Part shown: positions 1-64,000 of the stretch, one piece after another
Layout: each line of letters begins with the position of its first letter
Position numbering within the stretch: the stretch's first letter is position 1
Assembly: GCF_038397755.1 (NCBI RefSeq)
Contig: NZ_CP151637.1
Location: forward strand, 4,092,001-4,156,000
DNA length: 64,000 nt
From: Microbacterium sp. LWH7-1.2
GTDB taxonomy: Bacteria; Actinomycetota; Actinomycetes; Actinomycetales; Microbacteriaceae
Direction of reading: 5' to 3'
The notes under the pieces: model-generated
Told to the model about the DNA's origin: nothing
Seen by the model: the letters and a program-made list of their open reading frames with translations, nothing else
The model's database searches: none
Position numbers and translations under genes: made by a program

Positions 1-154
1 GCGCCATCGGGCTCAGTTCCCTCGTCGTTCGAGCGCCATGGAACGGATGCAGCAGCGACCTCGCCGAAAGCTGCGAGGGGGCGACTCCTGCTTCGCGTGC
101 CTCGCGCACGGTGAAGCCCGGAAGCAGGTGGGGCGGGAGGTGCCAGTCGCGCAT
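1..154 (-). CDS. AbiEi/DUF559-like protein, N-terminal part (runs off left edge)
   Basis: On the minus strand an ATG at 154 opens a frame that stays open to base 1 (51 codons). After about 13 residues it reads FTVREAREAGVAPSQLSARS and then LLHPFHGART. This is the pattern seen at the start of actinobacterial proteins with an AbiEi-like winged-helix domain followed by a DUF559 (Vsr-like) nuclease domain, but only the N-terminal domain lies in the window. It belongs to a different subfamily from the two paralogs at 35283 and 46053. Its upstream side carries the palindromic 85-bp repeats at 308-488. The identification rests on 51 residues, so it is moderate, and the start is uncertain because no clear ribosome binding site is visible. 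Confidence 0.55.
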   Translation of the reverse strand, partial: MRDWHLPPHLLPGFTVREAREAGVAPSQLSARSLLHPFHGARTTRELSPMA

Positions 155-307
155 CTGTCGATCGTCAACGCCTTGGATGCGGTGTCCGTGACTGGCCAGA
201 CGTTTCCGAGGAATCTTTCCGCGCCACCGGTACTGGGGAGGAGCGGGCGTGGCTGCATGGACCACCAGTCGATCTGCCAGATCCAGGTAGATTGGGCCAC
301 CGATGCT

Positions 308-488
308 GGCGACTCGCCAAAATGCGCGGCGCGTGGGGGCGCCGCGCAGTTCGACGAGTCGCCAGAAGGTGACGGTGGGACTCCCGGTTCGTGGCGACTC
401 GCCAAGATGCGCGGCGCGTAGATGCGCCGCGTCGTTTGACGAGTCGCCAGAAGGCAACGGTCGGACTCGCGGTTCGTGGCGACTCGCC
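308..488. repeat. 85-bp tandem repeat carrying a 56-bp two-stem palindrome
   Basis: Units begin at 308, 393 and 478, exactly 85 bp apart; the third is truncated after 11 bases. Each full unit starts with a 56-bp palindrome (308-363 and 393-448): outer arms GGCGACTCG / CGAGTCGCC and a GC-rich inner stem of about 10 bp. A 29-bp spacer follows (364-392, 449-477) that differs at only a few positions. The block lies between the AbiEi/DUF559-like gene start at 154 and the 3' end of aspC. It does not look like a transcription terminator, since no T run follows. Confidence 0.9.
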
Positions 489-540
489 AAAACCGAGTGA
501 TGCGCCAAAACCGAGTGATGCGCCGGAACCGAGTGATGGG
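487..540. repeat. Three tandem copies of an 18-bp repeat
   Basis: Copies at 487-504, 505-522 and 523-540 share the core CCAAAACCGAGTGATGCG; the third carries CCGG in place of CCAA and ends in GGG. They begin inside the truncated third unit of the 85-bp repeat and run up to 20 bp before the aspC terminator. The rest of 155-607 shows no gene. Confidence 0.85.
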
Positions 541-559
541 CGGGGCAGGGTGGACAAAG

Positions 560-596
560 TGATCACGGATGCCTCGGGGCGAGGCATCCGTGATCA
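560..596 (-). terminator. Transcription terminator after aspC
   Basis: A perfect 16-bp stem (560-575 with 581-596, 5-nt loop) lies 10 bp past the aspC stop. In the aspC direction a short T run (CTTTG) follows. The arms contain the GGATGC / GCATCC motif that recurs in other terminators here. Confidence 0.75.
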
Positions 597-606
597 GAAA
601 GAGCTC

Positions 607-1809
607 TTACGACGCGAAGAGGCGCTGCAGGCGCTGCACGCCCTCGAGGAGGGCGTCGTCGCCGAGGGCGTACGACAGGCGCAGGTAGCCGGACGGACCG
701 AAGGCCTCGCCCGGGACCACGGCGACCTCCGCCTTCTCGAGGATGAGATCGGCGAGCTCGAGCGAGGTCGTCGGCGTGACGCCGGCCCACTCGCGGCCGA
801 GGAGGCCACGCACGTCGGGGTACACGTAGAAGGCGCCGAGCGGGGTGGGCACCTGGACGCCGTCGATCTTCGACAGTTCGGCGACGATGAGCTTGCGGCG
901 GCGGTCGAAGGCCAGGCGCATCTGCTCGACCTCGTCCTGCGGGCCGGTCAGCGCCGCCAGCGCCGCGCGCTGCGCGATGTTGTTCACGTTCGAGCACAGG
1001 TGCGACTGCAGGTTGCCGGCGATCTTGATCGCGTCCTGGGGGCCGACCATCCAGCCCAGGCGCCAGCCGGTCATCGCGTAGGTCTTCGCGACGCCGTTGA
1101 CGAGGATCGTCTGGGCCGCAGCATCCGGAACGGCCTCCACGATCGACACCGCGCGCGTGCCCTCGTAGACGAGGTTCTGGTAGATCTCGTCGGAGATGAT
1201 CCAGATGCCGTGCTCGACGGCCCAGCGGCCGATCGCCTCGGTCTCTTCGAGGGTGTACACCGAGCCGGTCGGGTTCGACGGCGACACGAACACGAGGGCC
1301 GTGGTCTTCGCGGTACGGGCGGCCTCGAGCTGCTCGACGGTCACCTTGTAGTCCTGGTCGGCACCGGCGAACACCTCGACGGGGATGCCGTCGGCCAGGG
1401 CGATCGCCTCGGGGTAGGTCGTCCAGTACGGCGCCGGCAGCAGCACTTCGTCGCCCGGGTTCACCACGGCCTGGAAGGCCTGGTACACGGCCTGCTTGCC
1501 GCCGTTGGTCACGATGATCTGCGACGGGTCGACGTCGAGGCCCGAGTCGCGCAGCGTCTTCGCGGCGATCGCCTCGCGCAGCACCGGAAGCCCGGCGGCG
1601 GGCGTGTAGCGGAAGTTCGCGGGGTTGTGCAGCGCCTCGGCGGCGGCGTCCACGATGAACTGCGGCGTCGCGAAATCGGGCTCGCCGGCCGCGTACGAGA
1701 TCACGGGCCGGCCGGCGGCCTGCAGCGCCTTCGCCTTGGCATCGACCTTGAGGGTCGCGGACTCGGCGATGGCGGAGAGCTTGCGGGAGAGCGGTGCGCG
1801 TTCGGTCAC
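607..1809 (-). CDS. aspC: Aspartate aminotransferase, PLP fold type I
   Basis: 400 residues, the usual length of class-I aminotransferases. It interconverts aspartate and 2-oxoglutarate with oxaloacetate and glutamate using PLP. Visible landmarks are SNPTG (about 178-182), SDEIY (206-210, Asp and Tyr contacting PLP), the Schiff-base lysine in [14 protein letters not shown] (K242) and a C-terminal GYLRLSYAL holding the carboxylate-binding arginine. The GTG at 1809 is chosen because the protein then starts at the family's normal place, and because a TACGCT -10 box lies six bases before it, suggesting a leaderless mRNA. The open frame extends upstream, but with atypical composition. Some class-I enzymes also act on aromatic substrates, so exact specificity is not proven. 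Confidence 0.93.
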
Positions 1810-1960
1810 GCTTCGAGCGTAGTCGGCGGCTCGCGACGTTTCAGCCGCCGATCGCACACGCGTGGCCCGGCTGTGTGCGCGATCCGGGCGCGACACGACG
1901 GAGCGTCCGGTTGGTAAGCGCTCTTCCGGATCGGGCCGTCGCCGGGGTAGCCTGTGCGTC

Positions 1961-2299
1961 GTGGACGCCTGGATCTGGGGAGCCGTCGTGCTCGCCATCG
2001 TGCTCGTCATCGCCGGTGGGATCGCGTGGTGGCTCGCGCGCGGCTGTGTGCTGACGATGATCGGCGCCACGGGTGCGGTCATCGGCGGCGTGATGTCGCT
2101 CATCGCGCTGGTGGTGCTGCTCGACCCCGACGTCGGGCTGCGCGTCGCGTTCATCGTGACGGTCGGTTCCGGAGTGTGGCTGCTCGCGTGGGCGCTCGCG
2201 GGAGGCATCCGCGGTCAGCGCCTGCTGCGCGCCGAGGAGCGGGCGGCCGGCGCGGCGGCCCCGGTTCCCGTGTCGGTGACGACCGCACACGGTCACTGA
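1961..2299 (+). CDS. Small membrane protein of unknown function
   Basis: 112 residues starting at a GTG. Three hydrophobic stretches (about residues 4-25, 30-50 and 57-75) predict membrane spans; the C-terminal 35 residues are Ala/Arg/Val rich and probably cytoplasmic. The start is supported by a TAGCCT -10 box seven bases upstream (leaderless transcript); an in-frame upstream extension is Arg-rich and looks non-coding. It stands alone between aspC and the ABC exporter. I do not recognise a specific family. Confidence 0.75.
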
Positions 2300-2337
2300 C
2301 CGCTTCGCGCGCCGCGGCTCACGGGCGCACGGTGGAC

Positions 2338-2367
2338 GACGGCATCCACCGAATGGGGGATGCCGTC
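2338..2367 (+). terminator. Possible terminator hairpin
   Basis: A 10-bp perfect stem (2338-2347 with 2358-2367, loop 10) lies 38 bp past the small membrane protein gene, with arms containing GGCATCC/GGATGCC. No T run follows, so termination is likely but weakly supported. Confidence 0.45.
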
Positions 2368-2418
2368 TCCTGCGGATGACGGCTGGGCGCAGCATCCGTT
2401 CCGGGCGACGCTGGAAGC

Positions 2419-3312
2419 ATGCAGACAACAGCGGTGCGGGTGCAGAACCTGCGCAAGACGTACGGCGACCGCACGGTCGTCGACGGGGTGTCGTTCGAGA
2501 TCGAGCGCGGCGAGACCTTCGCCCTGCTCGGGCCGAACGGTGCCGGCAAGTCGACCACCGTCGAGATCCTCGAGGGGTACCGGCGGCGCACGGGCGGTGA
2601 CGTCGAGGTGCTGGGCGTCGACCCCGCCACGGGCGGCCTCGACCTCAAGGCGCGACTGGGCATCGTGCTCCAGACGACCGGCCAGTCGGGCCTGGTCACC
2701 GTCCGCGAGCAGCTGAAGCAGTTCGCGGGCTTCTACCCGGACCCGCGCGACGTCGACGAGGTGATTGCGGCCGTGGGCCTCGAGTCGCAGGCCAAGACGC
2801 GCATCTCGAAGCTCTCGGGCGGACAGCAGCGAAGGGTCGACGTGGCCCTCGGCATCATCGGACGCCCCGAGCTGCTCTTCCTCGACGAGCCGACGACGGG
2901 CTTCGACCCACATGCGCGCCGGGAGTTCTGGGAGCTCATCCGCCGGCTGCAGGCCGAGGGGACGACGATCGTGCTCACCACCCACTACCTCGACGAGGCG
3001 GCGCAGCTCGCCGACCGGGTCGCGGTGATCGCCGCCGGACGGCTGCAGGCGATCGGCCCCGTCGCGGGGTTCGGCGGTGAGGCGGCGCGGGTGCCGATCG
3101 TGCGATGGGTGGAGAACGGGATGCCGCGCCACGAGCGCTCGGCGGACCCCTTCGTGTTCGCGACCGCTCTGGCGGCGCGGCTGGGCGGGGCCCCCGCCGA
3201 ACTGGAAATCGTGCGGCCCAGCCTCGAGGACGTCTACCTGGAGATGGTCGGCGAGACGGCGCCTGATGCGGCCGCGGGTGCGGCGGCCGGCAAGAAGGGA
3301 GCGGTGCGATGA
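2419..3312 (+). CDS. ABC exporter ATP-binding protein (DrrA type)
   Basis: 297 residues. It has a complete nucleotide-binding domain: Walker A GPNGAGKST (38-46), signature LSGGQQ (132-137), Walker B LLFLDE (152-157) and an H-loop in LTTHYLDEAAQLAD. The C-terminal ~80 residues form the extension typical of DrrA/NatA-like exporter ATPases. It should energise the permease encoded directly downstream, whose ATG overlaps its stop (ATGA at 3309-3312), so the two are translationally coupled. A two-component system follows in the same direction. The substrate cannot be read from sequence; drug, lipid or peptide efflux are the usual roles. Confidence 0.93.
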   Translation: MQTTAVRVQNLRKTYGDRTVVDGVSFEIERGETFALLGPNGAGKSTTVEILEGYRRRTGGDVEVLGVDPATGGLDLKARLGIVLQTTGQSGLVTVREQLKQFAGFYPDPRDVDEVIAAVGLESQAKTRISKLSGGQQRRVDVALGIIGRPELLFLDEPTTGFDPHARREFWELIRRLQAEGTTIVLTTHYLDEAAQLADRVAVIAAGRLQAIGPVAGFGGEAARVPIVRWVENGMPRHERSADPFVFATALAARLGGAPAELEIVRPSLEDVYLEMVGETAPDAAAGAAAGKKGAVR

Positions 3313-4175
3313 GCGCCACCGTCGAGAAGCCGCGGGCCGCGGGCACCCGTCCGCGTCGCGCACGTCGCAACGTCCTGGCCGTGGGGGTCTGGCGCACGCG
3401 GTTCGAGCTGATGCAGTACTTCCGCTCGGGCGACACGCTGTTCTTCACGTTCCTGTTCCCCGTCTTCATGCTGGGCCTGTTCAGCGTCGCGTTCGGATCG
3501 GACGGCGACGTCCAGATCGCCCCCGGAGTGCCGCCGACCTCGATGGCCGAGCTGTACCTGCCCGGCATGATCGCCGCCGGCCTGCTGCTGTCGGGTTTCC
3601 AGAATCTCGCGATGGACATCGCGATCGAGCGCTCCGACGGCATGCTCAAGCGCCTCGGCGGCACGCCGCTGTCGCCGGTGAGCTACTTCACGGGCAAGAT
3701 CGGACAGGTGCTGGTCACCGGAGTGCTGCAGTCCGCACTGCTGCTGGTGTTCGCGTCCACGGTGCTCGGGGTCGAGCTCCCCACCGAACCGGAAAGGTGG
3801 GCGACGTTCGCGTGGGTGTTCGTGCTCGGCATCACGACGTCGGCGCTCCTCGGCGTCGCGCTGTCGTCCGTGCCGCGCACCGCGAAGAGCGCGACGGCCG
3901 TGGTCGTGCCGATCGCCCTCGCGCTGCAGTTCATCTCGGGCGTATACCTCACGTTCTCTCAGCTGCCGGAGTGGCTGCAGAACGTCGCGGGGCTCTTCCC
4001 GCTCAAGTGGATGGCGCAGGGCATGCGCGCGGTGTTCCTGCCCGACGAGTACGCGACACTGGAGCAGAACGGCGAGTGGAACCTCGCCGGGGTGGCGATC
4101 GCACTCGGCGTCTGGCTGATCGTGGGTCTGGTGCTGTCGCGGGTCACCTTCCGGTGGATCCGACGCGACGCGTAG
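3309..4175 (+). CDS. ABC-2 type exporter permease
   Basis: 288 residues with an Arg-rich cytoplasmic N-terminus (about 30 residues) and roughly six hydrophobic segments, the ABC2_membrane architecture. The segment ending in FPLKWMAQGMRAVF is a conserved feature of DrrB-like permeases. It forms the membrane half of the exporter with the ATPase at 2419, with which it overlaps by 4 bp. The sensor kinase begins 30 bp downstream, so exporter and sensor are probably one transcript, as in many antibiotic- or envelope-stress-responsive ABC/two-component modules. Confidence 0.9.
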   Translation: MSATVEKPRAAGTRPRRARRNVLAVGVWRTRFELMQYFRSGDTLFFTFLFPVFMLGLFSVAFGSDGDVQIAPGVPPTSMAELYLPGMIAAGLLLSGFQNLAMDIAIERSDGMLKRLGGTPLSPVSYFTGKIGQVLVTGVLQSALLLVFASTVLGVELPTEPERWATFAWVFVLGITTSALLGVALSSVPRTAKSATAVVVPIALALQFISGVYLTFSQLPEWLQNVAGLFPLKWMAQGMRAVFLPDEYATLEQNGEWNLAGVAIALGVWLIVGLVLSRVTFRWIRRDA

Positions 4176-4205
4176 CCTGCCGATGGGCCGACGGGAAGAG
4201 GAACG

Positions 4206-5468
4206 ATGCTGACGAAGCGGGGATGGGACGCGATCGTGTCGATCGTGTCGGCCGTCATCGCCATCGCGCTCGTCTTCCTCTTCCCGCCCGCCAACGCCGC
4301 ACGCACGGCGGTCGCGCTCGCGGCCATCGGTCTCTTCGTCCTGGGCTATGCGCTGATCGGCCGCGACGCGATCGAGCCTCCGCGCGCGGCATGGCGGTAC
4401 CCCGCCTTCCTGTCGGTGGCAGCGGTCGCCGCGGGGATCGGCGCCGGCGCGGCGCCGTTCATGGCGATGCTGCAGACCCTGGCGTACCCCCTGGTGTGGG
4501 TCATCGGCGACTCCCGGCGTCGCGGGATCGGCGGATCGGCGGTCATCGCGGGGAGCGTCTTCGTCGGGGCGAGCTTCGGCTACGGCCTGAACCTGGATTC
4601 CCTGCTCGCCGGCGCGACCACCGCGGTCTTCTCCCTCTCGTTCGCGATCGCCATAGGCCTGTGGATCGCCCGCATCGCCGAGTACGGCGAGGAGCGCGAG
4701 CGGCTGCTGGCGGAACTGACCGCGGCGCAGACCCAGGTCGAAGCGCTCAGCCGGGAGCGCGGCGCGTCGGCCGAGCGCGAGCGTCTCGCCCGCGACATCC
4801 ACGACACCCTGGCACAGACTCTCGCGGGCCTCGTGATCTTCGCCGAGCGCGCGGGCCGGCAATCCAGGGACGGGCAGACGGATGCTGCCGCCACCACGAT
4901 CGCGACCGTCGAACAGGTCGCGCGCGACGCCCTCGCCGAGGCCCGGGCGCTCGTCGCCCGCACCGCGGCCGTTCCCCGCGAGCCGGCGTTCGGCGCCGCG
5001 GTCGAGCGTCTCGTCGAGAGGTTCCGCGAGCACGGGTCGGCGCGCATCGTCCTCGACACCGCCGGCGTGCAGGGCGAGCTCGACCGTGAAGCGCAGGTGG
5101 TGCTGCTGCGCTGCCTGCAGGAGGCGCTGTCGAACGTGACGAAGCACGCCGCCGCCGCGGAGGTCTCCGTGCGCGTGCAGGTCGCGGCCGGCGGCGCCGC
5201 CGAGCTCGAAGTGAGCGACGACGGACGAGGCTTCGACGTCTCCCGGCCGGGAAGCGGGTTCGGGCTGGATGGCATGCGCGAGCGGGTGGCGCTTGCGGGG
5301 GGCGCGTTCGATGTCGCCTCCGTGCCGGGCGAGGGCACGAGGCTGACGGTCAGGCTTCCGGCGGTCTCGGACGGCGCGCGCCGCGCGGAGGCGTCGACCC
5401 CCGCGGTGCCGGCCACGACGGGCGATGCGGTGGCAGACACCGTCCGGACGGAGGGAGACCGCCCATGA
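4206..5468 (+). CDS. NarL-family sensor histidine kinase
   Basis: 420 residues. The first ~155 residues contain several hydrophobic segments, so sensing is probably within the membrane. A short coiled-coil leads into the HisKA_3 dimerisation box RERLARDIHDTLAQT with phospho-acceptor H199. The ATPase domain shows the N-box in LSNVTKHA and the G boxes DDGRGFD and GFGLDGMRER. A strong ribosome binding site (GGAAGAGGAACG) precedes the ATG. The stop overlaps the start of the response regulator (ATGA). With the exporter upstream it forms a four-gene operon. Confidence 0.94.
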   Translation: MLTKRGWDAIVSIVSAVIAIALVFLFPPANAARTAVALAAIGLFVLGYALIGRDAIEPPRAAWRYPAFLSVAAVAAGIGAGAAPFMAMLQTLAYPLVWVIGDSRRRGIGGSAVIAGSVFVGASFGYGLNLDSLLAGATTAVFSLSFAIAIGLWIARIAEYGEERERLLAELTAAQTQVEALSRERGASAERERLARDIHDTLAQTLAGLVIFAERAGRQSRDGQTDAAATTIATVEQVARDALAEARALVARTAAVPREPAFGAAVERLVERFREHGSARIVLDTAGVQGELDREAQVVLLRCLQEALSNVTKHAAAAEVSVRVQVAAGGAAELEVSDDGRGFDVSRPGSGFGLDGMRERVALAGGAFDVASVPGEGTRLTVRLPAVSDGARRAEASTPAVPATTGDAVADTVRTEGDRP

Positions 5469-6097
5469 TCCGGCTGCTCATCGCCGACGACCACCCGGTC
5501 GTGCGCGCCGGCCTCGCCGGGCTGCTCTCGGACGAGCCCGGCTTCGAGGTCGTCGCCGAAGCATCCGACGGCGACGAAGCGGTCCGCCTCGCGGCCGCGA
5601 CCCGTCCCGATGTCGTGCTGATGGATCTGCGCATGCCGAAGGTCGACGGAGTCGCCGCCACCGCGCGGATCGCCGGGGGAGAGGCGGGCGACCCGCCGCC
5701 GCGCGTGCTGATCCTCACCACCTACGAGTCCGACGACCAGATCCTGGCGGCCATCGAGGCGGGCGCGACGGGGTATCTCCTGAAGGCCGCACCGCAGGCC
5801 GAGATCGTCGCGGGCATCCGCTCGGTGGCGGCGGGGCAGTCGGCGCTGTCGCCGCAGGTGGCGGTGCGGCTCGTCGAGCGGATGCGGCGCCCCGAGCCCG
5901 AGACAGTGCTCACCGCGAGGGAGCTCGACGTGCTGCGGCTGGTCGCCACCGGCCACAGCAACAAGCAGATCGCCGCCGTGCTCGGCATCGGCGAGTCCAC
6001 CGTCAAGACGCACCTGCTCAAGGTGTTCGAGAAGCTCGGCGTCGCCGACCGCACCCGCGCCGTGACCCTCGCCATGGAGCGCGGCCTGCTCGCGTAG
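5465..6097 (+). CDS. LuxR/NarL-family response regulator
   Basis: 210 residues. The receiver domain shows the acidic pair DD (8-9), phospho-acceptor D54 in VLMDLRMPK, and a conserved Lys in GYLLKAA near residue 107. The C-terminal LuxR helix-turn-helix (about 148-208) reads LTARELDVLRLVATGHSNKQ then GESTVKTHLLKVFEKLG. It is the partner of the kinase whose last codon it overlaps and probably controls the ABC exporter operon in which it is encoded. Confidence 0.95.
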   Translation: MIRLLIADDHPVVRAGLAGLLSDEPGFEVVAEASDGDEAVRLAAATRPDVVLMDLRMPKVDGVAATARIAGGEAGDPPPRVLILTTYESDDQILAAIEAGATGYLLKAAPQAEIVAGIRSVAAGQSALSPQVAVRLVERMRRPEPETVLTARELDVLRLVATGHSNKQIAAVLGIGESTVKTHLLKVFEKLGVADRTRAVTLAMERGLLA

Positions 6098-6225
6098 CGC
6101 GACGCCGGCGTCCTGCTCCCCGCGGTTCGCTCTCCGGCCGATCCGGAGATCGGACTTTCGCGCTCTTTCCGGGCTGCCGACGCCGGGGAGATCCGGAAAC
6201 GCGCGCATTCTCCGAATTCCGGATC

Positions 6226-6270
6226 GACGACGGATGCTGCGGACCGGTCCGGTCCGCAGCATCCGTCGTC
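6226..6270. terminator. Bidirectional terminator between response regulator and aceA
   Basis: A perfect 20-bp stem (6226-6245 with 6251-6270, loop GGTCC) lies between two convergent genes, 16 bp from the aceA stop. The arms contain GGATGCTGC / GCAGCATCC. It can serve both transcripts. Confidence 0.75.
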
Positions 6271-6286
6271 TTGAGATCAGTCCCGC

Positions 6287-7882
6287 TCAGCTGAACTGGT
6301 TCATCGTGTTGTGCTGGCCGCCCGCCTTGAGGGCGGCGTCGCCGGCGAAGTACTCCTTGTGGTTGTCGCCGATGTCGCTTCCGGCCATGTTCTGGTGCTT
6401 GACCGTGGCGATGCCCTCGCGGATCTCGCGACGCTGGACGCCCTTCACGTACGCGAGCATGCCCTCGTCGCCGAAGTAGCCCTTCGCGAGGCTGTCGGTC
6501 GACAGCGCCGCCGTGTGGTACGTGGGGAGCGTGATGAGGTGGTGGAAGATCCCGGCGCGTGCCGAGCCGTCGCGCTGGAAGGTGCGGATCTTCTCGTCGG
6601 CCAGCCGCGCCAGCTCGGTGTCGTCGTAGTCGACGCTCATCAGGTCGCTGCGGTCGTAGGCCGAGACGTCCTCGCCCTGCTTCGCGAGCAGGTCGTACGC
6701 CTGCTGGCGGAAGCTGAGCGTCCAGTTGAACGAGGGGCTGTTGTTGTAGACGAGCTTCGCGTTCGGGATCACCTCGCGGATGCGGTCGACCATGCCGGCG
6801 ATCTGCTCGACGTGCGGCTTCTCGGTCTCGATCCACAGCAGGTCGGCGCCGTTCTGCAGCGACGTGATGCAGTCGAGCACGACGCGGTCCTCGCCGGTGC
6901 CGGGACGGAACTGGTACAGGTTGCTGGCGAGGCGCCTCGGGCGCAGCAGCTTGCCGTCGCGCTTGATGACGACGTCGCCGTTGCCGAGGTCGGAGCCTGC
7001 GATCTCCTCCACGTCCAGGAACGAGTTGTACTGGTCACCCAGATCGCCGGGCTCGTGCGTGACGGCGAGCTTCTGCGTCAGGCCGGCGCCGAGCGAGTCG
7101 GTGCGCGCGACGATGATGCCGTTCTCGATCCCCAGCTCGAGGAACGCGTAGCGCACCGCGTTGAGCTTCGCGATGAAGTCCTCGTGCGGAACCGTGACCT
7201 TGCCGTCCTGGTGGCCGCACTGCTTCTCGTCCGACACCTGGTTCTCGATCTGGATGGCGCACGCGCCCGCCTCGATCATCTTCTTCGCCAGGAGGTACGT
7301 GGCCTCGGGGTTGCCGAAGCCGGCGTCGATGTCGGCGATGATCGGCACCACGTGGGTCTCGTAGTTGTCGATCTGCGACTGGACGAACTCCGCCGCCGTG
7401 TCGTCGCCGGCGGCGCGCGCGTCGTCGAGCTGCGTGAAGAGCAGGTCGAGCTCGCGGGCGTCGGCCTGCCGCAGGAAGGTGTAGAGCTCCTCGATGAGCG
7501 CCGGCACCGCGGTCTTCTCGTGCATCGACTGGTCGGGAAGCGGCCCGAACTCCGAGCGGAGCGCGGCCACCATCCACCCCGACAGGTAGAGATAGCGCTT
7601 GTTCGTGCTCTTCAGGTGCTTCTTGATCGAGATCAGCTTCTGCTGCCCGATGAAGCCGTGCCAGACGCCCAGCGACTGGGTGTAGACCGACGAGTCGGCG
7701 TCGTAGTCGGCCATGTCGCGGCGCATGATGTCGGCCGTGTACTGGGCGATCTCGAGCCCCGTGCGGAAGCGGTTCTGTGCCCGCATACGGGCGACGGACT
7801 CGGGGTCGATGGCGTCCCAGCCGGGGCCCTGCTGCTCCTTGAGCGCCCGGATGGCTTCGATGTCGTCCTGGTAGGCGGTCAT
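6287..7882 (-). CDS. aceA: Isocitrate lyase (long form)
   Basis: 531 residues, the length of the long actinobacterial isocitrate lyases rather than the ~430-residue enterobacterial form. It cleaves isocitrate to glyoxylate and succinate in the glyoxylate shunt. The catalytic loop reads KQCGH (220-224, C222 the general acid), preceded by ADIDAGFGNPEATY with Mg-binding aspartates and followed by IVARTDSLGA and VYNNSPSFNW. An ideal ribosome binding site (AAGGAGACGACA) fixes the ATG at 7882; an upstream in-frame extension is not needed. It lies 114 bp downstream of aceB on the same strand, with a strong hairpin between them, so the two may be differentially expressed. Confidence 0.97.
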   Translation of the reverse strand: MTAYQDDIEAIRALKEQQGPGWDAIDPESVARMRAQNRFRTGLEIAQYTADIMRRDMADYDADSSVYTQSLGVWHGFIGQQKLISIKKHLKSTNKRYLYLSGWMVAALRSEFGPLPDQSMHEKTAVPALIEELYTFLRQADARELDLLFTQLDDARAAGDDTAAEFVQSQIDNYETHVVPIIADIDAGFGNPEATYLLAKKMIEAGACAIQIENQVSDEKQCGHQDGKVTVPHEDFIAKLNAVRYAFLELGIENGIIVARTDSLGAGLTQKLAVTHEPGDLGDQYNSFLDVEEIAGSDLGNGDVVIKRDGKLLRPRRLASNLYQFRPGTGEDRVVLDCITSLQNGADLLWIETEKPHVEQIAGMVDRIREVIPNAKLVYNNSPSFNWTLSFRQQAYDLLAKQGEDVSAYDRSDLMSVDYDDTELARLADEKIRTFQRDGSARAGIFHHLITLPTYHTAALSTDSLAKGYFGDEGMLAYVKGVQRREIREGIATVKHQNMAGSDIGDNHKEYFAGDAALKAGGQHNTMNQFS

Positions 7883-7932
7883 TGTCGTCTCCTTCGAGTG
7901 GTGGGGGTGTTCGTGTCCCGACTTATGGAGTT

Positions 7933-7987
7933 CGTGTCCCGATTTCCGTCGCAGCAACGGGTGTTGTGCGGCGAAAATCGGGACACG
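7933..7987. repeat. Two-stem palindrome between aceB and aceA, with extra half-site
   Basis: Outer arms CGTGTCCCGATTT (7933-7945) and its exact complement (7975-7987) enclose a second stem around GCAAC/GTTGT with a one-base bulge. A further direct copy of TTCGTGTCCCGA lies at 7910-7921, 21 bp from the copy at 7931-7942. The element could be an aceB terminator, a dispersed palindromic repeat or an aceA operator. The two-stem design recalls the palindromes near the AbiEi/DUF559-like genes. Confidence 0.7.
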
Positions 7988-7996
7988 GATGCCTCG

Positions 7997-9661
<1,665 letters not shown>

Positions 9662-9839
9662 GGTCCTGCCTTCCTGTGTGGGTCTGCTCACCGTCGCGAG
9701 GTGCCGGGTCGAGTGGCAGGTCGTGACGGGCGAGCGGTGTGGAGTTCTCGGGGGGATGCCTCGACCTGGCGGTGTCGGCCGGGTCGCGGCATCCGTGATC
9801 CGCGTCTGGCTGGATCGGTGGTTCGTCGTGAGACCACTC

Positions 9840-9888
9840 TGGGGTGAAGTTCGGGGGTTCACTCGACAGATTGGGGTGTGAAGTTTTC
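9840..9888. promoter_or_regulatory. Putative RamB-type operator pair
   Basis: Two similar sites, TGGGGTGAAGTTC (9840-9852) and TGGGGTGTGAAGTTTTC (9872-9888), lie between divergent aceB and the RamB-like gene. Read on the minus strand they contain GAACTTCAC and AAACTTCAC, matching the first half of the RamB box (A/G)AACTTTGCAAA described for Corynebacterium glutamicum. A CAGAAT -10 box at 9909-9914 stands six bases before the regulator ATG, so the second site would cover the -35 region and could mediate autoregulation. The rest of 9662-9920 has no other clear element. Confidence 0.5.
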
Positions 9889-9920
9889 CTGTATTTCTGC
9901 TTTCGTGACAGAATCGCGGC

Positions 9921-11399
9921 ATGACGACGACGTTGACCCCCGATGTGCGCGGTGAAGTCCCGGACGATGATGAGGTGGATCCCCTCACCATCGGCCGCCG
10001 CATCCGGCAGCTGCGCACCGACCGCGGCATGACGCTCGAAGAGCTCGCCGCCGCCGTCGACCGCGCGCCGAGCCAGCTGTCGATGATCGAGAACGGGCGA
10101 CGCGAGCCGAAGCTCACCCTGCTGCAGGCGATCGCGCGTGCGCTCGGCTCATCGATCGACGCGATCCTCGAGTCGGAGCCGCTCGACGAGCGCGCCACCC
10201 TCGAGATCTCTCTCGAGCGGGCCATGCGCGGGCAGACGTTCCAGGCGCTCGGCATCCCGCCCTTCCGCATCGGCAAGACGGTCCCGACCGAGGCGCTCAA
10301 GGCGATGCTGGCGCTGCAGGGCGAGATCGAGCGGCTTCGCGACGAGCGGGCCGCGACGCCCGAGGAGGCCCGCCGCGCGAACGTGGCGCTGCGCAAGCTC
10401 ATGCGCACGCAGAACAACTACTTCGCCGAGCTCGAGCTCCAGGCGCGGCGCATCCTCGACGCGGTCGACCATCCCGGTGGTCCGCTGACGCAGCGCACGG
10501 CGTCCGACATCGCCGCGCACCTGGGCTTCACCCTGCACTACGTGCCCGACCTGCCGCAGACCACGCGGTCGGTCGCTGACATCAAGAACGGCCGCCTTTA
10601 CCTCTCGAGCCGGCTCACCACGAAGGGCGACCCGCGCACGGCGGTGCTGCAGGCTCTGTCGAGCCGCATCCTCGGCCACCGCGAGCCCACCTCGTACGCG
10701 GACTTCCTGCGCCAGCGGGTGGAGACGAACTACCTCACCGGTGCGCTGCTCATCCCCGAGGCGCACGCGGTGCCGTTCCTGCAGGAGGCGAAGAAGGACC
10801 GCTCGATCTCCATCGAGGACCTCCGTGACGCGTATTCGGTGTCGTACGAGACGGCTGCGCATCGCTTCACCAACCTCGCGACCGTGCACCTCGGCCTCCC
10901 CGTGCACTTCCTCAAGGTGCACGAGTCGGGCGTCATCACGAAGGTCTACGAGAACGACGACGTGAACTTCCCGACCGACCGCCTCGGTGCGATCGAGGGG
11001 CAGATGTGCTGCCGCAAGTGGACGTCACGCGTCGTGTTCGACGTCGACGACCACTTCAACCCGTACTACCAGTACACCGACACGGGCAACGGCACCTACT
11101 GGTGCACCGCCCGGGTGGAGCTCTCGAGCGAGGGCGCGCACTCGATCAGTGTCGGCGTGCGCTTCGACGACACGAGGTGGTTCCTCGGGCGCGACACCCC
11201 GAACCGCGGTGTCTCGAAGCATTCCGTCGAGGTCTGCTGCCGTCGCGCCCCGGCGGAGCTCGAGGCGTCGTGGCGCGAGCAGTCCTGGCCGAACGTGCGC
11301 ACGCCGCGCACCCTGCTGGCGACCCTGCCCACGGGCTCGTTCCCCGGCGTCGACACCACGGACGTCTACGAGTTCCTCGAGGCCCACGCCCCGCGCTGA
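9921..11399 (+). CDS. ramB: RamB-like XRE-family regulator of acetate/short-chain acyl metabolism
   Basis: 492 residues. The N-terminal XRE helix-turn-helix spans about residues 25-80 (TIGRRIRQLRTDRGMTLEEL, then APSQLSMIENGRREPKLT). The middle carries an IrrE/ImmA-like (DUF955) region around YLTGALLIPEAHAVPFLQEA, and the C-terminal DUF2083 domain has paired cysteines (MCCRKW, YWCTARVEL, EVCCRR). This three-part design is that of RamB/MldR/PrpC-type regulators. RamB in C. glutamicum represses aceA and aceB, and here the gene is divergent from aceB. The mRNA may be leaderless (CAGAAT six bases before the ATG). Confidence 0.9.
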   Translation: MTTTLTPDVRGEVPDDDEVDPLTIGRRIRQLRTDRGMTLEELAAAVDRAPSQLSMIENGRREPKLTLLQAIARALGSSIDAILESEPLDERATLEISLERAMRGQTFQALGIPPFRIGKTVPTEALKAMLALQGEIERLRDERAATPEEARRANVALRKLMRTQNNYFAELELQARRILDAVDHPGGPLTQRTASDIAAHLGFTLHYVPDLPQTTRSVADIKNGRLYLSSRLTTKGDPRTAVLQALSSRILGHREPTSYADFLRQRVETNYLTGALLIPEAHAVPFLQEAKKDRSISIEDLRDAYSVSYETAAHRFTNLATVHLGLPVHFLKVHESGVITKVYENDDVNFPTDRLGAIEGQMCCRKWTSRVVFDVDDHFNPYYQYTDTGNGTYWCTARVELSSEGAHSISVGVRFDDTRWFLGRDTPNRGVSKHSVEVCCRRAPAELEASWREQSWPNVRTPRTLLATLPTGSFPGVDTTDVYEFLEAHAPR

Positions 11400-11428
11400 G
11401 CGCGCGGCGAGTGCAGCGGTTGCGCGGG

Positions 11429-12820
11429 TCAGCGGCGGCCGGCGACGAAGTCGGCGACGTGCGCGGGCCACGCGGTGCGGTCGGAGGAACCGGATGCCTC
11501 GGCCCGGTCGGCCATCCGATACGCGGTGTAGATCGCGTTCACGGCGGTCCACCGCAGGGGCTCGAACTCCCAGCGCTTGGTGCGGTGACCCACCCAGGGC
11601 AGGCGGGTGAGCTCGGTGTCGCGCTCCAGCACGAGATCGGCGAGCGTGCGGCCGGCGAGGTTCGTCGCCGCGACGCCGGTGCCGACGTAGCCACCGGCCC
11701 AGCCGAGACCGGTCGCGCGGTCATGGACGACCGTGGCGGCCCAGTCCCGGGACACGCCGAGCACGCCGGCCCAGGCGTGCGCGACGCGCACCCCCGCGGC
11801 ATCCGGGAAGAACTCCCGCAGCAGCCGCCTGAGCGACGCGATCGTGCGCTCCTGCGTCGTGCCGTCGGTGTCGACGCGCGAGGCGTACCGGTAGGGCACC
11901 CCGCGCCCGCCGAAGGCGATGCGATCGTCGGCAGTGCGCTGCGCGTACATGTACACGTGTGCGAAGTCGCCGACCGTCTCGTGTCCGTCCCACCCGACGG
12001 CCTTCCAGAACGACGCAGGCAGCGGCTCCGTCACGATCATCGACGAATTCATCGGCAGCCACGTGCGGTGCTCGCCGCGGAGGTCGGCGGTGAATCCCTC
12101 GGTGGCCCGCAGCACATGGGTCGCGCGTACCGTGCCGCGATCGGTGACGGCCCGGCCCGGCGCGATCTCGCGCACGTGGGTCCCCTCGTAGAGGGGCACC
12201 CCGAGCCGCTCGACCGCCTCGGCGAGCCCGCGCACGAGCTTCGTCGGGTGCACGCGGGCGCAGTGCGGGTGCCAGACGGCGCCGAGCGTTCCGGCGATGC
12301 GGATCCTGGATGCTGCGGCCGCAGCATCCAGGATCTCCACGTCCGTGTGCGGCCATGACTGCTCGGCGACGGCGCCGGCGGTGAGGCGGGCGAGCTGGGC
12401 CGGCGTGCGGGCGACGCCGTACTCGCCGCCCTTGACGACGTCGGCGTCGATGCCCTCGCGGGCGGCGACGGCGATGACCTCGTCGACCGTCTCGTTGAGC
12501 GCGCGCTGCTGCGCGATGGCGGCGTTTCGGCCGTGGGACTCGGCGTAGCGCTCGCGTCCGCCGGTGACGGTGTTGGTGAGCCAGCCGCCATTGCGGCCGG
12601 AGGCCCCGAACCCGGCGAAGCGCTGCTCGAGCACGACGACCCGCAGGTCGGGCTGGGCGCGCTTCAGGTAGTACGCGGTCCAGAGGCCGGTGTAGCCCCC
12701 GCCGACGATGGCGACGTCGACGACGATGTCGCCCGGCAGGGAAGTGCGAGGGGTGGGACTGCCGCCGAGGCTCCGCCACCACCACGACACGTCGCCGTTG
12801 GGCACAGCGGGCTCGGTCAT
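11429..12820 (-). CDS. FAD-dependent amine/amino-acid oxidoreductase (PuuB/DadA-like)
   Basis: 463 residues of the DAO superfamily. A Rossmann dinucleotide motif (VDVAIVGGGYTGLWTAYYLK, from about residue 34) is followed by FGASGRNGGW, a signature of gamma-glutamylputrescine oxidase-like enzymes, and a C-terminal GGYVGTGVAATNLAGRTLAD. It probably oxidises an amine or amino acid to an aldehyde or imine. Lying next to the PucR regulator, gabT and a putrescine-oxidase-like gene, it fits polyamine catabolism, but the substrate is inferred. A CAGGAT box six bases before the ATG suggests a leaderless transcript. A perfect 34-bp palindrome sits inside the coding region at 12302-12335. Confidence 0.87.
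   Translation of the reverse strand: MTEPAVPNGDVSWWWRSLGGSPTPRTSLPGDIVVDVAIVGGGYTGLWTAYYLKRAQPDLRVVVLEQRFAGFGASGRNGGWLTNTVTGGRERYAESHGRNAAIAQQRALNETVDEVIAVAAREGIDADVVKGGEYGVARTPAQLARLTAGAVAEQSWPHTDVEILDAAAAASRIRIAGTLGAVWHPHCARVHPTKLVRGLAEAVERLGVPLYEGTHVREIAPGRAVTDRGTVRATHVLRATEGFTADLRGEHRTWLPMNSSMIVTEPLPASFWKAVGWDGHETVGDFAHVYMYAQRTADDRIAFGGRGVPYRYASRVDTDGTTQERTIASLRRLLREFFPDAAGVRVAHAWAGVLGVSRDWAATVVHDRATGLGWAGGYVGTGVAATNLAGRTLADLVLERDTELTRLPWVGHRTKRWEFEPLRWTAVNAIYTAYRMADRAEASGSSDRTAWPAHVADFVAGRR
12302..12335. repeat. Perfect 34-bp palindrome inside the FAD-oxidoreductase gene
   Basis: The arms are 17 bp each (12302-12318, 12319-12335) with no spacer, centred on GCGGCCGC. It encodes ILDAAAAASRI in the oxidoreductase. 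The arms contain GGATGCTGC and its complement, the same block as in the intergenic terminators, but here it lies in a gene. Confidence 0.85.
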
Positions 12821-12938
12821 GCCCCCATCCTGCCCCGCTGAGACGTGCTCCCGTCGGGCGATCTGTCGGGAATCGGACCCCACCCCGGCGATCTCTCTCG
12901 CCCGCCGCCCCGCCCGCGCTGCTCGTCGATCCGCCGCA

Positions 12939-12972
12939 ACACGCCGAGGCCGTTCGCACCCGCACGGCGTGT
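12939..12972 (-). terminator. Possible terminator after the PucR gene
   Basis: An 8-bp perfect inverted repeat (ACACGCCG at 12939-12946, complement at 12965-12972) lies 37 bp past the stop of the PucR-type gene, with an 18-nt loop. No T run. The rest of 12821-13008 should hold the promoter of the FAD oxidoreductase. Confidence 0.35.
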
Positions 12973-13008
12973 CGTGGCGAGTGGCGGGGTCGCCCGGAGA
13001 GGGAAGGG

Positions 13009-14538
13009 TCAGGAAGCCAGGGCGCGCAGCGCCGCCCACAGCTCGGCGCGAGTCGCGAACGACGAGAGGTCGCGACTCAGCACGCGCTCGATGAGGGCGA
13101 GCCGGGTGCGCACGGTGTGGCGGTGCACCCCGAGGGATTGCGCGGATGCCTCGTGGGAGCAGTCCTCGTCGAGCCACACCTTCAGCGTCTGGACGAGATG
13201 CGTGCCGTGCGCGACGTCGTGGTCGTACAGCGGGGCGAGCTCGGCGCGCGCCAGCGCGCGGGCCTCGTCGGTGAGCGCCGACAGCACGCCGGCGCGGGCG
13301 ACCTCGGCGAACTCGGTCACCGGACGGATGCCGCGATCCCGGGCGACGCGCGCCTGCCCGAGAGCGGCTGCGAACCCGTCGTAGCCGGTCGGGTCCGACA
13401 GGCCGACGCGCACGTCGTACCGCTCGATCAGGTCGGCGATGCTGGAGCGGTCGTCCGCCGGCACGACGAGCACGAGCCCGTCCTCGCCGCGGCCGAAGAA
13501 CAGGGCGCCGCGCCGCTCGTCGGCCCAGAGCTCGAGCAGCTCTGCGATGCCGTCGACGCGTGCGGCGGCGGCATCCGTCAGTCCGACGACGACGGGGGCG
13601 GAGGGAAGCGGTCCCCACAGCTCGCGCGAGGTGCGGCGGGCGAGGGCGGGATCGCCGGTCAGCAGCGACTGCACCAGCCCCGCGCGCAGCGCGTTGCGCG
13701 CGCGGCCGAGGCCCTGCTGCTGCTCGAGCGCGAGCCCGGCCATCGCGATGACGGCGGTGACGACGACGCGGCCCTCCTGGTCGAGGTCGCCGGCGGCGAT
13801 CGCGATCACCCCCCGCAGGTGCCCCCCGCGGCCGAGGGTCTGCAGCGAGAACGGCGTCTCGCCGATATGCAGCGACGAGCCTGCGCGCGCGCCGCGGTGC
13901 AGCACGCCCGTCACCTCCCGCTGCAGCGCCGCGGCCGTGTCGGCGCCGAGTCCGCCGACGGGGTGCTCGCGGGCCAGCTCGCCGGCGGCGTCGAACATCC
14001 CCACCCAGGTGTCGAGCTGCTTCGCGAGCTCGGCGACCGTCGCGCCGAGTCCGTCGGGGCGCAGCGCCGCCAGGGCGATCGCCCGCTGCGCCGCCAGCGC
14101 CCAGCTGCGCCGCGCGTACGCCTCGGCGGCGATCGCCTCGGCATTGGCCCGGGCGACGGCGATGAAGGGCGTCCGGTACGGCACCTCGAACAGCGGAATG
14201 CGTTCATCCCGGCATGCGTCGACCAGGGCCGGCGGGATGCCGTCGCGCACCACCTCGGTGCCGAAGCCGAGCCCGACCACGCCCCGGGTCGCGAGCCGGT
14301 GGACATAGGAACGGTAGACCGCGGCCGCGTCGGCGTCGTCCCGCTGGGGGAACTGCGTGCCCGTCGTGAGCAGCACGAGGCCCTCGGAGAGGAAGGGAGT
14401 CGGGTCGGCGAGGTCGGAGCTGTGCACCCAGCGGATGCCGCGGTCCAAGGTGCTCGGGTCGAGGTCGTCGCCGGCGAGGGACAGCTTCAGATCCCGCCGG
14501 GCGAGGAGGGCGCGAAGGGTGGGGGCATCGGCGTCCAT
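13009..14538 (-). CDS. PucR-family transcriptional regulator
   Basis: 509 residues in the PucR layout: an N-terminal PucR (purine catabolism regulator) domain (residues ~10-130, with RGIRWVHSSDLADPTPFLSEG and LVLLTTGTQFP), a central GGDEF-related segment, and a C-terminal CdaR-type helix-turn-helix reading ASAQSLGVHRHTVRTRLALIE near residue 475. The ATG at 14538 has CGGAAGATC upstream. It is divergent from gabT across a 93-bp gap that contains GTGTAC (14549-14554) and GTACAC (14581-14586), a plausible operator. In actinobacteria such regulators often sit beside gabT and polyamine or GABA genes; here it is the likely activator of the block at 14632-21284. Confidence 0.9.
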   Translation of the reverse strand: MDADAPTLRALLARRDLKLSLAGDDLDPSTLDRGIRWVHSSDLADPTPFLSEGLVLLTTGTQFPQRDDADAAAVYRSYVHRLATRGVVGLGFGTEVVRDGIPPALVDACRDERIPLFEVPYRTPFIAVARANAEAIAAEAYARRSWALAAQRAIALAALRPDGLGATVAELAKQLDTWVGMFDAAGELAREHPVGGLGADTAAALQREVTGVLHRGARAGSSLHIGETPFSLQTLGRGGHLRGVIAIAAGDLDQEGRVVVTAVIAMAGLALEQQQGLGRARNALRAGLVQSLLTGDPALARRTSRELWGPLPSAPVVVGLTDAAAARVDGIAELLELWADERRGALFFGRGEDGLVLVVPADDRSSIADLIERYDVRVGLSDPTGYDGFAAALGQARVARDRGIRPVTEFAEVARAGVLSALTDEARALARAELAPLYDHDVAHGTHLVQTLKVWLDEDCSHEASAQSLGVHRHTVRTRLALIERVLSRDLSSFATRAELWAALRALAS

Positions 14539-14631
14539 GATCTTCCGAGTGTACGGCTCGTACAGCAGACCGGACAGAATGTACACCAGGGCGGGTGCGG
14601 GGTCCTCCGGCCACGACTTACGCTCCCCAGC

Positions 14632-15993
14632 ATGACCAGCGCAGCCGACATCATCACCGAAACGCCCCTCGGCGGTCCGACGCTTCCGCAGGAGCGCCGC
14701 CTGGTCACCAGCATCCCCGGTCCCCGCTCGCAGGAGCTCCTCGACCGCAAGGCCGGTGCCGTCGCCGCGGGTGTCGGACACACCGCGCCCGTGCAGGCTG
14801 TGGCGGCCGGAGGCGGCGTCATCGTCGACGCCGACGGCAACTCGCTCATCGACCTCGGCTCCGGCATCGCCGTCACCACGATCGGCAACGCGCACCCGAA
14901 GGTCGTCAAGGCCGTGCAGGAGCAGGTCGCCCAGTTCACCCACACGTGCTTCATGATCGCGCCGTACGACTCCTACGTGTCGGTCGCCGAGGCCCTCAAC
15001 CGCATCACGCCGGGCGACCACGCCAAGAAGAGCGCCCTGTTCAACTCGGGTGCCGAGGCGGTGGAGAACGCGGTCAAGATCGCCCGCAAGTACACCGGCA
15101 AGCAGGCCGTCGTCGCGTTCGACCACGGCTACCACGGTCGCACCAACCTCACGATGGCGCTCACGGCGAAGTCGATGCCCTACAAGAGCGGCTTCGGCCC
15201 GTTCGCGTCGGAGATCTACCGCGCGCCGCTGTCGTACCCCTACCGCGACGGGCTCGACGGGGGCCTGGCGGCCAAGAAGGCCATCTCGATGATCGAGAAG
15301 CAGGTCGGTGCCGACAACCTCGCCGCCGTCATCATCGAGCCCATCCAGGGTGAGGGCGGCTTCATCGTCCCCGCCGACGGCTTCCTGCCTGCGCTCGTCG
15401 AGTGGTGTCGCGCGAACGACGTCGTCTTCATCGCCGACGAGATCCAGACCGGCTTCGCTCGCACGGGGGAGATGTTCGCGAGCGACCTCTTCGGCATCGT
15501 GCCGGACCTGATCACGACCGCCAAGGGCATCGCGGGGGGCCTGCCCTTGGCGGCCGTGACGGGCCGGGCCGAGATCATGGATGCCTCGCACGCGGGTGGC
15601 CTCGGCGGCACCTACGGCGGCAACCCGATCGCATGCGCCGCCGCGCTCGCCGCGATCGACGTGTTCGAGAACGACGGGATGCTCGAGCGCGCCCGCGAGA
15701 TCGGGAGCGTCCTGAAGGGCCGCCTGCAGGAGCTGCAGGCATCCGACCCGCGCGTCGGCGATGTGCGCGGCCACGGCGCGATGATCGCCGCCGAGTTCGT
15801 GGACCCCGCGACGGGCGAGCCCGACGCCGCGCTCACCGCCGCCGTCGCGAAGGCGTCCATCGCACAGGGCGTGATCGTGCTCACGTGCGGCACCTACGGG
15901 AACGTGATCCGTTTCCTGCCGCCGCTGTCGATCACCGACGACCTGCTCCACGAGGGCCTGGACGTCGTCACCGCAGCGCTCACTGCCTCTTGA
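14632..15993 (+). CDS. gabT: 4-aminobutyrate aminotransferase
   Basis: 453 residues, class-III aminotransferase. It transfers the amino group of GABA to 2-oxoglutarate, giving succinate semialdehyde. Landmarks are LFNSGAEAVENAVKIAR (PLP phosphate contact), AFDHGYHGRTNLTMALT, IIEPIQGEGGF, FIADEIQTGFARTG and the PLP lysine in LITTAKGIAGGLP. A TACGCT -10 box ends seven bases before the ATG and no ribosome binding site is seen, so the mRNA is probably leaderless. It is divergent from the PucR regulator. With the amine oxidase and aldehyde dehydrogenase downstream it supports a putrescine-GABA-succinate route. Confidence 0.95.
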   Translation: MTSAADIITETPLGGPTLPQERRLVTSIPGPRSQELLDRKAGAVAAGVGHTAPVQAVAAGGGVIVDADGNSLIDLGSGIAVTTIGNAHPKVVKAVQEQVAQFTHTCFMIAPYDSYVSVAEALNRITPGDHAKKSALFNSGAEAVENAVKIARKYTGKQAVVAFDHGYHGRTNLTMALTAKSMPYKSGFGPFASEIYRAPLSYPYRDGLDGGLAAKKAISMIEKQVGADNLAAVIIEPIQGEGGFIVPADGFLPALVEWCRANDVVFIADEIQTGFARTGEMFASDLFGIVPDLITTAKGIAGGLPLAAVTGRAEIMDASHAGGLGGTYGGNPIACAAALAAIDVFENDGMLERAREIGSVLKGRLQELQASDPRVGDVRGHGAMIAAEFVDPATGEPDAALTAAVAKASIAQGVIVLTCGTYGNVIRFLPPLSITDDLLHEGLDVVTAALTAS

Positions 15994-16000
15994 TCACGGG

Positions 16001-16034
16001 TGCTGCGACCGCCGCACGCACGGCGGTCGCAGCA
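16001..16034 (+). terminator. Hairpin after gabT
   Basis: A perfect 14-bp stem (16001-16014 with 16021-16034, loop CACGCA) begins 7 bp after the gabT stop. There is no T run, so it may attenuate rather than fully stop transcription into the amine oxidase gene 44 bp further on. Confidence 0.6.
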
Positions 16035-16077
16035 TCCCCCTGCCCTTCTGAATGACCTGAGGAACGAAGGAGTCCGA

Positions 16078-17439
16078 ATGACCGAGCTGACCCGTGACGT
16101 CGTCATCGTCGGCGCCGGCGCCGCCGGCACGACTGCCGCCAACGAGCTGAAGAAGGCGGGACTGTCGGTCGTCGTGCTCGAGGCGCGCGACCGCGTGGGC
16201 GGGCGCCTGTGGACCGACGTGGTCGACGGCGCGATGCTCGAGATCGGCGGCCAGTGGGTCTCGCCCGACCAGGACGCGCTCAAAGAGACCCTCGCCGAGC
16301 TGGGTCTCGAGACTTACAGCCGCTACCGCGAGGGCGACTCGGTGTACATCGGCCAGGACGGCGAGCTCACCCGCTTCACGGGCGAGATCTTCCCCGTCGC
16401 GCCCGAGACCGAGAAGGAGATCGTCCGCCTCATCGAGGTGCTCGACGAGCTCGTCGCACAGATCGACCCCGACAAGCCGTGGGAGCACCCCGACGCCGAG
16501 GCGCTCGACCGCATCTCGTTCGAGGCGTGGCTCGAGGAGCAGACCGACGACCAGGAGGCGCGCGACAACATCGCCCTCTTCATCGCCGGCGCGATGCTCA
16601 CCAAGCCCGCGTACGCGTTCTCCACGCTTCAGGCCCTCCTCATGGCGGCCAGCGCCGGCAGCTTCTCGCACCTCGTCGACGCGGACTTCATCCTCGACGA
16701 GCGCGTGGTCGGCGGCTTGCAGCAGGTTCCACTCCTCCTCGCCGAGCGTCTGGGCGACGACGTCATCCTGGGTCAGCCGGTCACCGAGGTGCACTGGTCG
16801 GACGACGGCGTCCGCGTCGTCACCGACAACGGCCTCGAGGTGCGCGCACGGTTCGTCATTCTGGCGCACGCGCCGATCCTCTACCCGTGGATCGAGTTCG
16901 CGCCGCCGCTGCCGCGCCTCAAGCAGCAGATGCACCAGCACATCTCGATGGGCTTCGTCATCAAGGTCCACGCGGTCTACGACCGTCCGTTCTGGCGCGA
17001 GCAGGGCCTGTCGGGCACCGCGTTCAGCCCGTACGAGATCTCGCACGAGGCATACGACAACACCAACCACGACGACGAACGCGGCACCCTGGTCGGCTTC
17101 GTGTCGGACCGCAACGCCGACGACCTGTTCCGCGTGTCGGCCGAGGAGCGCAAGGAGCGCATCCTCGAGTCGCTGTCGCACTACTACGGCCCCGAGGCCA
17201 AGACCCCACTGGTCTACTTCGAGAGCGACTGGGGCGCGGAGGAGTGGACCCGCGGGGCGTACGCCGCGAGCTTCGACCTCGGCGGCCTCGCCCGCTACGG
17301 CGCGGATCTGCGCACCCCTGTCGGCCCCATCCACTTCGCGTGCAGCGACATGGCCGGCGCCGGGTACCAGCACGTCGACGGCGCCATCCGCATGGGCCGC
17401 CTGGTCGCCGCGAACATCGTCGAGGCGGCACGGCGATGA
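16078..17439 (+). CDS. Flavin monoamine oxidase, putrescine-oxidase-like
   Basis: 453 residues. The N-terminal FAD motif reads VVIVGAGAAGTTAANELKKA (about 9-28) and is followed by VVVLEARDRVGGR, a hallmark of the monoamine oxidase family; LEIGGQWVSPDQ comes next and the C-terminal flavin-binding part contains GAGYQHVDGAIRMG. Length and pattern fit actinobacterial putrescine oxidases, which convert putrescine to 4-aminobutanal, ammonia and hydrogen peroxide, though other amines are possible. A good ribosome binding site (GAAGGAGTCCGA) precedes the ATG. The stop overlaps the start of the universal stress protein gene (ATGA), and an APC permease follows with another overlap. Confidence 0.9.
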   Translation: MTELTRDVVIVGAGAAGTTAANELKKAGLSVVVLEARDRVGGRLWTDVVDGAMLEIGGQWVSPDQDALKETLAELGLETYSRYREGDSVYIGQDGELTRFTGEIFPVAPETEKEIVRLIEVLDELVAQIDPDKPWEHPDAEALDRISFEAWLEEQTDDQEARDNIALFIAGAMLTKPAYAFSTLQALLMAASAGSFSHLVDADFILDERVVGGLQQVPLLLAERLGDDVILGQPVTEVHWSDDGVRVVTDNGLEVRARFVILAHAPILYPWIEFAPPLPRLKQQMHQHISMGFVIKVHAVYDRPFWREQGLSGTAFSPYEISHEAYDNTNHDDERGTLVGFVSDRNADDLFRVSAEERKERILESLSHYYGPEAKTPLVYFESDWGAEEWTRGAYAASFDLGGLARYGADLRTPVGPIHFACSDMAGAGYQHVDGAIRMGRLVAANIVEAARR

Positions 17440-18317
17440 GGGACCGCATCGTCGTCGGGTACACCGCGACGGAGGCGGGGGCGGATGCCGTCGCCCTCGG
17501 CGCGCGCCTGGCCGCGGCGATGGACGCACCGCTCGACCTCGTGCTGGTGCTGCCGGCCGAGGACCGCAGCGTCATCACCCCGCCCGACGCCGGCTACGAC
17601 CGCTACCTGGTGACGCAGGCTGAGACGTGGCTCGCCGAGGCGGCGGCGTCGATTCCGGATGCCGTGACCCACGCGTCGCACGTGCGGTTCGGCGATTCCT
17701 TCGCAGAGGGCCTCATCGCGGCCGCGCACGAACTCTCGGCGTCCCATATCGTCGTCGGCGCCGCCAATGGCGGACGTCGCGGGCGCCATCGCCTCGGCAC
17801 CGTGGCGAACGAGCTGCTGCATTCGTCGGATGTGCCCGTCGTGCTCGCCCCCGAGGGGTCGCGCCGGCTGGAGGCGGCCACGGTCACCCGCGTCACCGCC
17901 GCCATCGGCACGCGTCCGGGAGCGAGCGCCCTGCTCGACGAGAGCGTCGCCCTGGCCACGGCCACGGGCGCCGGACTGCGACTGCTGTCGCTCGTCTCGG
18001 TGGACCTTCCGGCCGGAGTCGACACGGGCGTCATCCGCATCGCGGGCGCCGCGCACGCCGACGACGTGCTGGGCAAGGCCCTCGAGGCACTGCCGGACGG
18101 CGTCGAGGCCGACGTGGTCGTCGCGCGCGGCGACAGCATCGAAGATGCCGTCGCCCACCTCGGCTGGGAGCCCGGCGAACTCGCGGTGGTCGGCTCGAGC
18201 CGGCTGGCCCGGCGCCGGCGCCTGTTCCTCGGCTCGACGGCGGCGAAGATGCTGCACGAGCTTCCCGTACCCATGGTCGTGGTGCCCCGCACGCGCGGCA
18301 AGAAAGGCGCACGCTGA
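17436..18317 (+). CDS. Universal stress protein with two USP domains
   Basis: 293 residues built from two tandem UspA domains (about 1-140 and 148-290). Each ends with a nucleotide-binding signature: GAANGGRRGRHRLGTVANEL in the first and GSSRLARRRRLFLGSTAAKM in the second. It overlaps the upstream amine oxidase by 4 bp and the downstream permease by 1 bp, so all three are translationally coupled. A USP between an oxidase and its transporter suggests an ATP- or stress-linked control role in amine use, which is inference. Confidence 0.9.
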   Translation: MRDRIVVGYTATEAGADAVALGARLAAAMDAPLDLVLVLPAEDRSVITPPDAGYDRYLVTQAETWLAEAAASIPDAVTHASHVRFGDSFAEGLIAAAHELSASHIVVGAANGGRRGRHRLGTVANELLHSSDVPVVLAPEGSRRLEAATVTRVTAAIGTRPGASALLDESVALATATGAGLRLLSLVSVDLPAGVDTGVIRIAGAAHADDVLGKALEALPDGVEADVVVARGDSIEDAVAHLGWEPGELAVVGSSRLARRRRLFLGSTAAKMLHELPVPMVVVPRTRGKKGAR

Positions 18318-19882
18318 TGAGCGCTTCAGAGAGCCGCGGCACCGTGCCGCTGGCACCGTCATCCGGCGCCCACGCCGGCGAGCTGTCGAAGAAGGGCCTG
18401 AGCGCGGGAGCGGTCGGCGTCCTCGGCGCCGTCGTCATCGGCGTCTCCACCATCGCCCCCGCCTATACGCTCACGGCGTCGCTCGGGCCGACCGTCTCTG
18501 TCGTCGGCACGCAGGTGCCGGCCATCATCCTCGTCGGCTTCATCCCGATGCTGCTGACGGCCTTCGGCTACCGCGAGCTCAACCGCGCGATGCCCGACTC
18601 GGGCACCTCGTTCACGTGGGGCGTGCGCGCGTTCGGCCCATGGATCGGCTGGATGACCGGCTGGGGCCTCGTGGCCGCGACCGTCATCGTGCTGTCGAAC
18701 CTCGCGGGCATCGCCGTGGAGTTCCTGTTCCTGCTGATCTCGCAGCTGACGGGCAGCCCCGAGATCGCCGACCTCGCGTTCAACCCGTTCATCAACGTGG
18801 TGGTGTGCCTGCTGTTCATGCTGGGCGCGACGCTCATCTCGTACCGCGACATGCAGACCACGCAGAAGTTCCAGTACATCCTGGTGACCTTCCAGGTCGC
18901 CGTGCTGCTCCTCTTCGCCGTCGTGGCCATCGTCAAGGCGGTGTCGGGCGATGCCCCCGATCCCACTGCGTTCTCGTGGTCGTGGTTCAACCCGTTCGAG
19001 GTGCCGACGTTCAGCGCGTTCGCGGCGGGCCTCTCGCTGTCGATCTTCATCTTCTGGGGCTGGGACGTCGTCCTCACCATGAACGAGGAGACCAAGAACC
19101 CCGCCAAGACCCCGGGGCGCGCGGCGATGCTCACGGTCGTGATCGTGGTCTCGCTGTACCTCCTGCTGTCGATCGGCCTGATCATGTTCGCGGGTGTCGG
19201 CGACGGTCCGCTGGGACTGGCGAACGAGGACATCTCGGCGAACGTCTTCTTCGCGCTGTCCGACCCGATCCTCGGTCCGCTCGCGTTCCTGGTGTCGCTC
19301 GCTGTGCTGTCGAGCTCGGCCGCATCGCTGCAGTCCACGGCCGTGGGCCCGGCGCGGACGCTCCTGGCGATGGGGCACTACGGCGCCCTGCCGCCGAAGT
19401 TCGCCCGCGTCAGCCCCCGCTTCTTCACGCCCGGCTACGCCACCGTGGTGTCTGCGATCGTCGCGTCGGTGTTCTACGCCGTCATGCGCGTCATCAGCGA
19501 GAACGTCCTCACCGACACGATCCTGTCGCTCGGCATGATGATCTGCTTCTACTACGGACTCACCGCGTTCGCGTGCGTCTGGTACTTCCGCAAGCAGTGG
19601 TTCGACTCGGTGCGCAGCTTCTTCTTCACGTTCCTGTTCCCACTCGTGGGCGGCGCGATCCTCGCCGTGCTGTTCGTCACGACGCTTATCGACTCGATGG
19701 ACCCGGCCTACGGCAGCGGGTCGAGCATCGGAGGCCTCGGCCTCGTGTTCGTGCTGGGCGTGGTCGTCATCCTCGTGGGCGTCGTGATCATGATCTGGCA
19801 GGCGATCAAGCGTCCGGCGTTCTTCCGCGGTGAGACACTCGGTATCGACGCCCCCGAAAGCCTTCGACGCGCCCGCCGCTGA
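18317..19882 (+). CDS. APC-superfamily amino acid/polyamine permease
   Basis: 521 residues with about twelve hydrophobic segments. The first membrane helix contains GVLGAVVIGVSTIAPAYT, the APC-type start, and later segments carry FIFWGWDVVLTMNEETKNP, typical of amino acid/polyamine permeases. Its ATG shares one base with the USP stop, so it belongs to the oxidase-USP-permease operon and most likely imports the amine used by that oxidase (putrescine is the best guess). The C-terminus ends in a short charged tail. Confidence 0.92.
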   Translation: MSASESRGTVPLAPSSGAHAGELSKKGLSAGAVGVLGAVVIGVSTIAPAYTLTASLGPTVSVVGTQVPAIILVGFIPMLLTAFGYRELNRAMPDSGTSFTWGVRAFGPWIGWMTGWGLVAATVIVLSNLAGIAVEFLFLLISQLTGSPEIADLAFNPFINVVVCLLFMLGATLISYRDMQTTQKFQYILVTFQVAVLLLFAVVAIVKAVSGDAPDPTAFSWSWFNPFEVPTFSAFAAGLSLSIFIFWGWDVVLTMNEETKNPAKTPGRAAMLTVVIVVSLYLLLSIGLIMFAGVGDGPLGLANEDISANVFFALSDPILGPLAFLVSLAVLSSSAASLQSTAVGPARTLLAMGHYGALPPKFARVSPRFFTPGYATVVSAIVASVFYAVMRVISENVLTDTILSLGMMICFYYGLTAFACVWYFRKQWFDSVRSFFFTFLFPLVGGAILAVLFVTTLIDSMDPAYGSGSSIGGLGLVFVLGVVVILVGVVIMIWQAIKRPAFFRGETLGIDAPESLRRARR

Positions 19883-19922
19883 CGGGCAGACTGTCCCCAT
19901 CCACCCGATCGGAGAGAACGCA

Positions 19923-21284
19923 ATGACCGACTACGCCGTCGTGAACCCGGCCACGGGAGAGACCCTGGCCACGTATCCGACCATCACCGACGAGGCTCTC
20001 GAGACCGCGATCGCGGGAGCGGATGCTGCGTACCGCACGTGGCGCGACCAGCCCGTCGCCGAGCGTGCCGCACGCATCCGCAAGGTGGCGGAGCTGCACC
20101 GCGAGCGTCGCGACGACCTCGCCGCGATCATCGTGCGCGAGATGGGCAAGCCGCTGGAGGCCGCCCTCGGCGAGGTCGACTTCGCCGCAGACATCACCGA
20201 GTACTACGCGGACCACGCGGAGAAGATCACCGGCGACCAGCCGATCGACATCGACGGGGAGGGCACGGCGGTCATCCGCCGCTCGCCCCTCGGCGTGCTG
20301 CTGGGCATCATGCCGTGGAACTTCCCGTACTACCAGGTCGCCCGCTTCGCCGCGCCGAACATCGTGGTGGGCAACACCATCCTCCTGAAGCACGCACCGC
20401 AGTGCCCGGAGTCGGCCGCCGCCATCGCGGCGATCTACGCCGACGCCGGGCTCGAGGGCGTCTACACGAACGTCTACGCGACGAACGATCAGGCGGCGAC
20501 GATCATCGCCGACCGCCGGGTGCAGGGCGTCTCGGTCACGGGCTCCGAGCGCGCCGGCGCCGCCGTCGCCGAGATCGCTGGCCGCAACCTCAAGAAGGTC
20601 GCGCTCGAACTCGGCGGGTCCGACCCGTTCATCCTGCTTTCGACCGACGACCTCGACGCGGCGGTGCAGGCGGCCGTGGACGCGCGCCTCGACAACACCG
20701 GGCAGTCGTGCAACGCCGCCAAGCGCTTCATCGTCGTCGACGGCCTGTACGACGCGTTCCTCGAGAAGTTCACCGCGAAGATGACCGAGGCGAAGGTCGG
20801 CGACCCGTTCGCCGACGACACCGTGCTGGGCCCGCTGTCGTCGCTCACGGCGGCCGAGCGCCTGGCCGAGCAGGTCGACAGGGCCGTCGCGCAGGGCGCG
20901 ACGCTGGTCGCCGGCGGCACGCGCGACGGCGCGTTCTACCCGGGCACGGTGCTCGCCGACGTCACGAGCGACATGGACGCGTACCGCGAGGAGTTCTTCG
21001 GCCCCGTCGGCGTCGTCTACAAGGTCGCGGACGAGGACGCGGCGGTCGCCCTCGCGAACGACACCAGCTACGGACTCGGCTCGTACGTCTTCACGACCGA
21101 CGAGGAGCAGGCCCAGCGCGTCGCCGACAAGATCGACGCCGGCATGGTCTACGTGAACGTGGTGCTGGCCGACGAGCCCGGGCTGCCCTTCGGCGGCGTG
21201 AAGCGCTCCGGCACCTCGCGCGAGATGGGCCTTCTGGCGGCGGACGAGTTCGTCAACAAGAAGCTGATCCGCATCGGCGCCTGA
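19923..21284 (+). CDS. gabD: NAD(P)-dependent aldehyde dehydrogenase, succinate-semialdehyde type
   Basis: 453 residues. The cofactor and active-site motifs are present: GIMPWNFPYYQVARFAAPN, VSVTGSERAG, the conserved glutamate in ALELGGSDPFI, and the catalytic cysteine C263 in NTGQSCNAAKRF. The shorter length and sequence fit the GabD2/SSADH group, oxidising succinate semialdehyde to succinate; in this cluster it could also oxidise 4-aminobutanal to GABA. The ribosome binding site GGAGAGAACGCA precedes the ATG. It lies 40 bp after the permease and is probably the last gene of the operon. Confidence 0.88.
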   Translation: MTDYAVVNPATGETLATYPTITDEALETAIAGADAAYRTWRDQPVAERAARIRKVAELHRERRDDLAAIIVREMGKPLEAALGEVDFAADITEYYADHAEKITGDQPIDIDGEGTAVIRRSPLGVLLGIMPWNFPYYQVARFAAPNIVVGNTILLKHAPQCPESAAAIAAIYADAGLEGVYTNVYATNDQAATIIADRRVQGVSVTGSERAGAAVAEIAGRNLKKVALELGGSDPFILLSTDDLDAAVQAAVDARLDNTGQSCNAAKRFIVVDGLYDAFLEKFTAKMTEAKVGDPFADDTVLGPLSSLTAAERLAEQVDRAVAQGATLVAGGTRDGAFYPGTVLADVTSDMDAYREEFFGPVGVVYKVADEDAAVALANDTSYGLGSYVFTTDEEQAQRVADKIDAGMVYVNVVLADEPGLPFGGVKRSGTSREMGLLAADEFVNKKLIRIGA

Positions 21285-21287
21285 GGA

Positions 21288-21911
21288 TCAGCCCTCGCCG
21301 AGCGCCTCGCGCGCCTCGGCGAGGGCTTCGTCGGCCCACTGGACCTGCTGCGGCGTGCCCCAGCGGGTCGCGGCGTCCCGTGCCGCCTCGAACTCTGCGA
21401 TCGCCTCGGCCAGGCGTCTGGCGTCGAAGAGGCGCCAGCCGGCGTTGTTGTGCAGCGACACGTTCCATCGCAGCGTGCGCTGATCCGAGGCGCCGTCGAG
21501 CGCCCTGAACGCCGCCGAGGTCCACTCCTCGGCCTGATCGGGCTCCGCGATCGCGAGCATGTGCAGCGCGTCGACCTGCAGGAACGTCAGGCCCGCTCCC
21601 GATGCGGCATCCACGGCCGCGAGGAAGTAGGTGACCGCCGCCTCGGGGTCGCCGGCCGAGTTGCGCACGCGGCCGCGCTCCAGGGCCGCACGGGCCGCGA
21701 CCGCCGCGTCCTCGATCGAGACGGCGTCGAGGGCCGCGTCCGCCTCGTCGAACCGCTCCTGCAGGCCCAGAGCCCGCGCCACCTGGGTCTCGAGCTCGGC
21801 GCGGGTCGCAGCATCCGTCTCGTCCTCCATCGCCCCGCGCAGTCGCGCTTCGGAGCCCGCCGCGTCGGAGAAGTCCCACAGCTCGTCGAGCCGGGTCTGC
21901 GCGAGAGTCAT
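21288..21911 (-). CDS. Tetratricopeptide-repeat-like protein
   Basis: 207 residues, almost entirely alpha-helical by composition, with repeated ~34-residue units of TPR type (for example ERFDEADAALDAVSIEDAAV and ARRLAEAIAEFEAARDAATR). It is probably a cytoplasmic protein-protein interaction scaffold; no catalytic motif. The TAGCAT box six bases before the ATG suggests a leaderless mRNA. It converges on the aldehyde dehydrogenase with a 3-bp gap. Confidence 0.75.
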   Translation of the reverse strand: MTLAQTRLDELWDFSDAAGSEARLRGAMEDETDAATRAELETQVARALGLQERFDEADAALDAVSIEDAAVAARAALERGRVRNSAGDPEAAVTYFLAAVDAASGAGLTFLQVDALHMLAIAEPDQAEEWTSAAFRALDGASDQRTLRWNVSLHNNAGWRLFDARRLAEAIAEFEAARDAATRWGTPQQVQWADEALAEAREALGEG

Positions 21912-21975
21912 GCCGGAATGCTAGTGCCGTCATCCGGGGGTGTCGCCGACGCGGCGTGAGCGCGAGGATGGAGTC

Positions 21976-22413
21976 ATGGCAGACACACCGGACCCCGTCG
22001 TCTCCCTCTCCGATGAAGAGTGCTGGGAGCGCCTGCGCGGGCAGGAGCTCGGGCGCCTCGTCACCCACGTGGGCGAGGTGCTCGACATCTTCCCCGTGAA
22101 CTACATCGTCGACGGCGAGAGCGTGCTCTTCCGCACGGCGCAGGGGAGCAAGCTGTTCGAGCTGACCGTCAATGACGAGGTGCTCTTCGAGGTCGACGAC
22201 CACACCGACACCGACGCGTGGAGCGTGATCCTGCGGGGTCGCGCCCACCCGCTCGACCGCTCCGACGAGGTCGAGCGGGCCGACGGTCTGGGGCTCAGAC
22301 CGTGGATCCCGACGCTCAAGTACACGTACGTGCGCGTCGAGGCGATGTCGCTGTCGGGCCGCGCCTTCGCGCGTGGACCCGAGCCCGACCGGTACGGCGT
22401 GCAGCAGTACTGA
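21976..22413 (+). CDS. Pyridoxamine 5'-phosphate oxidase-like flavin/F420-binding protein
   Basis: 145 residues. The order ECWERLRGQELGRLVTHVG, then DIFPVNYIVDGESVLFRT and FEVDDHTDTDAWSVILRGRA, is that of the NimA-like pyridox_oxase_2 family, split beta-barrel proteins that bind FMN or F420. The natural reaction of most members is unknown. The ATG at 21976 follows a GAGGAT box six bases upstream. It stands alone before tRNA-Trp. Confidence 0.85.
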   Translation: MADTPDPVVSLSDEECWERLRGQELGRLVTHVGEVLDIFPVNYIVDGESVLFRTAQGSKLFELTVNDEVLFEVDDHTDTDAWSVILRGRAHPLDRSDEVERADGLGLRPWIPTLKYTYVRVEAMSLSGRAFARGPEPDRYGVQQY

Positions 22414-22446
22414 GCCGATGAGTGCGCAGGTGCGTGGCCGCCTCGG

Positions 22447-22476
22447 TTCGCGGGGCCCGCGGGCATGCCGTACACT
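22447..22476 (+). promoter_or_regulatory. Putative promoter for tRNA-Trp / secE
   Basis: TTCGCG (22447-22452) and TACACT (22471-22476) are spaced by 18 bp. Downstream lie two hairpins, a 9-bp stem at 22508-22516 with 22522-22530 and GAGACC/GGTCTC at 22572-22587, that form a leader before the tRNA. Their role is unknown. Confidence 0.4.
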
Positions 22477-22588
22477 GGATCGTGCAGTCGAAGTCTGCAT
22501 TCTTTCGCCGTGCCCGGTACTCGGGCACGGACCCTCAACCCGCGGTGAGAGGGGAAGAGTGCGGGCTTCACGAGACCTCCGGGTCTCT

Positions 22589-22661
<73 letters not shown>

Positions 22662-22742
22662 CGCGTCAGCGCAACACCGGTGACATGCCGGTGGTTGACA
22701 ACACAGTGTGCCGGCCCGTGTCGGCTCACGGAAGGTAATCAG

Positions 22743-23024
22743 GTGGCATCGATGGTTCAGGACGAGCCGAAGGGTGAAGTCGTCTCCGCAGAGGGAACGA
22801 CCGCACCCCGCGAGAAGAAGCCGAACGTCTTCGCTCGTATCGCCCTGTTCGTGCGCCAGGTCTTCGCCGAGCTCCGCAAGGTCGTCACGCCGACCCGCCA
22901 GGAGCTGCTGAAGTACACGGCGGTGGTGCTGGGCTTCGTCGTCGTGATGATGGCGCTCGTCTACGGCCTGGACGTGCTGTTCGTGTGGATCACGTCGTAC
23001 GTCTTCGGGGTCCCCGGCGCCTGA
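22743..23024 (+). CDS. secE: Preprotein translocase subunit SecE
   Basis: 93 residues: a charged N-terminal ~35 residues, then the SecE core [20 protein letters not shown] (amphipathic helix) and one membrane span ([20 protein letters not shown]). It joins SecY and SecG in the protein-conducting channel. The GTG at 22743 is preferred because GGAAGG lies seven bases upstream; an ATG at 22752 is possible. It is followed by nusG as in most bacteria. Confidence 0.95.
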
Positions 23025-23107
23025 TCCCGAGCGCTCCCGGCTCGCAGCGGGAGCACGACACGGGCGGACCGCAGGTCCGGCAGCGGACGGAACGGAAGAG
23101 AACTCAC

Positions 23108-24229
23108 GTGACTGAAAGATATGTCGACGACGCCGATTGGGCGACGGCCGCCGAGCAGTCGTCGGAGGACGACGAAGCTCAGGAGGGCAACGTCCTCGCG
23201 GCGGAGGAGCGGTCGGTGGAAGCCGCCGAGCACCTCGCCATCCACATCGTCGACGACTCAGACGAGGATGACGCCGACCTGGACGACATCGACATCGACG
23301 ACCCGGAGGCCGACGCCATCGTGAACGACGCTCTCAACCTCGACGAGACGGCCGAGACCGAGGCCGCGGCCGAGGTCATCAACGACTCCATCGCGGAGGA
23401 GGTCGCCGAACTCGAGGCCGAAGCCGCCGAGGAGGTGACCCCGTACGACGGTCCCGACGTGAACGGCGACGAGGACGAGCCGGAGCTCGACGAGGACTTC
23501 GTCGCGGAGGTCGATGCCGCAGCCGCCGTCGTCGACGACGTCGAGGCCTCCGTCTCGCCGGCCGACGCCGCCGAGGCTCCCGAGACCGACGACGAGGACG
23601 AGGACGAGGACCCCTACGAGGCGTTCCGTGCCGACCTGCGCACCCTCCCGGGCAAGTGGTACGTCATCCACTCCTACGCCGGCTTCGAGCGCAAGGTGAA
23701 GGCCAACATCGAGCAGCGCAAGTCGACGCTCGAGGTCGAGGAGGAGATCTATCAGATCGAGGTCCCGATGGAGGACGTCGTCGAGATCAAGAACGGTCAG
23801 CGCAAGATGGTCACGCGCGTCCGTATCCCCGGCTACGTGCTCGTGCGCATGGAGCTCAACGAGGACACCTGGTCGGTCGTGCGTCACACGCCCGGTGTGA
23901 CCGGCTTCGTCGGCAACGCCCACAACCCGACGCCGCTGCGCTTCGAAGAGGCCTTCAACATGCTGAAGAGCCTGGTCGAGGTCAAGGAGGTCGCCGGCGC
24001 GAAGGGCGGTGCGGCCAAGAAGGGCGCCGCCGCCACGGCCCGCGTCATCCCGGCCGAGGTGGACTTCGAGGTCGGCGAGACCATCACGATCAAGGAGGGC
24101 TCGTTCGCGGGCCTGCCCGGCACCATCAGCGAGATCAAGCCCGAGAGCGGCAAGCTCACGGTCCTCGTCTCGCTCTTCGAGCGTGAGACCCCGGTCGAGC
24201 TGTCGTTCGACCAGGTCACCAAGCTCTAG
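23108..24229 (+). CDS. nusG: Transcription termination/antitermination factor NusG
   Basis: 373 residues, about twice E. coli NusG. Residues 1-170 are a highly acidic, disordered extension (runs of Asp/Glu, pI very low), a feature of actinobacterial NusG. The NGN domain starts near [20 protein letters not shown]. The C-terminal KOW domain spans [20 protein letters not shown] to FDQVTKL. An Ala/Gly/Lys-rich insert ([19 protein letters not shown]) links the two. It binds RNA polymerase and couples transcription to Rho or ribosomes. GTG start with GGAAGAG upstream. Confidence 0.96.
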
Positions 24230-24333
24230 CAGACTTCCCGGGGCTCGTCCCCGGGGGAACCGCTGCCCGGAGATGCCGGGCGTGCGGGAGAACGGGAGCC
24301 TCGCGGCATCCGTTCGAATGAAAGGAAACAAGA

Positions 24334-24765
24334 ATGGCACCGAAGAAGAAGGTGACCGGCCTGATCAAGCTTCAGATCAACGCCGGTGCAGCCAACCCGG
24401 CGCCGCCGATCGGCCCCGCGCTCGGTCAGCATGGCGTCAACATCATGGAGTTCTGCAAGGCGTACAACGCCGCGACCGAGTCGCAGCGCGGCAACGTCAT
24501 CCCCGTGGAGATCACCGTCTACGAGGACCGCAGCTTCACGTTCATCCTGAAGACCCCGCCGGCCGCTGAGCTCATCAAGAAGGCTGCCGGTGTGCAGAAG
24601 GGCTCGAAGACGCCGCACACGGCCAAGGTGGGCAAGCTCACCAAGGACCAGGTCCGTCAGATCGCCGAGCAGAAGCAGCCCGACCTGAACGCGAACGACA
24701 TCGAGGCCGCCTCGAAGATCATCGCCGGCACCGCCCGTTCCATGGGCATCACGGTCGAGGACTGA
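24334..24765 (+). CDS. rplK: 50S ribosomal protein L11
   Basis: 143 residues, standard L11 length. Typical features: [20 protein letters not shown] with [13 protein letters not shown], and the RNA-binding C-terminal part [18 protein letters not shown]. It forms the GTPase-associated centre with 23S rRNA and L10/L12. The ribosome binding site AAAGGAAACAAGA precedes the ATG. A small GC hairpin at 24237-24255 lies in the nusG-rplK gap. rplA follows 14 bp after the stop. Confidence 0.98.
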
Positions 24766-24779
24766 GGGGGATAGGAAAC

Positions 24780-25472
24780 ATGGCTACCAAGTCCAAGGCC
24801 TTCCGGGCCGCAGCCGCCAAGATCGAGGCGGACAAGTTCTACAGCCCCACCGAGGCCGTCGCGCTCGCGAAGCAGACCGGTTCGGCGAAGTTCGACTCGA
24901 CCGTCGAGGTCGCGCTCAAGCTCTCGGTCGACCCCCGCAAGGCGGACCAGATGGTGCGCGGCACCGTCATCCTCCCCCACGGCACCGGCAAGACCGCCCG
25001 CGTCATCGTGTTCGCGACGGGTCCGGCCGCTGAGGCCGCGATCGCCGCGGGTGCGGACGAGGTCGGCGGCGCCGAGCTCATCGAGAAGGTCGCCGGCGGC
25101 TGGACCGCGTTCGACGCGGCCGTCGCGACGCCCGAGCTCATGGGCCAGGTCGGCCGTCTCGGCAAGGTGCTCGGCCCCCGTGGCCTCATGCCCAACCCGA
25201 AGACCGGCACCGTGACCCCCAACCCGGCCAAGGCCGTCGAGGAGATCAAGGGCGGAAAGATCGAGTTCCGCGTCGACAAGCACGCCAACGTGCACTTCGT
25301 CGTCGGCAAGGCCTCGTTCTCGGCCGAGCAGCTGGACGAGAATCTGAAGGCCGCGCTCGAAGAGATCGTGCGCCTGAAGCCGTCGAGCTCGAAGGGCCGC
25401 TACATCCAGAAGGGCGCCGTGTCGACCACGTTCGGCCCCGGCATCCCGCTGGACGTCAACACGCTCGTCTGA
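24780..25472 (+). CDS. rplA: 50S ribosomal protein L1
   Basis: 230 residues, full length. It contains the L1 signature region [20 protein letters not shown] followed by TGTVTPN, and an N-terminal [20 protein letters not shown]. It forms the L1 stalk of the large subunit and is often the autogenous repressor of the L11-L1 mRNA. Ribosome binding site GGGGATAGGAAAC. The operon ends here with a strong terminator. Confidence 0.98.
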
Positions 25473-25483
25473 GTCGTTCCGCA

Positions 25484-25515
25484 CGAAGGCCCCACCCGTT
25501 TGGGTGGGGCCTTCG
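25484..25515 (+). terminator. Terminator of the nusG-rplKA operon
   Basis: A 14-bp perfect stem (25484-25497 with 25502-25515, loop GTTT) followed by TCGTT, 11 bp after the rplA stop. Confidence 0.9.
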
Positions 25516-25585
25516 TCGTTCGCGGCGGGGCGGGCTGCCGTAACCACGAACGCGCGGTCGCGACCGCGGGAGTAGCGTCGAGGAC

Positions 25586-26632
25586 ATGCCGAAGACGCTG
25601 CAGGACCTGTTCGGAATCGACGCGCCGATCGTGCTCGGCCCCTTCGGCGGGCTGTCGTCGATCGAGCTGACGGCCGCGGTGAGCGAGCTCGGCGGACTGG
25701 GCTCGTACGGGCTCTACGGGTACTCCGCCGACCGAATCAGCGACACGATCGCGGCGCTGCACTCCGCGACGCGGCGCCCGTTCGCCGTCAACCTGTGGCT
25801 GCCGACCGGCGACGAGATCACTCCCGGCGAGGTCGACCTGAAGCCGGCGATCGAGGCGGTCGCCCCGCTCTACGACGAGCTGGGTCTCGCGCACCCGACG
25901 CCTCCGATCGAGTTCCTGCCCGACCTCGACTCCCAGTTGACGGCGGTGATGGATGCTGCGCCCGCGGCGCTGAGCGTGGTCTTCGGCGCGCCGTCGGAGC
26001 ACGTGGTCGCGGCGGCGCGGAGCCGCGGCATCCGCGTCATCGGCACTGCCACCACTGTCGCGGAGGCCGTCGCGCTCGAGACGGCGGGGGTGGACGCGGT
26101 CGTCGCCACCGGCGCCGAGGCGGGCGGCCATCGCGTGTCGTTCCTCAGGCCCGCCGAGCAGTCGCTCGTCGGCACGTTCGCGCTCGTCCCGCAAGTCGTG
26201 GACGCGGTGGACGTCCCGGTGATCGCGGCCGGCGGCATCGCCGACCGGCGCGGCGTCGCCGCCGCGTTCGCGCTCGGCGCTTCGGGGGTGCAGGTGGGTT
26301 CCGCGTTCCTGCGCACGCGGCAGTCGGCCGCCACCGAGGCGCACCGTCGGGCGATCGCCGACGCCTCAGACACCGGGACCGTGCTCACCCGCGCCATGAG
26401 CGGGCGCCTGGCTCGCGGCATCCCGAATCGCGCCATGCGGGAGATCGAGACCACCGGGATCATCGCGCCGTTCCCCGCGCAGAACTGGCTCACCGGGCAG
26501 TTCCGTGCCGAGGCAGGGCGTCGCGGCGACGGCGAGCTCGTGTCGCTGTGGGCCGGGCAGGCCGCGGGGCTCGCGCCGAGCGACGACGCCGCCGAGGTCT
26601 TCGCAGAGCTGGTGTCGGGCCTGCCCGCCTGA
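25586..26632 (+). CDS. Nitronate monooxygenase / 2-nitropropane dioxygenase family
   Basis: 348 residues, TIM-barrel FMN enzyme. Family marks are IVLGPFGGLSSIELTAAVSE at the N-terminus, the VATGAEAGGH segment with the catalytic histidine, and the phosphate-binding run PVIAAGGIADRRGVAAAFAL followed by GASGVQVGSAFL. It oxidises propionate-3-nitronate or other nitronates; close relatives include enoyl reductases FabK, so the substrate is uncertain. TAGCGT lies seven bases before the ATG (leaderless). Confidence 0.88.
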   Translation: MPKTLQDLFGIDAPIVLGPFGGLSSIELTAAVSELGGLGSYGLYGYSADRISDTIAALHSATRRPFAVNLWLPTGDEITPGEVDLKPAIEAVAPLYDELGLAHPTPPIEFLPDLDSQLTAVMDAAPAALSVVFGAPSEHVVAAARSRGIRVIGTATTVAEAVALETAGVDAVVATGAEAGGHRVSFLRPAEQSLVGTFALVPQVVDAVDVPVIAAGGIADRRGVAAAFALGASGVQVGSAFLRTRQSAATEAHRRAIADASDTGTVLTRAMSGRLARGIPNRAMREIETTGIIAPFPAQNWLTGQFRAEAGRRGDGELVSLWAGQAAGLAPSDDAAEVFAELVSGLPA

Positions 26633-26750
26633 TCGGCCCTGGCAACAAAGCGCAACGCGACGCCCCCGAAGCGTCGTGACCGTGTTGTACTGGAAAGTCC
26701 GCCGCTCAGGGCGGACCGCACACAGCACGCCGCACCACCCGGGAATCCAC

Positions 26751-27551
26751 ATGTCACGCCGTATCACCGCACTCGTCCTCACCGCCGCCGCCGCCCTCGC
26801 GCTCACTGCGTGCAGCAGCGGCTCCGCCGACCCCGCCGCCAGCGGCGAGGGCGACGACTACGGCCTGGTGACCGCCGGCACGCTCACGGTCGCCACCGAG
26901 GGAACGTACCGCCCGTTCTCGTTCCACGACGAGTCCGGCGAGCTCGTCGGCTTCGACGTCGAGATCGCCGAGGCGGTCGCCGAGAAGCTCGGCCTGGAGG
27001 TCGTGTTCCAGGAGACCCAGTGGGACGCGATCTTCGCGGGCCTCGACGCCGGCCGCTTCGACGTCATCGGTAACCAGGTGTCGATCAACCCCGAGCGCGA
27101 GGAGAAGTACCTCTTCAGCGAGCCCTACACCGTGTCGCCCGGCGTGATCGTCGTGCCCGAGGACGACGACTCGATCACGAGCTTCGACGACCTCGCCGGA
27201 AAGACGACGGCGCAGTCGCTCACGAGCAACTGGTACCAGCTCGCCCAGGAGAGCGGCGCCACCGTCGAGGCGGTCGAGGGCTGGGCGCAGGCCGTCGCGC
27301 TGCTGCAGCAGGGGCGCGTCGACGCGACGATCAACGACAGCCTGACCTTCCTCGACTACGAGAAGAGCGAGGGCCCGACGGGTCTGAAGATCGCCGTCGA
27401 GACGGATGAGCCGAGCCTCAGCGCCTTCGCGTTCACGAAGGACAAGGAGGCGCTCGTCGAGGCGATCGACGGCGCCCTTGCGGAGCTCCGCGAGGAGGGC
27501 GTGCTCGCCGAGATCAGCGAGAAGTACTTCGGCGCGGACGTCACCCAGTAG
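26751..27551 (+). CDS. Amino-acid ABC transporter substrate-binding lipoprotein
   Basis: 266 residues. A lipobox LTAC (cysteine near residue 21) follows a short hydrophobic signal, so the mature protein is a membrane-anchored lipoprotein. The body is SBP_bac_3: TLTVATEGTYRPFSFHDESG, LVGFDVEIAEAVAEKLG, GRFDVIGNQVSINPER and GRVDATINDSLTFLDY. The set and the run GKTTAQSLTSNW resemble cystine-type importers, though other polar amino acids are possible. It is the first gene of a three-gene importer (permease and ATPase downstream). A weak 7-bp hairpin precedes the start at 26697-26716. Confidence 0.92.
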   Translation: MSRRITALVLTAAAALALTACSSGSADPAASGEGDDYGLVTAGTLTVATEGTYRPFSFHDESGELVGFDVEIAEAVAEKLGLEVVFQETQWDAIFAGLDAGRFDVIGNQVSINPEREEKYLFSEPYTVSPGVIVVPEDDDSITSFDDLAGKTTAQSLTSNWYQLAQESGATVEAVEGWAQAVALLQQGRVDATINDSLTFLDYEKSEGPTGLKIAVETDEPSLSAFAFTKDKEALVEAIDGALAELREEGVLAEISEKYFGADVTQ

Positions 27552-27622
27552 TAGTCCGCGAGCCGCCGCTCGTCCTACCGTGGGCGGGCGGCGGCGTCGT
27601 CTGTCGCAGAGGGAGGACCCGC

Positions 27623-28291
27623 ATGGATGGCACCACCTGGGCGCTGCTGGTGGATTCGTTCTGGCCGTTGCTGCTCGCCGCGATCACCGGCACGATTCCG
27701 CTCGCTCTCGCCTCGTTCGCCCTGGGGCTCGTGATCGCCATCGCCGTGGCGCTCCTGCGCCTGTCGGGCAATCCGGTGCTGTCGAACATCGCCCGGTTCT
27801 ACGTGTCGGTGATCCGCGGCACACCGCTCTTGGTGCAGCTGTTCGTCATCTTCTACGGACTGCCGTCGGTGGGCATCGTGATCGACCCCTGGCCGGCCGC
27901 GATCATCGCGTTCTCGCTCAACGTCGGCGGATACGCGGCGGAGATCGTGCGGGCCGCGATCCTGTCGGTGCCGAAGGGTCAATGGGAGGCAGCGCACACG
28001 GTCGGGTACTCGCAGGCGCAGACCTTGACCCGGATCGTGCTGCCGCAGGCGGCGCGCGTGTCGGTGCCGCCGCTGTCGAACACGTTCATCTCGCTCGTCA
28101 AGGACACGTCGCTGGCGTCGACCATCCTCGTGACCGAGATGTTCCGCAAGGCGCAGCAGATCGCCGCGTTCACGTTCGAGGTGCTCGCGATCTACCTCGA
28201 GGCGGCCCTCATCTACTGGCTGATCTGCCTCGTGCTCTCCACCGGGCAGAGCGCGATCGAGAGGAGGCTGGACCGCTATGTCGCCCATTGA
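27623..28291 (+). CDS. Amino-acid ABC transporter permease
   Basis: 222 residues with five or so membrane segments. HisM/GlnP family marks: FYVSVIRGTPLLVQLFVIFY, and the EAA loop that contacts the ATPase, EAAHTVGYSQAQTLTRIVLP. It probably forms a homodimeric channel. The ribosome binding site GAGGGAGGACC precedes the ATG. Its end overlaps the ATPase gene by 14 bp. Confidence 0.94.
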   Translation: MDGTTWALLVDSFWPLLLAAITGTIPLALASFALGLVIAIAVALLRLSGNPVLSNIARFYVSVIRGTPLLVQLFVIFYGLPSVGIVIDPWPAAIIAFSLNVGGYAAEIVRAAILSVPKGQWEAAHTVGYSQAQTLTRIVLPQAARVSVPPLSNTFISLVKDTSLASTILVTEMFRKAQQIAAFTFEVLAIYLEAALIYWLICLVLSTGQSAIERRLDRYVAH

Positions 28292-29093
28292 TCCCGCGGA
28301 CGACGCGCTCGCCCCGCCGGCTCCTGCCGACGATCGCCCGCTCCTGGAGGTGTCGGGCCTCACCAAGACCTTCGGCACGAATCGCGTGCTCGACGGCGTC
28401 GACTTCGAGGTGCGCCGGGGCGAGGTCGTCGCGCTCATCGGCCCGAGCGGTTCGGGCAAGACCACGGTGCTCCGCTCGCTCAACGGACTCGAGACACCCG
28501 AGGCGGGGACGGTCGCCTTCGCCGACGGACCCCGTGTCGACTTCGCGGCACCGCTCTCGAAGGCGGACCGGATCGCGCTGCGCGACCGCTCCGCGATGGT
28601 CTTCCAGCACCACAACCTCTTCCCGCACCGCACCGTGCTGCAGAACGTCACCGAGGGGCCGATCCACGCGCACGGCGTACCGAAGTCCGAGGCGATCGCG
28701 CGCGCCGAGGCGCTCCTGGACCGCGTGGGGCTGGGCAAGAAACGCGACGCCTACCCGTTCCAGCTCTCGGGCGGACAGCAGCAGCGTGTGGGAATCGTGA
28801 GAGCGCTCGCCCTGCAGCCGGCTCTGCTCCTCTTCGACGAGCCGACGAGCGCCCTGGACTCCGAGCTCGTCGGCGAGGTGCTCCTCGTGCTCAAGGAGCT
28901 CGCGGAGGAGGGGTGGACGATGGTCATCGTCACGCATGAGCTCGCCTTCGCGCGAGAGGTGGCCGACGAGGTGCTGTTCTTCGACAACGGCATCGTCCTC
29001 GAGCGCGGTGCGCCGAAGGAGCTGTTCAGCCATCCGCAGCACGAGCGCACCCGCCGCTTCATCGACAGGATCCTGCGACCGTTCGACGGATGA
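28278..29093 (+). CDS. Amino-acid ABC transporter ATP-binding protein
   Basis: 271 residues. Nucleotide-binding landmarks: Walker A GPSGSGKTT, Q-loop VFQHHNLFPH, signature LSGGQQQRV, Walker B LLLFDEPTSALD, and the H-loop in IVTHELAFAREVAD, all typical of polar amino acid transporters. It has a 20-residue Pro/Asp-rich N-terminal extension before the domain. It completes the operon 26751-29093 and converges with the acylphosphatase gene, 6 bp away. Confidence 0.95.
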   Translation: MSPIDPADDALAPPAPADDRPLLEVSGLTKTFGTNRVLDGVDFEVRRGEVVALIGPSGSGKTTVLRSLNGLETPEAGTVAFADGPRVDFAAPLSKADRIALRDRSAMVFQHHNLFPHRTVLQNVTEGPIHAHGVPKSEAIARAEALLDRVGLGKKRDAYPFQLSGGQQQRVGIVRALALQPALLLFDEPTSALDSELVGEVLLVLKELAEEGWTMVIVTHELAFAREVADEVLFFDNGIVLERGAPKELFSHPQHERTRRFIDRILRPFDG

Positions 29094-29099
29094 GGAGGC

Positions 29100-29375
29100 T
29101 CAGCCGGTGGGGCGCACCTCGAAGCCGCGTTCGCCGGTGGTCGCGGCATCCGTCACCGTCGCCTGCTCGACGCGGGAACCGGGCGGACCCTCGGCCATCC
29201 ACGCGAGCACCTCGTCGACCTGGCCCGGCGTGCCCTCGACCTCGGCCTCGACCGAGCCGTCGCGGCGGTTGCGCACCCATCCGGCAGCGCCGGCCTCGCG
29301 CGCGACCATGAGCATCGTGTAGCGGTAGCCGACGCCCTGGACGTCGCCGCGAACCGTCACGTGCACGCGTCTCAT
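29100..29375 (-). CDS. acyP: Acylphosphatase
   Basis: 91 residues, full length. The N-terminal motif VHVTVRGDVQGVGYRYTM contains the phosphate-cradle loop and catalytic Arg; the catalytic Asn lies in GWVRNRRDGSVEAEVEG. It hydrolyses acyl phosphates such as carbamoyl phosphate or 1,3-bisphosphoglycerate. Start at 29375 is chosen because a CAGGAT box lies seven bases upstream; an ATG at 29384 is an alternative. Confidence 0.95.
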   Translation of the reverse strand: MRRVHVTVRGDVQGVGYRYTMLMVAREAGAAGWVRNRRDGSVEAEVEGTPGQVDEVLAWMAEGPPGSRVEQATVTDAATTGERGFEVRPTG

Positions 29376-29438
29376 GGCGCCCATCCTGCCGAATCGCCCG
29401 GCTTGCCGCGACGGGGCGCCGTGGGCCAGGATGCCCAC

Positions 29439-29792
29439 ATGGGAACCGTCGACGAACTCCTGGCAGGACTCGACGCGGCTGACCGGCCGTCGGTCGAGCG
29501 GATCTACGAGCTCGCGCGAGAAGAGGCGCCCGATGCGGAGCAGGGGCTCGGATACGGGATGCCGGCGCTCGTGTACCGGGGCAAGCCCCTGGTGTCGGTG
29601 ATGCGGGCGAAGAAGCACATCGGCGTCTATCCGTTCAGCCCTGCAGCGGTGTCGGCCGTCGCGGACGCGCTCGCCGGGCATCCCGGCATCGGGCTGGACA
29701 AGGGCACGATCCGCTACCAGCCCGAGCACCCGCTGCCCGACGACGTGGTGCGCGCCCTCGTGCTCGCCCGGAAGGAGCAGATCGACGGCTGA
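29439..29792 (+). CDS. DUF1801-family protein
   Basis: 117 residues. The order VERIYELAREEAPDAEQGLG, YGMPALVYRGKPLVSVMRAK, HIGVYPFS and GTIRYQPEHPLPDDVVRALV is that of DUF1801 (YdhG-like), small proteins of unclear function, some called iron chaperone-like. CAGGAT lies six bases before the ATG, so the mRNA is probably leaderless. It converges with lysE. Confidence 0.85.
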   Translation: MGTVDELLAGLDAADRPSVERIYELAREEAPDAEQGLGYGMPALVYRGKPLVSVMRAKKHIGVYPFSPAAVSAVADALAGHPGIGLDKGTIRYQPEHPLPDDVVRALVLARKEQIDG

Positions 29793-29807
29793 GCGCGTCG
29801 GCCGCGC

Positions 29808-30545
29808 TCAGTGGGGGAGGACGAGCGAGACGCCGAGGGCGATCATGACGACCGCGATCACCGCGTCGAGGATGCGCCATGCCCGCGGCGTCGACAGCCA
29901 GCGGCCGAGCAGGCGCGCGCCGAACGCGAGGCCGAAGAACCAGATGACGCTCGCGGCCATGGCACCCGTCGCGAACAGCCAGCGCTGATCGCCGTGCGTG
30001 TTCGCGACGGTGCCGAGCAGGAACACGGTGTCGAGGTACACGTGGGGATTGAGCCACGTGAGCGCGAGGCAGGTCAGCAGCACGGGGATCAGACGTGCGC
30101 GCCTGGCGGGGGAAGAGGCGGTGCGGATGTCGCTGCGCACGACGGAGGCGGAGGCGTCGGGTGCAAGCGCGTCCCCGGTGTGGGTGTGTGCGGGCGGTGC
30201 TGCCCGCTGCGCGTCAGGGCGGGCCGGATCCGCGGGGTCGCCCCCGGACAGCGTCTCGCCGGAGGGGCGCCACGCGCGCCGGGCGGCCAACACGCCGTAC
30301 GCCACGAGGAACAGCGCGCCCGCCCAGCGCACGGCGTCGACGAGCCACGGCACGGCCTGCAGCACGAACCCGATGCCCGACACCCCGAGCGCGATGAGGA
30401 CGGCGTCCGAGATCGCGCAGATCGCCGCGACGGCGAGCACGTGCTCGCGGCGCAGTCCTTGGCGCAGCACGAAGAGGTTCTGCGCGCCGATGGCGACGAT
30501 GAGCGAGAAGCCGAGGCCGAGGCCGGCGAGCACGGGGGAGAGCAC
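29808..30545 (-). CDS. lysE: LysE-type amino acid exporter
   Basis: 245 residues, five to six membrane segments. The start GFSLIVAIGAQNLFVLRQGL is the hallmark of LysE/ArgO exporters of lysine and arginine; TWLNPHVYLDTVFLLGTVAN is the second conserved block. The loop between the third and fourth membrane segments is unusually long (about 55 residues, rich in Pro, Ala, Thr and His). GTG start with TAGCGT six bases upstream. It is divergent from the LysG-type regulator, the arrangement known in Corynebacterium glutamicum. Confidence 0.93.
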   Translation of the reverse strand: MLSPVLAGLGLGFSLIVAIGAQNLFVLRQGLRREHVLAVAAICAISDAVLIALGVSGIGFVLQAVPWLVDAVRWAGALFLVAYGVLAARRAWRPSGETLSGGDPADPARPDAQRAAPPAHTHTGDALAPDASASVVRSDIRTASSPARRARLIPVLLTCLALTWLNPHVYLDTVFLLGTVANTHGDQRWLFATGAMAASVIWFFGLAFGARLLGRWLSTPRAWRILDAVIAVVMIALGVSLVLPH

Positions 30546-30590
30546 GACTCGACGCTAGGAGCCGCAGCATCCGTAGTCCAGCTCATGGAT

Positions 30591-30616
30591 CTTCAGTACC
30601 ATTAGCCGCACTGAAG
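30591..30616. promoter_or_regulatory. Putative LysG operator
   Basis: An inverted repeat CTTCAGT (30591-30597) N12 ACTGAAG (30610-30616) ends immediately before the lysG ATG, in the 71-bp lysE-lysG gap. LysR-type regulators usually bind such a T-N11-A-like dyad; here it would cover the lysG start and the upstream region of lysE. Confidence 0.55.
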
Positions 30617-31507
30617 ATGCGGATCCCGTTCGAGCTTGCAGAGACCGTTGCCGTCGTCGTCGACGAGGGCACGCTCGACGCGGCCGCGCGGAAGCTGCAC
30701 ATCACGCCGTCGGCGGTGAGCCAGCGCATCAAGACGCTCGAGGAGCAGCTCGGCCGTCTCGTGCTCGTCCGCTCCAAGCCGGTGCGGCCCACCGAGGCCG
30801 GCATGTCGGTGATCCGCCTCGCGCGGCAGACGGCACTGCTCGAACACGACGCCCTCGCCGAGCTGGGCGCCGGCGACGACGAGGCCGCACTCACCGTGGT
30901 GCCGCTCGCGGTGAACGCGGACTCGCTGGCGACGTGGTTCCTCGAGCCTCTCGCCCGCCTCGCGGAGCAGCATCCGGTCGTCTTCGATCTCCATCGCGAC
31001 GATCAGGACTTCACCGCCGGACTGCTCGAGTCGGGAACCGTGATGGGCGCGGTCACCTCGCGCGCCGCGCCGGTGGCCGGGTGCCGCTCGTCGGCCCTCG
31101 GCGCGATGCGCTACGAGGCGGTCGCCACGCCCGCGTTCGTAGCACGGTGGCTCGTCGGCGACCGGGCGATCGCCCTGGCGAACGCGCCGCTGGTGGACTT
31201 CGATCGGCGCGACGACCTGCAGAACGAGTGGCTCGCGCACCAGGGCGTCGACCCTGCGGAGCCGCCGCGGCACTACGTGCCCGCGTCGAACGACTTCGCA
31301 TCGGCGGTGCGCCTGGGGCTCGGGTGGGCGATGCTGCCGCGCTTCCAGTCGCATGACGCGCTCGAGCGCGGCGAGCTCGTGCTGCTGGGCGGTCCGCCGG
31401 TCGATGTCGGCCTGCACTGGCAGCAGTGGAACCTCCGCTCGCCGCTGCTCGACGCCATCGCCGACGCGATCGTCGCCGAGGGCCGGCGCCTACTCGCCCC
31501 CGGCTGA
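30617..31507 (+). CDS. lysG: LysG/ArgP-family LysR-type regulator
   Basis: 296 residues. The N-terminal winged helix reads LAETVAVVVDEGTLDAAARK then LHITPSAVSQRIKTLEEQLG, and the effector-binding domain follows. Divergence from lysE and the close match to the ArgP/LysG start indicate it activates lysE in response to basic amino acids, as shown for LysG in C. glutamicum. The next gene is on the opposite strand and convergent. Confidence 0.92.
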   Translation: MRIPFELAETVAVVVDEGTLDAAARKLHITPSAVSQRIKTLEEQLGRLVLVRSKPVRPTEAGMSVIRLARQTALLEHDALAELGAGDDEAALTVVPLAVNADSLATWFLEPLARLAEQHPVVFDLHRDDQDFTAGLLESGTVMGAVTSRAAPVAGCRSSALGAMRYEAVATPAFVARWLVGDRAIALANAPLVDFDRRDDLQNEWLAHQGVDPAEPPRHYVPASNDFASAVRLGLGWAMLPRFQSHDALERGELVLLGGPPVDVGLHWQQWNLRSPLLDAIADAIVAEGRRLLAPG

Positions 31508-31553
31508 ACCGATTCACGGCGGGGCGGCGCGGCGAACCGGAGCCCCAGCGGGG

Positions 31554-32579
31554 TCAGCCGTCGCTGACGCGGAGCACGAGCTTCCCGCGCGTGTGCCCCG
31601 TCTCGATCGCGCGGTGCGCGGCGGGGGCCTCGGCGAGGTCGAAGACCTGCTCGATGTAGACCTGCACCGAACCGGAGTCGAGCAGGCGGCCGATCGTCGC
31701 GAGCGCCCCGCCGTCCGGAAGCACCTTGTACGAGGTGGTGCGCACTCCCGCTTCTGCCGCCGCCTCGGCATAGCCCGGCCAGGAACCGGTCGGCACGAGC
31801 ACGTAGAGCCCGCCGGTGCGCAGCACCTCGAGCGAGCGCGTGCCGGTCTCGGAGTAGACGTTGCCGACGAGGTCGATGACGACGTCTACCTCGCCGACGA
31901 CCTCCTCGAACCGCGTGGTCGTGTAGTCGACCACGACCGCGGCGCCGAGTTCGCGAAGCCACGACGCATTGCGGCCGGAGGCGGTCACGGTGACGTGCGC
32001 ACCGAAGTAGGCGGCGAACTGGACGGCGAAGTGGCCGACCCCTCCGCTGCCGGCGTGGATCAGTATGCGCTGCCCCTCGTGCGCGTGCGCCGTCTCGACC
32101 ACGAGTCCCCAGGCGGTGAGCGCCGCGAGCGGCACGCCTGCCGCCTCGACATGCGACAGGGAGGCGGGCTTTCGGGCGACCGAGAGCGAGGGCGCCACGA
32201 CGTACTCGGCGTACGAGCCGCCGGTGCGCGGGAACGAGGTCATGCCGAACACCTCGGTGCCCGGGGCGAAGGGGTGCGCCTCGTAGGGGCTCTTCACGAC
32301 GATGCCGCTGAAGTCGTAGCCCAGGGTCGCGGGGTACGCCGCGATCGCTCCCGAGACGCCCCTGCCGCCGCGCGTCTTGGCGTCGATCGGGTTGACGCCT
32401 GCGGCGACGACGCGAACGAGCACCTCGCTCAGCACGGGCGAGGGGACGGGAACGGATGCTGCGCGCAGCGCGTCGGCGTCGCCCGCGGCCTCCACGACCA
32501 TCGCCCGCATGTCGGCGGGCGGCGCCTCGACGGGGGCGAGCGGGGTGTCGGTCGCCGATCGCAGCGGTCGGATCCTCAT
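31554..32579 (-). CDS. Zinc-independent MDR-family NADPH:quinone reductase-like oxidoreductase
   Basis: 341 residues of the medium-chain dehydrogenase family without structural-zinc cysteines. Landmarks: VVAAGVNPIDAKTRGG, YPATLGYDFSGIVV, VPLAALTAWGLVVETA and the NADPH motif ILIHAGSGGVGHFAVQFAAY. It probably reduces quinones or enones with NADPH. The ATG at 32579 is preceded by AAGGAGCGCACG, favoured over a start 12 codons upstream. It is 157 bp from the MarR gene. Confidence 0.88.
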   Translation of the reverse strand: MRIRPLRSATDTPLAPVEAPPADMRAMVVEAAGDADALRAASVPVPSPVLSEVLVRVVAAGVNPIDAKTRGGRGVSGAIAAYPATLGYDFSGIVVKSPYEAHPFAPGTEVFGMTSFPRTGGSYAEYVVAPSLSVARKPASLSHVEAAGVPLAALTAWGLVVETAHAHEGQRILIHAGSGGVGHFAVQFAAYFGAHVTVTASGRNASWLRELGAAVVVDYTTTRFEEVVGEVDVVIDLVGNVYSETGTRSLEVLRTGGLYVLVPTGSWPGYAEAAAEAGVRTTSYKVLPDGGALATIGRLLDSGSVQVYIEQVFDLAEAPAAHRAIETGHTRGKLVLRVSDG

Positions 32580-32735
32580 CGTGCGCTCCTTCCGCGGGTG
32601 TGCCGCCTTCGGCACCAGAACTGAACCCCCGTGGATACAGTCAACCCTGCCTTCGTCTCGCTCGTGTTACGCGGGTGCTACCGGTGTCGCAACACGTCCG
32701 CGCCGGCGTGCGCCCCCGCCCAGCGGCGAGTCGGC

Positions 32736-33212
32736 TCAGGGCGCCGGGCGCTCGCCGAGGGTGAGCGCGTGCAGCAGTCGCGTGAGGTTGAGGATGTCGT
32801 CGACCGGCCACTCCTCGAGCGCGTCCACGAGCAGGTTCTCCTGAGGCGCGCGCGCCTCGGCCAGGCGCTCCAGCCCGAACGGGGTGGGGGAGAGCAGGCT
32901 CGACCGGCCGTCGTCGGGATCGGGTGTGCGCTGCACCAGGCCCAGCTGCTCGAGCTCGCGCACCGTGCGGCTGACCTGGCCCTTGTCGGAGGCGAGCGAC
33001 TCGGCCAGCGCCGACAGCGTGATGCCCTCGCGGCGCACGATGGTCGTGAACACCTTGTAGGCCCCCGGCAGCATGCCCGGGCTCACGCGGTTGGCGTTGT
33101 CGATGAGGATCCGCCGGATGCGGTTGATCAGCTCCGAGAATTCCGCCTCGAGGGCGCGCACCGCCTCGGTGCGCGCCGCTCGAGTGTCGTCGGAGGTCAT
33201 CGGATTCGACAT
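32736..33212 (-). CDS. MarR-family transcriptional regulator
   Basis: 158 residues. The winged helix-turn-helix reads ITLSALAESLASDKGQVSRT then VRELEQLGLVQRTPDPDDGR. The ATG at 33212 overlaps the TAA stop of the MFS gene (TAATG), so it is translationally coupled and co-transcribed with the exporter; an internal ATG at 33200 is possible. The operator palindromes at 34979-35039 upstream of the exporter are the expected target, giving autoregulation. Confidence 0.93.
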   Translation of the reverse strand: MSNPMTSDDTRAARTEAVRALEAEFSELINRIRRILIDNANRVSPGMLPGAYKVFTTIVRREGITLSALAESLASDKGQVSRTVRELEQLGLVQRTPDPDDGRSSLLSPTPFGLERLAEARAPQENLLVDALEEWPVDDILNLTRLLHALTLGERPAP

Positions 33213-34936
33213 TAGCGCCGGGTCGCGCATGCCTCGTCCGCGGCGCCGGCCGCCGGGGCCGGAGCATCCGTGTTCGCCGTCGCCGTCGCCGTCGCGGCGA
33301 GCGTCTCCATGCCCTCGGCGACCGAGACGGTCGCAAGATCGGCCTCGCTCGCCTGGACGCGCTCGCTCGTGGTCATGCGGGTGAGCGGCTTGTTCGGCAG
33401 GAAGACGATCGCGATGAGGCTGATCACGGCCAGCGGCACGGCGATCAGGAACGAGTGGGCGATCGCCTGGGCGTAGATGTCCTCGACGATCACGCGGATC
33501 GACTCGGGCAGCGCCGAGACCTGCGGGATGGTGCCCGACGCGAGCTGCTGCCCGATGGCGGCGCCCTTCTCTCCGAGCGCCATGAGCGCCGCGCCGATGT
33601 CGTCCCTGCGGTCGGTGAACAGGTTCGTCGCCGACGTCGCGAGCGCCGCACCCATCACCGACACCCCGATCGTGCCGCCGAGGCTGCGGAAGAACGTGAC
33701 TCCCGAGCTCGCGACCCCGATCTCGCTGGGGTTCGCCGTGTTCTGCACGATGAGCACGAGGTTCTGCATGGTCATGCCGACGCCGGCGCCGAGCAGGAAC
33801 ATGTAGACCGAGACGAGAACGAAGTTCGTGTCGTAGTGGATCGTCGACAGCAGGTACGAGCCCGCGATCAGGAGCGCGCCGCCCACGATGAGGTAGGGCT
33901 TCCAGTGGCCGTGACGGGTCACGAGGCCGCCGATCACGATCGACGCGAGCAGCAGACCCGCGATCATCGGGATGGTCATGAGGCCGGCCTCGGTCGGGGT
34001 CGCGCCGCGCGCCAGCTGCATGTACTGGCTGAGGAACACCGAGGTGCCGAACATCGCGATGCCGATCGAGATCGACGCGATGACCGCGAGCGTGAACGTG
34101 CGGTTGCGGAACATCGTGAGGGGGACCAGCGGCTCCTTCGAACGCAGTTCGACGATGACGAAGAGCACGGCCGCGAGCAGCGCGCCGCCGACCATGAGGA
34201 TGGTCTCGGTGCTCCACCAGTCGTAGTCCTTGCCCGCGTTGGTGACCCAGATGAGCAGGAGCGAGACGGCGGTCGAGAGCAGCACGATGCCGAAGTAGTC
34301 GATGCGTGCCTTCGCCTTGGGGCGCGGCGGCAGGTGGAGCGTCCGCTGCATCATGATGAGCGCGGCCACCGCGAACGGCAGTGCGATGAAGAAGTTCCAG
34401 CGCCAGTCGATGGTGTCGGTGATGAACCCGCCGAGGAGCGGGCCGCCGACGGTCGCGACGGCCATGACCGCGCCGAACAGGCCCATGTACCGGCCACGCT
34501 CGCGCGGGCTGATGATGTCGGCCATGATGACCTGGCTGAGCGCGGCGAGACCGCCCGCGCCGATGCCCTGCACCGCGCGGAACGCGATGAGCGTGCCGGG
34601 ATCCTGCGAGAACCCGGCGGCCGCGGTGGCGAGCACGAAGATCACGATCGCGATCTGGATGAGCAGCTTGCGGTTGAACAGGTCGGCGAGCTTGCCCCAG
34701 ACCGGCGTCGAGATCGCGGTCGTCAGGAGCGTCGCGGTGACGACCCACGTGAAAGCCGCCTGGTCGCCGCCGAGGTCGTGGACGATGACGGGGAGCGAGG
34801 TCGAGACGACGGTCGACGCGAGCATCGACACGAACATGCCGAGCAGCAGGCCGGTGAGCGCCTGCAGCACCTGGCGGTGCCGGCGCTTCTCGTCGGCAGT
34901 GGCGACCGACCCGGTCGCGGGGGTGGACGTGGCCAT
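33212..34936 (-). CDS. MFS multidrug exporter, DHA2 (EmrB/QacA) family
   Basis: 574 residues with about fourteen hydrophobic segments. Motifs A and C of drug:H+ antiporters are visible (WGKLADLFNRKLLIQIAI; GIGAGGLAALSQVIM; GPLLGGFITD). The C-terminus is an Ala/Thr-rich cytoplasmic tail of about 50 residues. The ATG at 34936 follows AAGGACTCCC. It is controlled by a promoter with three MarR-type palindromes and co-transcribed with the MarR gene. Confidence 0.93.
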   Translation of the reverse strand: MATSTPATGSVATADEKRRHRQVLQALTGLLLGMFVSMLASTVVSTSLPVIVHDLGGDQAAFTWVVTATLLTTAISTPVWGKLADLFNRKLLIQIAIVIFVLATAAAGFSQDPGTLIAFRAVQGIGAGGLAALSQVIMADIISPRERGRYMGLFGAVMAVATVGGPLLGGFITDTIDWRWNFFIALPFAVAALIMMQRTLHLPPRPKAKARIDYFGIVLLSTAVSLLLIWVTNAGKDYDWWSTETILMVGGALLAAVLFVIVELRSKEPLVPLTMFRNRTFTLAVIASISIGIAMFGTSVFLSQYMQLARGATPTEAGLMTIPMIAGLLLASIVIGGLVTRHGHWKPYLIVGGALLIAGSYLLSTIHYDTNFVLVSVYMFLLGAGVGMTMQNLVLIVQNTANPSEIGVASSGVTFFRSLGGTIGVSVMGAALATSATNLFTDRRDDIGAALMALGEKGAAIGQQLASGTIPQVSALPESIRVIVEDIYAQAIAHSFLIAVPLAVISLIAIVFLPNKPLTRMTTSERVQASEADLATVSVAEGMETLAATATATANTDAPAPAAGAADEACATRR

Positions 34937-34978
34937 GGGAGTCCTTAGAACGAAGAGTGGTGTCGCGGCGCGAAGAAG

Positions 34979-35039
34979 GTTGACGTCAGTCAACAGTTGA
35001 TTTGGGTCAACTATACGCTGATGGTTGACGTGCGTCAAC
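34979..35039 (-). promoter_or_regulatory. Sigma-70 promoter with three MarR-type operators
   Basis: On the minus strand TTGACG (complement of 35033-35038), a 17-bp spacer and TATAGT (complement of 35010-35015) form a near-consensus promoter for the MFS-marR operon. Three 16-bp palindromes GTTGA-N6-TCAAC lie at 34979-34994, 34996-35011 and 35024-35039. One covers the -35 element, the second touches the -10 and start region, the third lies just downstream. This fits repression by the co-transcribed MarR protein. Of the rest of 34937-35282, only the repeat at 35083 stands out. Confidence 0.85.
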
Positions 35040-35082
35040 TATTTCCTCGGGGTTCAGGCGCCACCTTCCCCGCCCACGTCAT

Positions 35083-35188
35083 GTGCTCTCACCGAGATCA
35101 CATGTCGTGCGCGTTCACGGCGTGTGCGCTCGGTGAGTGCACGTGATGTGGACGAGCGGTAGGGAAGCGGATGCTGCGGGCCGCGGCA
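35083..35188. repeat. 60-bp two-stem palindrome, copy 1, within a ~106-bp direct repeat
   Basis: The core 35083-35142 is exactly 60 bp: outer arms of 14 bp (35083-35096 with 35129-35142, one mismatch) starting GTGCTCTC and an inner stem CACATG/CGTGTG. The core and a further ~46 bp recur at 36291-36396 with only a few changes. The extension contains a 9-bp hairpin AGCGGATGC/GCATCCGCT. It lies 140 bp upstream of the AbiEi/DUF559-like gene A. Confidence 0.9.
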
Positions 35189-35282
35189 TCCGCTCCTCCA
35201 CAGGTCGACGGTGGGACGAGTCACGCACAGGTTCCGCGGTGGCTCGGGCGTTGGGCACGGGCGGGGGGGCAGGCTGAGGCGC

Positions 35283-36272
35283 GTGCCGCGCCACCTGACT
35301 TCCGATGAGGCGATGGCGGCCGTGCGCACCCGTGAGCAGTTGCGCGCGAGCGGCATGACCGCCCGGGCGATCGGTGTCGCGGTGGCGGCAGGACGAATGC
35401 GGCGGCTGCAGCGCAACCGATACGTCGAGGTGGGGCTCTGGAATGATCTGTGCCCGGAGTCGCAGCATCTCATCGATGTGTGCGCCGCTGTGGGCGAGAT
35501 GCGCGATGGCGGTGGTGTCGCCTCGCACGAGTCGGCCGGCGTGTTGTCGGAGCTGCCCCTCTATCGACACGCCCCCTCGGCTGTCCATGTCATCACGCCG
35601 GAAGGAATGCGGGCGTCGAGCCGCGCCGGACTGCAGCGCCATGCTGATCGGCTACCGGCCGGCGACATCACCGTGGTCAACGGCATCCGATGCACCGCGC
35701 TGGATCGCACTGTGTTCGACCTGGTGCGCACCCTCAGCATGGAAGCGGCTGTCGCAGTGGCGGATGCCGCGCTGCGCCGCGAGGCGATGCGCGGATCCCA
35801 GTATGACGAGCGGGCTGCTGAAGTCTGGCGGGAGCGGATGCTGCAGCGGTGCGCGCAAGCGCGGGGTGGCCGGGGAGTTCGTCAGGCCGCAGCCGTGATC
35901 AGGTTCGCCGACGGCCGATCGGAATCACCCGGGGAGGCGGTCAGTCGACTGCAGCTGAGCCGTCTCGGGTTCCGCGAATTGCGGCTCCAGGTGCCGGTGA
36001 GTGGACCGGACGGCCGGACGTACCGCGTGGACATCGGCATCGAAGACGTGCGGACCTTCTACGAGTTCGACGGCATGGGCAAGTACACCGACCTGGCGCG
36101 AGCTGCCGGAAAGACGGTGGAGGAGATCGTCCTCGACGAGAAGCGTCGCGAGGACTGGATCCGCGGAACCACCCAGCGTCGGCTCGTCCGCGCCGAGGCT
36201 CCCCACATCATCACTCCGGAGGCGCTCGCTCGTCGCCTCGCGGCGTTCGGGATCACCCCGCCCCGTGGGTGA
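35283..36272 (+). CDS. AbiEi-like / DUF559 protein A, solitary
   Basis: 329 residues from a GTG. The N-terminal half contains a winged-helix-like AbiEi region (TREQLRASGMTARAIGVAVA then MRRLQRNRYV) and a conserved HESAGVL segment. The C-terminal half (from about 210) reads DGRSESPGEAVSRLQLSRLGF, YRVDIGIEDV and YEFDGMGKY, a pattern fitting DUF559/Vsr-like PD-(D/E)XK nucleases with candidates E218, D250, E261 and K267. No AbiEii toxin gene is adjacent. It aligns without gaps, by eye about 60-65% identical, with the protein at 46053. It is bracketed by palindromes at 35083 and 36291. The product may be an endonuclease, a repressor or both. Confidence 0.8.
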   Translation: MPRHLTSDEAMAAVRTREQLRASGMTARAIGVAVAAGRMRRLQRNRYVEVGLWNDLCPESQHLIDVCAAVGEMRDGGGVASHESAGVLSELPLYRHAPSAVHVITPEGMRASSRAGLQRHADRLPAGDITVVNGIRCTALDRTVFDLVRTLSMEAAVAVADAALRREAMRGSQYDERAAEVWRERMLQRCAQARGGRGVRQAAAVIRFADGRSESPGEAVSRLQLSRLGFRELRLQVPVSGPDGRTYRVDIGIEDVRTFYEFDGMGKYTDLARAAGKTVEEIVLDEKRREDWIRGTTQRRLVRAEAPHIITPEALARRLAAFGITPPRG

Positions 36273-36290
36273 GGCCGACGTCGACATCGT

Positions 36291-36396
36291 GTGCTCTCAC
36301 CGAGATCACATGTCGTGCGCGTTCACGGCGCGTGCGCTCGGTGACTGCACGTGAGGTGGACGAGCGGTAGGAAAACGGATGGTGCGGGCCGCGGCA
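36291..36396. repeat. 60-bp two-stem palindrome, copy 2, within a ~106-bp direct repeat
   Basis: The core 36291-36350 is again 60 bp, with arms 36291-36304 and 36337-36350. It starts 18 bp after the stop of AbiEi/DUF559 gene A and lies 1208 bp from copy 1 in direct orientation. About six differences are seen over the first ~100 bases, compared with copy 1. The region ends next to the TetR gene stop. Confidence 0.9.
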
Positions 36397-36398
36397 CC

Positions 36399-37082
36399 TC
36401 ACAGGCCGGCGGCGTGCTCGGCGGAGCGGATGACCGACTCGACGCCGAGCATGAAGAGTTCGCGGTCTTTGAGATCCAGGAGCTGCGCGGACATCTGCGC
36501 GATGTGGGGGTGCTTGATCGGGTCGACGAGCAGCGGTCCCTCGAACCACGGGCTCGAGCCCGCCGTGGCGAGGGCCGTGCGCTCGGCCCGCGCGCGGGCC
36601 ACGCCGGCGGCGATCGAAAGAACGTGGGTTGCCATGAGCGCGTAGTGCTGCACCAAGGCGTCGCCGGTGAGTCCCGCGCGCGAGAAGGCGTCGAGCATGA
36701 ACTCGATGGCGTCGAGCTCTCCGGGGCCGTGGGTGGTGAGGACGATCGCCTCCTGCCCCACCGCGGGGTAGCGGGCGAACTCGGTCAGCGTCGCTGACGC
36801 GAGCTGACGCAGGCGCTCCTGCCACTCGTCGGGATCGGCGGTCACGGCGGCGAGGCTGCGGAGGGTGAGCTCATCGAGCAGCGCGCTCATCAAGTCTTCC
36901 TTGCCGCGGAAGTGGCGGTAGACCGCGGTCGGGTCGGTGCCGAGCTTCGCGCCCAGGTCGCGGATCGAGAGGGAGGCGGAGCCGGTTGTCTCGGCGAGCT
37001 CGAGGCCGGCCGCGATGATCGTCGCGCGATCCAGGCGCTTGGCTCCCGGCTTGTCGGGCGTCGCCCCGGTGCGTGCCGCCAT
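36399..37082 (-). CDS. TetR-family transcriptional regulator
   Basis: 227 residues from the ATG at 37082, which has GGAAG at a good distance; an ATG at 37109 would add nine residues. The helix-turn-helix reads IIAAGLELAETTGSASLSIR then DLGAKLGTDPTAVYRHFRGK. The C-terminal ligand domain is of the TetR_C type. It is divergent from the amidohydrolase-peptide ABC operon, whose promoter contains a matching palindrome, so it is the likely local repressor. Confidence 0.92.
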   Translation of the reverse strand: MAARTGATPDKPGAKRLDRATIIAAGLELAETTGSASLSIRDLGAKLGTDPTAVYRHFRGKEDLMSALLDELTLRSLAAVTADPDEWQERLRQLASATLTEFARYPAVGQEAIVLTTHGPGELDAIEFMLDAFSRAGLTGDALVQHYALMATHVLSIAAGVARARAERTALATAGSSPWFEGPLLVDPIKHPHIAQMSAQLLDLKDRELFMLGVESVIRSAEHAAGL

Positions 37083-37173
37083 GATCCCCGCTTCCGCCGT
37101 CGCGTCCATCGTGCCACGGAGGCCTTGTCGCCGCGTCGTGACGTCCTGAGACTACCCGATCTGTCAGCACATC

Positions 37174-37214
37174 TGTCAACAGCGTTGACATGAGCGATGA
37201 CAGCGATCTATCGT
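37174..37214 (+). promoter_or_regulatory. Promoter with TetR-type operator for the amidohydrolase operon
   Basis: TGTCAAC-AGC-GTTGACA (37174-37190) is a perfect 7-bp dyad whose right arm is a consensus -35 (TTGACA, 37185-37190). A -10-like TATCGT (37209-37214) follows after 18 bp. A repressor at the dyad would block the -35. Related half-sites CTGTCA lie at 37161 and 37173. Confidence 0.65.
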
Positions 37215-37248
37215 CAAGCGATCCGTTCGACGACGAAGGAGAGGTTCC

Positions 37249-39000
37249 GTGGCCGCTGCCATTCCTGCAGACGCAGACACCCCGTACGCAGACACCGTGT
37301 TCACTCGAGGCGCGCTGTTCAGCTCCGACCTCGTCCGCGCGGGGAGCCCCGAAGCCCTGAGCGGCGTGGCCGTCGCCGTGCGCGACGGGCGCATCGTGGC
37401 GGTGTGCGCCGAGCACGAGGCATCCGTGATGATCGGTCCTGACACCGAGGTCGTCGACCTCGCGGGTGCGCTGCTCGCCCCGGGGTTCCAGGACGCACAC
37501 GTGCACCCCATGTCGGGCGGCGTCGAGCTGCTGCAGTGCAACCTCACCGGGTCCGAGGACGCCGCCGACACGCTGGCGACGATCGCGCGCTACGCCGCCG
37601 AGAACCCGGAGGCCGAGTGGATCGTGGGCGGCGGCTGGTCGATGGACCACTTCCCGGGCGGCGCACCGCTGCGTACCGCGCTCGACGCCATCGTGCCCGA
37701 CCGGCCGGTGCTGCTCGCCAGCCGCGACCACCACTCGGCGTGGGCGAACACCGCGGCGATGCGTGCGGCCGGCGTCGATGCGACGACGGCCGATCCGGCC
37801 GACGGGCGGATCGAGCGGGAAGCCGACGGGTTCCCGGCGGGCACGTTCCACGAGGGGGCGGCCTATCTCTTCGCCGACGCCCGTCCCAAGGTCTCCGAAG
37901 ACCTCGCCTACGAGGGCCTGCTGCGTGCGCAGAACGACCTCATCGCGCAGGGCATCACCGGGTGGCAGGACGCGCTCGTCGGCAATTTTCCCGGGATCCC
38001 GGGCGCCCTGGCGTCCTACCGGCGCGCGCTCGCCGAGGGAACGCTCAAAGCCCACGTGGTGGGTGCCCAGTGGTGGGAGCGCGGCGAGGGGATCGAGCAG
38101 CTCGAGGGCATGATCCGCACGCGTGACGAGGTCGCCGCGCTCGGCCAGGAGGATCGCTTCTCGCTGGGATCGATCAAGTTCATGGTCGACGGCGTCGCCG
38201 AGAACCACACGGCCGCGATGCTCGAGCCGTACCGCGACGGGCACGGCCACTCCACCGACAACCGCGGCCTGTCGTTCATCCCGGCCGAGCGCCTGCGCGA
38301 GTACGTGATCGCCGCCGACGCCGCGGGCTTCCAGCTGCACTTCCACGCCCTCGGCGACCGGGCCGTGCGCGAGGCGCTCGACGCGGTCGAGGCGGCGGCG
38401 GAGGTCAACGGCGCCACCGACGGCCGCCACCACCTCGCTCACATCCAGGTGGTGGACGAGGCGGACGTGCCGCGATTCGCCGCGGCCGGTGCGGTGGCGA
38501 ACATGCAGCCGCTGTGGGCATGCCACGAGGACCAGATGGACGAGCTCACGCTGCCGTTCCTCATCGAGGCCGTGGCAGCGCGGCAGTACCCGTTCGGTGA
38601 TCTGCAGCGGGCCGGGGTGCGCCTCGCCGGCGGCAGCGACTGGCCGGTGTCGAGCGCCGACCCGCTCGCGGGCGTGCACATCGCCGTGAACCGTGTCGCC
38701 CCGCTGTCCGACGCCGAGCCGCTCGGCGGCGCCCACCAGCGTCTCGACCTCGCCACCGCGCTCGCCGCCTACACGTCGGGGACCGCGTACGTGAACCACC
38801 GCGACCACGACACCGGCTACCTCCGCGCGGGCTACCTCGCGAATCTCGTCGTCGTCGAGCCGAACCCGTTCACGGTGCCCACCGAAGACCTGTACCTCTG
38901 CCGCGTCGCCTCGACCTGGATCGACGGTGAGCGCGTCTACGCGCGCGCCGACGCCGCCGCCGACGCCAACGCCGCCGCCGCGGCATCCGTCCTGTCCTGA
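37249..39000 (+). CDS. Amidohydrolase-3 (YtcJ-like) metal-dependent hydrolase
   Basis: 583 residues. Metal ligands and fold marks are visible: PGFQDAHVHPMSGG (HxH), FHALGDRAV, HHLAHIQVVDE and RLAGGSDWPVSS with the catalytic Asp. Family members hydrolyse exocyclic amides or formamides of largely unknown substrates. GTG start with an ideal GAAGGAGAGG. The next four genes encode a complete peptide-type ABC importer in the same direction, so the enzyme probably acts on the imported compound. Confidence 0.88.
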   Translation: MAAAIPADADTPYADTVFTRGALFSSDLVRAGSPEALSGVAVAVRDGRIVAVCAEHEASVMIGPDTEVVDLAGALLAPGFQDAHVHPMSGGVELLQCNLTGSEDAADTLATIARYAAENPEAEWIVGGGWSMDHFPGGAPLRTALDAIVPDRPVLLASRDHHSAWANTAAMRAAGVDATTADPADGRIEREADGFPAGTFHEGAAYLFADARPKVSEDLAYEGLLRAQNDLIAQGITGWQDALVGNFPGIPGALASYRRALAEGTLKAHVVGAQWWERGEGIEQLEGMIRTRDEVAALGQEDRFSLGSIKFMVDGVAENHTAAMLEPYRDGHGHSTDNRGLSFIPAERLREYVIAADAAGFQLHFHALGDRAVREALDAVEAAAEVNGATDGRHHLAHIQVVDEADVPRFAAAGAVANMQPLWACHEDQMDELTLPFLIEAVAARQYPFGDLQRAGVRLAGGSDWPVSSADPLAGVHIAVNRVAPLSDAEPLGGAHQRLDLATALAAYTSGTAYVNHRDHDTGYLRAGYLANLVVVEPNPFTVPTEDLYLCRVASTWIDGERVYARADAAADANAAAAASVLS

Positions 39001-39047
39001 GTCCCTTCTCCACCACCCGACGCCGTCGTCAGAACCCGAGGAGCACC

Positions 39048-40697
39048 ATGATCCGCACCCGACGCACCGCCCGTCGCCTGCTCGCCGTCGCGGGCTTCGG
39101 CGTGGCCGGCGCGCTCGTCCTGTCCGCGTGCAGCGCCGACACATCGAGCCCCGACGCCACCGCCGCCCCCGACTGGGAGTACACCGCCCAGACGGCCGCG
39201 CCGTCTGGCGACATCGACTCGTTCTCGTGGGTGAGTTACTCCGAGCCCTACTCGCTGGACTACGCGTACGCGTTCGACTACGCCGACAACCAGGTGCTCT
39301 CGAACGTGTGCGAGTCGCTGCTGCGGCTCAACCCCGACTACACGCTGTCGCCGGGGCTCGCGGAGGCGTTCGAGCACCCGACGCCCGAGACCTGGGTCTA
39401 CACGATCCGCGACGGCGTGACGTTCCACGACGGCACACCGCTCACGGCCGCCGACGTGGTCGCGTCGATGAGCCGCCACCTTGATCCCCAGGTCGGCTCG
39501 TCGTGGTACTCGGTCTACCAGAACGTCGCCGCGATCGAGCAGACCGGCGATCGCCAGGTGACCGTGACGATGAACCAGGCCGACTCGCAGTTCAATCTCG
39601 CGATGGGCGGCTCGGCGGGCGTCGTCGAGTCCGCTGCGACGCTGGCCGAGAAGGGCGCCGACTACGGCAACTCGTCGGGCCTCGTGAACTGCACCGGCCC
39701 GTTCGAGCTCAGCGAGTGGCAGTCGGGCGAGTCGGTCACGCTGACCCGCTACGACGGCTACTGGGACGAGTCGCTGCGCGCCAAGGCCGGCGAGGTCGAG
39801 ATCCTCTTCATGACCGACGCGAATGCACGCGTCAACGCGCTCAAGTCGGGCGAGGTCGACGGCAGCTGGATGATCCCGACCGACGCGATCGCCCAGCTGC
39901 AGTCCTCCGGCAAGGGCGACATGTACTTCGGCCTCAACACCGCCGTCGGCAGCCTCATCGTGAGCAACCTCGAGGGTCCGCTCGGCGACGAGCGCGTGCG
40001 CAAGGCGCTGACGATGGCGATGGACCGGCAGGGGATCCTGGATGCTGCGGCCAAGGGCTACGGCGAGGTGACCGATGTCCTCACCACCGAGTCGGTGTGG
40101 GTCGGTGCGAGCGATGCGGCCATGAAGGAGGCGTTCGACGGTCTCGAGGAGTACCCGTACGACGTCGAGGCGGCGAAGAAGCTCATCGACGAGGCCGGCG
40201 TCGCGGGCGAGGAGATCGTCATCGCGACCGCGCCGATCAGCAACGACTTCGCGGTGATCTCGCAGGGCGCGGCCGCGGCGGCGCAGTCGATCGGGCTCGA
40301 GGCGACCATCGAGACGGTGAGCCCGAGCGCGTACACCGCGCTGTTCTCCGACCCGACCGCCCGTGAGGGCATCGACCTGTTCTACACGTCGTGGTACCTG
40401 TCGAGCCCCGACCCGCTCGAGATGTACGGGGTGCTCCGCACCGACGAGTTCAGCAACTACGGCAACTGGAGCGACCCCGAGTTCGACGCCCTCGTGAACG
40501 AGGCCGTCGCGATCGACGACCCGGCCGCGCGCAGCGAGGTCACCGCACAGGCACAGCGCATCGCGAACGAGCAACTGCCGTGGCTGCCGCTGTTCCAGGG
40601 GCCGATGACCCTGTTCCTCGGTGACCGGGTCACCGGCGTGGCCCCGTCAGTGGCGTTCCTGTACTACCCGTGGGCGGCGACCATTGGCTCCCGTTGA
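39048..40697 (+). CDS. Peptide/nickel-type ABC transporter substrate-binding lipoprotein
   Basis: 549 residues. The signal ends in a lipobox LSAC (cysteine near residue 28). SBP_bac_5 features include LSPGLAEAFEHPTPETWVYT, IRDGVTFHDGTPLTAADVVA and LGDERVRKALTMAMDRQGIL. It captures a peptide or similar amphipathic solute for the permeases downstream. The ATG is preceded by CGAGGAGCACC. The ligand is unknown; the adjacent amidohydrolase suggests an N-acylated or amide compound. Confidence 0.92.
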   Translation: MIRTRRTARRLLAVAGFGVAGALVLSACSADTSSPDATAAPDWEYTAQTAAPSGDIDSFSWVSYSEPYSLDYAYAFDYADNQVLSNVCESLLRLNPDYTLSPGLAEAFEHPTPETWVYTIRDGVTFHDGTPLTAADVVASMSRHLDPQVGSSWYSVYQNVAAIEQTGDRQVTVTMNQADSQFNLAMGGSAGVVESAATLAEKGADYGNSSGLVNCTGPFELSEWQSGESVTLTRYDGYWDESLRAKAGEVEILFMTDANARVNALKSGEVDGSWMIPTDAIAQLQSSGKGDMYFGLNTAVGSLIVSNLEGPLGDERVRKALTMAMDRQGILDAAAKGYGEVTDVLTTESVWVGASDAAMKEAFDGLEEYPYDVEAAKKLIDEAGVAGEEIVIATAPISNDFAVISQGAAAAAQSIGLEATIETVSPSAYTALFSDPTAREGIDLFYTSWYLSSPDPLEMYGVLRTDEFSNYGNWSDPEFDALVNEAVAIDDPAARSEVTAQAQRIANEQLPWLPLFQGPMTLFLGDRVTGVAPSVAFLYYPWAATIGSR

Positions 40698-40772
40698 GCT
40701 GAGCGTTGGCCCGGCGGTCGACGCCGGGCCCCGCCGCAGGGCGCCTCGCACCGGCGCAGAGGCGGGGAAGCG

Positions 40773-41729
40773 ATGATCGCCGTCCGCCGGATCGCCGGCA
40801 AGCTCGGGGGGCTGCTGCTCACCCTGTTCCTGGCATCCGTGCTCGTGTTCTTCTCGCGCTTCCTGGTGCCGGACGATCCCGTGGCGTTCCTGCTGCGGGG
40901 CCGCAAGCCCAGCCCCGAGGCGGTGGCGCAGATCACGGCGCAGTACGGCCTCGACCTGCCGCCGTGGCAGCAGTACCTGATCTGGGTGGCGGGACTCCTG
41001 CAGGGTGACCTCGGGCGCTCGCTGCAGTACCGGCAGGACGTCACGGTCGTGCTCGGCGAACGACTGCCCGTCACTCTCGGGCTCGTCGTGATGGCGGGCA
41101 CGATGATCGCGGTCGTCGGTCTCATCGCCGGCGCGATCGCCGCCCTGCACCGCGGTCGCCTGGCGGACCGCTCGATCCTCATCGGGCTCACCGTGCTCGG
41201 GGCCATCCCGTCGTTCGTCGGGTCGATCGTGCTCATCGCGGTGTTCGCGGTGCAGCTCGGCTGGTTCCCGTCGTTCGGATCGGGCGAAGGCTTCTGGGAC
41301 ACGGTGTACCACCTCGTGCTGCCGTCGATCGCCCTCGCGATCGTCTTCGTCGTGCTGGTCGGCAAGGTGACGCGGTCGTCGATGATCGACCAGCTCGACC
41401 GCGAGCATGTCGAGGTCGCGATCAGCCGCGGCATCAAGCGCGGCACGGTGATCCGCCGTCACGTCTTCCGCAATGCCGTCGGGCCGATCCTGACGGTGAG
41501 CGGGATGCTGGTGGCAGGGCTCCTCGTCGCGAGCTCCATCGTCGAGGCCGCCTTCGGTCTCGCCGGCATCGGCTCGCTGCTCGTGCAGTCGGTCGACCGT
41601 CTCGACTTCCCGGTCGTGCAGGCCATCGTCCTCCTCGTCGTGACCGCGTTCGTGCTCGTGAACGCCGTCATCGACGTCCTCGAACCCTGGATCGATCCCC
41701 GATCCGCCGCCGGAGCCGGTGCCCGATGA
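40773..41729 (+). CDS. Peptide-type ABC transporter permease (DppB-like)
   Basis: 318 residues, about six membrane segments. The start MIAVRRIAGKLGGLLLTLFL, the GLDLPPWQQYLIWVAGLLQG block and the EAA loop IKRGTVIRRHVFRNAVGPIL identify a DppB/OppB-type permease. It pairs with the permease at 41726, which it overlaps by 4 bp. GGGGAAGCG precedes the ATG. Confidence 0.93.
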   Translation: MIAVRRIAGKLGGLLLTLFLASVLVFFSRFLVPDDPVAFLLRGRKPSPEAVAQITAQYGLDLPPWQQYLIWVAGLLQGDLGRSLQYRQDVTVVLGERLPVTLGLVVMAGTMIAVVGLIAGAIAALHRGRLADRSILIGLTVLGAIPSFVGSIVLIAVFAVQLGWFPSFGSGEGFWDTVYHLVLPSIALAIVFVVLVGKVTRSSMIDQLDREHVEVAISRGIKRGTVIRRHVFRNAVGPILTVSGMLVAGLLVASSIVEAAFGLAGIGSLLVQSVDRLDFPVVQAIVLLVVTAFVLVNAVIDVLEPWIDPRSAAGAGAR

Positions 41730-42589
41730 CGACCACACCCACTCTCGCCGTGAAGGTGCTGCGCGCGCCGCGGCTGCCCCGCACCAGCGTGACCTTCGCG
41801 ATCGCTCTCGGTGTGCTCGCCGCGATGACGCTGGCCGCGGTCTTCGCGTCGTTCCTCGCGCCGTACAACCCCGATGCCGTCGACTTCGCCGCGGTGAACG
41901 CGCCGCCGAGTCCGGCGCACTGGCTGGGCACCGACGGCCTCGGCCGCGACACGCTGAGCCGGCTCATCTACGGCGCGCGCACCGCCCTGCTGGGGCCGCT
42001 CCTCGTCGTGGTCGCGTCGACCGTGCTCGGCATCCTCCTCGGGCTCCTCGCCGGCTGGCGCGGCGGCTGGATCGACGCCGTGCTCGGGCGCGTGTTCGAC
42101 GTGCTGTTCGCGTTCCCGTCGCTGCTCATCGCCATCATGGCGGTCGCGCTGTTCGGCAAGGGTCTCGTCGCTCCGGTCATCGCGATGAGCATCGCCTATG
42201 CTCCCTTCGTCGCACGCCTGACGCGCTCGCTCATCGCGGCCGAGCGCACCCGCCCCTACGTCGCGGCGTATCGCGTGCAGGGCTTCGGCGGCGCGTGGAT
42301 CGCTCTGCGGCGCGTGCTGCCGAACGTCACGCCGATCGTCGGGGCGCAGTCGACGCTCAACTTCGGGTACGTGCTCGCCGAGCTCGCTGCGCTGTCGTTC
42401 CTCGGCCTGGGCGTGCAGCCGCCCACGGCCGACTGGGGCGCGATGATCAACGAGGCGCAAGCCGGGCTCATCGGCGGGCACTTCCTGCCCGCGATCGTGC
42501 CGGCGGCCGCCGTGGTCGTGGTCGTCGTGGCCGTCAACATCATCGGGGAAGAGCTCTCCGACCGCATCGGTGGGGAGATCCCGGCATGA
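41726..42589 (+). CDS. Peptide-type ABC transporter permease (DppC-like)
   Basis: 287 residues. LGTDGLGRDTLSRLIYGART is the classic DppC/OppC motif; the EAA loop reads RVQGFGGAWIALRRVLPNVT and LSFLGLGVQPPTADWG follows. It overlaps both neighbours by 4 bp (ATGA), showing tight translational coupling. Confidence 0.94.
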   Translation: MTTTPTLAVKVLRAPRLPRTSVTFAIALGVLAAMTLAAVFASFLAPYNPDAVDFAAVNAPPSPAHWLGTDGLGRDTLSRLIYGARTALLGPLLVVVASTVLGILLGLLAGWRGGWIDAVLGRVFDVLFAFPSLLIAIMAVALFGKGLVAPVIAMSIAYAPFVARLTRSLIAAERTRPYVAAYRVQGFGGAWIALRRVLPNVTPIVGAQSTLNFGYVLAELAALSFLGLGVQPPTADWGAMINEAQAGLIGGHFLPAIVPAAAVVVVVVAVNIIGEELSDRIGGEIPA

Positions 42590-44475
42590 CCGCAACCGAG
42601 ACCGTCGTCGATCCGGCAGCCGCGCCGACGGAGCCGAACCCGGCACTGCTCGACATCCGCGACCTGACGCTGCACCTCGCCGACGGCACGCGGCTGCTGC
42701 ACGGCATCTCGCTGTCGGTCACCGCCGGTGAGACGGTCGGCCTCGTCGGCGAGTCCGGATCGGGCAAGTCGCTGACCGCGCGGACGGTGCTGGGACTCGT
42801 CCCCGACCGCTCGGCGATCACCGGCGACGTCGTGCTGGACGGGGCGGGGGTCCTCACCGCTTCCGCGCCCGAGCTCCGGCATCTCCGCCGCCGCGGCGCG
42901 GCGATGATCTTCCAGGACCCGCGCGCGGGCATCAACCCGATGCGCACGATCGGCGATCACCTCACCGAGGCGCTGCGCCTCGCAGAGGGATGGTCGACGG
43001 ATGCTGCGCGGGCGCGCGCCGTCGAACTGCTCGAGGCGGTGCGCCTCCCACGCCCCGAAGATCACCTGCACCAGTACCCGCACGAGTTCTCGGGAGGGAT
43101 GCTGCAGCGCGTCATGATCGCGGGAGCCCTGACGACGTCGCCGAAGCTGCTGGTGTGCGACGAGCCCACCACGGCCCTCGACGTGACCACCCAGGCCGAG
43201 ATCATCGGCGTGCTCACCGAGCAGCGCGCGAGCCGGGGCATGGGCATGCTCTTCATCACGCACGACCTCAACCTGGCCGCATCGCTCTGCGACCGCGTCT
43301 ACGTCATGAGCGGCGGGCAGGTCGTCGAGCAGGGCCGCGCGCACGACGTGCTGCGCGACCCGCGGGCCGAGTACACGCGGCGACTGGTCGCCGCGACACC
43401 GACGCTCGTCGGCGCCGCGCCCGGTGCCACCCCGGGTCACAGGATCGGCGACCCTGCGCAGCACGCCGGGGCGCAGCATCCGTCCACCGGCGCGTCGTCG
43501 GCGACCTCCGATCCCGTGCACGATGACGGCGGGACGGATGCTGCGGTCGCCGCCGTGCCCGCGCGCGCCATGCTCGAGGCGTCCGGGGTGTCGAAGACCT
43601 ACGTGCGCCGTGGCAAGGAGCCGGTGCGCGCGGTCATCGACGCGTCGGTCGCGGTTCCTCGGGGCGGCGCGCTGGGCGTGGTGGGGGAGTCGGGGTCGGG
43701 CAAGTCCACACTCGCGCGCATGATCGTCGGGCTCGAGGCCGCCGACAAGGGCGACATCCGCGTCGATGGTCGTGAGCGCACCGCCGTGCCGCGCACCCGG
43801 CGCGCGAGGATCGCCCACGCGCGCAGCGTGCAGATGGTGTTCCAGGACCCCTACCTGTCGCTGGACCCGCGGATCAGGGCGGGCCGGGCCATCGAAGACG
43901 CCCTGCGCCTGCACACCGCACTGAGCGCGACAGAGGCTCGCTCGCGCGTGCTCGACCTGCTCGCCCAGGTCGGACTGGGGGAGAAGCACGCTCTGGCGCG
44001 GCCGCGGACGCTCTCGGGCGGTCAGCGGCAGCGAGTCGCGATCGCGCGCGCCCTCGCGATCGAACCGGACGTGCTCGTGATGGACGAGGCGACGAGCGCG
44101 CTCGATGTCTCGGTGCAGGCGCAGGTGCTCGATCTCGTCGACCACATCCGGCGGGAGCGTGGACTCACCGTGCTCTTCATCAGCCACGACCTCGCTGTCG
44201 TCAGGCGCGTGTGCGACGAGACGGTCGTGATGCGCCGCGGCGAGATCGTCGAGCGCGGCCGCACGGCGGAGCTGCTCGCCGCGCCTCAGCACGAGTACAC
44301 GCGGCTGCTCATCGACTCGGTTCCCCAGCCCGGGTGGGACGCGGAGGCGGCAGGCGCCGAGGTCGAGGCCGCGGGCGTCGAACCCGATGCTCCGGAGGAG
44401 CGAGCCGACGACGGCGATGCCGAGGCGGCAGCTGTGGAGGCGGCGAGGGTCGAGGCCGCAGGACAGGCGCGGTGA
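42586..44475 (+). CDS. Fused peptide-type ABC ATPase (DppD-DppF in one chain)
   Basis: 629 residues with two complete nucleotide-binding domains. Domain 1 (about 20-265) has Walker A GESGSGKSL, FSGGMLQRV and LLVCDEPTTALD; domain 2 (about 325-580) has GESGSGKST, LSGGQRQRV and VLVMDEATSALD. A ~60-residue low-complexity linker joins them. The C-terminal ~45 residues are Glu/Ala-rich, looking like a disordered tail. A single polypeptide replaces the usual DppD and DppF. Confidence 0.95.
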   Translation: MTATETVVDPAAAPTEPNPALLDIRDLTLHLADGTRLLHGISLSVTAGETVGLVGESGSGKSLTARTVLGLVPDRSAITGDVVLDGAGVLTASAPELRHLRRRGAAMIFQDPRAGINPMRTIGDHLTEALRLAEGWSTDAARARAVELLEAVRLPRPEDHLHQYPHEFSGGMLQRVMIAGALTTSPKLLVCDEPTTALDVTTQAEIIGVLTEQRASRGMGMLFITHDLNLAASLCDRVYVMSGGQVVEQGRAHDVLRDPRAEYTRRLVAATPTLVGAAPGATPGHRIGDPAQHAGAQHPSTGASSATSDPVHDDGGTDAAVAAVPARAMLEASGVSKTYVRRGKEPVRAVIDASVAVPRGGALGVVGESGSGKSTLARMIVGLEAADKGDIRVDGRERTAVPRTRRARIAHARSVQMVFQDPYLSLDPRIRAGRAIEDALRLHTALSATEARSRVLDLLAQVGLGEKHALARPRTLSGGQRQRVAIARALAIEPDVLVMDEATSALDVSVQAQVLDLVDHIRRERGLTVLFISHDLAVVRRVCDETVVMRRGEIVERGRTAELLAAPQHEYTRLLIDSVPQPGWDAEAAGAEVEAAGVEPDAPEERADDGDAEAAAVEAARVEAAGQAR

Positions 44476-44518
44476 TCGTCATCCCGCGGCGGACGCCCGC
44501 GCGCGGCAGGATGGAGGC

Positions 44519-45022
44519 GTGTTCAGCGTCGAACTGATCCCTGACGCCGAGCTCGACCGCGCGGTCCGAGAGGACTGGGACCGGCTGCTCGGGGCCGATC
44601 TGCCGAGCTCGGGGCGCAATCCCGCGCCGAGCAACCGTCCGCACGTGACGCTGGCGGTGCGCGAGCGGCTCGACCCGGCGGACTTCGCCGGCCTGGCCGA
44701 CCTGCTCCCCGTGCCGCTCGATCTCGGGGGAGTGCTGCTCCTCGGTCACAGGGACCGCTACGTCCTCGCACGCCAGGTCATCGTGAGCTCCGCGCTGCTG
44801 GCGGTGCACCGAGCCGTCGCCGAGATCGCCGGCAGGCCGGAGCCGCGCTACTCGAACACGGGCATCGATCACTGGACTCCCCACGTCACTCTGGCGCGAG
44901 GACTCACCGCCGTTCGACTGGCGACGGCGATGCGCTTGATCAAGGCACCTCACGTCAGCGGTCAGGCCACGGGTGCGCGGGTGTGGGATGCCGAGGCCCG
45001 GCGTGTCACCACGATCCGATGA
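44519..45022 (+). CDS. 2H phosphoesterase / 2'-5' RNA ligase family protein
   Basis: 167 residues. Two HxT motifs mark the family: RPHVTLAVR (near 42) and WTPHVTLARG (near 122). Members act as 2',3'-cyclic phosphodiesterases or RNA ligases on small RNAs or nucleotides; the substrate here is unknown. GTG start with a CAGGAT box six bases upstream, suggesting a separate leaderless transcript. Confidence 0.85.
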   Translation: MFSVELIPDAELDRAVREDWDRLLGADLPSSGRNPAPSNRPHVTLAVRERLDPADFAGLADLLPVPLDLGGVLLLGHRDRYVLARQVIVSSALLAVHRAVAEIAGRPEPRYSNTGIDHWTPHVTLARGLTAVRLATAMRLIKAPHVSGQATGARVWDAEARRVTTIR

Positions 45023-45046
45023 CTTCCTCGCAGGCCGCGTGAGCGG

Positions 45047-45754
45047 TCAGTCGGCGAGGGCGAGTGCGCGGAACGGCTCGCGCGGCGGAGCCGGCGGCTG
45101 CGGCATCCGCTCCGGCTGCTGCCTGGCGCGCATCGTCCGCAGGTAGAGCTCATCGATGAGGGCGGTCGCGAGGCGCACGAGCTTCGCGATCTCGGCGTCG
45201 TCGCGGTCGACCCAGGCGCAGCGGGGCTCGTCGCCGACGGGCACGAAGCCGTCGTGCTGCTCCCACGCGACCAGCGTGCGCTCGGCGCCCAACACGTGCT
45301 GCTGCCACCACACCTGACGCAGGTAGGACCGAGGGATGCTGCGCCACGCCTTGTTCGTCGTCTTGATCTCGGCGAGGGTGATGCGACCGACGCCGTCGAC
45401 CGCGATGCCGTCGGGGGTCGCGAGGTGGCGCTTCTCGACGACCGCGTGGAAAAGGGCCGACGACGGCTGGATGCCGTGGGTCGCGGCGACCCACCCGGCG
45501 ATCTCGGGCTCGCGCGCGCGACCGTGCGCGGTGTAGGCGTTGCCGGAGAACCCGGAGCCGAGGAGCTTGGCGTCGGCGGCGCGGGCGATTGCCTTGTCGG
45601 AGGTGAGGGTGGCGACATCCGTCGCGGTGATGCCCCTCGACCGAGCGCGCACCCAGGCCACCCGGTCGCGCGAGTCCGCCACGATGCGGGCGGCGACCTC
45701 CGGTGCCTGCGCCACGAGCCCGGACGGGCGCGCGACGGAGTGCTCGGGATTCAC
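45047..45754 (-). CDS. YqaJ-type exonuclease-domain protein
   Basis: 235 residues. The order WVRARSRGITATDVATLTSD, HGRAREPEIAGWVAATHG, LATPDGIAVDG and ITLAEIKTTNKAW matches the YqaJ/lambda-exonuclease-like PD-(D/E)XK fold (E in REPE, D in TPDG, E-x-K in AEIKT). Such proteins are found in phages and as chromosomal genes of unclear role. GTG start with TAGCCT six bases upstream. It is divergent from the AbiEi/DUF559 gene B, separated by 298 bp that hold a palindrome; no phage genes are near. Confidence 0.85.
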   Translation of the reverse strand: MNPEHSVARPSGLVAQAPEVAARIVADSRDRVAWVRARSRGITATDVATLTSDKAIARAADAKLLGSGFSGNAYTAHGRAREPEIAGWVAATHGIQPSSALFHAVVEKRHLATPDGIAVDGVGRITLAEIKTTNKAWRSIPRSYLRQVWWQQHVLGAERTLVAWEQHDGFVPVGDEPRCAWVDRDDAEIAKLVRLATALIDELYLRTMRARQQPERMPQPPAPPREPFRALALAD

Positions 45755-45880
45755 CCTTCGAGGCTACGCCGCCGACCCGACATCCGCCGCCTGCGACGCG
45801 CTGACCACCCGTGCGCCTCGACGCGCGGCCGCTCCCAGGTCCGCCGTCCCTCCGCGCGCGGCGGGCGGCGCGCGGATCAT

Positions 45881-45940
45881 GTGCTCTCGCCGAGGTGACA
45901 CGATCGGTGCGCGCGCAACGTGTGCGCTCGGCGACAGCAC
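45881..45940. repeat. 60-bp two-stem palindrome, copy 3
   Basis: Arms 45881-45894 and 45927-45940 (one mismatch) starting GTGCTCTCGCC; inner stem ACACG/CGTGT. Its first ~30 bases, with the preceding GATCAT, are identical to copy 4 at 47071. It ends 112 bp upstream of AbiEi/DUF559 gene B. Nothing else is seen in 45755-46052 apart from the divergent promoters. Confidence 0.88.
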
Positions 45941-46052
45941 ATCACCTCGTCGCAGCGCAGCGGACCTTCCTCCCCAGCACGCGCATCGGTAGCGACCTCC
46001 ACGAAGTCGACGGGAGACCCAACGGCCCGCGCCACAGAGCCGACCATGGGTC

Positions 46053-47042
46053 ATGCCCAGTCATCTTTCCTTCGCGGATGCCTCGGCCGCGGTCCGCTCG
46101 CGAGCCCAACTGCGTTCCGAGGGGATGAGCGAACGTGAGATCGCGCGAGCGGTCGCAGATGGCGAACTGCGCAGGCTCCAGCGCAACCGGTTCGTGGCGG
46201 AATCGGTCTGGAGCGATCTGTGGCCGGAGTCGCGGCACCTGGTCGAGCTGAGCGCGGCCGCTGCCGAGATGCGTGCCGGAGGGGGTGTCGCCGCGTACGA
46301 GTCCGCAGGTGTACTGCACGCGCTGCCGTTCTATCGGCACATCCCCGACGCGGTGCACTTCACCCTTCCCTCGAGCAGAGGGATGCCGAGCCGCCCGGGC
46401 CTCCGGCGGCACCGCGATCGTCTGCCGGACGATCACATCGACGTCCTGTTCGGCATCCGCTGCACGTCCCTCGAGAGAACCGTGTTCGACCTGGTCCGGA
46501 CGCTCAGTCCCGAAGCGGCCATCGCGGCCGCTGACGCGGCGCTGCGCCAGGTGGCGATGAGGAAGGACGGCTACGACGAGGCCGCCGCTGAAGCGTGGCG
46601 AGAGCGCATGATCGAGCTCTGCGGTCGATCTCGGGGAATGCGCGGCATCCGTCAGGCTGAAGCGGCGATCCGCTTCGTCGACGGGCGCTCGGAGTCGCCG
46701 GGTGAATCGGTCAGCCGACTACAGCTCTCTCGCCTCGGATTCCGGCGGCTGATGCTGCAGGTCGCTGTGCCGGGGCCATCCGGCAAGGACTACTCCGTCG
46801 ACATCGAGATCGAAGACGTGCGCACCTTCTTCGAGTTCGACGGGAAGGGCAAGTATCTCGACGAGGCGATGCGCTCCGGAAGGACACTGGAACAGGTCCT
46901 TCTCGATGAGAAGCGCCGCGAGGACTGGATCCGGGGCGGGACGCAGAAGCGCCTGGTGCGTGCCGAGAGTGCGCACATCGTCACGCCCGAGGCGCTTGCA
47001 CAGCGACTCTCGGCGTTCGCGGTCCGCCCACCTCGCCGCTGA
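46053..47042 (+). CDS. AbiEi-like / DUF559 protein B, solitary
   Basis: 329 residues, exactly the length of paralog A and alignable without gaps. Conserved blocks: LQRNRFV, YESAGVL, SLERTVFDLVRTLS, DGRSESPGESVSRLQLSRLG, YSVDIEIEDVRTFFEFDGKG and EKRREDWIRG. The putative nuclease core is E218, D250, E261 and K267. It has no AbiEii partner. It lies between palindromes at 45881 and 47071, the same layout as gene A, next to a YqaJ-type gene. Start ATG at 46053 has no strong ribosome binding site. Confidence 0.8.
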   Translation: MPSHLSFADASAAVRSRAQLRSEGMSEREIARAVADGELRRLQRNRFVAESVWSDLWPESRHLVELSAAAAEMRAGGGVAAYESAGVLHALPFYRHIPDAVHFTLPSSRGMPSRPGLRRHRDRLPDDHIDVLFGIRCTSLERTVFDLVRTLSPEAAIAAADAALRQVAMRKDGYDEAAAEAWRERMIELCGRSRGMRGIRQAEAAIRFVDGRSESPGESVSRLQLSRLGFRRLMLQVAVPGPSGKDYSVDIEIEDVRTFFEFDGKGKYLDEAMRSGRTLEQVLLDEKRREDWIRGGTQKRLVRAESAHIVTPEALAQRLSAFAVRPPRR

Positions 47043-47070
47043 CCGCTCCCACGCCGCTGGACAGATCATG

Positions 47071-47130
47071 TGCTCTCGCCGAGGTGACACGATCCGCGCG
47101 CGTGGATCGTGTGCACTCGGCGAGAGGACA
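47071..47130. repeat. 60-bp two-stem palindrome, copy 4
   Basis: Arms 47071-47084 and 47117-47130 (one mismatch), inner stem ACACGATCC / GGATCGTGT (9 bp perfect). It begins 28 bp after the stop of gene B and 1190 bp from copy 3, in direct orientation. This copy has the best inner stem of the four. Confidence 0.88.
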
Positions 47131-47198
47131 CGATCTCGACGCGACCGGTGGCGCGCAAGGGGGGTTGCGGTCGGACGTGGCGGTGGCATCCTCGGGGC

Positions 47199-47834
47199 AT
47201 GGACACCATCACTTCAGGCGAGTTCCGTGCGTTCCCCGGTGTCGAGGACTGGCATCCGCGCGTCACCGGGGCATTCGCGCTGTTCCGCACGGGCACGTTC
47301 GCGGTCGGGGCGCAGCTGTTCGGCGCGATCGCCGAGCTGGCAGAGGCCGCCGACCACCACCCCGACGTCGACGTCCGGTACACCACCGTGCGCGTGCGGC
47401 TCATGACCCACTCGGCGGGCGGGCTGACGGCGAAGGACGCCGAGCTCGCGGCGCGGATCTCCGAGGCCGCGCGCGAACTCGACATCCCGGCAGAGACCGG
47501 ACGGATGCTCGATGTGATGCTCGCCGTCGCGACGCCGGACCCCGGTGCGGTCGTGCCGTTCTGGAAGGCGGCGACCGGATTCTCCGAGGTGCGCGACGGC
47601 GTCCTGTTCGACAAGGACGGCCGGGGCCCGCTCATCTGGTTCCAGCCGGTCGACAAGCCGCTGCGCGGCCGGTCGCACCTCGACGTCAACGGCCCGCGCG
47701 ACGTCATCGAGAAGCGGCTCGACGCCGCACTGGCCGCGGGCGGCGTCATCGTCGACGACTCGCACGCGCCGGAATGGTGGACGCTCGCGGATGCGGACGG
47801 CCACAAGGTCGACCTCTGCCCCTGGCGGACCTGA
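47199..47834 (+). CDS. Pterin dehydratase domain fused to a VOC/glyoxalase-like domain
   Basis: 211 residues. Residues ~1-95 form a pterin-4a-carbinolamine dehydratase-like domain with the DHHPDVDVRYTTVRVRLMTH signature. Residues ~105-211 resemble a VOC metalloenzyme domain (VVPFWKAATGFSEVRDGVLF; WWTLADADGHKVDLCPWR). Fusions of these are found in actinobacteria without an assigned pathway; the PCD part alone recycles 4a-hydroxytetrahydrobiopterin. Start ATG at 47199 is chosen from domain position; no clear ribosome binding site. Confidence 0.85.
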   Translation: MDTITSGEFRAFPGVEDWHPRVTGAFALFRTGTFAVGAQLFGAIAELAEAADHHPDVDVRYTTVRVRLMTHSAGGLTAKDAELAARISEAARELDIPAETGRMLDVMLAVATPDPGAVVPFWKAATGFSEVRDGVLFDKDGRGPLIWFQPVDKPLRGRSHLDVNGPRDVIEKRLDAALAAGGVIVDDSHAPEWWTLADADGHKVDLCPWRT

Positions 47835-47859
47835 CGCCGAAGAGCTCGTCCTCCTGGCG

Positions 47860-48264
47860 TCAGAACGCGGCGGCGCCCGCCTCCGCGACGGTCTGATCCT
47901 GCTCGCCCGACCCGCCGCTGACTCCCACCGCGCCGACGACCTTGCCGTCACGGCTGAGCGGCACGCCGCCGGCGAAGATCGCGACGCCGCGGCCGTGCGC
48001 GTTGGTCGTGTGGATGCCGAAGAACTGCTGCGTCGGCTGGGAATTGTCGCCGAGATCCTTGGTCGAGATGTCGAACGCCTTCGACGTCCATGCCTTGCTC
48101 ATCGAGATCTCGATGCTGCCGATCCAGGCACCGTCCTGGCGCACGTGCGCGACGAGATTGCCGCCCGCGTCGACGACGGCGATGTTCATGGGCTGGCCGA
48201 TCTCGTCGGCGCGCTTCTCAGCGGCTTCGATCACACGACGGGCGTCTGCGAGGGTCACGGACAT
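47860..48264 (-). CDS. GlcG/HbpS-family heme-binding-like protein
   Basis: 134 residues, full-length GlcG/HbpS family: LADARRVIEAAEKRADEIGQ, MNIAVVDAGGNLVAHVRQDG, and GGVPLSRDGKVVGAVGVSGG near the C-terminus. Members bind heme or act in oxidative-stress sensing; roles vary. ATG with AAAGGAACTCCC upstream. It lies 56 bp downstream of the broken formaldehyde dehydrogenase gene on the same strand and may share its transcript. Confidence 0.88.
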   Translation of the reverse strand: MSVTLADARRVIEAAEKRADEIGQPMNIAVVDAGGNLVAHVRQDGAWIGSIEISMSKAWTSKAFDISTKDLGDNSQPTQQFFGIHTTNAHGRGVAIFAGGVPLSRDGKVVGAVGVSGGSGEQDQTVAEAGAAAF

Positions 48265-48320
48265 GGGAGTTCCTTTCGTGGGAGGGAGACGGATGCGCCG
48301 GGCCCGAGGCATCCGAGGGA

Positions 48321-49542
48321 TCACGCGGTTGTGATGTATCCGTGGGGGTTGAGCACGTACTTCTTCGCGGCGCCCTGGTCGAAGTCGGCGTAGCCGCGCG
48401 GGGCGTCTTCGAGCCCGATGGGCGTGGCGCCCACGGCGTCGGCGATGTGCACCTTGTCGTGCAGGATCGCCATCATCAGCTGCCGGTTGTACTTCATGAC
48501 CGGGCATTGGCCGGTGGTGAACGAGAGCGACTTGGCCCAGCCGAGGCCGAGCCGCAACGACAGCGAGCCGACCTTCGCCGCTTCGTCGATGCCGCCCGGG
48601 TCGCCGGTGACGTAGAGCCCGGGGATGCCCAGCGCGCCGCCGGCGGCGGTGATGTCCATCAGCGAGTTGAGCACCGTCGCGGGCGCCTCGTGCGAGGCAT
48701 CCGCTCCGTGTCCGCGCGCTTCGAAGCCGACGGCGTCGACGGCGGAGTCGACCTCGGGGACGCCGAGGATCTGCGCGATCTGCTCCTTCGGGTCACCCTT
48801 CGACACGTCGACGGTCTCGCAGCCGAACGAGCGGGCGCGAGCCAGGGCGGTCCGCGTTGAGGTCGCCGACGATGACGACGGCGGCACCGAGCAGCTGCGC
48901 ACCGACGGCCGCGGCCAGCCCGACGGGTCCGGCGCCGGCGATGTAGACCGTGGACCCCGGGCGCACGCCGGCGGTGTAGGCGCCGTGGAAGCCGGTGGGG
49001 AAGATGTCGGACAGCATGGTGAGGTCGAGGATCTTCTCGAGTGCCTGGTCGCGGTCGGGGAACACCAGCAGGTTCCAGTCGGCGTAGGGGACGAGGACGT
49101 ATTCGGCCTGGCCGCCCACCCAGCCGCCCATGTCGACGTAGCCGTAGGCGCTGCCAGGGCGGTCGGGGTTGACGTTGAGGCAGATGCCGGTCTTGCCCTC
49201 TTTGCAGTTGCGGCAGCGGCCGCACGCGATGTTGAACGGCACCGAGACGATGTCGCCGACCTTGATGAACTCGACGTCGGGGCCGACCTCGACGACCTCG
49301 CCGGTGATCTCGTGGCCGAGCACGAGTCCCGCGGGCGCGGTGGTGCGGCCGCGGACCATGTGCTGGTCGGAGCCGCAGATGTTCGTCGACACGGTCTTGA
49401 GGATCGCGCCGTGGGGCACCTTCCTGCCGACATTCGCGGGATTGACCCCCGGCCCGTCCTTCAGCTCGAACTCGGGGTAGTCGGTGTCGATGACCTCGAC
49501 CTCGCCCGGACCCTTGTAGGCCACCGCCCTGTTTGCAGACAT
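48321..49542 (-). pseudogene. fdhA: Glutathione-independent formaldehyde dehydrogenase, frameshifted
   Basis: Two frames together encode a ~406-residue zinc alcohol dehydrogenase of the FdhA type (NAD-dependent formaldehyde dismutase/dehydrogenase). The N-terminal part (49542 to ~48848) holds NICGSDQHMVRGRTTAPAGL, GHEITGEVVEVG, zinc cysteines CGRCRNCKEGKTGIC and the NAD motif AGAGPVGLAA. The C-terminal part (~48845 to 48321) resumes with RSFGCETVDVSKGDPKEQI. One extra G in the GGG run at 48845-48847 breaks the frame between them, right after GDLNADR. The rest looks intact, so this is either a recent mutation or a sequence error. GGAGAGGACGACG precedes the ATG. Confidence 0.85.
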
Positions 49543-49663
49543 CGTCGTCCTCTCCGTCGCGCGACAGACGTGGTCGTGCCGCTTCGTCGTGCTGGGGCTC
49601 GCGTTCGAGCTTCGTCCTCCCGGAGGACGGGCGCAATGGGGTCCGATGTGCAGGCACAGCGGA

Positions 49664-49695
49664 AGGCGGGGGCGCCGATACCGGCACCCCCGCCT
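49664..49695 (-). terminator. Hairpin after the M28 peptidase gene
   Basis: A 14-bp stem with one mismatch (49664-49677 with 49682-49695, loop ATAC) begins 19 bp past the peptidase stop in its direction. No clear T run. Confidence 0.6.
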
Positions 49696-49714
49696 CGCTT
49701 CTCAGCTCATCGAC

Positions 49715-51340
49715 TCAGTCGACGTCGCCGTTCGCGTGGTCGTGGTCGGGCGCGAGGCCGCCGCCACCGGGAAGGTTGACGGTGCCCTCCGGACCGGCCG
49801 GAGCCGGGAACGAGAAGTTCCCGGGCACCTTCGTGCCCACCACGCCGTTCACCGACTCCGTGGAGTACGCGTACGTCATCACGGCCGCCGCGATCGCATC
49901 GGAGTTGACGTCCAGCGCGTCGAGCGCGAGGTTGTCGATGTCGTCGCACGCCAGGTGGTAGCAGGGGTCGTACTGCTGTCCGGCCGTGCCGCCCCAGATC
50001 AGCGCCTGCTGCGCGGTCTTGACCACTTCGGCGCCCGTGAACAGACCGCCCGCGGGGATGCCGTTCTGGATGAACGCCTGGTAGTCGCTGCGGCCGCTGA
50101 ACTGCGCGTCGTCGTACGGCACGCCCGCCCATGTGTAGTAGCTCTCGAACAGATCCTCGATCTGGATGGAGCCCTCGGGGATCGGCACACCGGCAGGGGC
50201 GTCCCAACCCGACTCATCGCCGTCGTACACCATGAAGATGTAGTTCGGCGACGCGACCATGTCGAAGTTCAGGTAGAGCGCGACCTCGTCGAGCGTGCCC
50301 TCCGCCTTCCGCTCCTCGACCCACGCGCGTGAGCCGAGCAGCCCGCTCTCCTCAGCGCCCCACCACGCGAAGCGGACGGTGTTCTGGGGCTTGAGCTTCG
50401 AGATCTGCTGGGCGATCTCGAGCAGCGCCGACGAGCCGCTGCCGTTGTCGTTGATGCCGGGACCGGCCAGCACCGAGTCGAGGTGCGCACCCGCCATCAC
50501 GACGTTCGCGTCGTTCACGCCGGGAAGCTCTGCGATCACGTTGACCTGCGGACGCGATTCCGGCTGGTCGACGACGATGTGCGCGGTCGATCCTGCCTGG
50601 GCCAGCGCAGCGCCGTCCGCGAAGCTCGCACCCACGACGGGGATGTTGAGCGGCGTCTGGTTGATGCCGAACAGCGTGCCCGTGACGAGGCCCGAACGAA
50701 GCTCGGTGTTGCCCTGGTTGAAGATGATCACTGCCTCGGCACCGGCCGTCTGCGCGTTGATCGCCTTGACGCCGAACTCGCAGGTGCCGCGCTGGATCAG
50801 CGCGATGTCGTTGGGCCCCGAGAAGTCGAGACCGACGAAGTCCGACGCCTCGCACCCGCTCGTGACCGGATCCCGCGGCATGGCGAGGACGATGTCGACG
50901 GGGATCACGTTGCCCGTGATCTCGCCATAACCCGTTCCGGTGAAGTTGCCCGACTCGTACTCGGCGGCGACCGGGGTCAGCTGCTCGAGCAGGGGCGGCG
51001 GCACGAAGGTGAACGGGAACTCGTCGAGCTCGACGTTCCAGCCTGCCGCCTCGAGTGTGTCGACCACGTAATCGACGCTCGCGGTGTAGCCCGGCGTGCC
51101 GGCCGCACGAGTGTCGCCGTTGGCATCCGCGATCGCCTGCAGCGCCCTCTCGTGCTCGAGGACCCCGTCGACGGTCACACACGAGAGGAGCTTCTCGTAC
51201 GTGTTGTTCGTGCGCGTCTCGCATGCCTGGGTGGGGGCTGCGACAGCGCCGCCTGCGGGAACCAGTGCCAGGGCCGCGACCGCCGAGGTCGCGATCACCG
51301 CCACTTTGGCGCGCTTGGAAAGTGTTCTAGATGGGTACAT
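49715..51340 (-). CDS. Secreted M28-family aminopeptidase with PA domain
   Basis: 541 residues. A signal peptide (AKVAVIATSAVAALALVPAG, ending near GGAVAA) indicates export. A protease-associated domain lies at about 150-290. Zinc ligands and catalytic residues of M28: GAHLDSVLAG, DNGSGSSALLEIAQQ, WWGAEESGLLG, LNFDMVASPN and CYHLACDDIDN. The Asp/His-rich C-terminus (DHDHANGDVD) is a short disordered tail. It resembles Streptomyces-type aminopeptidase S/PepS, removing N-terminal residues of extracellular peptides. GGAGGGGAAGACG precedes the ATG. Confidence 0.93.
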   Translation of the reverse strand: MYPSRTLSKRAKVAVIATSAVAALALVPAGGAVAAPTQACETRTNNTYEKLLSCVTVDGVLEHERALQAIADANGDTRAAGTPGYTASVDYVVDTLEAAGWNVELDEFPFTFVPPPLLEQLTPVAAEYESGNFTGTGYGEITGNVIPVDIVLAMPRDPVTSGCEASDFVGLDFSGPNDIALIQRGTCEFGVKAINAQTAGAEAVIIFNQGNTELRSGLVTGTLFGINQTPLNIPVVGASFADGAALAQAGSTAHIVVDQPESRPQVNVIAELPGVNDANVVMAGAHLDSVLAGPGINDNGSGSSALLEIAQQISKLKPQNTVRFAWWGAEESGLLGSRAWVEERKAEGTLDEVALYLNFDMVASPNYIFMVYDGDESGWDAPAGVPIPEGSIQIEDLFESYYTWAGVPYDDAQFSGRSDYQAFIQNGIPAGGLFTGAEVVKTAQQALIWGGTAGQQYDPCYHLACDDIDNLALDALDVNSDAIAAAVMTYAYSTESVNGVVGTKVPGNFSFPAPAGPEGTVNLPGGGGLAPDHDHANGDVD

Positions 51341-51487
51341 CGTCTTCCCCTCCAATGCGGGCGTCATCGTTGACACCCATTGCGAGGGAGCATATTCAAA
51401 GCCGTCCGCGCGGCAAAGTGAAGAAAATGTGAGAATTTGAGCCAGTCGTCTGCGCACATCGCCCGCGCGACGTCTTCCGGTCTCGAT

Positions 51488-51516
51488 TTGGCGGTGGGCG
51501 CAGCATCCCTTACCCT
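51488..51516 (+). promoter_or_regulatory. Putative promoter of rplJ-rplL
   Basis: TTGGCG (51488-51493), 17-bp spacer, TACCCT (51511-51516). The transcript would have a leader of about 220 nt before rplJ, including the attenuator at 51633. Confidence 0.6.
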
Positions 51517-51632
51517 TGATGAAGCCGAAGACCGCCGGTCATCGACGTGCGTGCGAACTCACGGAGATCGAAGCTCTGCAACGCAGGGGCCCGCGCAGGT
51601 GTCACGAACGATTCTCCTGATTCAGGAATCCT

Positions 51633-51661
51633 GCTCCGTGCGCTTGCGCCGGAGCTTTTTT
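51633..51661 (+). terminator. L10-leader attenuator hairpin
   Basis: GCTCCG (51633-51638) pairs with CGGAGC (51650-51655) with an inner GCG/CGC stem and is followed by six T residues (51656-51661). It is a textbook intrinsic terminator but lies 83 bp upstream of rplJ, inside the expected leader. This fits the ribosomal protein L10 leader, where L10-L12 binding favours termination. Confidence 0.75.
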
Positions 51662-51743
51662 GTTGCCGCGACGAGCAGATGAGCGGATGCCTTCGGCCGG
51701 CGCCCCGCCACCGCGGAGCGTCTCATTCACACAAGGAGTGGCC

Positions 51744-52259
51744 ATGGCGCAGAAGGAAGCATCGGTCGCCGAGCTCACGAAGAACTTCGAGGACTCGACC
51801 GCCGTTCTGCTGACCGAGTACCGCGGTCTGACGGTTGCCCAGCTCAAGGAGCTGCGCAACAGCATCCGTCAGGACGCGGAATACGCCGTGGTGAAGAACA
51901 CGCTGACCAAGATCGCCGCGAACAACGCGGGGATCACGTCGCTGGACGACGACCTCAAGGGTCCGTCGGCCATCGCATTCGTGCACGGTGACCCGGTCTC
52001 CGTCGCGAAGGGTCTCCGTGCCTTCGCCAAGGCACACCCTCTTCTCGTGATCAAGGGCGGTTTCTTCGACGGAAACCCCCTGAGCGCTGACGAGGTCAAC
52101 AAGCTCGCCGACCTCGAGAGCCGTGAAGTCCTGCTGGCGAAGCTCGCCGGTGCGATGAAGGCCTCGATGACCAAGGCGGCATACGTCTTCAATGCGCTTC
52201 CGTCGAAGGCCGTCCGCACGGTCGACGCGCTGCGCGAGAAGCAGGAGTCCGCGGCCTGA
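51744..52259 (+). CDS. rplJ: 50S ribosomal protein L10
   Basis: 171 residues. Typical L10: [39 protein letters not shown] and [11 protein letters not shown]. It forms the base of the L7/L12 stalk and represses its own leader when in excess. Ribosome binding site ACAAGGAGTGGCC. The first start in frame (51660) is too early. Confidence 0.98.
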
Positions 52260-52301
52260 TAACGGCCTCGGCATAGCAAACCACTATCAAGGAGAAACAT
52301 C

Positions 52302-52688
52302 ATGGCAAAGCTCAGCACTGAGGAGCTGCTCGACGCGTTCAAGGAGCTCACGCTCATCGAGCTCAGCGAGTTCGTCAAGGCGTTCGAGGAGACCTTCGAC
52401 GTCACCGCCGCCGCCCCGGTCGCGGTTGCCGCTGCGGGCGCGCCCGCCGGTGCCGCTCCGGAAGAGGTCGAGGAGAAGGACTCGTTCGACGTCGTCCTCG
52501 AGGCCGCCGGCGACAAGAAGATCCAGGTCATCAAGGTCGTCCGCGAGCTCACCTCGCTCGGCCTCGGTGAGGCGAAGGCCGTCGTCGACGGTGCTCCGAA
52601 GGCGGTCCTCGAGGGCGCCAACAAGGAGACCGCCGACAAGGCGAAGGCCGCTCTCGAAGAGGCCGGCGCGACGGTTACCCTCAAGTAA
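52302..52688 (+). CDS. rplL: 50S ribosomal protein L7/L12
   Basis: 128 residues with the N-terminal dimerisation helix ([20 protein letters not shown]), an Ala/Pro-rich hinge ([14 protein letters not shown]) and the conserved C-terminal domain ([20 protein letters not shown]). It recruits translation GTPases. AAGGAGAAACATC precedes the ATG. Confidence 0.98.
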
Positions 52689-52715
52689 TCCCGCGCTGCT
52701 TCTGCAGCGATTCCA

Positions 52716-52750
52716 CGAAGGCCCCGGGTGCTCGGCATCCGGGGCCTTCG
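52716..52750 (+). terminator. Terminator of rplJ-rplL
   Basis: A 12-bp perfect stem (52716-52727 with 52739-52750) with an 11-nt loop lies 27 bp after rplL. It could also terminate the convergent LacI gene. Confidence 0.8.
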
Positions 52751-52762
52751 TCGCCTGTGGGC

Positions 52763-53812
52763 TCAGGCGGTGCCGAGCGGGCCGACGCCGATGATCGCGG
52801 ACGCGTCATCGTCGACGGGTGCGGTGGAATTGCGCACGACGAGCGGCGACGACTCGTACAGGCGATGGGTGGGCGCGTTCGGGTCGTCGAGCTGCCACAT
52901 CAGCAGCTGGACCGCGGCGCGTCCCTGCTGGTGCGGACGCTGCTGCAGCGTGGTGAGCGAGAACATGTCGGCGTAGGCGTGGTCGTCGATGCCGACCACG
53001 CTGAGCCGCTCCGGAACGCGGATCCCCAACCGTCGCGCGGCGATGATGGCCCCGACGGCGACCTCGTCGCACACCCCGACGATCGCCGTCGGACGCGTCC
53101 GGCGGTCGCCGAGCAGCTCGACGGCGGCGCCGTAGCCGCCGGGCATCGTCACCTGCGACTGGACATGGCGAGCGGATGCCTCGAGCCCGGCCTCGCGCAT
53201 CGCCGAGAGATACCCGTCCAGGCGCCGGCCGTCGCCGAAGCTGGTGTGCCGCCCGTCGGGGTCGCCGCCGAGGAAGACGACCTCGCGATGCCCGAGGCCG
53301 AGGACATGGTCGGTGGCGATGCGGGCGGCCGCCGCGTCGTCGATCGAGACCGCGTTGGTGCCGACGTCGTAACCGCCGACCGCCACGACCGGCTTGCCGA
53401 ATGCGACGAGGCGTTCGAGTTCCCGCGCGTTGGGTTCGATGCCGACCGCGATCAGGCCGTCGAACCTCTTGCGGGCGAGGAAGTGCTCGAACATCTCGCG
53501 GCGGGCGGCCGACTCGGGAGGCGCACCGTAGAGAGCGAGGTCGTATCGGCGCTCGAGGAGCGCATCCTGGATGCCCTCCAGCACCTGGGAGAAGAACCAC
53601 CGGTCGAGCGACGGCATGACGACACCCACGGTCTGCGTGCGTCCGGTCACGAGGCTCACGGCGCTCGTGGTGGGCACGTAGCCCAGGGCGGCCGCGGCAT
53701 CCCTCACCCGCTGACGAGTCGCGGCGGAGACGTACCCCGAGCCCGTGAGCGCGCGCGACGCCGTCGATTTCGAGACGCCTGCCGTCCGCGCAACATCGGC
53801 GATGCCCGCCAT
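52763..53812 (-). CDS. LacI-family transcriptional repressor
   Basis: 349 residues. N-terminal helix-turn-helix IADVARTAGVSKSTASRALT plus GYVSAATRQRVRDAAAALGY, then a periplasmic-binding-like sugar domain ending in LSVVGIDDHAYADMF and PHQQGRAAVQLL. AGGAGG precedes the ATG. It is divergent from the sugar ABC operon and palindromes of LacI type lie between, so it is the likely local repressor, released by the transported sugar. Confidence 0.93.
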   Translation of the reverse strand: MAGIADVARTAGVSKSTASRALTGSGYVSAATRQRVRDAAAALGYVPTTSAVSLVTGRTQTVGVVMPSLDRWFFSQVLEGIQDALLERRYDLALYGAPPESAARREMFEHFLARKRFDGLIAVGIEPNARELERLVAFGKPVVAVGGYDVGTNAVSIDDAAAARIATDHVLGLGHREVVFLGGDPDGRHTSFGDGRRLDGYLSAMREAGLEASARHVQSQVTMPGGYGAAVELLGDRRTRPTAIVGVCDEVAVGAIIAARRLGIRVPERLSVVGIDDHAYADMFSLTTLQQRPHQQGRAAVQLLMWQLDDPNAPTHRLYESSPLVVRNSTAPVDDDASAIIGVGPLGTA

Positions 53813-53858
53813 CGGGTCCTCCTCGCGCGCCCGGGGACGCCGCCGTCACCCGGGATTC

Positions 53859-53872
53859 TGGAACCGGTTCCA
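53859..53872. promoter_or_regulatory. LacI-type operator 1
   Basis: A perfect 14-bp palindrome TGGAACCGGTTCCA centred on CCGG, typical of LacI/CcpA-like operators, 47 bp upstream of the lacI-type start. Confidence 0.75.
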
Positions 53873-53910
53873 CGGGTCATTGTGCCGGGATTGCACACCT
53901 CCCACCAGTA

Positions 53911-53936
53911 CACGAGTCGGTATTTACCGACTCGTG
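53911..53936. promoter_or_regulatory. Perfect 26-bp AT-centred palindrome
   Basis: Arms of 12 bp (53911-53922 with 53925-53936) starting CACGAGTCGGTA, centre TT. It lies midway between the divergent LacI gene and sugar operon. It is unlike the two LacI-type sites and may bind another regulator. Confidence 0.65.
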
Positions 53937-53947
53937 ATGTGGGGTCA

Positions 53948-53994
53948 TTGTGTGCCCCAGCGGCATCCCCTAGTTTGAGCATGGAATCGGTTCC
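53948..53994 (+). promoter_or_regulatory. Sugar operon promoter with LacI-type operator 2
   Basis: TTGTGT (53948-53953), 17-bp spacer, TAGTTT (53971-53976). The operator GGAATCGGTTCC (53983-53994) lies at the expected transcription start, one mismatch from operator 1. Binding would block initiation. Confidence 0.7.
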
Positions 53995-54056
53995 CGATCT
54001 CACATGTGCGGAGCCCGAGAGGCGTGGCTTCGCGAACTCGAAGAGGAGGCAGACAC

Positions 54057-55397
54057 ATGACTGCACTGCGATCACGTCGTCGACACGGCTATATCGCGCT
54101 GGGACTGACGGCCGTCGCGGCACTCACGCTCGCCGGTTGCGCCGAGGGCGGCGATGAGGGCGGCGACAGCGGCTCGGTCGAAGGAGAGACCGTCGAGATC
54201 GCCGGCGGCATCACCGGCTCGGAGGCGGAGAACCTCCAGAAGACCTTCGAACAGTTCGAGGAGGACACCGGCATCACCGTCAACTACACCGGTGACAAGG
54301 GGTTCGAGGGCAACATCGTCACGAAGGTGGCAGGCGGATCCGCGCCCGACATCGCCATCGTGCCGCAACCGGGCCTCTTCCGCTCGCTCGTCGAGACCGG
54401 CGAGGTCAAGGAGGGCACGGCGGAGGTCGAGGCCAACGTCGACGAGTACTGGTCCTCCATCTGGAAGGACACGGGCTCGGTGGACGGTACGTTCTACGCC
54501 GCACCGATGCTGGCCAACCTGAAGGGCTACGTCTGGTACTCGCCGAAGAGCTTCGCCGAGTGGGGCGTCGAGCCGGCGACGACGTGGGACGAGCTCATCA
54601 CGCTGACCGACACCATTCGCGAGAAGACGGGCGAGCCGCCGTGGTGCGCCGGATTCTTCTCGGAAGCCGCGTCCGGGTGGCCCGGGACGGACTGGGTCGA
54701 GGACCTCGTGCTGCGCCAGGCCGGACCGGACGTGTATGACAGCTGGGCAGCCGGAGACACGCCGTTCACCGACCCCGACATCGAGGCGGCATTCGACTCC
54801 GTAGGCGAGATTCTGCTCAATCCGGACTACGTCAACGCTGGATTCGGCGACGTCAAGAGCATCAACTCGACGGCATTCGGTGACCCCATTGCTGCCGCTG
54901 TGGCGAACGGCACGTGCGCGCTGACCCACCAGGCATCCTTCCTCACGGCCAACTTCCTCACCGCGAAGACGGCAGATGGCGCGACGCCGGAGGTCGGACC
55001 GGATGGCGACGTGTACGCCTTCCTGCTCCCCGGCCCGGAAGCAGGCGAGCTCGCGGTCGAGGGCGGCGGCGAACTGGTGACCGCGTTCTCGGATGATGCG
55101 GCAACGCAGCAGGTGCTCGAATTCATGTCGACGCCGGAGTTCGCCGACGCGCGCGTGAAGCTCGGCGGTGCCATCTCGGCCAACACCGGTGCCGACCCGA
55201 CGCTGGCATCGAGCGAGTTCCTGACCGAGGCGATGAAGATCGTGCAGGACCAGAACACGGTGTTCCGCTTCGACGCCTCCGACCTGATGCCGGCGACCGT
55301 CGGCTCGGGCTCGTTCTGGCGCGGCATGGTCGACTGGATCGACGGCAAGCCGACGCCGCAGGTCCTGAGCGACATCCAGGCGGGATATCAAGACTGA
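54057..55397 (+). CDS. Sugar ABC transporter substrate-binding lipoprotein
   Basis: 446 residues. A twin-Arg-like start and hydrophobic signal end in lipobox LAGC (cysteine near residue 27). The SBP_bac_1 body contains FEQFEEDTGITVNYTGDKGF and FWRGMVDWIDGKPTPQVLSD; the sequence resembles alpha-glucoside-binding proteins (AglE type). GAGGAGGCAGACAC precedes the ATG. The two permeases follow. Confidence 0.92.
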   Translation: MTALRSRRRHGYIALGLTAVAALTLAGCAEGGDEGGDSGSVEGETVEIAGGITGSEAENLQKTFEQFEEDTGITVNYTGDKGFEGNIVTKVAGGSAPDIAIVPQPGLFRSLVETGEVKEGTAEVEANVDEYWSSIWKDTGSVDGTFYAAPMLANLKGYVWYSPKSFAEWGVEPATTWDELITLTDTIREKTGEPPWCAGFFSEAASGWPGTDWVEDLVLRQAGPDVYDSWAAGDTPFTDPDIEAAFDSVGEILLNPDYVNAGFGDVKSINSTAFGDPIAAAVANGTCALTHQASFLTANFLTAKTADGATPEVGPDGDVYAFLLPGPEAGELAVEGGGELVTAFSDDAATQQVLEFMSTPEFADARVKLGGAISANTGADPTLASSEFLTEAMKIVQDQNTVFRFDASDLMPATVGSGSFWRGMVDWIDGKPTPQVLSDIQAGYQD

Positions 55398-55490
55398 TCC
55401 ATCGCATCCCGGTGCCGGGTCCGCACGCTCGACGTGCGGCCCCGGCGTCGGGGTGAGTCATCCGTCGACGTCGACGGGGGAAGGCGAAAC

Positions 55491-56834
55491 ATGTCTCAGA
55501 CCACAACATCGGCGGCTGACGAGGCGCAGGGCACGCCTCCGCCGGAACGCGGAGGAAGGAAGCCTCCGTCGCGCCGGACGACGCGACTCGTCGTCACGAT
55601 CGGGCTCATCCTGATCGCGGCACTGATCGTCTTCCTCCTGCTCAGCCCCCCGAACCCGGACGCTCGACCGGTCTCGCTCGGATTCTCGTACAACTCGTTC
55701 TTCCAGTGGATCGGCAACATGGGGCCGATCGTGCAGATCCCCATCATCCTGGTGATCTTCGCTGCGGTGGTCGGCATCCTCCTGGTCCTGATCGAGTACG
55801 CACCGCGCGCCGGCAAAGGCTACTTCTGGCTGCGGCTCATCTCGTGCTTCGCGATCCCGTTCCTCGCGTTCATGATGCTGCGGCCGTACCAGGGCGCCGT
55901 GATCTACGTGATCGCGATCGCCCTCATCGCCGGTGGTCTCCTGTTCTGGGCCGACTACCGGGCGAGCGAGGGCGCCGGCTATCTGTACCAGCTGACGCTC
56001 TTCATGGCGCCCGCCGCCATCGCGATCCTCGTCGGCCTCGTCTATCCGAGCATCGCGACCATCATCCAGTCTTTCTTCGACAAGACCGGGGAGAACTTCG
56101 TCGGCCTGGAGAACTACGTGTGGGCCTTCACGAACCCGCAGGGGTTCTGGTCCATCATCAACACGCTCATCTGGGCGATCTTCGCACCGGTCTTCGCGAC
56201 GGTCGTCGGCCTGGCGTACGCGGCCTTCATGGAGCGGGCGCGCGGCGAGCGCTTGCTGAAGCTGCTGGTGTTCATGCCGTTCGCGATCGCCCCGGTGAGC
56301 ATCAGCCTCATCTGGAAGTTCGTCTACGACTACCGCCAGGGCGAGCAGATCGGAACCCTCAACGCGATCGTCGTCGCGTTCGGCGGTCAGCCCGTGCCGT
56401 GGCTGGACATCTGGCCCCTGGTCAACACGTTCTGCCTGCTGTTCGCTTTCGTCTGGGCGCAGACCGGGTTCGCGATGGTCGTGCTCTCGGCCGCGATGAA
56501 GGCGGTCCCGGTTGAGCAGCTCGAAGCGGCCCAGCTCGATGGCACCTCGGCCTGGCAGCGGTTCATCAACGTGACGGTGCCGGGCATCCGCACGTCGATC
56601 ATCGTCGTCCTGACGACCGTCACCATCGCCGCCCTGAAGCTGTACGACATCGTGGCGGTGATGACCGGCGGGCGGGCGAACTCGACAGTGCTCGGCTTCG
56701 AGATGGTCAACCAGCAGCAGCGGTTCCAGAGCTACGGACACTCGGCGGCGCTCGCCGTGCTGATCTTCGTCTTCGTGACACCACTGATCATCTACAACGT
56801 GTTGCAGCTGCGTAAGCAGAGGGAGGTGCGCTGA
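55491..56834 (+). CDS. Sugar ABC transporter permease (MalF/AglF-like)
   Basis: 447 residues, longer than most because of an N-terminal extension of ~160 residues with four extra hydrophobic segments. The MalF-like core begins near LYQLTLFMAPAAIAILVGLV; the EAA loop reads EAAQLDGTSAWQRFINVTVP. GGGGAAGGCGAAAC precedes the ATG. It overlaps the next permease by one base. Confidence 0.93.
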   Translation: MSQTTTSAADEAQGTPPPERGGRKPPSRRTTRLVVTIGLILIAALIVFLLLSPPNPDARPVSLGFSYNSFFQWIGNMGPIVQIPIILVIFAAVVGILLVLIEYAPRAGKGYFWLRLISCFAIPFLAFMMLRPYQGAVIYVIAIALIAGGLLFWADYRASEGAGYLYQLTLFMAPAAIAILVGLVYPSIATIIQSFFDKTGENFVGLENYVWAFTNPQGFWSIINTLIWAIFAPVFATVVGLAYAAFMERARGERLLKLLVFMPFAIAPVSISLIWKFVYDYRQGEQIGTLNAIVVAFGGQPVPWLDIWPLVNTFCLLFAFVWAQTGFAMVVLSAAMKAVPVEQLEAAQLDGTSAWQRFINVTVPGIRTSIIVVLTTVTIAALKLYDIVAVMTGGRANSTVLGFEMVNQQQRFQSYGHSAALAVLIFVFVTPLIIYNVLQLRKQREVR

Positions 56835-57811
56835 TGACCGCCGTCGACTCCAAGACCATGCCGCAGACCACCAAGGCGGAGGCGCGGAGGGTCGCGCGTG
56901 AGACGCGTCGCAACGAGGCGCTCGCGCACAAGCGGCTGACCTCGCCGCTGGCGACCATCTTCGCGGTCGCGATCGCGTTCCTGTGGACGATCCCGACGCT
57001 CGGCCTGCTCATCACGTCGTTCCGCCCGGGCGCCGACTCGGCGACGTCAGGCTGGTGGACGGTCTTCACCAACCCCGACTTCACGCTCGGCAACTACCAG
57101 GACGCGCTCACGTCCGGTGGCACCGCCCTGACGCTGGGCGAGTCGTTCCTGAACTCGCTCGCGATCACGATCCCGGTCACGATCTTCGCCCTGGCCGTCG
57201 CGTCGCTCGCCGCGTACGCGTTCGCGTGGATGGACTTCAAGGGCCGCGGGTTTCTGTTCGTCGCGGTGTTCGCCCTGCAGATCGTCCCGATCCAGATGGC
57301 GCTCGTGCCGCTGCTGAGTCTGTTCTCGAGGGGTCTCGAGATCGGCGACGTGCAGATTTTCCCGGGGCTCGAGATGCGCGAGGTCGACCACAGCTTCGCG
57401 ACGGTGTGGATCGCCCACGTCATCTTCGCGATGCCGCTGGCGATCTTCCTCCTGCACAACTTCATCTCGGAGATCCCCTCCGACGTGATCGAGGCGGCTC
57501 GCGTCGACGGCGCAGGGCACGGGCAGATCTTCTTCCGGATCATCCTGCCGCTGGCGACGCCGGCGCTCGCGTCGTTCGCCATCCTCGAGTTCATCTGGGT
57601 GTGGAACGACCTGCTCGTCGCGACGATCTTCGCCCCGACGACATCACTGCCGATGACGCAGACGCTGAACTCCTTGTCCGGCACCTGGGGCAACCAGTGG
57701 TTCCTCGTGTCGGCGGGCGCGTTCCTCGTGCTGTTCGTGCCGATCATCGTGTTCCTTGCACTGCAGCGGTTCTTCGTGCGCGGGCTCATGGCCGGCGCGA
57801 CGAAGGGCTGA
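56834..57811 (+). CDS. Sugar ABC transporter permease (MalG/AglG-like)
   Basis: 325 residues. An Arg/Lys/Glu-rich N-terminus precedes six membrane segments; the EAA loop reads EAARVDGAGHGQIFFRIILP. TGATG coupling with the upstream permease. No ATP-binding subunit or glycosidase gene follows; the operon ends at the hairpin at 57826. The ATPase must be supplied from elsewhere, as with MsmK/MsiK-type multitask ATPases. Confidence 0.94.
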   Translation: MTAVDSKTMPQTTKAEARRVARETRRNEALAHKRLTSPLATIFAVAIAFLWTIPTLGLLITSFRPGADSATSGWWTVFTNPDFTLGNYQDALTSGGTALTLGESFLNSLAITIPVTIFALAVASLAAYAFAWMDFKGRGFLFVAVFALQIVPIQMALVPLLSLFSRGLEIGDVQIFPGLEMREVDHSFATVWIAHVIFAMPLAIFLLHNFISEIPSDVIEAARVDGAGHGQIFFRIILPLATPALASFAILEFIWVWNDLLVATIFAPTTSLPMTQTLNSLSGTWGNQWFLVSAGAFLVLFVPIIVFLALQRFFVRGLMAGATKG

Positions 57812-57825
57812 GAACCACAGAGAAA

Positions 57826-57866
57826 GGATGCCGCGGGCCCGCGTCTCACGTGGGCTCGCGGCATCC
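57826..57866. terminator. Bidirectional terminator after the sugar operon
   Basis: A 15-bp stem with one G-T pair (57826-57840 with 57852-57866) lies between convergent genes, 15 bp after the permease stop. Its arms again carry GGATGCC / GGCATCC. Confidence 0.75.
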
Positions 57867-57889
57867 GTTCACGATGTCGTGGCCCCGGG

Positions 57890-58564
57890 TCAGCTGGTGC
57901 AGCCGAGCCGCGACTGGATCGAGCGCATCGCGTCGATCTCGGCGGTCTGGCCGTTCTTGATCGCGGTCGCGACCTCGAGGGCGCGCGGGTCGGTGCCGAG
58001 TTCGAGAAGCGCTTCGGCCATCGGGATCGCGCCCTCGTGATGGCGGACCATCAGCGTGAGGAACTGGCAGTCGGCCTCGACGCCGGTCGCCGCCTTCAGC
58101 GCGGCGAGCTCGTCAGCGGATGCCATGCCCATCGCCGCGTGAGCCTCTTCGTCCGTCATCGGCTCGGCGGACGAGCCGCCGTGGGCGTGCTCCGAGCCCC
58201 CGGCATCCATCCACTGCATCATCGGCCCGCCCGACTGGGGGAGACCCCACTGCACAAGCCAGTCGTACATCTCACCGCGCTGGCCGGCCTGACCGGTGGC
58301 GATGTCGTAGGAGAGCACGCGCAGCTCTTCGTCGTCGGTCTTGCCGTAGATCTCCATCGCCATCTCGATCGCCTGCGCGTGGTGCACCTGCATGTCGCGG
58401 GAGAACCCGGCCTCAGGAGAGTCGGTGCCCGGAGCTGATGGGGCCGCCTGGGAGCCGAAGGTCGAGAAGCGCCCCACCGCGAACGCGAGGCCGGCGATGA
58501 GGATGAGCGCGACGACGATCACGAACCACCGCCGGGAGCTCCCCGCCGAGGGCTCGTCCGACAC
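57890..58564 (-). CDS. DUF305 family membrane-anchored protein
   Basis: 224 residues: one N-terminal membrane anchor (WFVIVVALILIAGLAFAVGR, about 14-33), then an extracytoplasmic DUF305 domain with its histidine-rich motifs FSRDMQVHHAQAIEMAMEIY and FLTLMVRHHEGAIPMAEALL, and a Met/His-rich middle. Such domains are ferritin-like and thought to bind metal, often copper. GTG at 58564 lies 8 bp after the DUF3105 gene stop. Confidence 0.9.
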   Translation of the reverse strand: MSDEPSAGSSRRWFVIVVALILIAGLAFAVGRFSTFGSQAAPSAPGTDSPEAGFSRDMQVHHAQAIEMAMEIYGKTDDEELRVLSYDIATGQAGQRGEMYDWLVQWGLPQSGGPMMQWMDAGGSEHAHGGSSAEPMTDEEAHAAMGMASADELAALKAATGVEADCQFLTLMVRHHEGAIPMAEALLELGTDPRALEVATAIKNGQTAEIDAMRSIQSRLGCTS

Positions 58565-58572
58565 GTCGCGGC

Positions 58573-59283
58573 CTACTTCTTGCCGGGAGCGTCGAACGCG
58601 CCGGTGCACGCGGCGTTCGGCTCGGGCGCGTTGGTGCTCTTCCAGTACGCCTTGATGAACTCCTCGATGCGCTCGTCGTCGGCCGAGTCGACCTTGAGCT
58701 GCGCGTTCCAGGCAGTCACCGCGATGGGGGTGTCCATGTCGTTGTACGGCGAGAGCACCGTGTAGGTCGACGGCAGCTCGCCCTCGAGCGTGGCGATGTC
58801 GTCGTCCGAGACCTGTGCGGGGTCGTACGTGATCCAGACCGCGCCGTGCTCGAGAGCGTGCACGGCGTTCTCGTTCGGAACCGGCTCCGTGTACACGCCG
58901 CAGTTCAGCCACATCACGTTGTGGTCGCCGCCGGCCGGGGGAGTCTGCGCGTAGTCGACGGCGCCGTCGACGTGGTTCGCGGTGTTCGTGAAGGTCTCGA
59001 CGCCCTCGATGCCGCTGCCGTCGCTGTCTCCGCGGGCATACGACGGGGCCGGGGCCGGCGCGAAGACGATCGACGCGACGATCGCCGCGACGACCAGGAC
59101 CGCGGCCGTCGAGCCGACGGCCCACCACACGAGCTTGCTGCGCTTGCGCTTGGCGAGCTGCTTCTGATATTCGGCCAGCTTCTCCTGGCGCTTCTGCTCG
59201 CGCTGCTGCTTGACGGTGAGGTCGATCTTCGCCTGGGTGGCGGGGTTGCCGCTCTTGCGCTTCTCGTCGGGGGACGGGGTCAT
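58573..59283 (-). CDS. DUF3105 family membrane-anchored protein
   Basis: 236 residues: a Lys/Gln-rich cytoplasmic segment (coiled-coil-like, to ~50), a single membrane span (LVWWAVGSTAAVLVVAAIVA), then the extracytoplasmic DUF3105 domain with GGDHNVMWLNCGVY, NAVHALEHGAVWITYDP and two conserved cysteines. The function is unknown; it is commonly paired with DUF305. Start ATG at 59283 is preferred over a TTG at 59301. Confidence 0.9.
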   Translation of the reverse strand: MTPSPDEKRKSGNPATQAKIDLTVKQQREQKRQEKLAEYQKQLAKRKRSKLVWWAVGSTAAVLVVAAIVASIVFAPAPAPSYARGDSDGSGIEGVETFTNTANHVDGAVDYAQTPPAGGDHNVMWLNCGVYTEPVPNENAVHALEHGAVWITYDPAQVSDDDIATLEGELPSTYTVLSPYNDMDTPIAVTAWNAQLKVDSADDERIEEFIKAYWKSTNAPEPNAACTGAFDAPGKK

Positions 59284-59662
59284 TCTCGTGATCTCTGCCA
59301 ATCGATGGACCGGGGCGCCCGGCGCGAGCCGCTCGAAGGCGGCTGACGGGTCGCCCTCATCTTATGCGAGCGCATGAGTCCACCCCTGAGAACGAGCCGA
59401 CAGCCGGCACCTTCGCCCGGGGGCCGGACCAGCCGTGGGATAACGCTTGCGGGCCGGGTGGAGGCATCCGTTATCATGGAGACTCGAATCGATTCGACCT
59501 TCGCGGTCGATCGTGCTCCCCGGCGCCGATCGGCAGCGCCGGACGACTCGCGTCACCTCGATCCCCTTCTCCCTGTGTGCGCCATCCCGGCTCTGCCGGT
59601 GTCCACGCCGCTCCGCCTCGCCCGCCGCCCCGTCGAACCCCGCCACGAAACGAAGTCCACTG
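59284..59662. other. 379-bp non-coding stretch with palindrome upstream of MFS gene
   Basis: It holds a TATCAT -10-like box (59472-59477) and, seven bases further on, a perfect 14-bp palindrome TCGAATCGATTCGA (59484-59497) that could be an operator. A second near-palindrome lies at 59361-59378, close to the divergent DUF3105 gene. Frames crossing this part are Cys/Arg/Pro-rich and look non-coding. Confidence 0.55.
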
Positions 59663-61033
59663 TTGCTCGACACCGCCTCCATCCCCACTCTGAAGCCCGA
59701 CACCCGCACGCCCGAAGCCCATCGTCGCACCGCACCCCAGCCGCACTCCTCGTCTACGGGCGCGATCCGCACGCTCGGCAGCAACCCGGCGACCGCGCCG
59801 ATCGTGCTGCACCCGGGCGACTCGATCCCGCACCGCCGTCGTGTTCTCTACATCGTGCTGCTCGGCGCGCTCACGGCGCTCGGCCCCTTCACGATCGACC
59901 TCTACCTGCCGGCGTTCCCGGTGCTCGAGGCGGACTTCGACACCACGGCCGCGATGATCCAGCTGACCCTCACGGGTACCATGATCGGTTTCGCGCTGGG
60001 CCAGCTCATCGTCGGCCCGCTCAGCGACAAGGTCGGTCGGCGCATCCCGCTGCTGTCGGTGACCGCGCTGCACGTCGTGGCCAGCGTCGGCGCGGCCCTC
60101 GCGCCGACCCTCGAGCTGCTGTCTGCCGCCCGCGTGCTGCAGGGCGCCGGTGCCGCGGCCGGCGGCGTCGTGGCCGCTGCGATCGTCCGCGACCTCTTCG
60201 GCGGGCGTCGCCTCGTGGTCATGCTGTCCCGCCTCGCGCTCGTCTCGGGCGTCGCGCCGGTGCTCGCGCCACTCGTCGGCTCGGCTCTGCTGGCCGTCAT
60301 GCCGTGGCGCGGCATCTTCGTGGTCCTCGCGGTGTACGGCGCGATCATGCTCGTGGCCTCGATCGTCCTGGTTCCCGAGACGCTGCCGCCCGCGCGTCGC
60401 CACGACAAGGGCGCTACGACCGTCTGGCAGCGCTACCGGAGCGTCTTCAGCGATCGTGTCTTCATCGGCGTGCTCATCATCGGCGGCATGACGTTCTCGG
60501 GCCTGTTCTCGTACCTGTCGAGCTCGTCGTTCCTGTTCCAGCTCAGTTACGGTCTCACCCCGCAGCAGTACGGACTGATGTTCGCGGTCAACTCGTTCGG
60601 CGTGGTCGCGGGCGTGCAGACCGCTTCGCGACTCGCCGCGCGCTTCGGACCCCAGTGGGTCATGGCCTGGTCGACCGCCGTGCTCCTGGTCGCAGCATCC
60701 GCCATCATCGTCACCAACCAGCTGGGCCTGGGCCTGTGGGGCACCATCGTGCCGCTGTTCGTCTTCATGACCGCGTGCGGGTTCACCTTCCCGTGCGTGC
60801 AGGTGCTCGCGCTCGACCGCCACGGCAAGGCGGCGGGCACGGCGCAGTCGATCATCGGCGCGACGAACTTCGGGGTCGCGGGGCTCATCTCGCCCCTCGT
60901 GGGATGGATCGCGAAGGACGCGGGCATCACGGCGACGACGATGGCCTCGGTCATGGTCGGGTGCGCCGTCATCGGCGTGCTGTCGCTGTGGTTCGTCGTG
61001 CGCCCGCGCACGGTCGAGCGTCTCGCGCCCTGA
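59663..61033 (+). CDS. MFS multidrug exporter, Bcr/CflA family
   Basis: 456 residues from a TTG, with about twelve membrane segments. The first helix YIVLLGALTALGPFTIDLYL is characteristic of Bcr/CflA drug:H+ antiporters; motif A appears as GPLSDKVGRRIPLL and VLQGAGAAAGGVVAAAIVRD follows. The N-terminal ~55 residues before the first helix are Pro/Thr-rich. The start is uncertain: TTG 59663 is chosen for composition, but GTG 59804 would give a 409-residue protein, closer to the usual length. Confidence 0.87.
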   Translation: MLDTASIPTLKPDTRTPEAHRRTAPQPHSSSTGAIRTLGSNPATAPIVLHPGDSIPHRRRVLYIVLLGALTALGPFTIDLYLPAFPVLEADFDTTAAMIQLTLTGTMIGFALGQLIVGPLSDKVGRRIPLLSVTALHVVASVGAALAPTLELLSAARVLQGAGAAAGGVVAAAIVRDLFGGRRLVVMLSRLALVSGVAPVLAPLVGSALLAVMPWRGIFVVLAVYGAIMLVASIVLVPETLPPARRHDKGATTVWQRYRSVFSDRVFIGVLIIGGMTFSGLFSYLSSSSFLFQLSYGLTPQQYGLMFAVNSFGVVAGVQTASRLAARFGPQWVMAWSTAVLLVAASAIIVTNQLGLGLWGTIVPLFVFMTACGFTFPCVQVLALDRHGKAAGTAQSIIGATNFGVAGLISPLVGWIAKDAGITATTMASVMVGCAVIGVLSLWFVVRPRTVERLAP

Positions 61034-61039
61034 TCCGCG

Positions 61040-61537
61040 TCAGGCCGGCGGCCGCACCGGCTGCAGGCGGAAGAGTCGGACGGTGCGCCCGGACTCCCGT
61101 TCGTAGTTGCGGTAGCCGGGCCATTGGGATTCGATCCGCGCCCACACCGCGTCGCGCTCGGCGTCGGGCACCGGCGTGGCGCGGACGGGCATCCGGCGCC
61201 CGCGCACGGTGATCGCCGCGTCGGGGTGTGCGAGCAGGTTGGCGGTCCACGCGGGATGGCGGGCACCGGCGAAGTTCGTGCCGGCGACGATCGCCCGGCC
61301 CTGGCCGTCGGGCGTGTACATCAGGGGCACGTCCCGCGGCTCGCCGGACTTCGCGCCGATCGTGTGCAGCACCAGCGAGGGGACCAGCAGCGCGCTCACC
61401 TGAACGCGGCCGTGCGACACCCACGCGACGAGCCGTTCGACCGGCGGCAGCAACGCGGGGCCGATGACGCGCCGAAACACCCGCGTGCGCGTGAGTGGCG
61501 CGATGAGCCTGCGCGCCACGTCGACGACCGATGCCAT
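61040..61537 (-). CDS. Ddn-like F420-dependent nitroreductase/quinone reductase family
   Basis: 165 residues. The split-barrel family signature is seen in VLHTIGAKSGEPRDVPLMYT, VAGTNFAGARHPAWTANLLA and PDAAITVRGRR. Members use F420H2 to reduce quinones or nitro compounds. The ATG at 61537 is preceded by GAGGAGG. It converges with the MFS gene, 6 bp apart. Confidence 0.88.
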   Translation of the reverse strand: MASVVDVARRLIAPLTRTRVFRRVIGPALLPPVERLVAWVSHGRVQVSALLVPSLVLHTIGAKSGEPRDVPLMYTPDGQGRAIVAGTNFAGARHPAWTANLLAHPDAAITVRGRRMPVRATPVPDAERDAVWARIESQWPGYRNYERESGRTVRLFRLQPVRPPA

Positions 61538-61620
61538 GCGTGCCTCCTCACCACCGCGATGCACCGCGATGCACCGCACGATAGCACCGGCGCCACCCGA
61601 CGCCCGCTCCGCCGCGTCGG

Positions 61621-61662
61621 CACCGAGCCGACGCGCGTGGTCACCGAGCCGACGCGCGTGGT
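61621..61662. repeat. Two tandem 21-bp repeats
   Basis: Two exact copies (61621-61641, 61642-61662) beginning CACCGAGCCGACGCGCG in the gap between the Ddn-like gene and PAP2. They are too few for a functional claim. Confidence 0.8.
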
Positions 61663-61736
61663 CGCCGACAGGCGGCATGCCGCGCGCCGGTGCGCAAGGG
61701 GGTGGCGTCGATGAGTCCGCCAGGCAGAATGGGGCG

Positions 61737-62402
61737 ATGACGACAGTCCAGCGTCGGGTCGCTGTGCCGGTCATCGCATACCTCGCGGTGGGATCCGGGC
61801 TCGTGGTCCTGTCTTGCCTGCTCGGGTGGTGGATCTTCGCGCGCGGCGACGAGCCGTTCGCCATCGACACCGCGTGGAACCTGCTCGTCGCCGAGCTGTG
61901 GCACCCCGTACTCACCGGCTTCTCGCACGTCATGGACTTCGTGGGCGGCGGATGGTTCAGCGTGCTCGTCGTACCGATCGGCGGAGCGATCGTGCTCATC
62001 GTGCTGCGGCGGCCGTGGGCGGCCGCGTACTTCCTCGCCGCCGAGGCGGCATCGGCGGCGGGCGTGCAGGTTCTCAAGCACCTCTTCGGCCGCGTGCGTC
62101 CCGAAGACATCATCGTGATCTCGGACTACGGCTCATACCCGTCGGGGCATGTGGCCAACGCCGCCACCATCGCGGTCGCCGCGGTGGTGATCTTCCCGCG
62201 CGTGTGGGTGGCCATCGTGGGCGCCGCGTGGGTCGTGCTCATGGCTTTCAGCCGCACCTACCTGCACGCGCACTGGCTCAGCGACACTGTCGGCGGAGCG
62301 CTCGTCGGTGCCGGCGCGGCACTTCTGGTGGCGGCGGTGTTCGCCGTGCCGATGGCACGGGAGGGAACCGCTGCCTCGGCGAAACGCCCGTCGTTAGGCT
62401 GA
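61737..62402 (+). CDS. PAP2-family membrane phosphatase
   Basis: 221 residues with about five to six membrane segments. The three phosphatase motifs are intact: KHLFGRVRP, YPSGH and SRTYLHAHWLSDTVGG (catalytic His residues in motifs 2 and 3). It probably dephosphorylates an isoprenyl or lipid pyrophosphate. CAGAAT lies six bases before the ATG. Confidence 0.93.
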   Translation: MTTVQRRVAVPVIAYLAVGSGLVVLSCLLGWWIFARGDEPFAIDTAWNLLVAELWHPVLTGFSHVMDFVGGGWFSVLVVPIGGAIVLIVLRRPWAAAYFLAAEAASAAGVQVLKHLFGRVRPEDIIVISDYGSYPSGHVANAATIAVAAVVIFPRVWVAIVGAAWVVLMAFSRTYLHAHWLSDTVGGALVGAGAALLVAAVFAVPMAREGTAASAKRPSLG

Positions 62403-62406
62403 GCGC

Positions 62407-64000
62407 ATGACTGCGTCCGCCCCCGAAGAGTCCGCACCGACTGATCCGGCGGTCGCCGTCGCCGAGGCGGAACTCGCGCGCTTGCGCGCCGAGGCCGAGG
62501 CGGCGGAGGCCCAGCTGAAGGCGGCTCAGGCCAAGGCCGCCCTCGCCGCCGCCGAGGCCGCCGCCGCGAAGGCCCGGGCCACCGCTGCACCCGCGCCCGC
62601 CGCGTCCTCATCCGAGGACGAGGGCCGGACTGCGGGAGCTTCCCGGGGTGCGGCGCCTCAGATCGGCGCAGATCCTCAATCGAGGACGGAGGCGGCGGAC
62701 GGTTCGCAGGCCCAGGGGCCCGCGCGAGCGCCCCGCCACGGCTCCGCGACGCGGGAGCCGGGCCCGACGGAGTCAACCGTGCCGCAGACGGAGAGCGGCC
62801 CGCTCACCCCGCAGGAAGTCGAGAAGGTCTCCTCCGGCTACTCGTTCGAGGGGGCGACCCTCGATCTGGGCGCCCTCGTCAACGGCGACCCGGTCCCGTC
62901 GGCCCAGATCCGCATCCCGCTGCCGATGATGAACCGCCACGGGCTCGTAGCTGGCGCGACCGGAACCGGCAAGACCCGCACGCTGCAGGGCCTCGCCGAG
63001 CAGCTCGCCGCGAAGGGCGTGCCGGTGTTCGCCGCCGACATCAAGGGCGACCTGTCGGGGGTCGCGACGCCCGGGCAGTCGAGCGAGAAGCTGCTCGCCC
63101 GCACGCGGGCGATCGGGCAGGACTGGAGGCCCGAGGCATCCGTCACCGAATACTTCGCGCTCGGCGGCGTCGGCAAGGGCGTGCCCGTGCGGGCGACGGT
63201 GTCGGGCTTCGGTCCGCTGCTGCTGAGCAAGGTGCTGGGCCTCAACGACACGCAGGAGTCGAGCCTGGGGCTCGTGTTCCACTACGCCGACGCGAACGGC
63301 CTCGCGCTCGTCGACCTCTCGGACCTGCGCGCCGTGCTCACCCACCTCACGAGCGACGAGGGCAAGGCCGAGCTCAAGGAGCTCGGCGGCCTGTCGGCGG
63401 CGACCGCGGGCGTGATCCTGCGCGAGCTCATCACCTTCGCGGATGCCGGAGCCGACGTGTTCTTCGGCGAACCCGAGTTCGACGTGGCGGACTTCATCCG
63501 CACGGCAGCGGACGGACGCGGTGTCATCAGCCTGCTCGAGGTGCCGGGCGTCATCGACAAGCCGGCGCTGTTCTCGACGTTCCTGATGTACCTGCTGGCC
63601 GAGCTGTTCGAGATCCTTCCCGAGGTGGGCGACGCCGACAAGCCGAAGCTCGTCTTCTTCTTCGACGAGGCGCACCTGCTCTTCAAGGACGCGTCGAAGG
63701 ACTTCCTCGCCGCGATCGTGCAGACGGTTCGTCTCATCCGCTCGAAGGGCGTCGGCGTCTTCTTCGTCACGCAGACCCCGAAGGACGTGCCGTCCGACGT
63801 GCTCGCGCAGCTCGGCTCGCGGGTGCAGCACGCGCTGCGCGCCTTCACACCCGACGACGCGAAGGCGCTCCGGGCCACGGTCGGCACCTATCCGAAGTCG
63901 GGCTACGACCTCGAGCGCGTGCTGCAGGAGCTGGGCACGGGCGAGGCGATCGTCACCGTGATGAGCGAGAAGGGCGCGCCGACGCCGGTGGCATGGACGC
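62407..64000 (+). CDS. HerA-like ATPase, DUF853 family (partial at right edge)
   Basis: 531 codons are present and the frame is still open. Residues ~15-60 form an Ala/Glu-rich coiled coil, then a disordered segment to ~135. The ATPase core has Walker A GATGTGKT (183-190) and Walker B LVFFFDEAHLLF (D420, E421), with SKGVGVFFVTQTPKDVPSDV following. DUF853 proteins are hexameric HerA/FtsK-type ATPases of unknown role, possibly DNA or protein translocation. TAGGCT six bases before the ATG suggests a leaderless mRNA. Confidence 0.9.
   Translation, partial: MTASAPEESAPTDPAVAVAEAELARLRAEAEAAEAQLKAAQAKAALAAAEAAAAKARATAAPAPAASSSEDEGRTAGASRGAAPQIGADPQSRTEAADGSQAQGPARAPRHGSATREPGPTESTVPQTESGPLTPQEVEKVSSGYSFEGATLDLGALVNGDPVPSAQIRIPLPMMNRHGLVAGATGTGKTRTLQGLAEQLAAKGVPVFAADIKGDLSGVATPGQSSEKLLARTRAIGQDWRPEASVTEYFALGGVGKGVPVRATVSGFGPLLLSKVLGLNDTQESSLGLVFHYADANGLALVDLSDLRAVLTHLTSDEGKAELKELGGLSAATAGVILRELITFADAGADVFFGEPEFDVADFIRTAADGRGVISLLEVPGVIDKPALFSTFLMYLLAELFEILPEVGDADKPKLVFFFDEAHLLFKDASKDFLAAIVQTVRLIRSKGVGVFFVTQTPKDVPSDVLAQLGSRVQHALRAFTPDDAKALRATVGTYPKSGYDLERVLQELGTGEAIVTVMSEKGAPTPVAWT

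Follow-up and report, generated by a model that had tools for sequence, protein, structure and literature searches.

Dispersed palindromes associated with an AbiEi-nuclease gene family in Microbacterium and other Actinobacteria: a candidate REP-like system

We know of one kind of partner for REP families, the HUH Y1 enzymes; in IS200/IS605 elements, the gene is flanked by subterminal palindromes. REP/RAYT systems, as parts of two papers describe them (PMC2817692, PMC6006769), consist of an enzyme gene bracketed by palindromes, with cognate copies lying between genes elsewhere and one palindrome type per enzyme gene, and, according to the same parts, gene and palindrome co-evolve, the enzyme gene changes faster than its neighbours, and several types can inhabit a single genome (PMC2817692, PMC6006769). 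The copy number of REPs is given, in a part of one of these papers, as usually above 100 per genome (PMC2817692). As for AbiEi proteins, portions of a further paper report that S. agalactiae AbiEi, like Rv2827c, binds its own promoter at 23-bp inverted repeats, two pairs of them in the case of Rv2827c (PMC7319586). Here, we describe modules in which the gene of an AbiEi-like protein carrying a fused nuclease-like domain lies between two palindromes, and we compare them with these systems.

Two palindrome-bracketed modules in one window

The window is the whole stretch of 64,000 nucleotides that was analysed, positions 4092001-4156000 of a Microbacterium genome consisting of one contig of 4.446 Mb, hereafter the home genome. 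It contains two modules of the same architecture, A and B, about 10 kb apart, with the following features in window coordinates:

35071..35154, + strand: A_up, upstream palindrome of module A, about 84 bp (R1 94.3 bits, fold z -5.9)
35283..36272, + strand: gene A, 329 aa, with an AbiEi-like N-terminal part and a PD-(D/E)XK-type (DUF559-like) C-terminal part
35316..35819, + strand: AbiEi-matching region of gene A, residues 12-179 (PADLOC)
35880..36182, + strand: nuclease-like region of gene A, about residues 200-300 (alignment of 31 sequences)
36279..36362, + strand: A_dn, downstream palindrome of module A, in direct orientation to A_up (R1 88.3 bits)
45869..45953, + strand: upstream palindrome of module B (R1 88.1 bits)
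46053..47042, + strand: gene B, paralogue of A, 66% identical to it and of the same domain make-up
47061..47142, + strand: downstream palindrome of module B (R1 91.2 bits, fold z -5.5)

Bit scores refer to R1, a covariance model built from ten copies with A_up among them, and the fold z-scores compare single-strand folding with 200 dinucleotide shuffles. The sequence-only reading had placed gene A between two 60-bp palindromes, 140 bp upstream and 18 bp downstream, and a repeat search together with the letters themselves bears out both the placement and the distances, the two 60-mers being contained in 35071-35154 and 36279-36362; the second module, which the name "module A" had only implied, is also real (45869-47142). 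A_up and A_dn are imperfect palindromes held within a direct repeat of 118 nt (35071-35188 and 36279-36396, 92% identical), and the two flanking copies are 92% alike in direct and 74% alike in inverted orientation. The direct orientation scores higher in 23 of 29 modules, a count that is biased because 27 of them were chosen through a direct-repeat search. The reading of the palindrome as a conserved single-strand hairpin holds only partly, because A_dn (z -2.3) and the upstream palindrome of module B (z -1.0) fold weakly; no more than 2 of 200 plain shuffles attain the self-complementarity score in 44 of the 58 repeats of these 29 modules, and the other 14 fail.

Other repeats of the window deserve mention on their own account. 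A second, shorter hairpin type (GGATGC...GCATCC) occurs at positions 567, 6232, 12308, 35169 and 48291, one of these copies adjoining A_up; elsewhere in the home genome, several places match the end of the 118-mer. At 34975-35039, two 20-nt palindromic motifs of the GTTGAC...GTCAAC type lie before an MFS gene and, judged by eye, could be operators of the adjacent MarR-like regulator, and at 307-490 two 99-bp repeats with 89% identity form a tandem-like pair.

The N-terminal part of gene A matches the PADLOC AbiEi model PDLC02249 over residues 12-179 (E 9.5e-17), and PADLOC AbiEi models also match the corresponding region of gene B. No Pfam or NCBIfam family scores above cut-off for gene A and no PDB entry matches its protein in sequence, while among the 31 aligned sequences Pfam finds AbiEi_4 in seven, AbiEi_1 in one and DUF559 in one. 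Throughout this alignment E218, D250, E261, D263 and G264 are invariant and K267 and Y268 nearly so, a pattern that we take to be that of PD-(D/E)XK enzymes. The HUH Y1 domain (Pfam Y1_Tnp) is absent from gene A and from all 31 aligned sequences at E 0.01. The four neighbours of A and B that were scanned (TetR, MFS, a YqaJ-type protein and one unmatched protein) include no AbiEii toxin (PF08843), which rules out a toxin-antitoxin pair with a gene adjoining A or B and, because the toxin gene is absent there, also membership of AbiE. Cargo of a plasmid or phage was likewise set aside, since nothing in the two collections of plasmid and phage records matches gene A. Finally, gene A diverges faster than its surroundings, with 84% identity against 91-97% (relative G001) and 92-98% (relative G003) for five neighbours.

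Bracketing follows the AbiEi-nuclease family

In relatives, a direct repeat of at least 35 bits spans the family gene in 25 of 41 loci and falls below that score in the other 16, while this threshold is reached neither by any of the 378 other genes of these loci nor by any of 243 shifted window pairs; five of the original 46 relatives were dropped for short flanks, and those kept are not phylogenetically independent. A second set, which overlaps the first (e.g., L156 and L065), comprised 32 loci (3 home paralogues and 29 genus loci), from which L168, L172 and L174 were removed for artefact scores at contig ends, and here 20 of 29 reach 35 bits, as does one control. Across the class, the family is present in 183 of 296 sampled genomes (E <= 1e-25), and bracketing was found at 11 of 24 full-length loci against 0 of 24 outer-flank controls, after removal of 5 truncated loci from 29. 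Five of these 24 loci belong to Microbacterium and three more to the same bacterial family, and outside that family 6 of 16 loci, in four other families, are bracketed; G426 is one of the genomes concerned, and it carries a single additional copy of the palindrome. Chance, or some general property of genes, is thus excluded as the cause of bracketing by the controls (0/378, 0/243 and 0/24), and the association of palindromes with the AbiEi-nuclease family is well supported. An enrichment of palindromes at DUF559-type genes, named as a check from the letters of the window alone, is supported in the relatives (25/41 vs. 0/378) and also in the home genome, where 4 strong copies out of 14 flank A and B.

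In the home genome itself, five family genes are bracketed, namely A, B and those at 1750436, 2215837 (weak, 37.4 bits) and 264621, and the palindromes of A and B are related, while those of the other three are unrelated to A/B and to each other; the family members at 1763137 and 3501845 are without bracketing palindromes. Just upstream of the 1750436 module lies a transposase-like gene, IS256-like by eye (L031 51-1232), with two further copies of the 1750436-type palindrome beyond it.

A set of AbiEi_4 genes bears on which part of the protein matters. It comprised 30 loci from 20 relatives, of which four were dropped (L318 as truncated, L327 and L328 as fragments, L329 as not AbiEi), and the remainder was divided by eye into 20 loci with and 6 without a nuclease. 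Of those with the nuclease, 8 of 20 are bracketed at 40 bits or more, compared with none of the 6 without it, which reach at most 22.9 bits; the bracketed L305 and L326 were classed as nuclease-bearing by eye and have no Pfam nuclease match, the bracketed sister genes L313, L320 and L323 match DUF559, and L319 matches MTES_1575 below cut-off. The gene downstream of the nuclease-free AbiEi_4 genes is AbiEii in all five that were scanned, the sixth being L306. Small as this sample is (0/6 vs. 8/20), it links bracketing to the fused nuclease rather than to the role of an antitoxin. Two loci of this set deserve separate mention: at L319, from another family of the order (G456), a divergent AbiEi_4 gene is bracketed by a 108-bp repeat of 164 bits that is AT-richer by eye, and at L328 (position 1431881 of the home genome) an AbiEi_4 remnant of 47 aa still lies between a repeat pair of 77 bits and is perhaps a relic module.

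Scattered copies, type matching and turnover

At least 14 places in the home genome score strongly with R1, and 4 of these 14 flank genes A and B, a distribution far from random because both genes with 300-bp flanks make up less than 0.1% of the genome. The 1750436-type palindrome occupies at least 25 places, three of them beside its own gene, in a count that merged neighbouring matches and scored 40 of 59 candidates. Most palindromes measure about 75-90 bp, some being longer, and most share a nested-stem layout with, by eye, four half-sites; their sequence varies between genomes while the layout stays mostly constant. An RNA family search gave a single miRNA match below threshold, and the RNA-family reading was dropped on that result. 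With genes called by codon score and L149 excluded, 49 scattered copies from 8 genomes lie between convergent (18), co-oriented (23) or divergent (6) genes, one overlapping a called gene and one being at a contig edge; L115, L116 and L117 (G002) belong to one repeated segment, because their sequence and near flanks are identical.

Throughout the genus, R1 (E <= 1e-6) matches 52 of the 92 genomes that have a homologue (E <= 1e-40) vs. 11 of the 57 that have none; in 10 of these 11, a family member is present that is more distant or broken. Copies can thus occur without a close homologue, as in G161, whose sole family member is a distant one and which has 29 R1 matches when both strands are counted. 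Such genomes are what favours the idea that another enzyme, a transposase, mobilises the palindromes as short non-autonomous repeats, with the nuclease gene merely tolerating or attracting them. We consider this very unlikely, given that two-sided bracketing follows the AbiEi-nuclease family, with none of the 378 other genes affected, and recurs with unrelated palindromes within one genome as well as across actinobacterial families.

Copies also occur in pairs around other genes: TetR and MFS genes in the home genome (2063060/2065418; L025 3061-5503), TetR and a small protein in G004 (L149 89-1457) and a gene that is glyoxalase-like by eye in G005 (L331 ~1134-2424). These three pairs are possibly due to chance and possibly cargo units; with about 20 copies per 4 Mb and eight genomes, rough arithmetic leads us to expect a few such pairs by chance.

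Most scattered copies follow the type of the resident module. Among 52 scattered copies taken from 8 genomes, 37 have their best match in the module of their own genome (G002 9/10, G007 9/11, G005 8/10, home genome 8/10, G006 2/3, G010 1/1, G008 0/2 and G004 0/5), both L149 copies being entered as scattered, and in a label permutation test the observed sum was reached in 0 of 20000 permutations. The copies of G004 resemble the modules of other genomes more than their own. All scattered copies were selected with R1, the model of the home genome, which favours home-type sequences, and therefore this selection does not account for the own-type matches seen in G005 and G007. Across 25 modules, the similarity of the palindromes correlates with that of the proteins (rho 0.47 for the N-terminal, 0.62 for the middle and 0.57 for the C-terminal region), the partial correlations being 0.29 for N given C (reached by 1 of 2000 permutations) and 0.43 for C given N. 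The idea of a palindrome tracked solely by the DNA-binding end is hence unsupported, because the middle and C-terminal regions correlate more.

The main rival explanation of these data is that of a solitary AbiEi-derived transcription regulator, for which the palindromes act as operators: one pair would mediate autoregulation, and the scattered copies would make up a regulon. Type matching would then be regulator-operator co-evolution, and the nuclease domain would be left over or act as a sensor. Binding to inverted repeats in the own promoter is indeed described for both S. agalactiae AbiEi and Rv2827c in the portions of that paper cited above (PMC7319586), the upstream copy does precede gene A, TetR genes lie inside some copy pairs, and an own-type copy at an orthologous site (see below) fits operator co-evolution as well. 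We nevertheless hold this explanation to be unlikely: it covers type matching, but not the second copy behind the gene, nor the excess of convergent over divergent positions among the scattered copies (18 vs. 6 of 49), a poor layout for operators, nor the invariance of the acidic residues E218, D250 and E261, and the clean presence or absence of copies, in addition, suggests gain or loss as units.

This clean presence or absence was seen for modules and scattered copies alike when empty sites in related genomes were compared, a check proposed when the window was first read. The site at 2063060 is empty in G001 and G003, in DNA about 90% identical, and holds a palindrome-like stretch in G005, G006 and G070, and the G005 copy at this orthologous site (L139) is of the G005 type, scoring 100 vs. 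33 for the home type; the site at 2065418 is occupied in G070 and G004, with no recognisable copy in six other genomes. Module B is cleanly absent from G001 and G003, where 19 bp separate the flanks, and module A from G007, where 43 bp do so. Loss of modules by recombination between their ends would leave one palindrome, and it was rejected because none of the three empty sites retains a single one; no target-site duplication was readable.

The same observations raise the question of whether the module moves by itself, as a transposon whose ends are palindromic and whose remains are the scattered copies. The whole module is cleanly absent at the three sites examined, A and B sit at different sites, and in L088, L089, L090 and L093 the module is inverted relative to its flanks. 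Against such a transposon, which we think improbable, many relatives among the matches listed keep the module in one syntenic region, even if position and orientation vary, and gene A is without a match in plasmid or phage records. Movement of the module looks rare, because of this synteny and because A and B are only 66% identical; the genomes hold 1-4 family genes each at E 1e-40. A likeness of 91.7% between both ends of module A in the home genome compares with 82.1% between the orthologous upstream ends of the home genome and G001, and the resemblance of the module's ends to each other could stem from ordinary recombination.

A proposed mechanism and its place among known systems

What the comparisons show is the bracketing, its link to one gene family, the agreement in type between modules and scattered copies, their clean presence or absence, and module ends that resemble each other more than orthologous ends do. 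From this, we propose that the module is probably a REP-like unit in which the AbiEi-nuclease, bound to its own palindrome, is responsible for copying it and keeping it homogeneous. The AbiEi part would bind the palindrome flanking its own gene, by analogy with AbiEi proteins that bind inverted repeats in promoters, and the nuclease part would presumably cut there or close by. A second copy, serving as the repair template, would convert the cut one to the resident type, and such repair might occasionally seed a new intergenic copy. The idea of a REP-like element with an AbiEi-nuclease partner, voiced in the sequence-only reading, thus stands as far as the association goes (25/41 vs. 0/378 for bracketing, 37/52 for type matching), and its enzymatic part stays an argument from association.

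More tentatively, and at somewhat less than even confidence, we extend the proposal to the whole class, in which AbiEi-PD-(D/E)XK fusions may form an actinobacterial non-RAYT system that binds and cuts its own palindromes, spreading them and keeping them homogeneous by cut and repair. The data suggest an undescribed route by which small DNA repeats spread and stay alike in soil actinobacteria. If true, palindrome-dispersing systems arose more than once, and Actinobacteria offer an independent test case for the question of who spreads REPs and who keeps them alike. Many genes now labelled as AbiEi-family antitoxins or as hypothetical would then be the enzymes of unnoticed repeat families, and the re-labelling would be large, with the family in 183 of the 296 class genomes sampled (E <= 1e-25).

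One of the closest described systems is REP/RAYT (the "REPtrons"), with which the modules share the bracketed gene, the dispersed intergenic cognates, one type per gene, co-evolution, a fast-changing gene and the coexistence of types. The differences lie in the enzyme, which in RAYT is TnpA-REP and here combines an AbiEi part with a PD-(D/E)XK-type part and lacks an HUH/Y1 match; in the palindromes, which are longer than REPs (about 75-90 bp in most) and number tens of copies (at least 14 and at least 25 places), not hundreds; and in the flanks of module A, which are clearly in direct order (92% vs. 74% inverted), the preference across modules being the biased count given above. We do not assign the modules to RAYT, because neither an HUH Y1 domain in gene A and the 31 aligned sequences nor a high copy number in the home genome was found. 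With the AbiE type IV toxin-antitoxin systems, they have in common the AbiEi N-terminal region and inverted repeats upstream of the gene, but they differ in the fused nuclease-like domain, in having no AbiEii adjoining A or B and in a palindrome that also lies downstream and is dispersed. The nuclease-like domains DUF559 and REase MTES_1575 resemble the C-terminal part in their conserved acidic core. Titles and opening lines of abstracts in the DUF559 literature show no link to dispersed palindromes, and among the matches listed from open papers no title or abstract opening ties AbiEi/DUF559 genes to them. As in IS200/IS605, whose subterminal palindromes are described in part of one paper (PMC6006769), the gene lies between palindromes, but the enzyme family is another one, and here the 1-4 gene copies per genome (E 1e-40) are mostly syntenic. 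Set against RAYT, AbiE, DUF559 and IS200/IS605, the module therefore belongs to no family that we can name, and it would work like a REP system.
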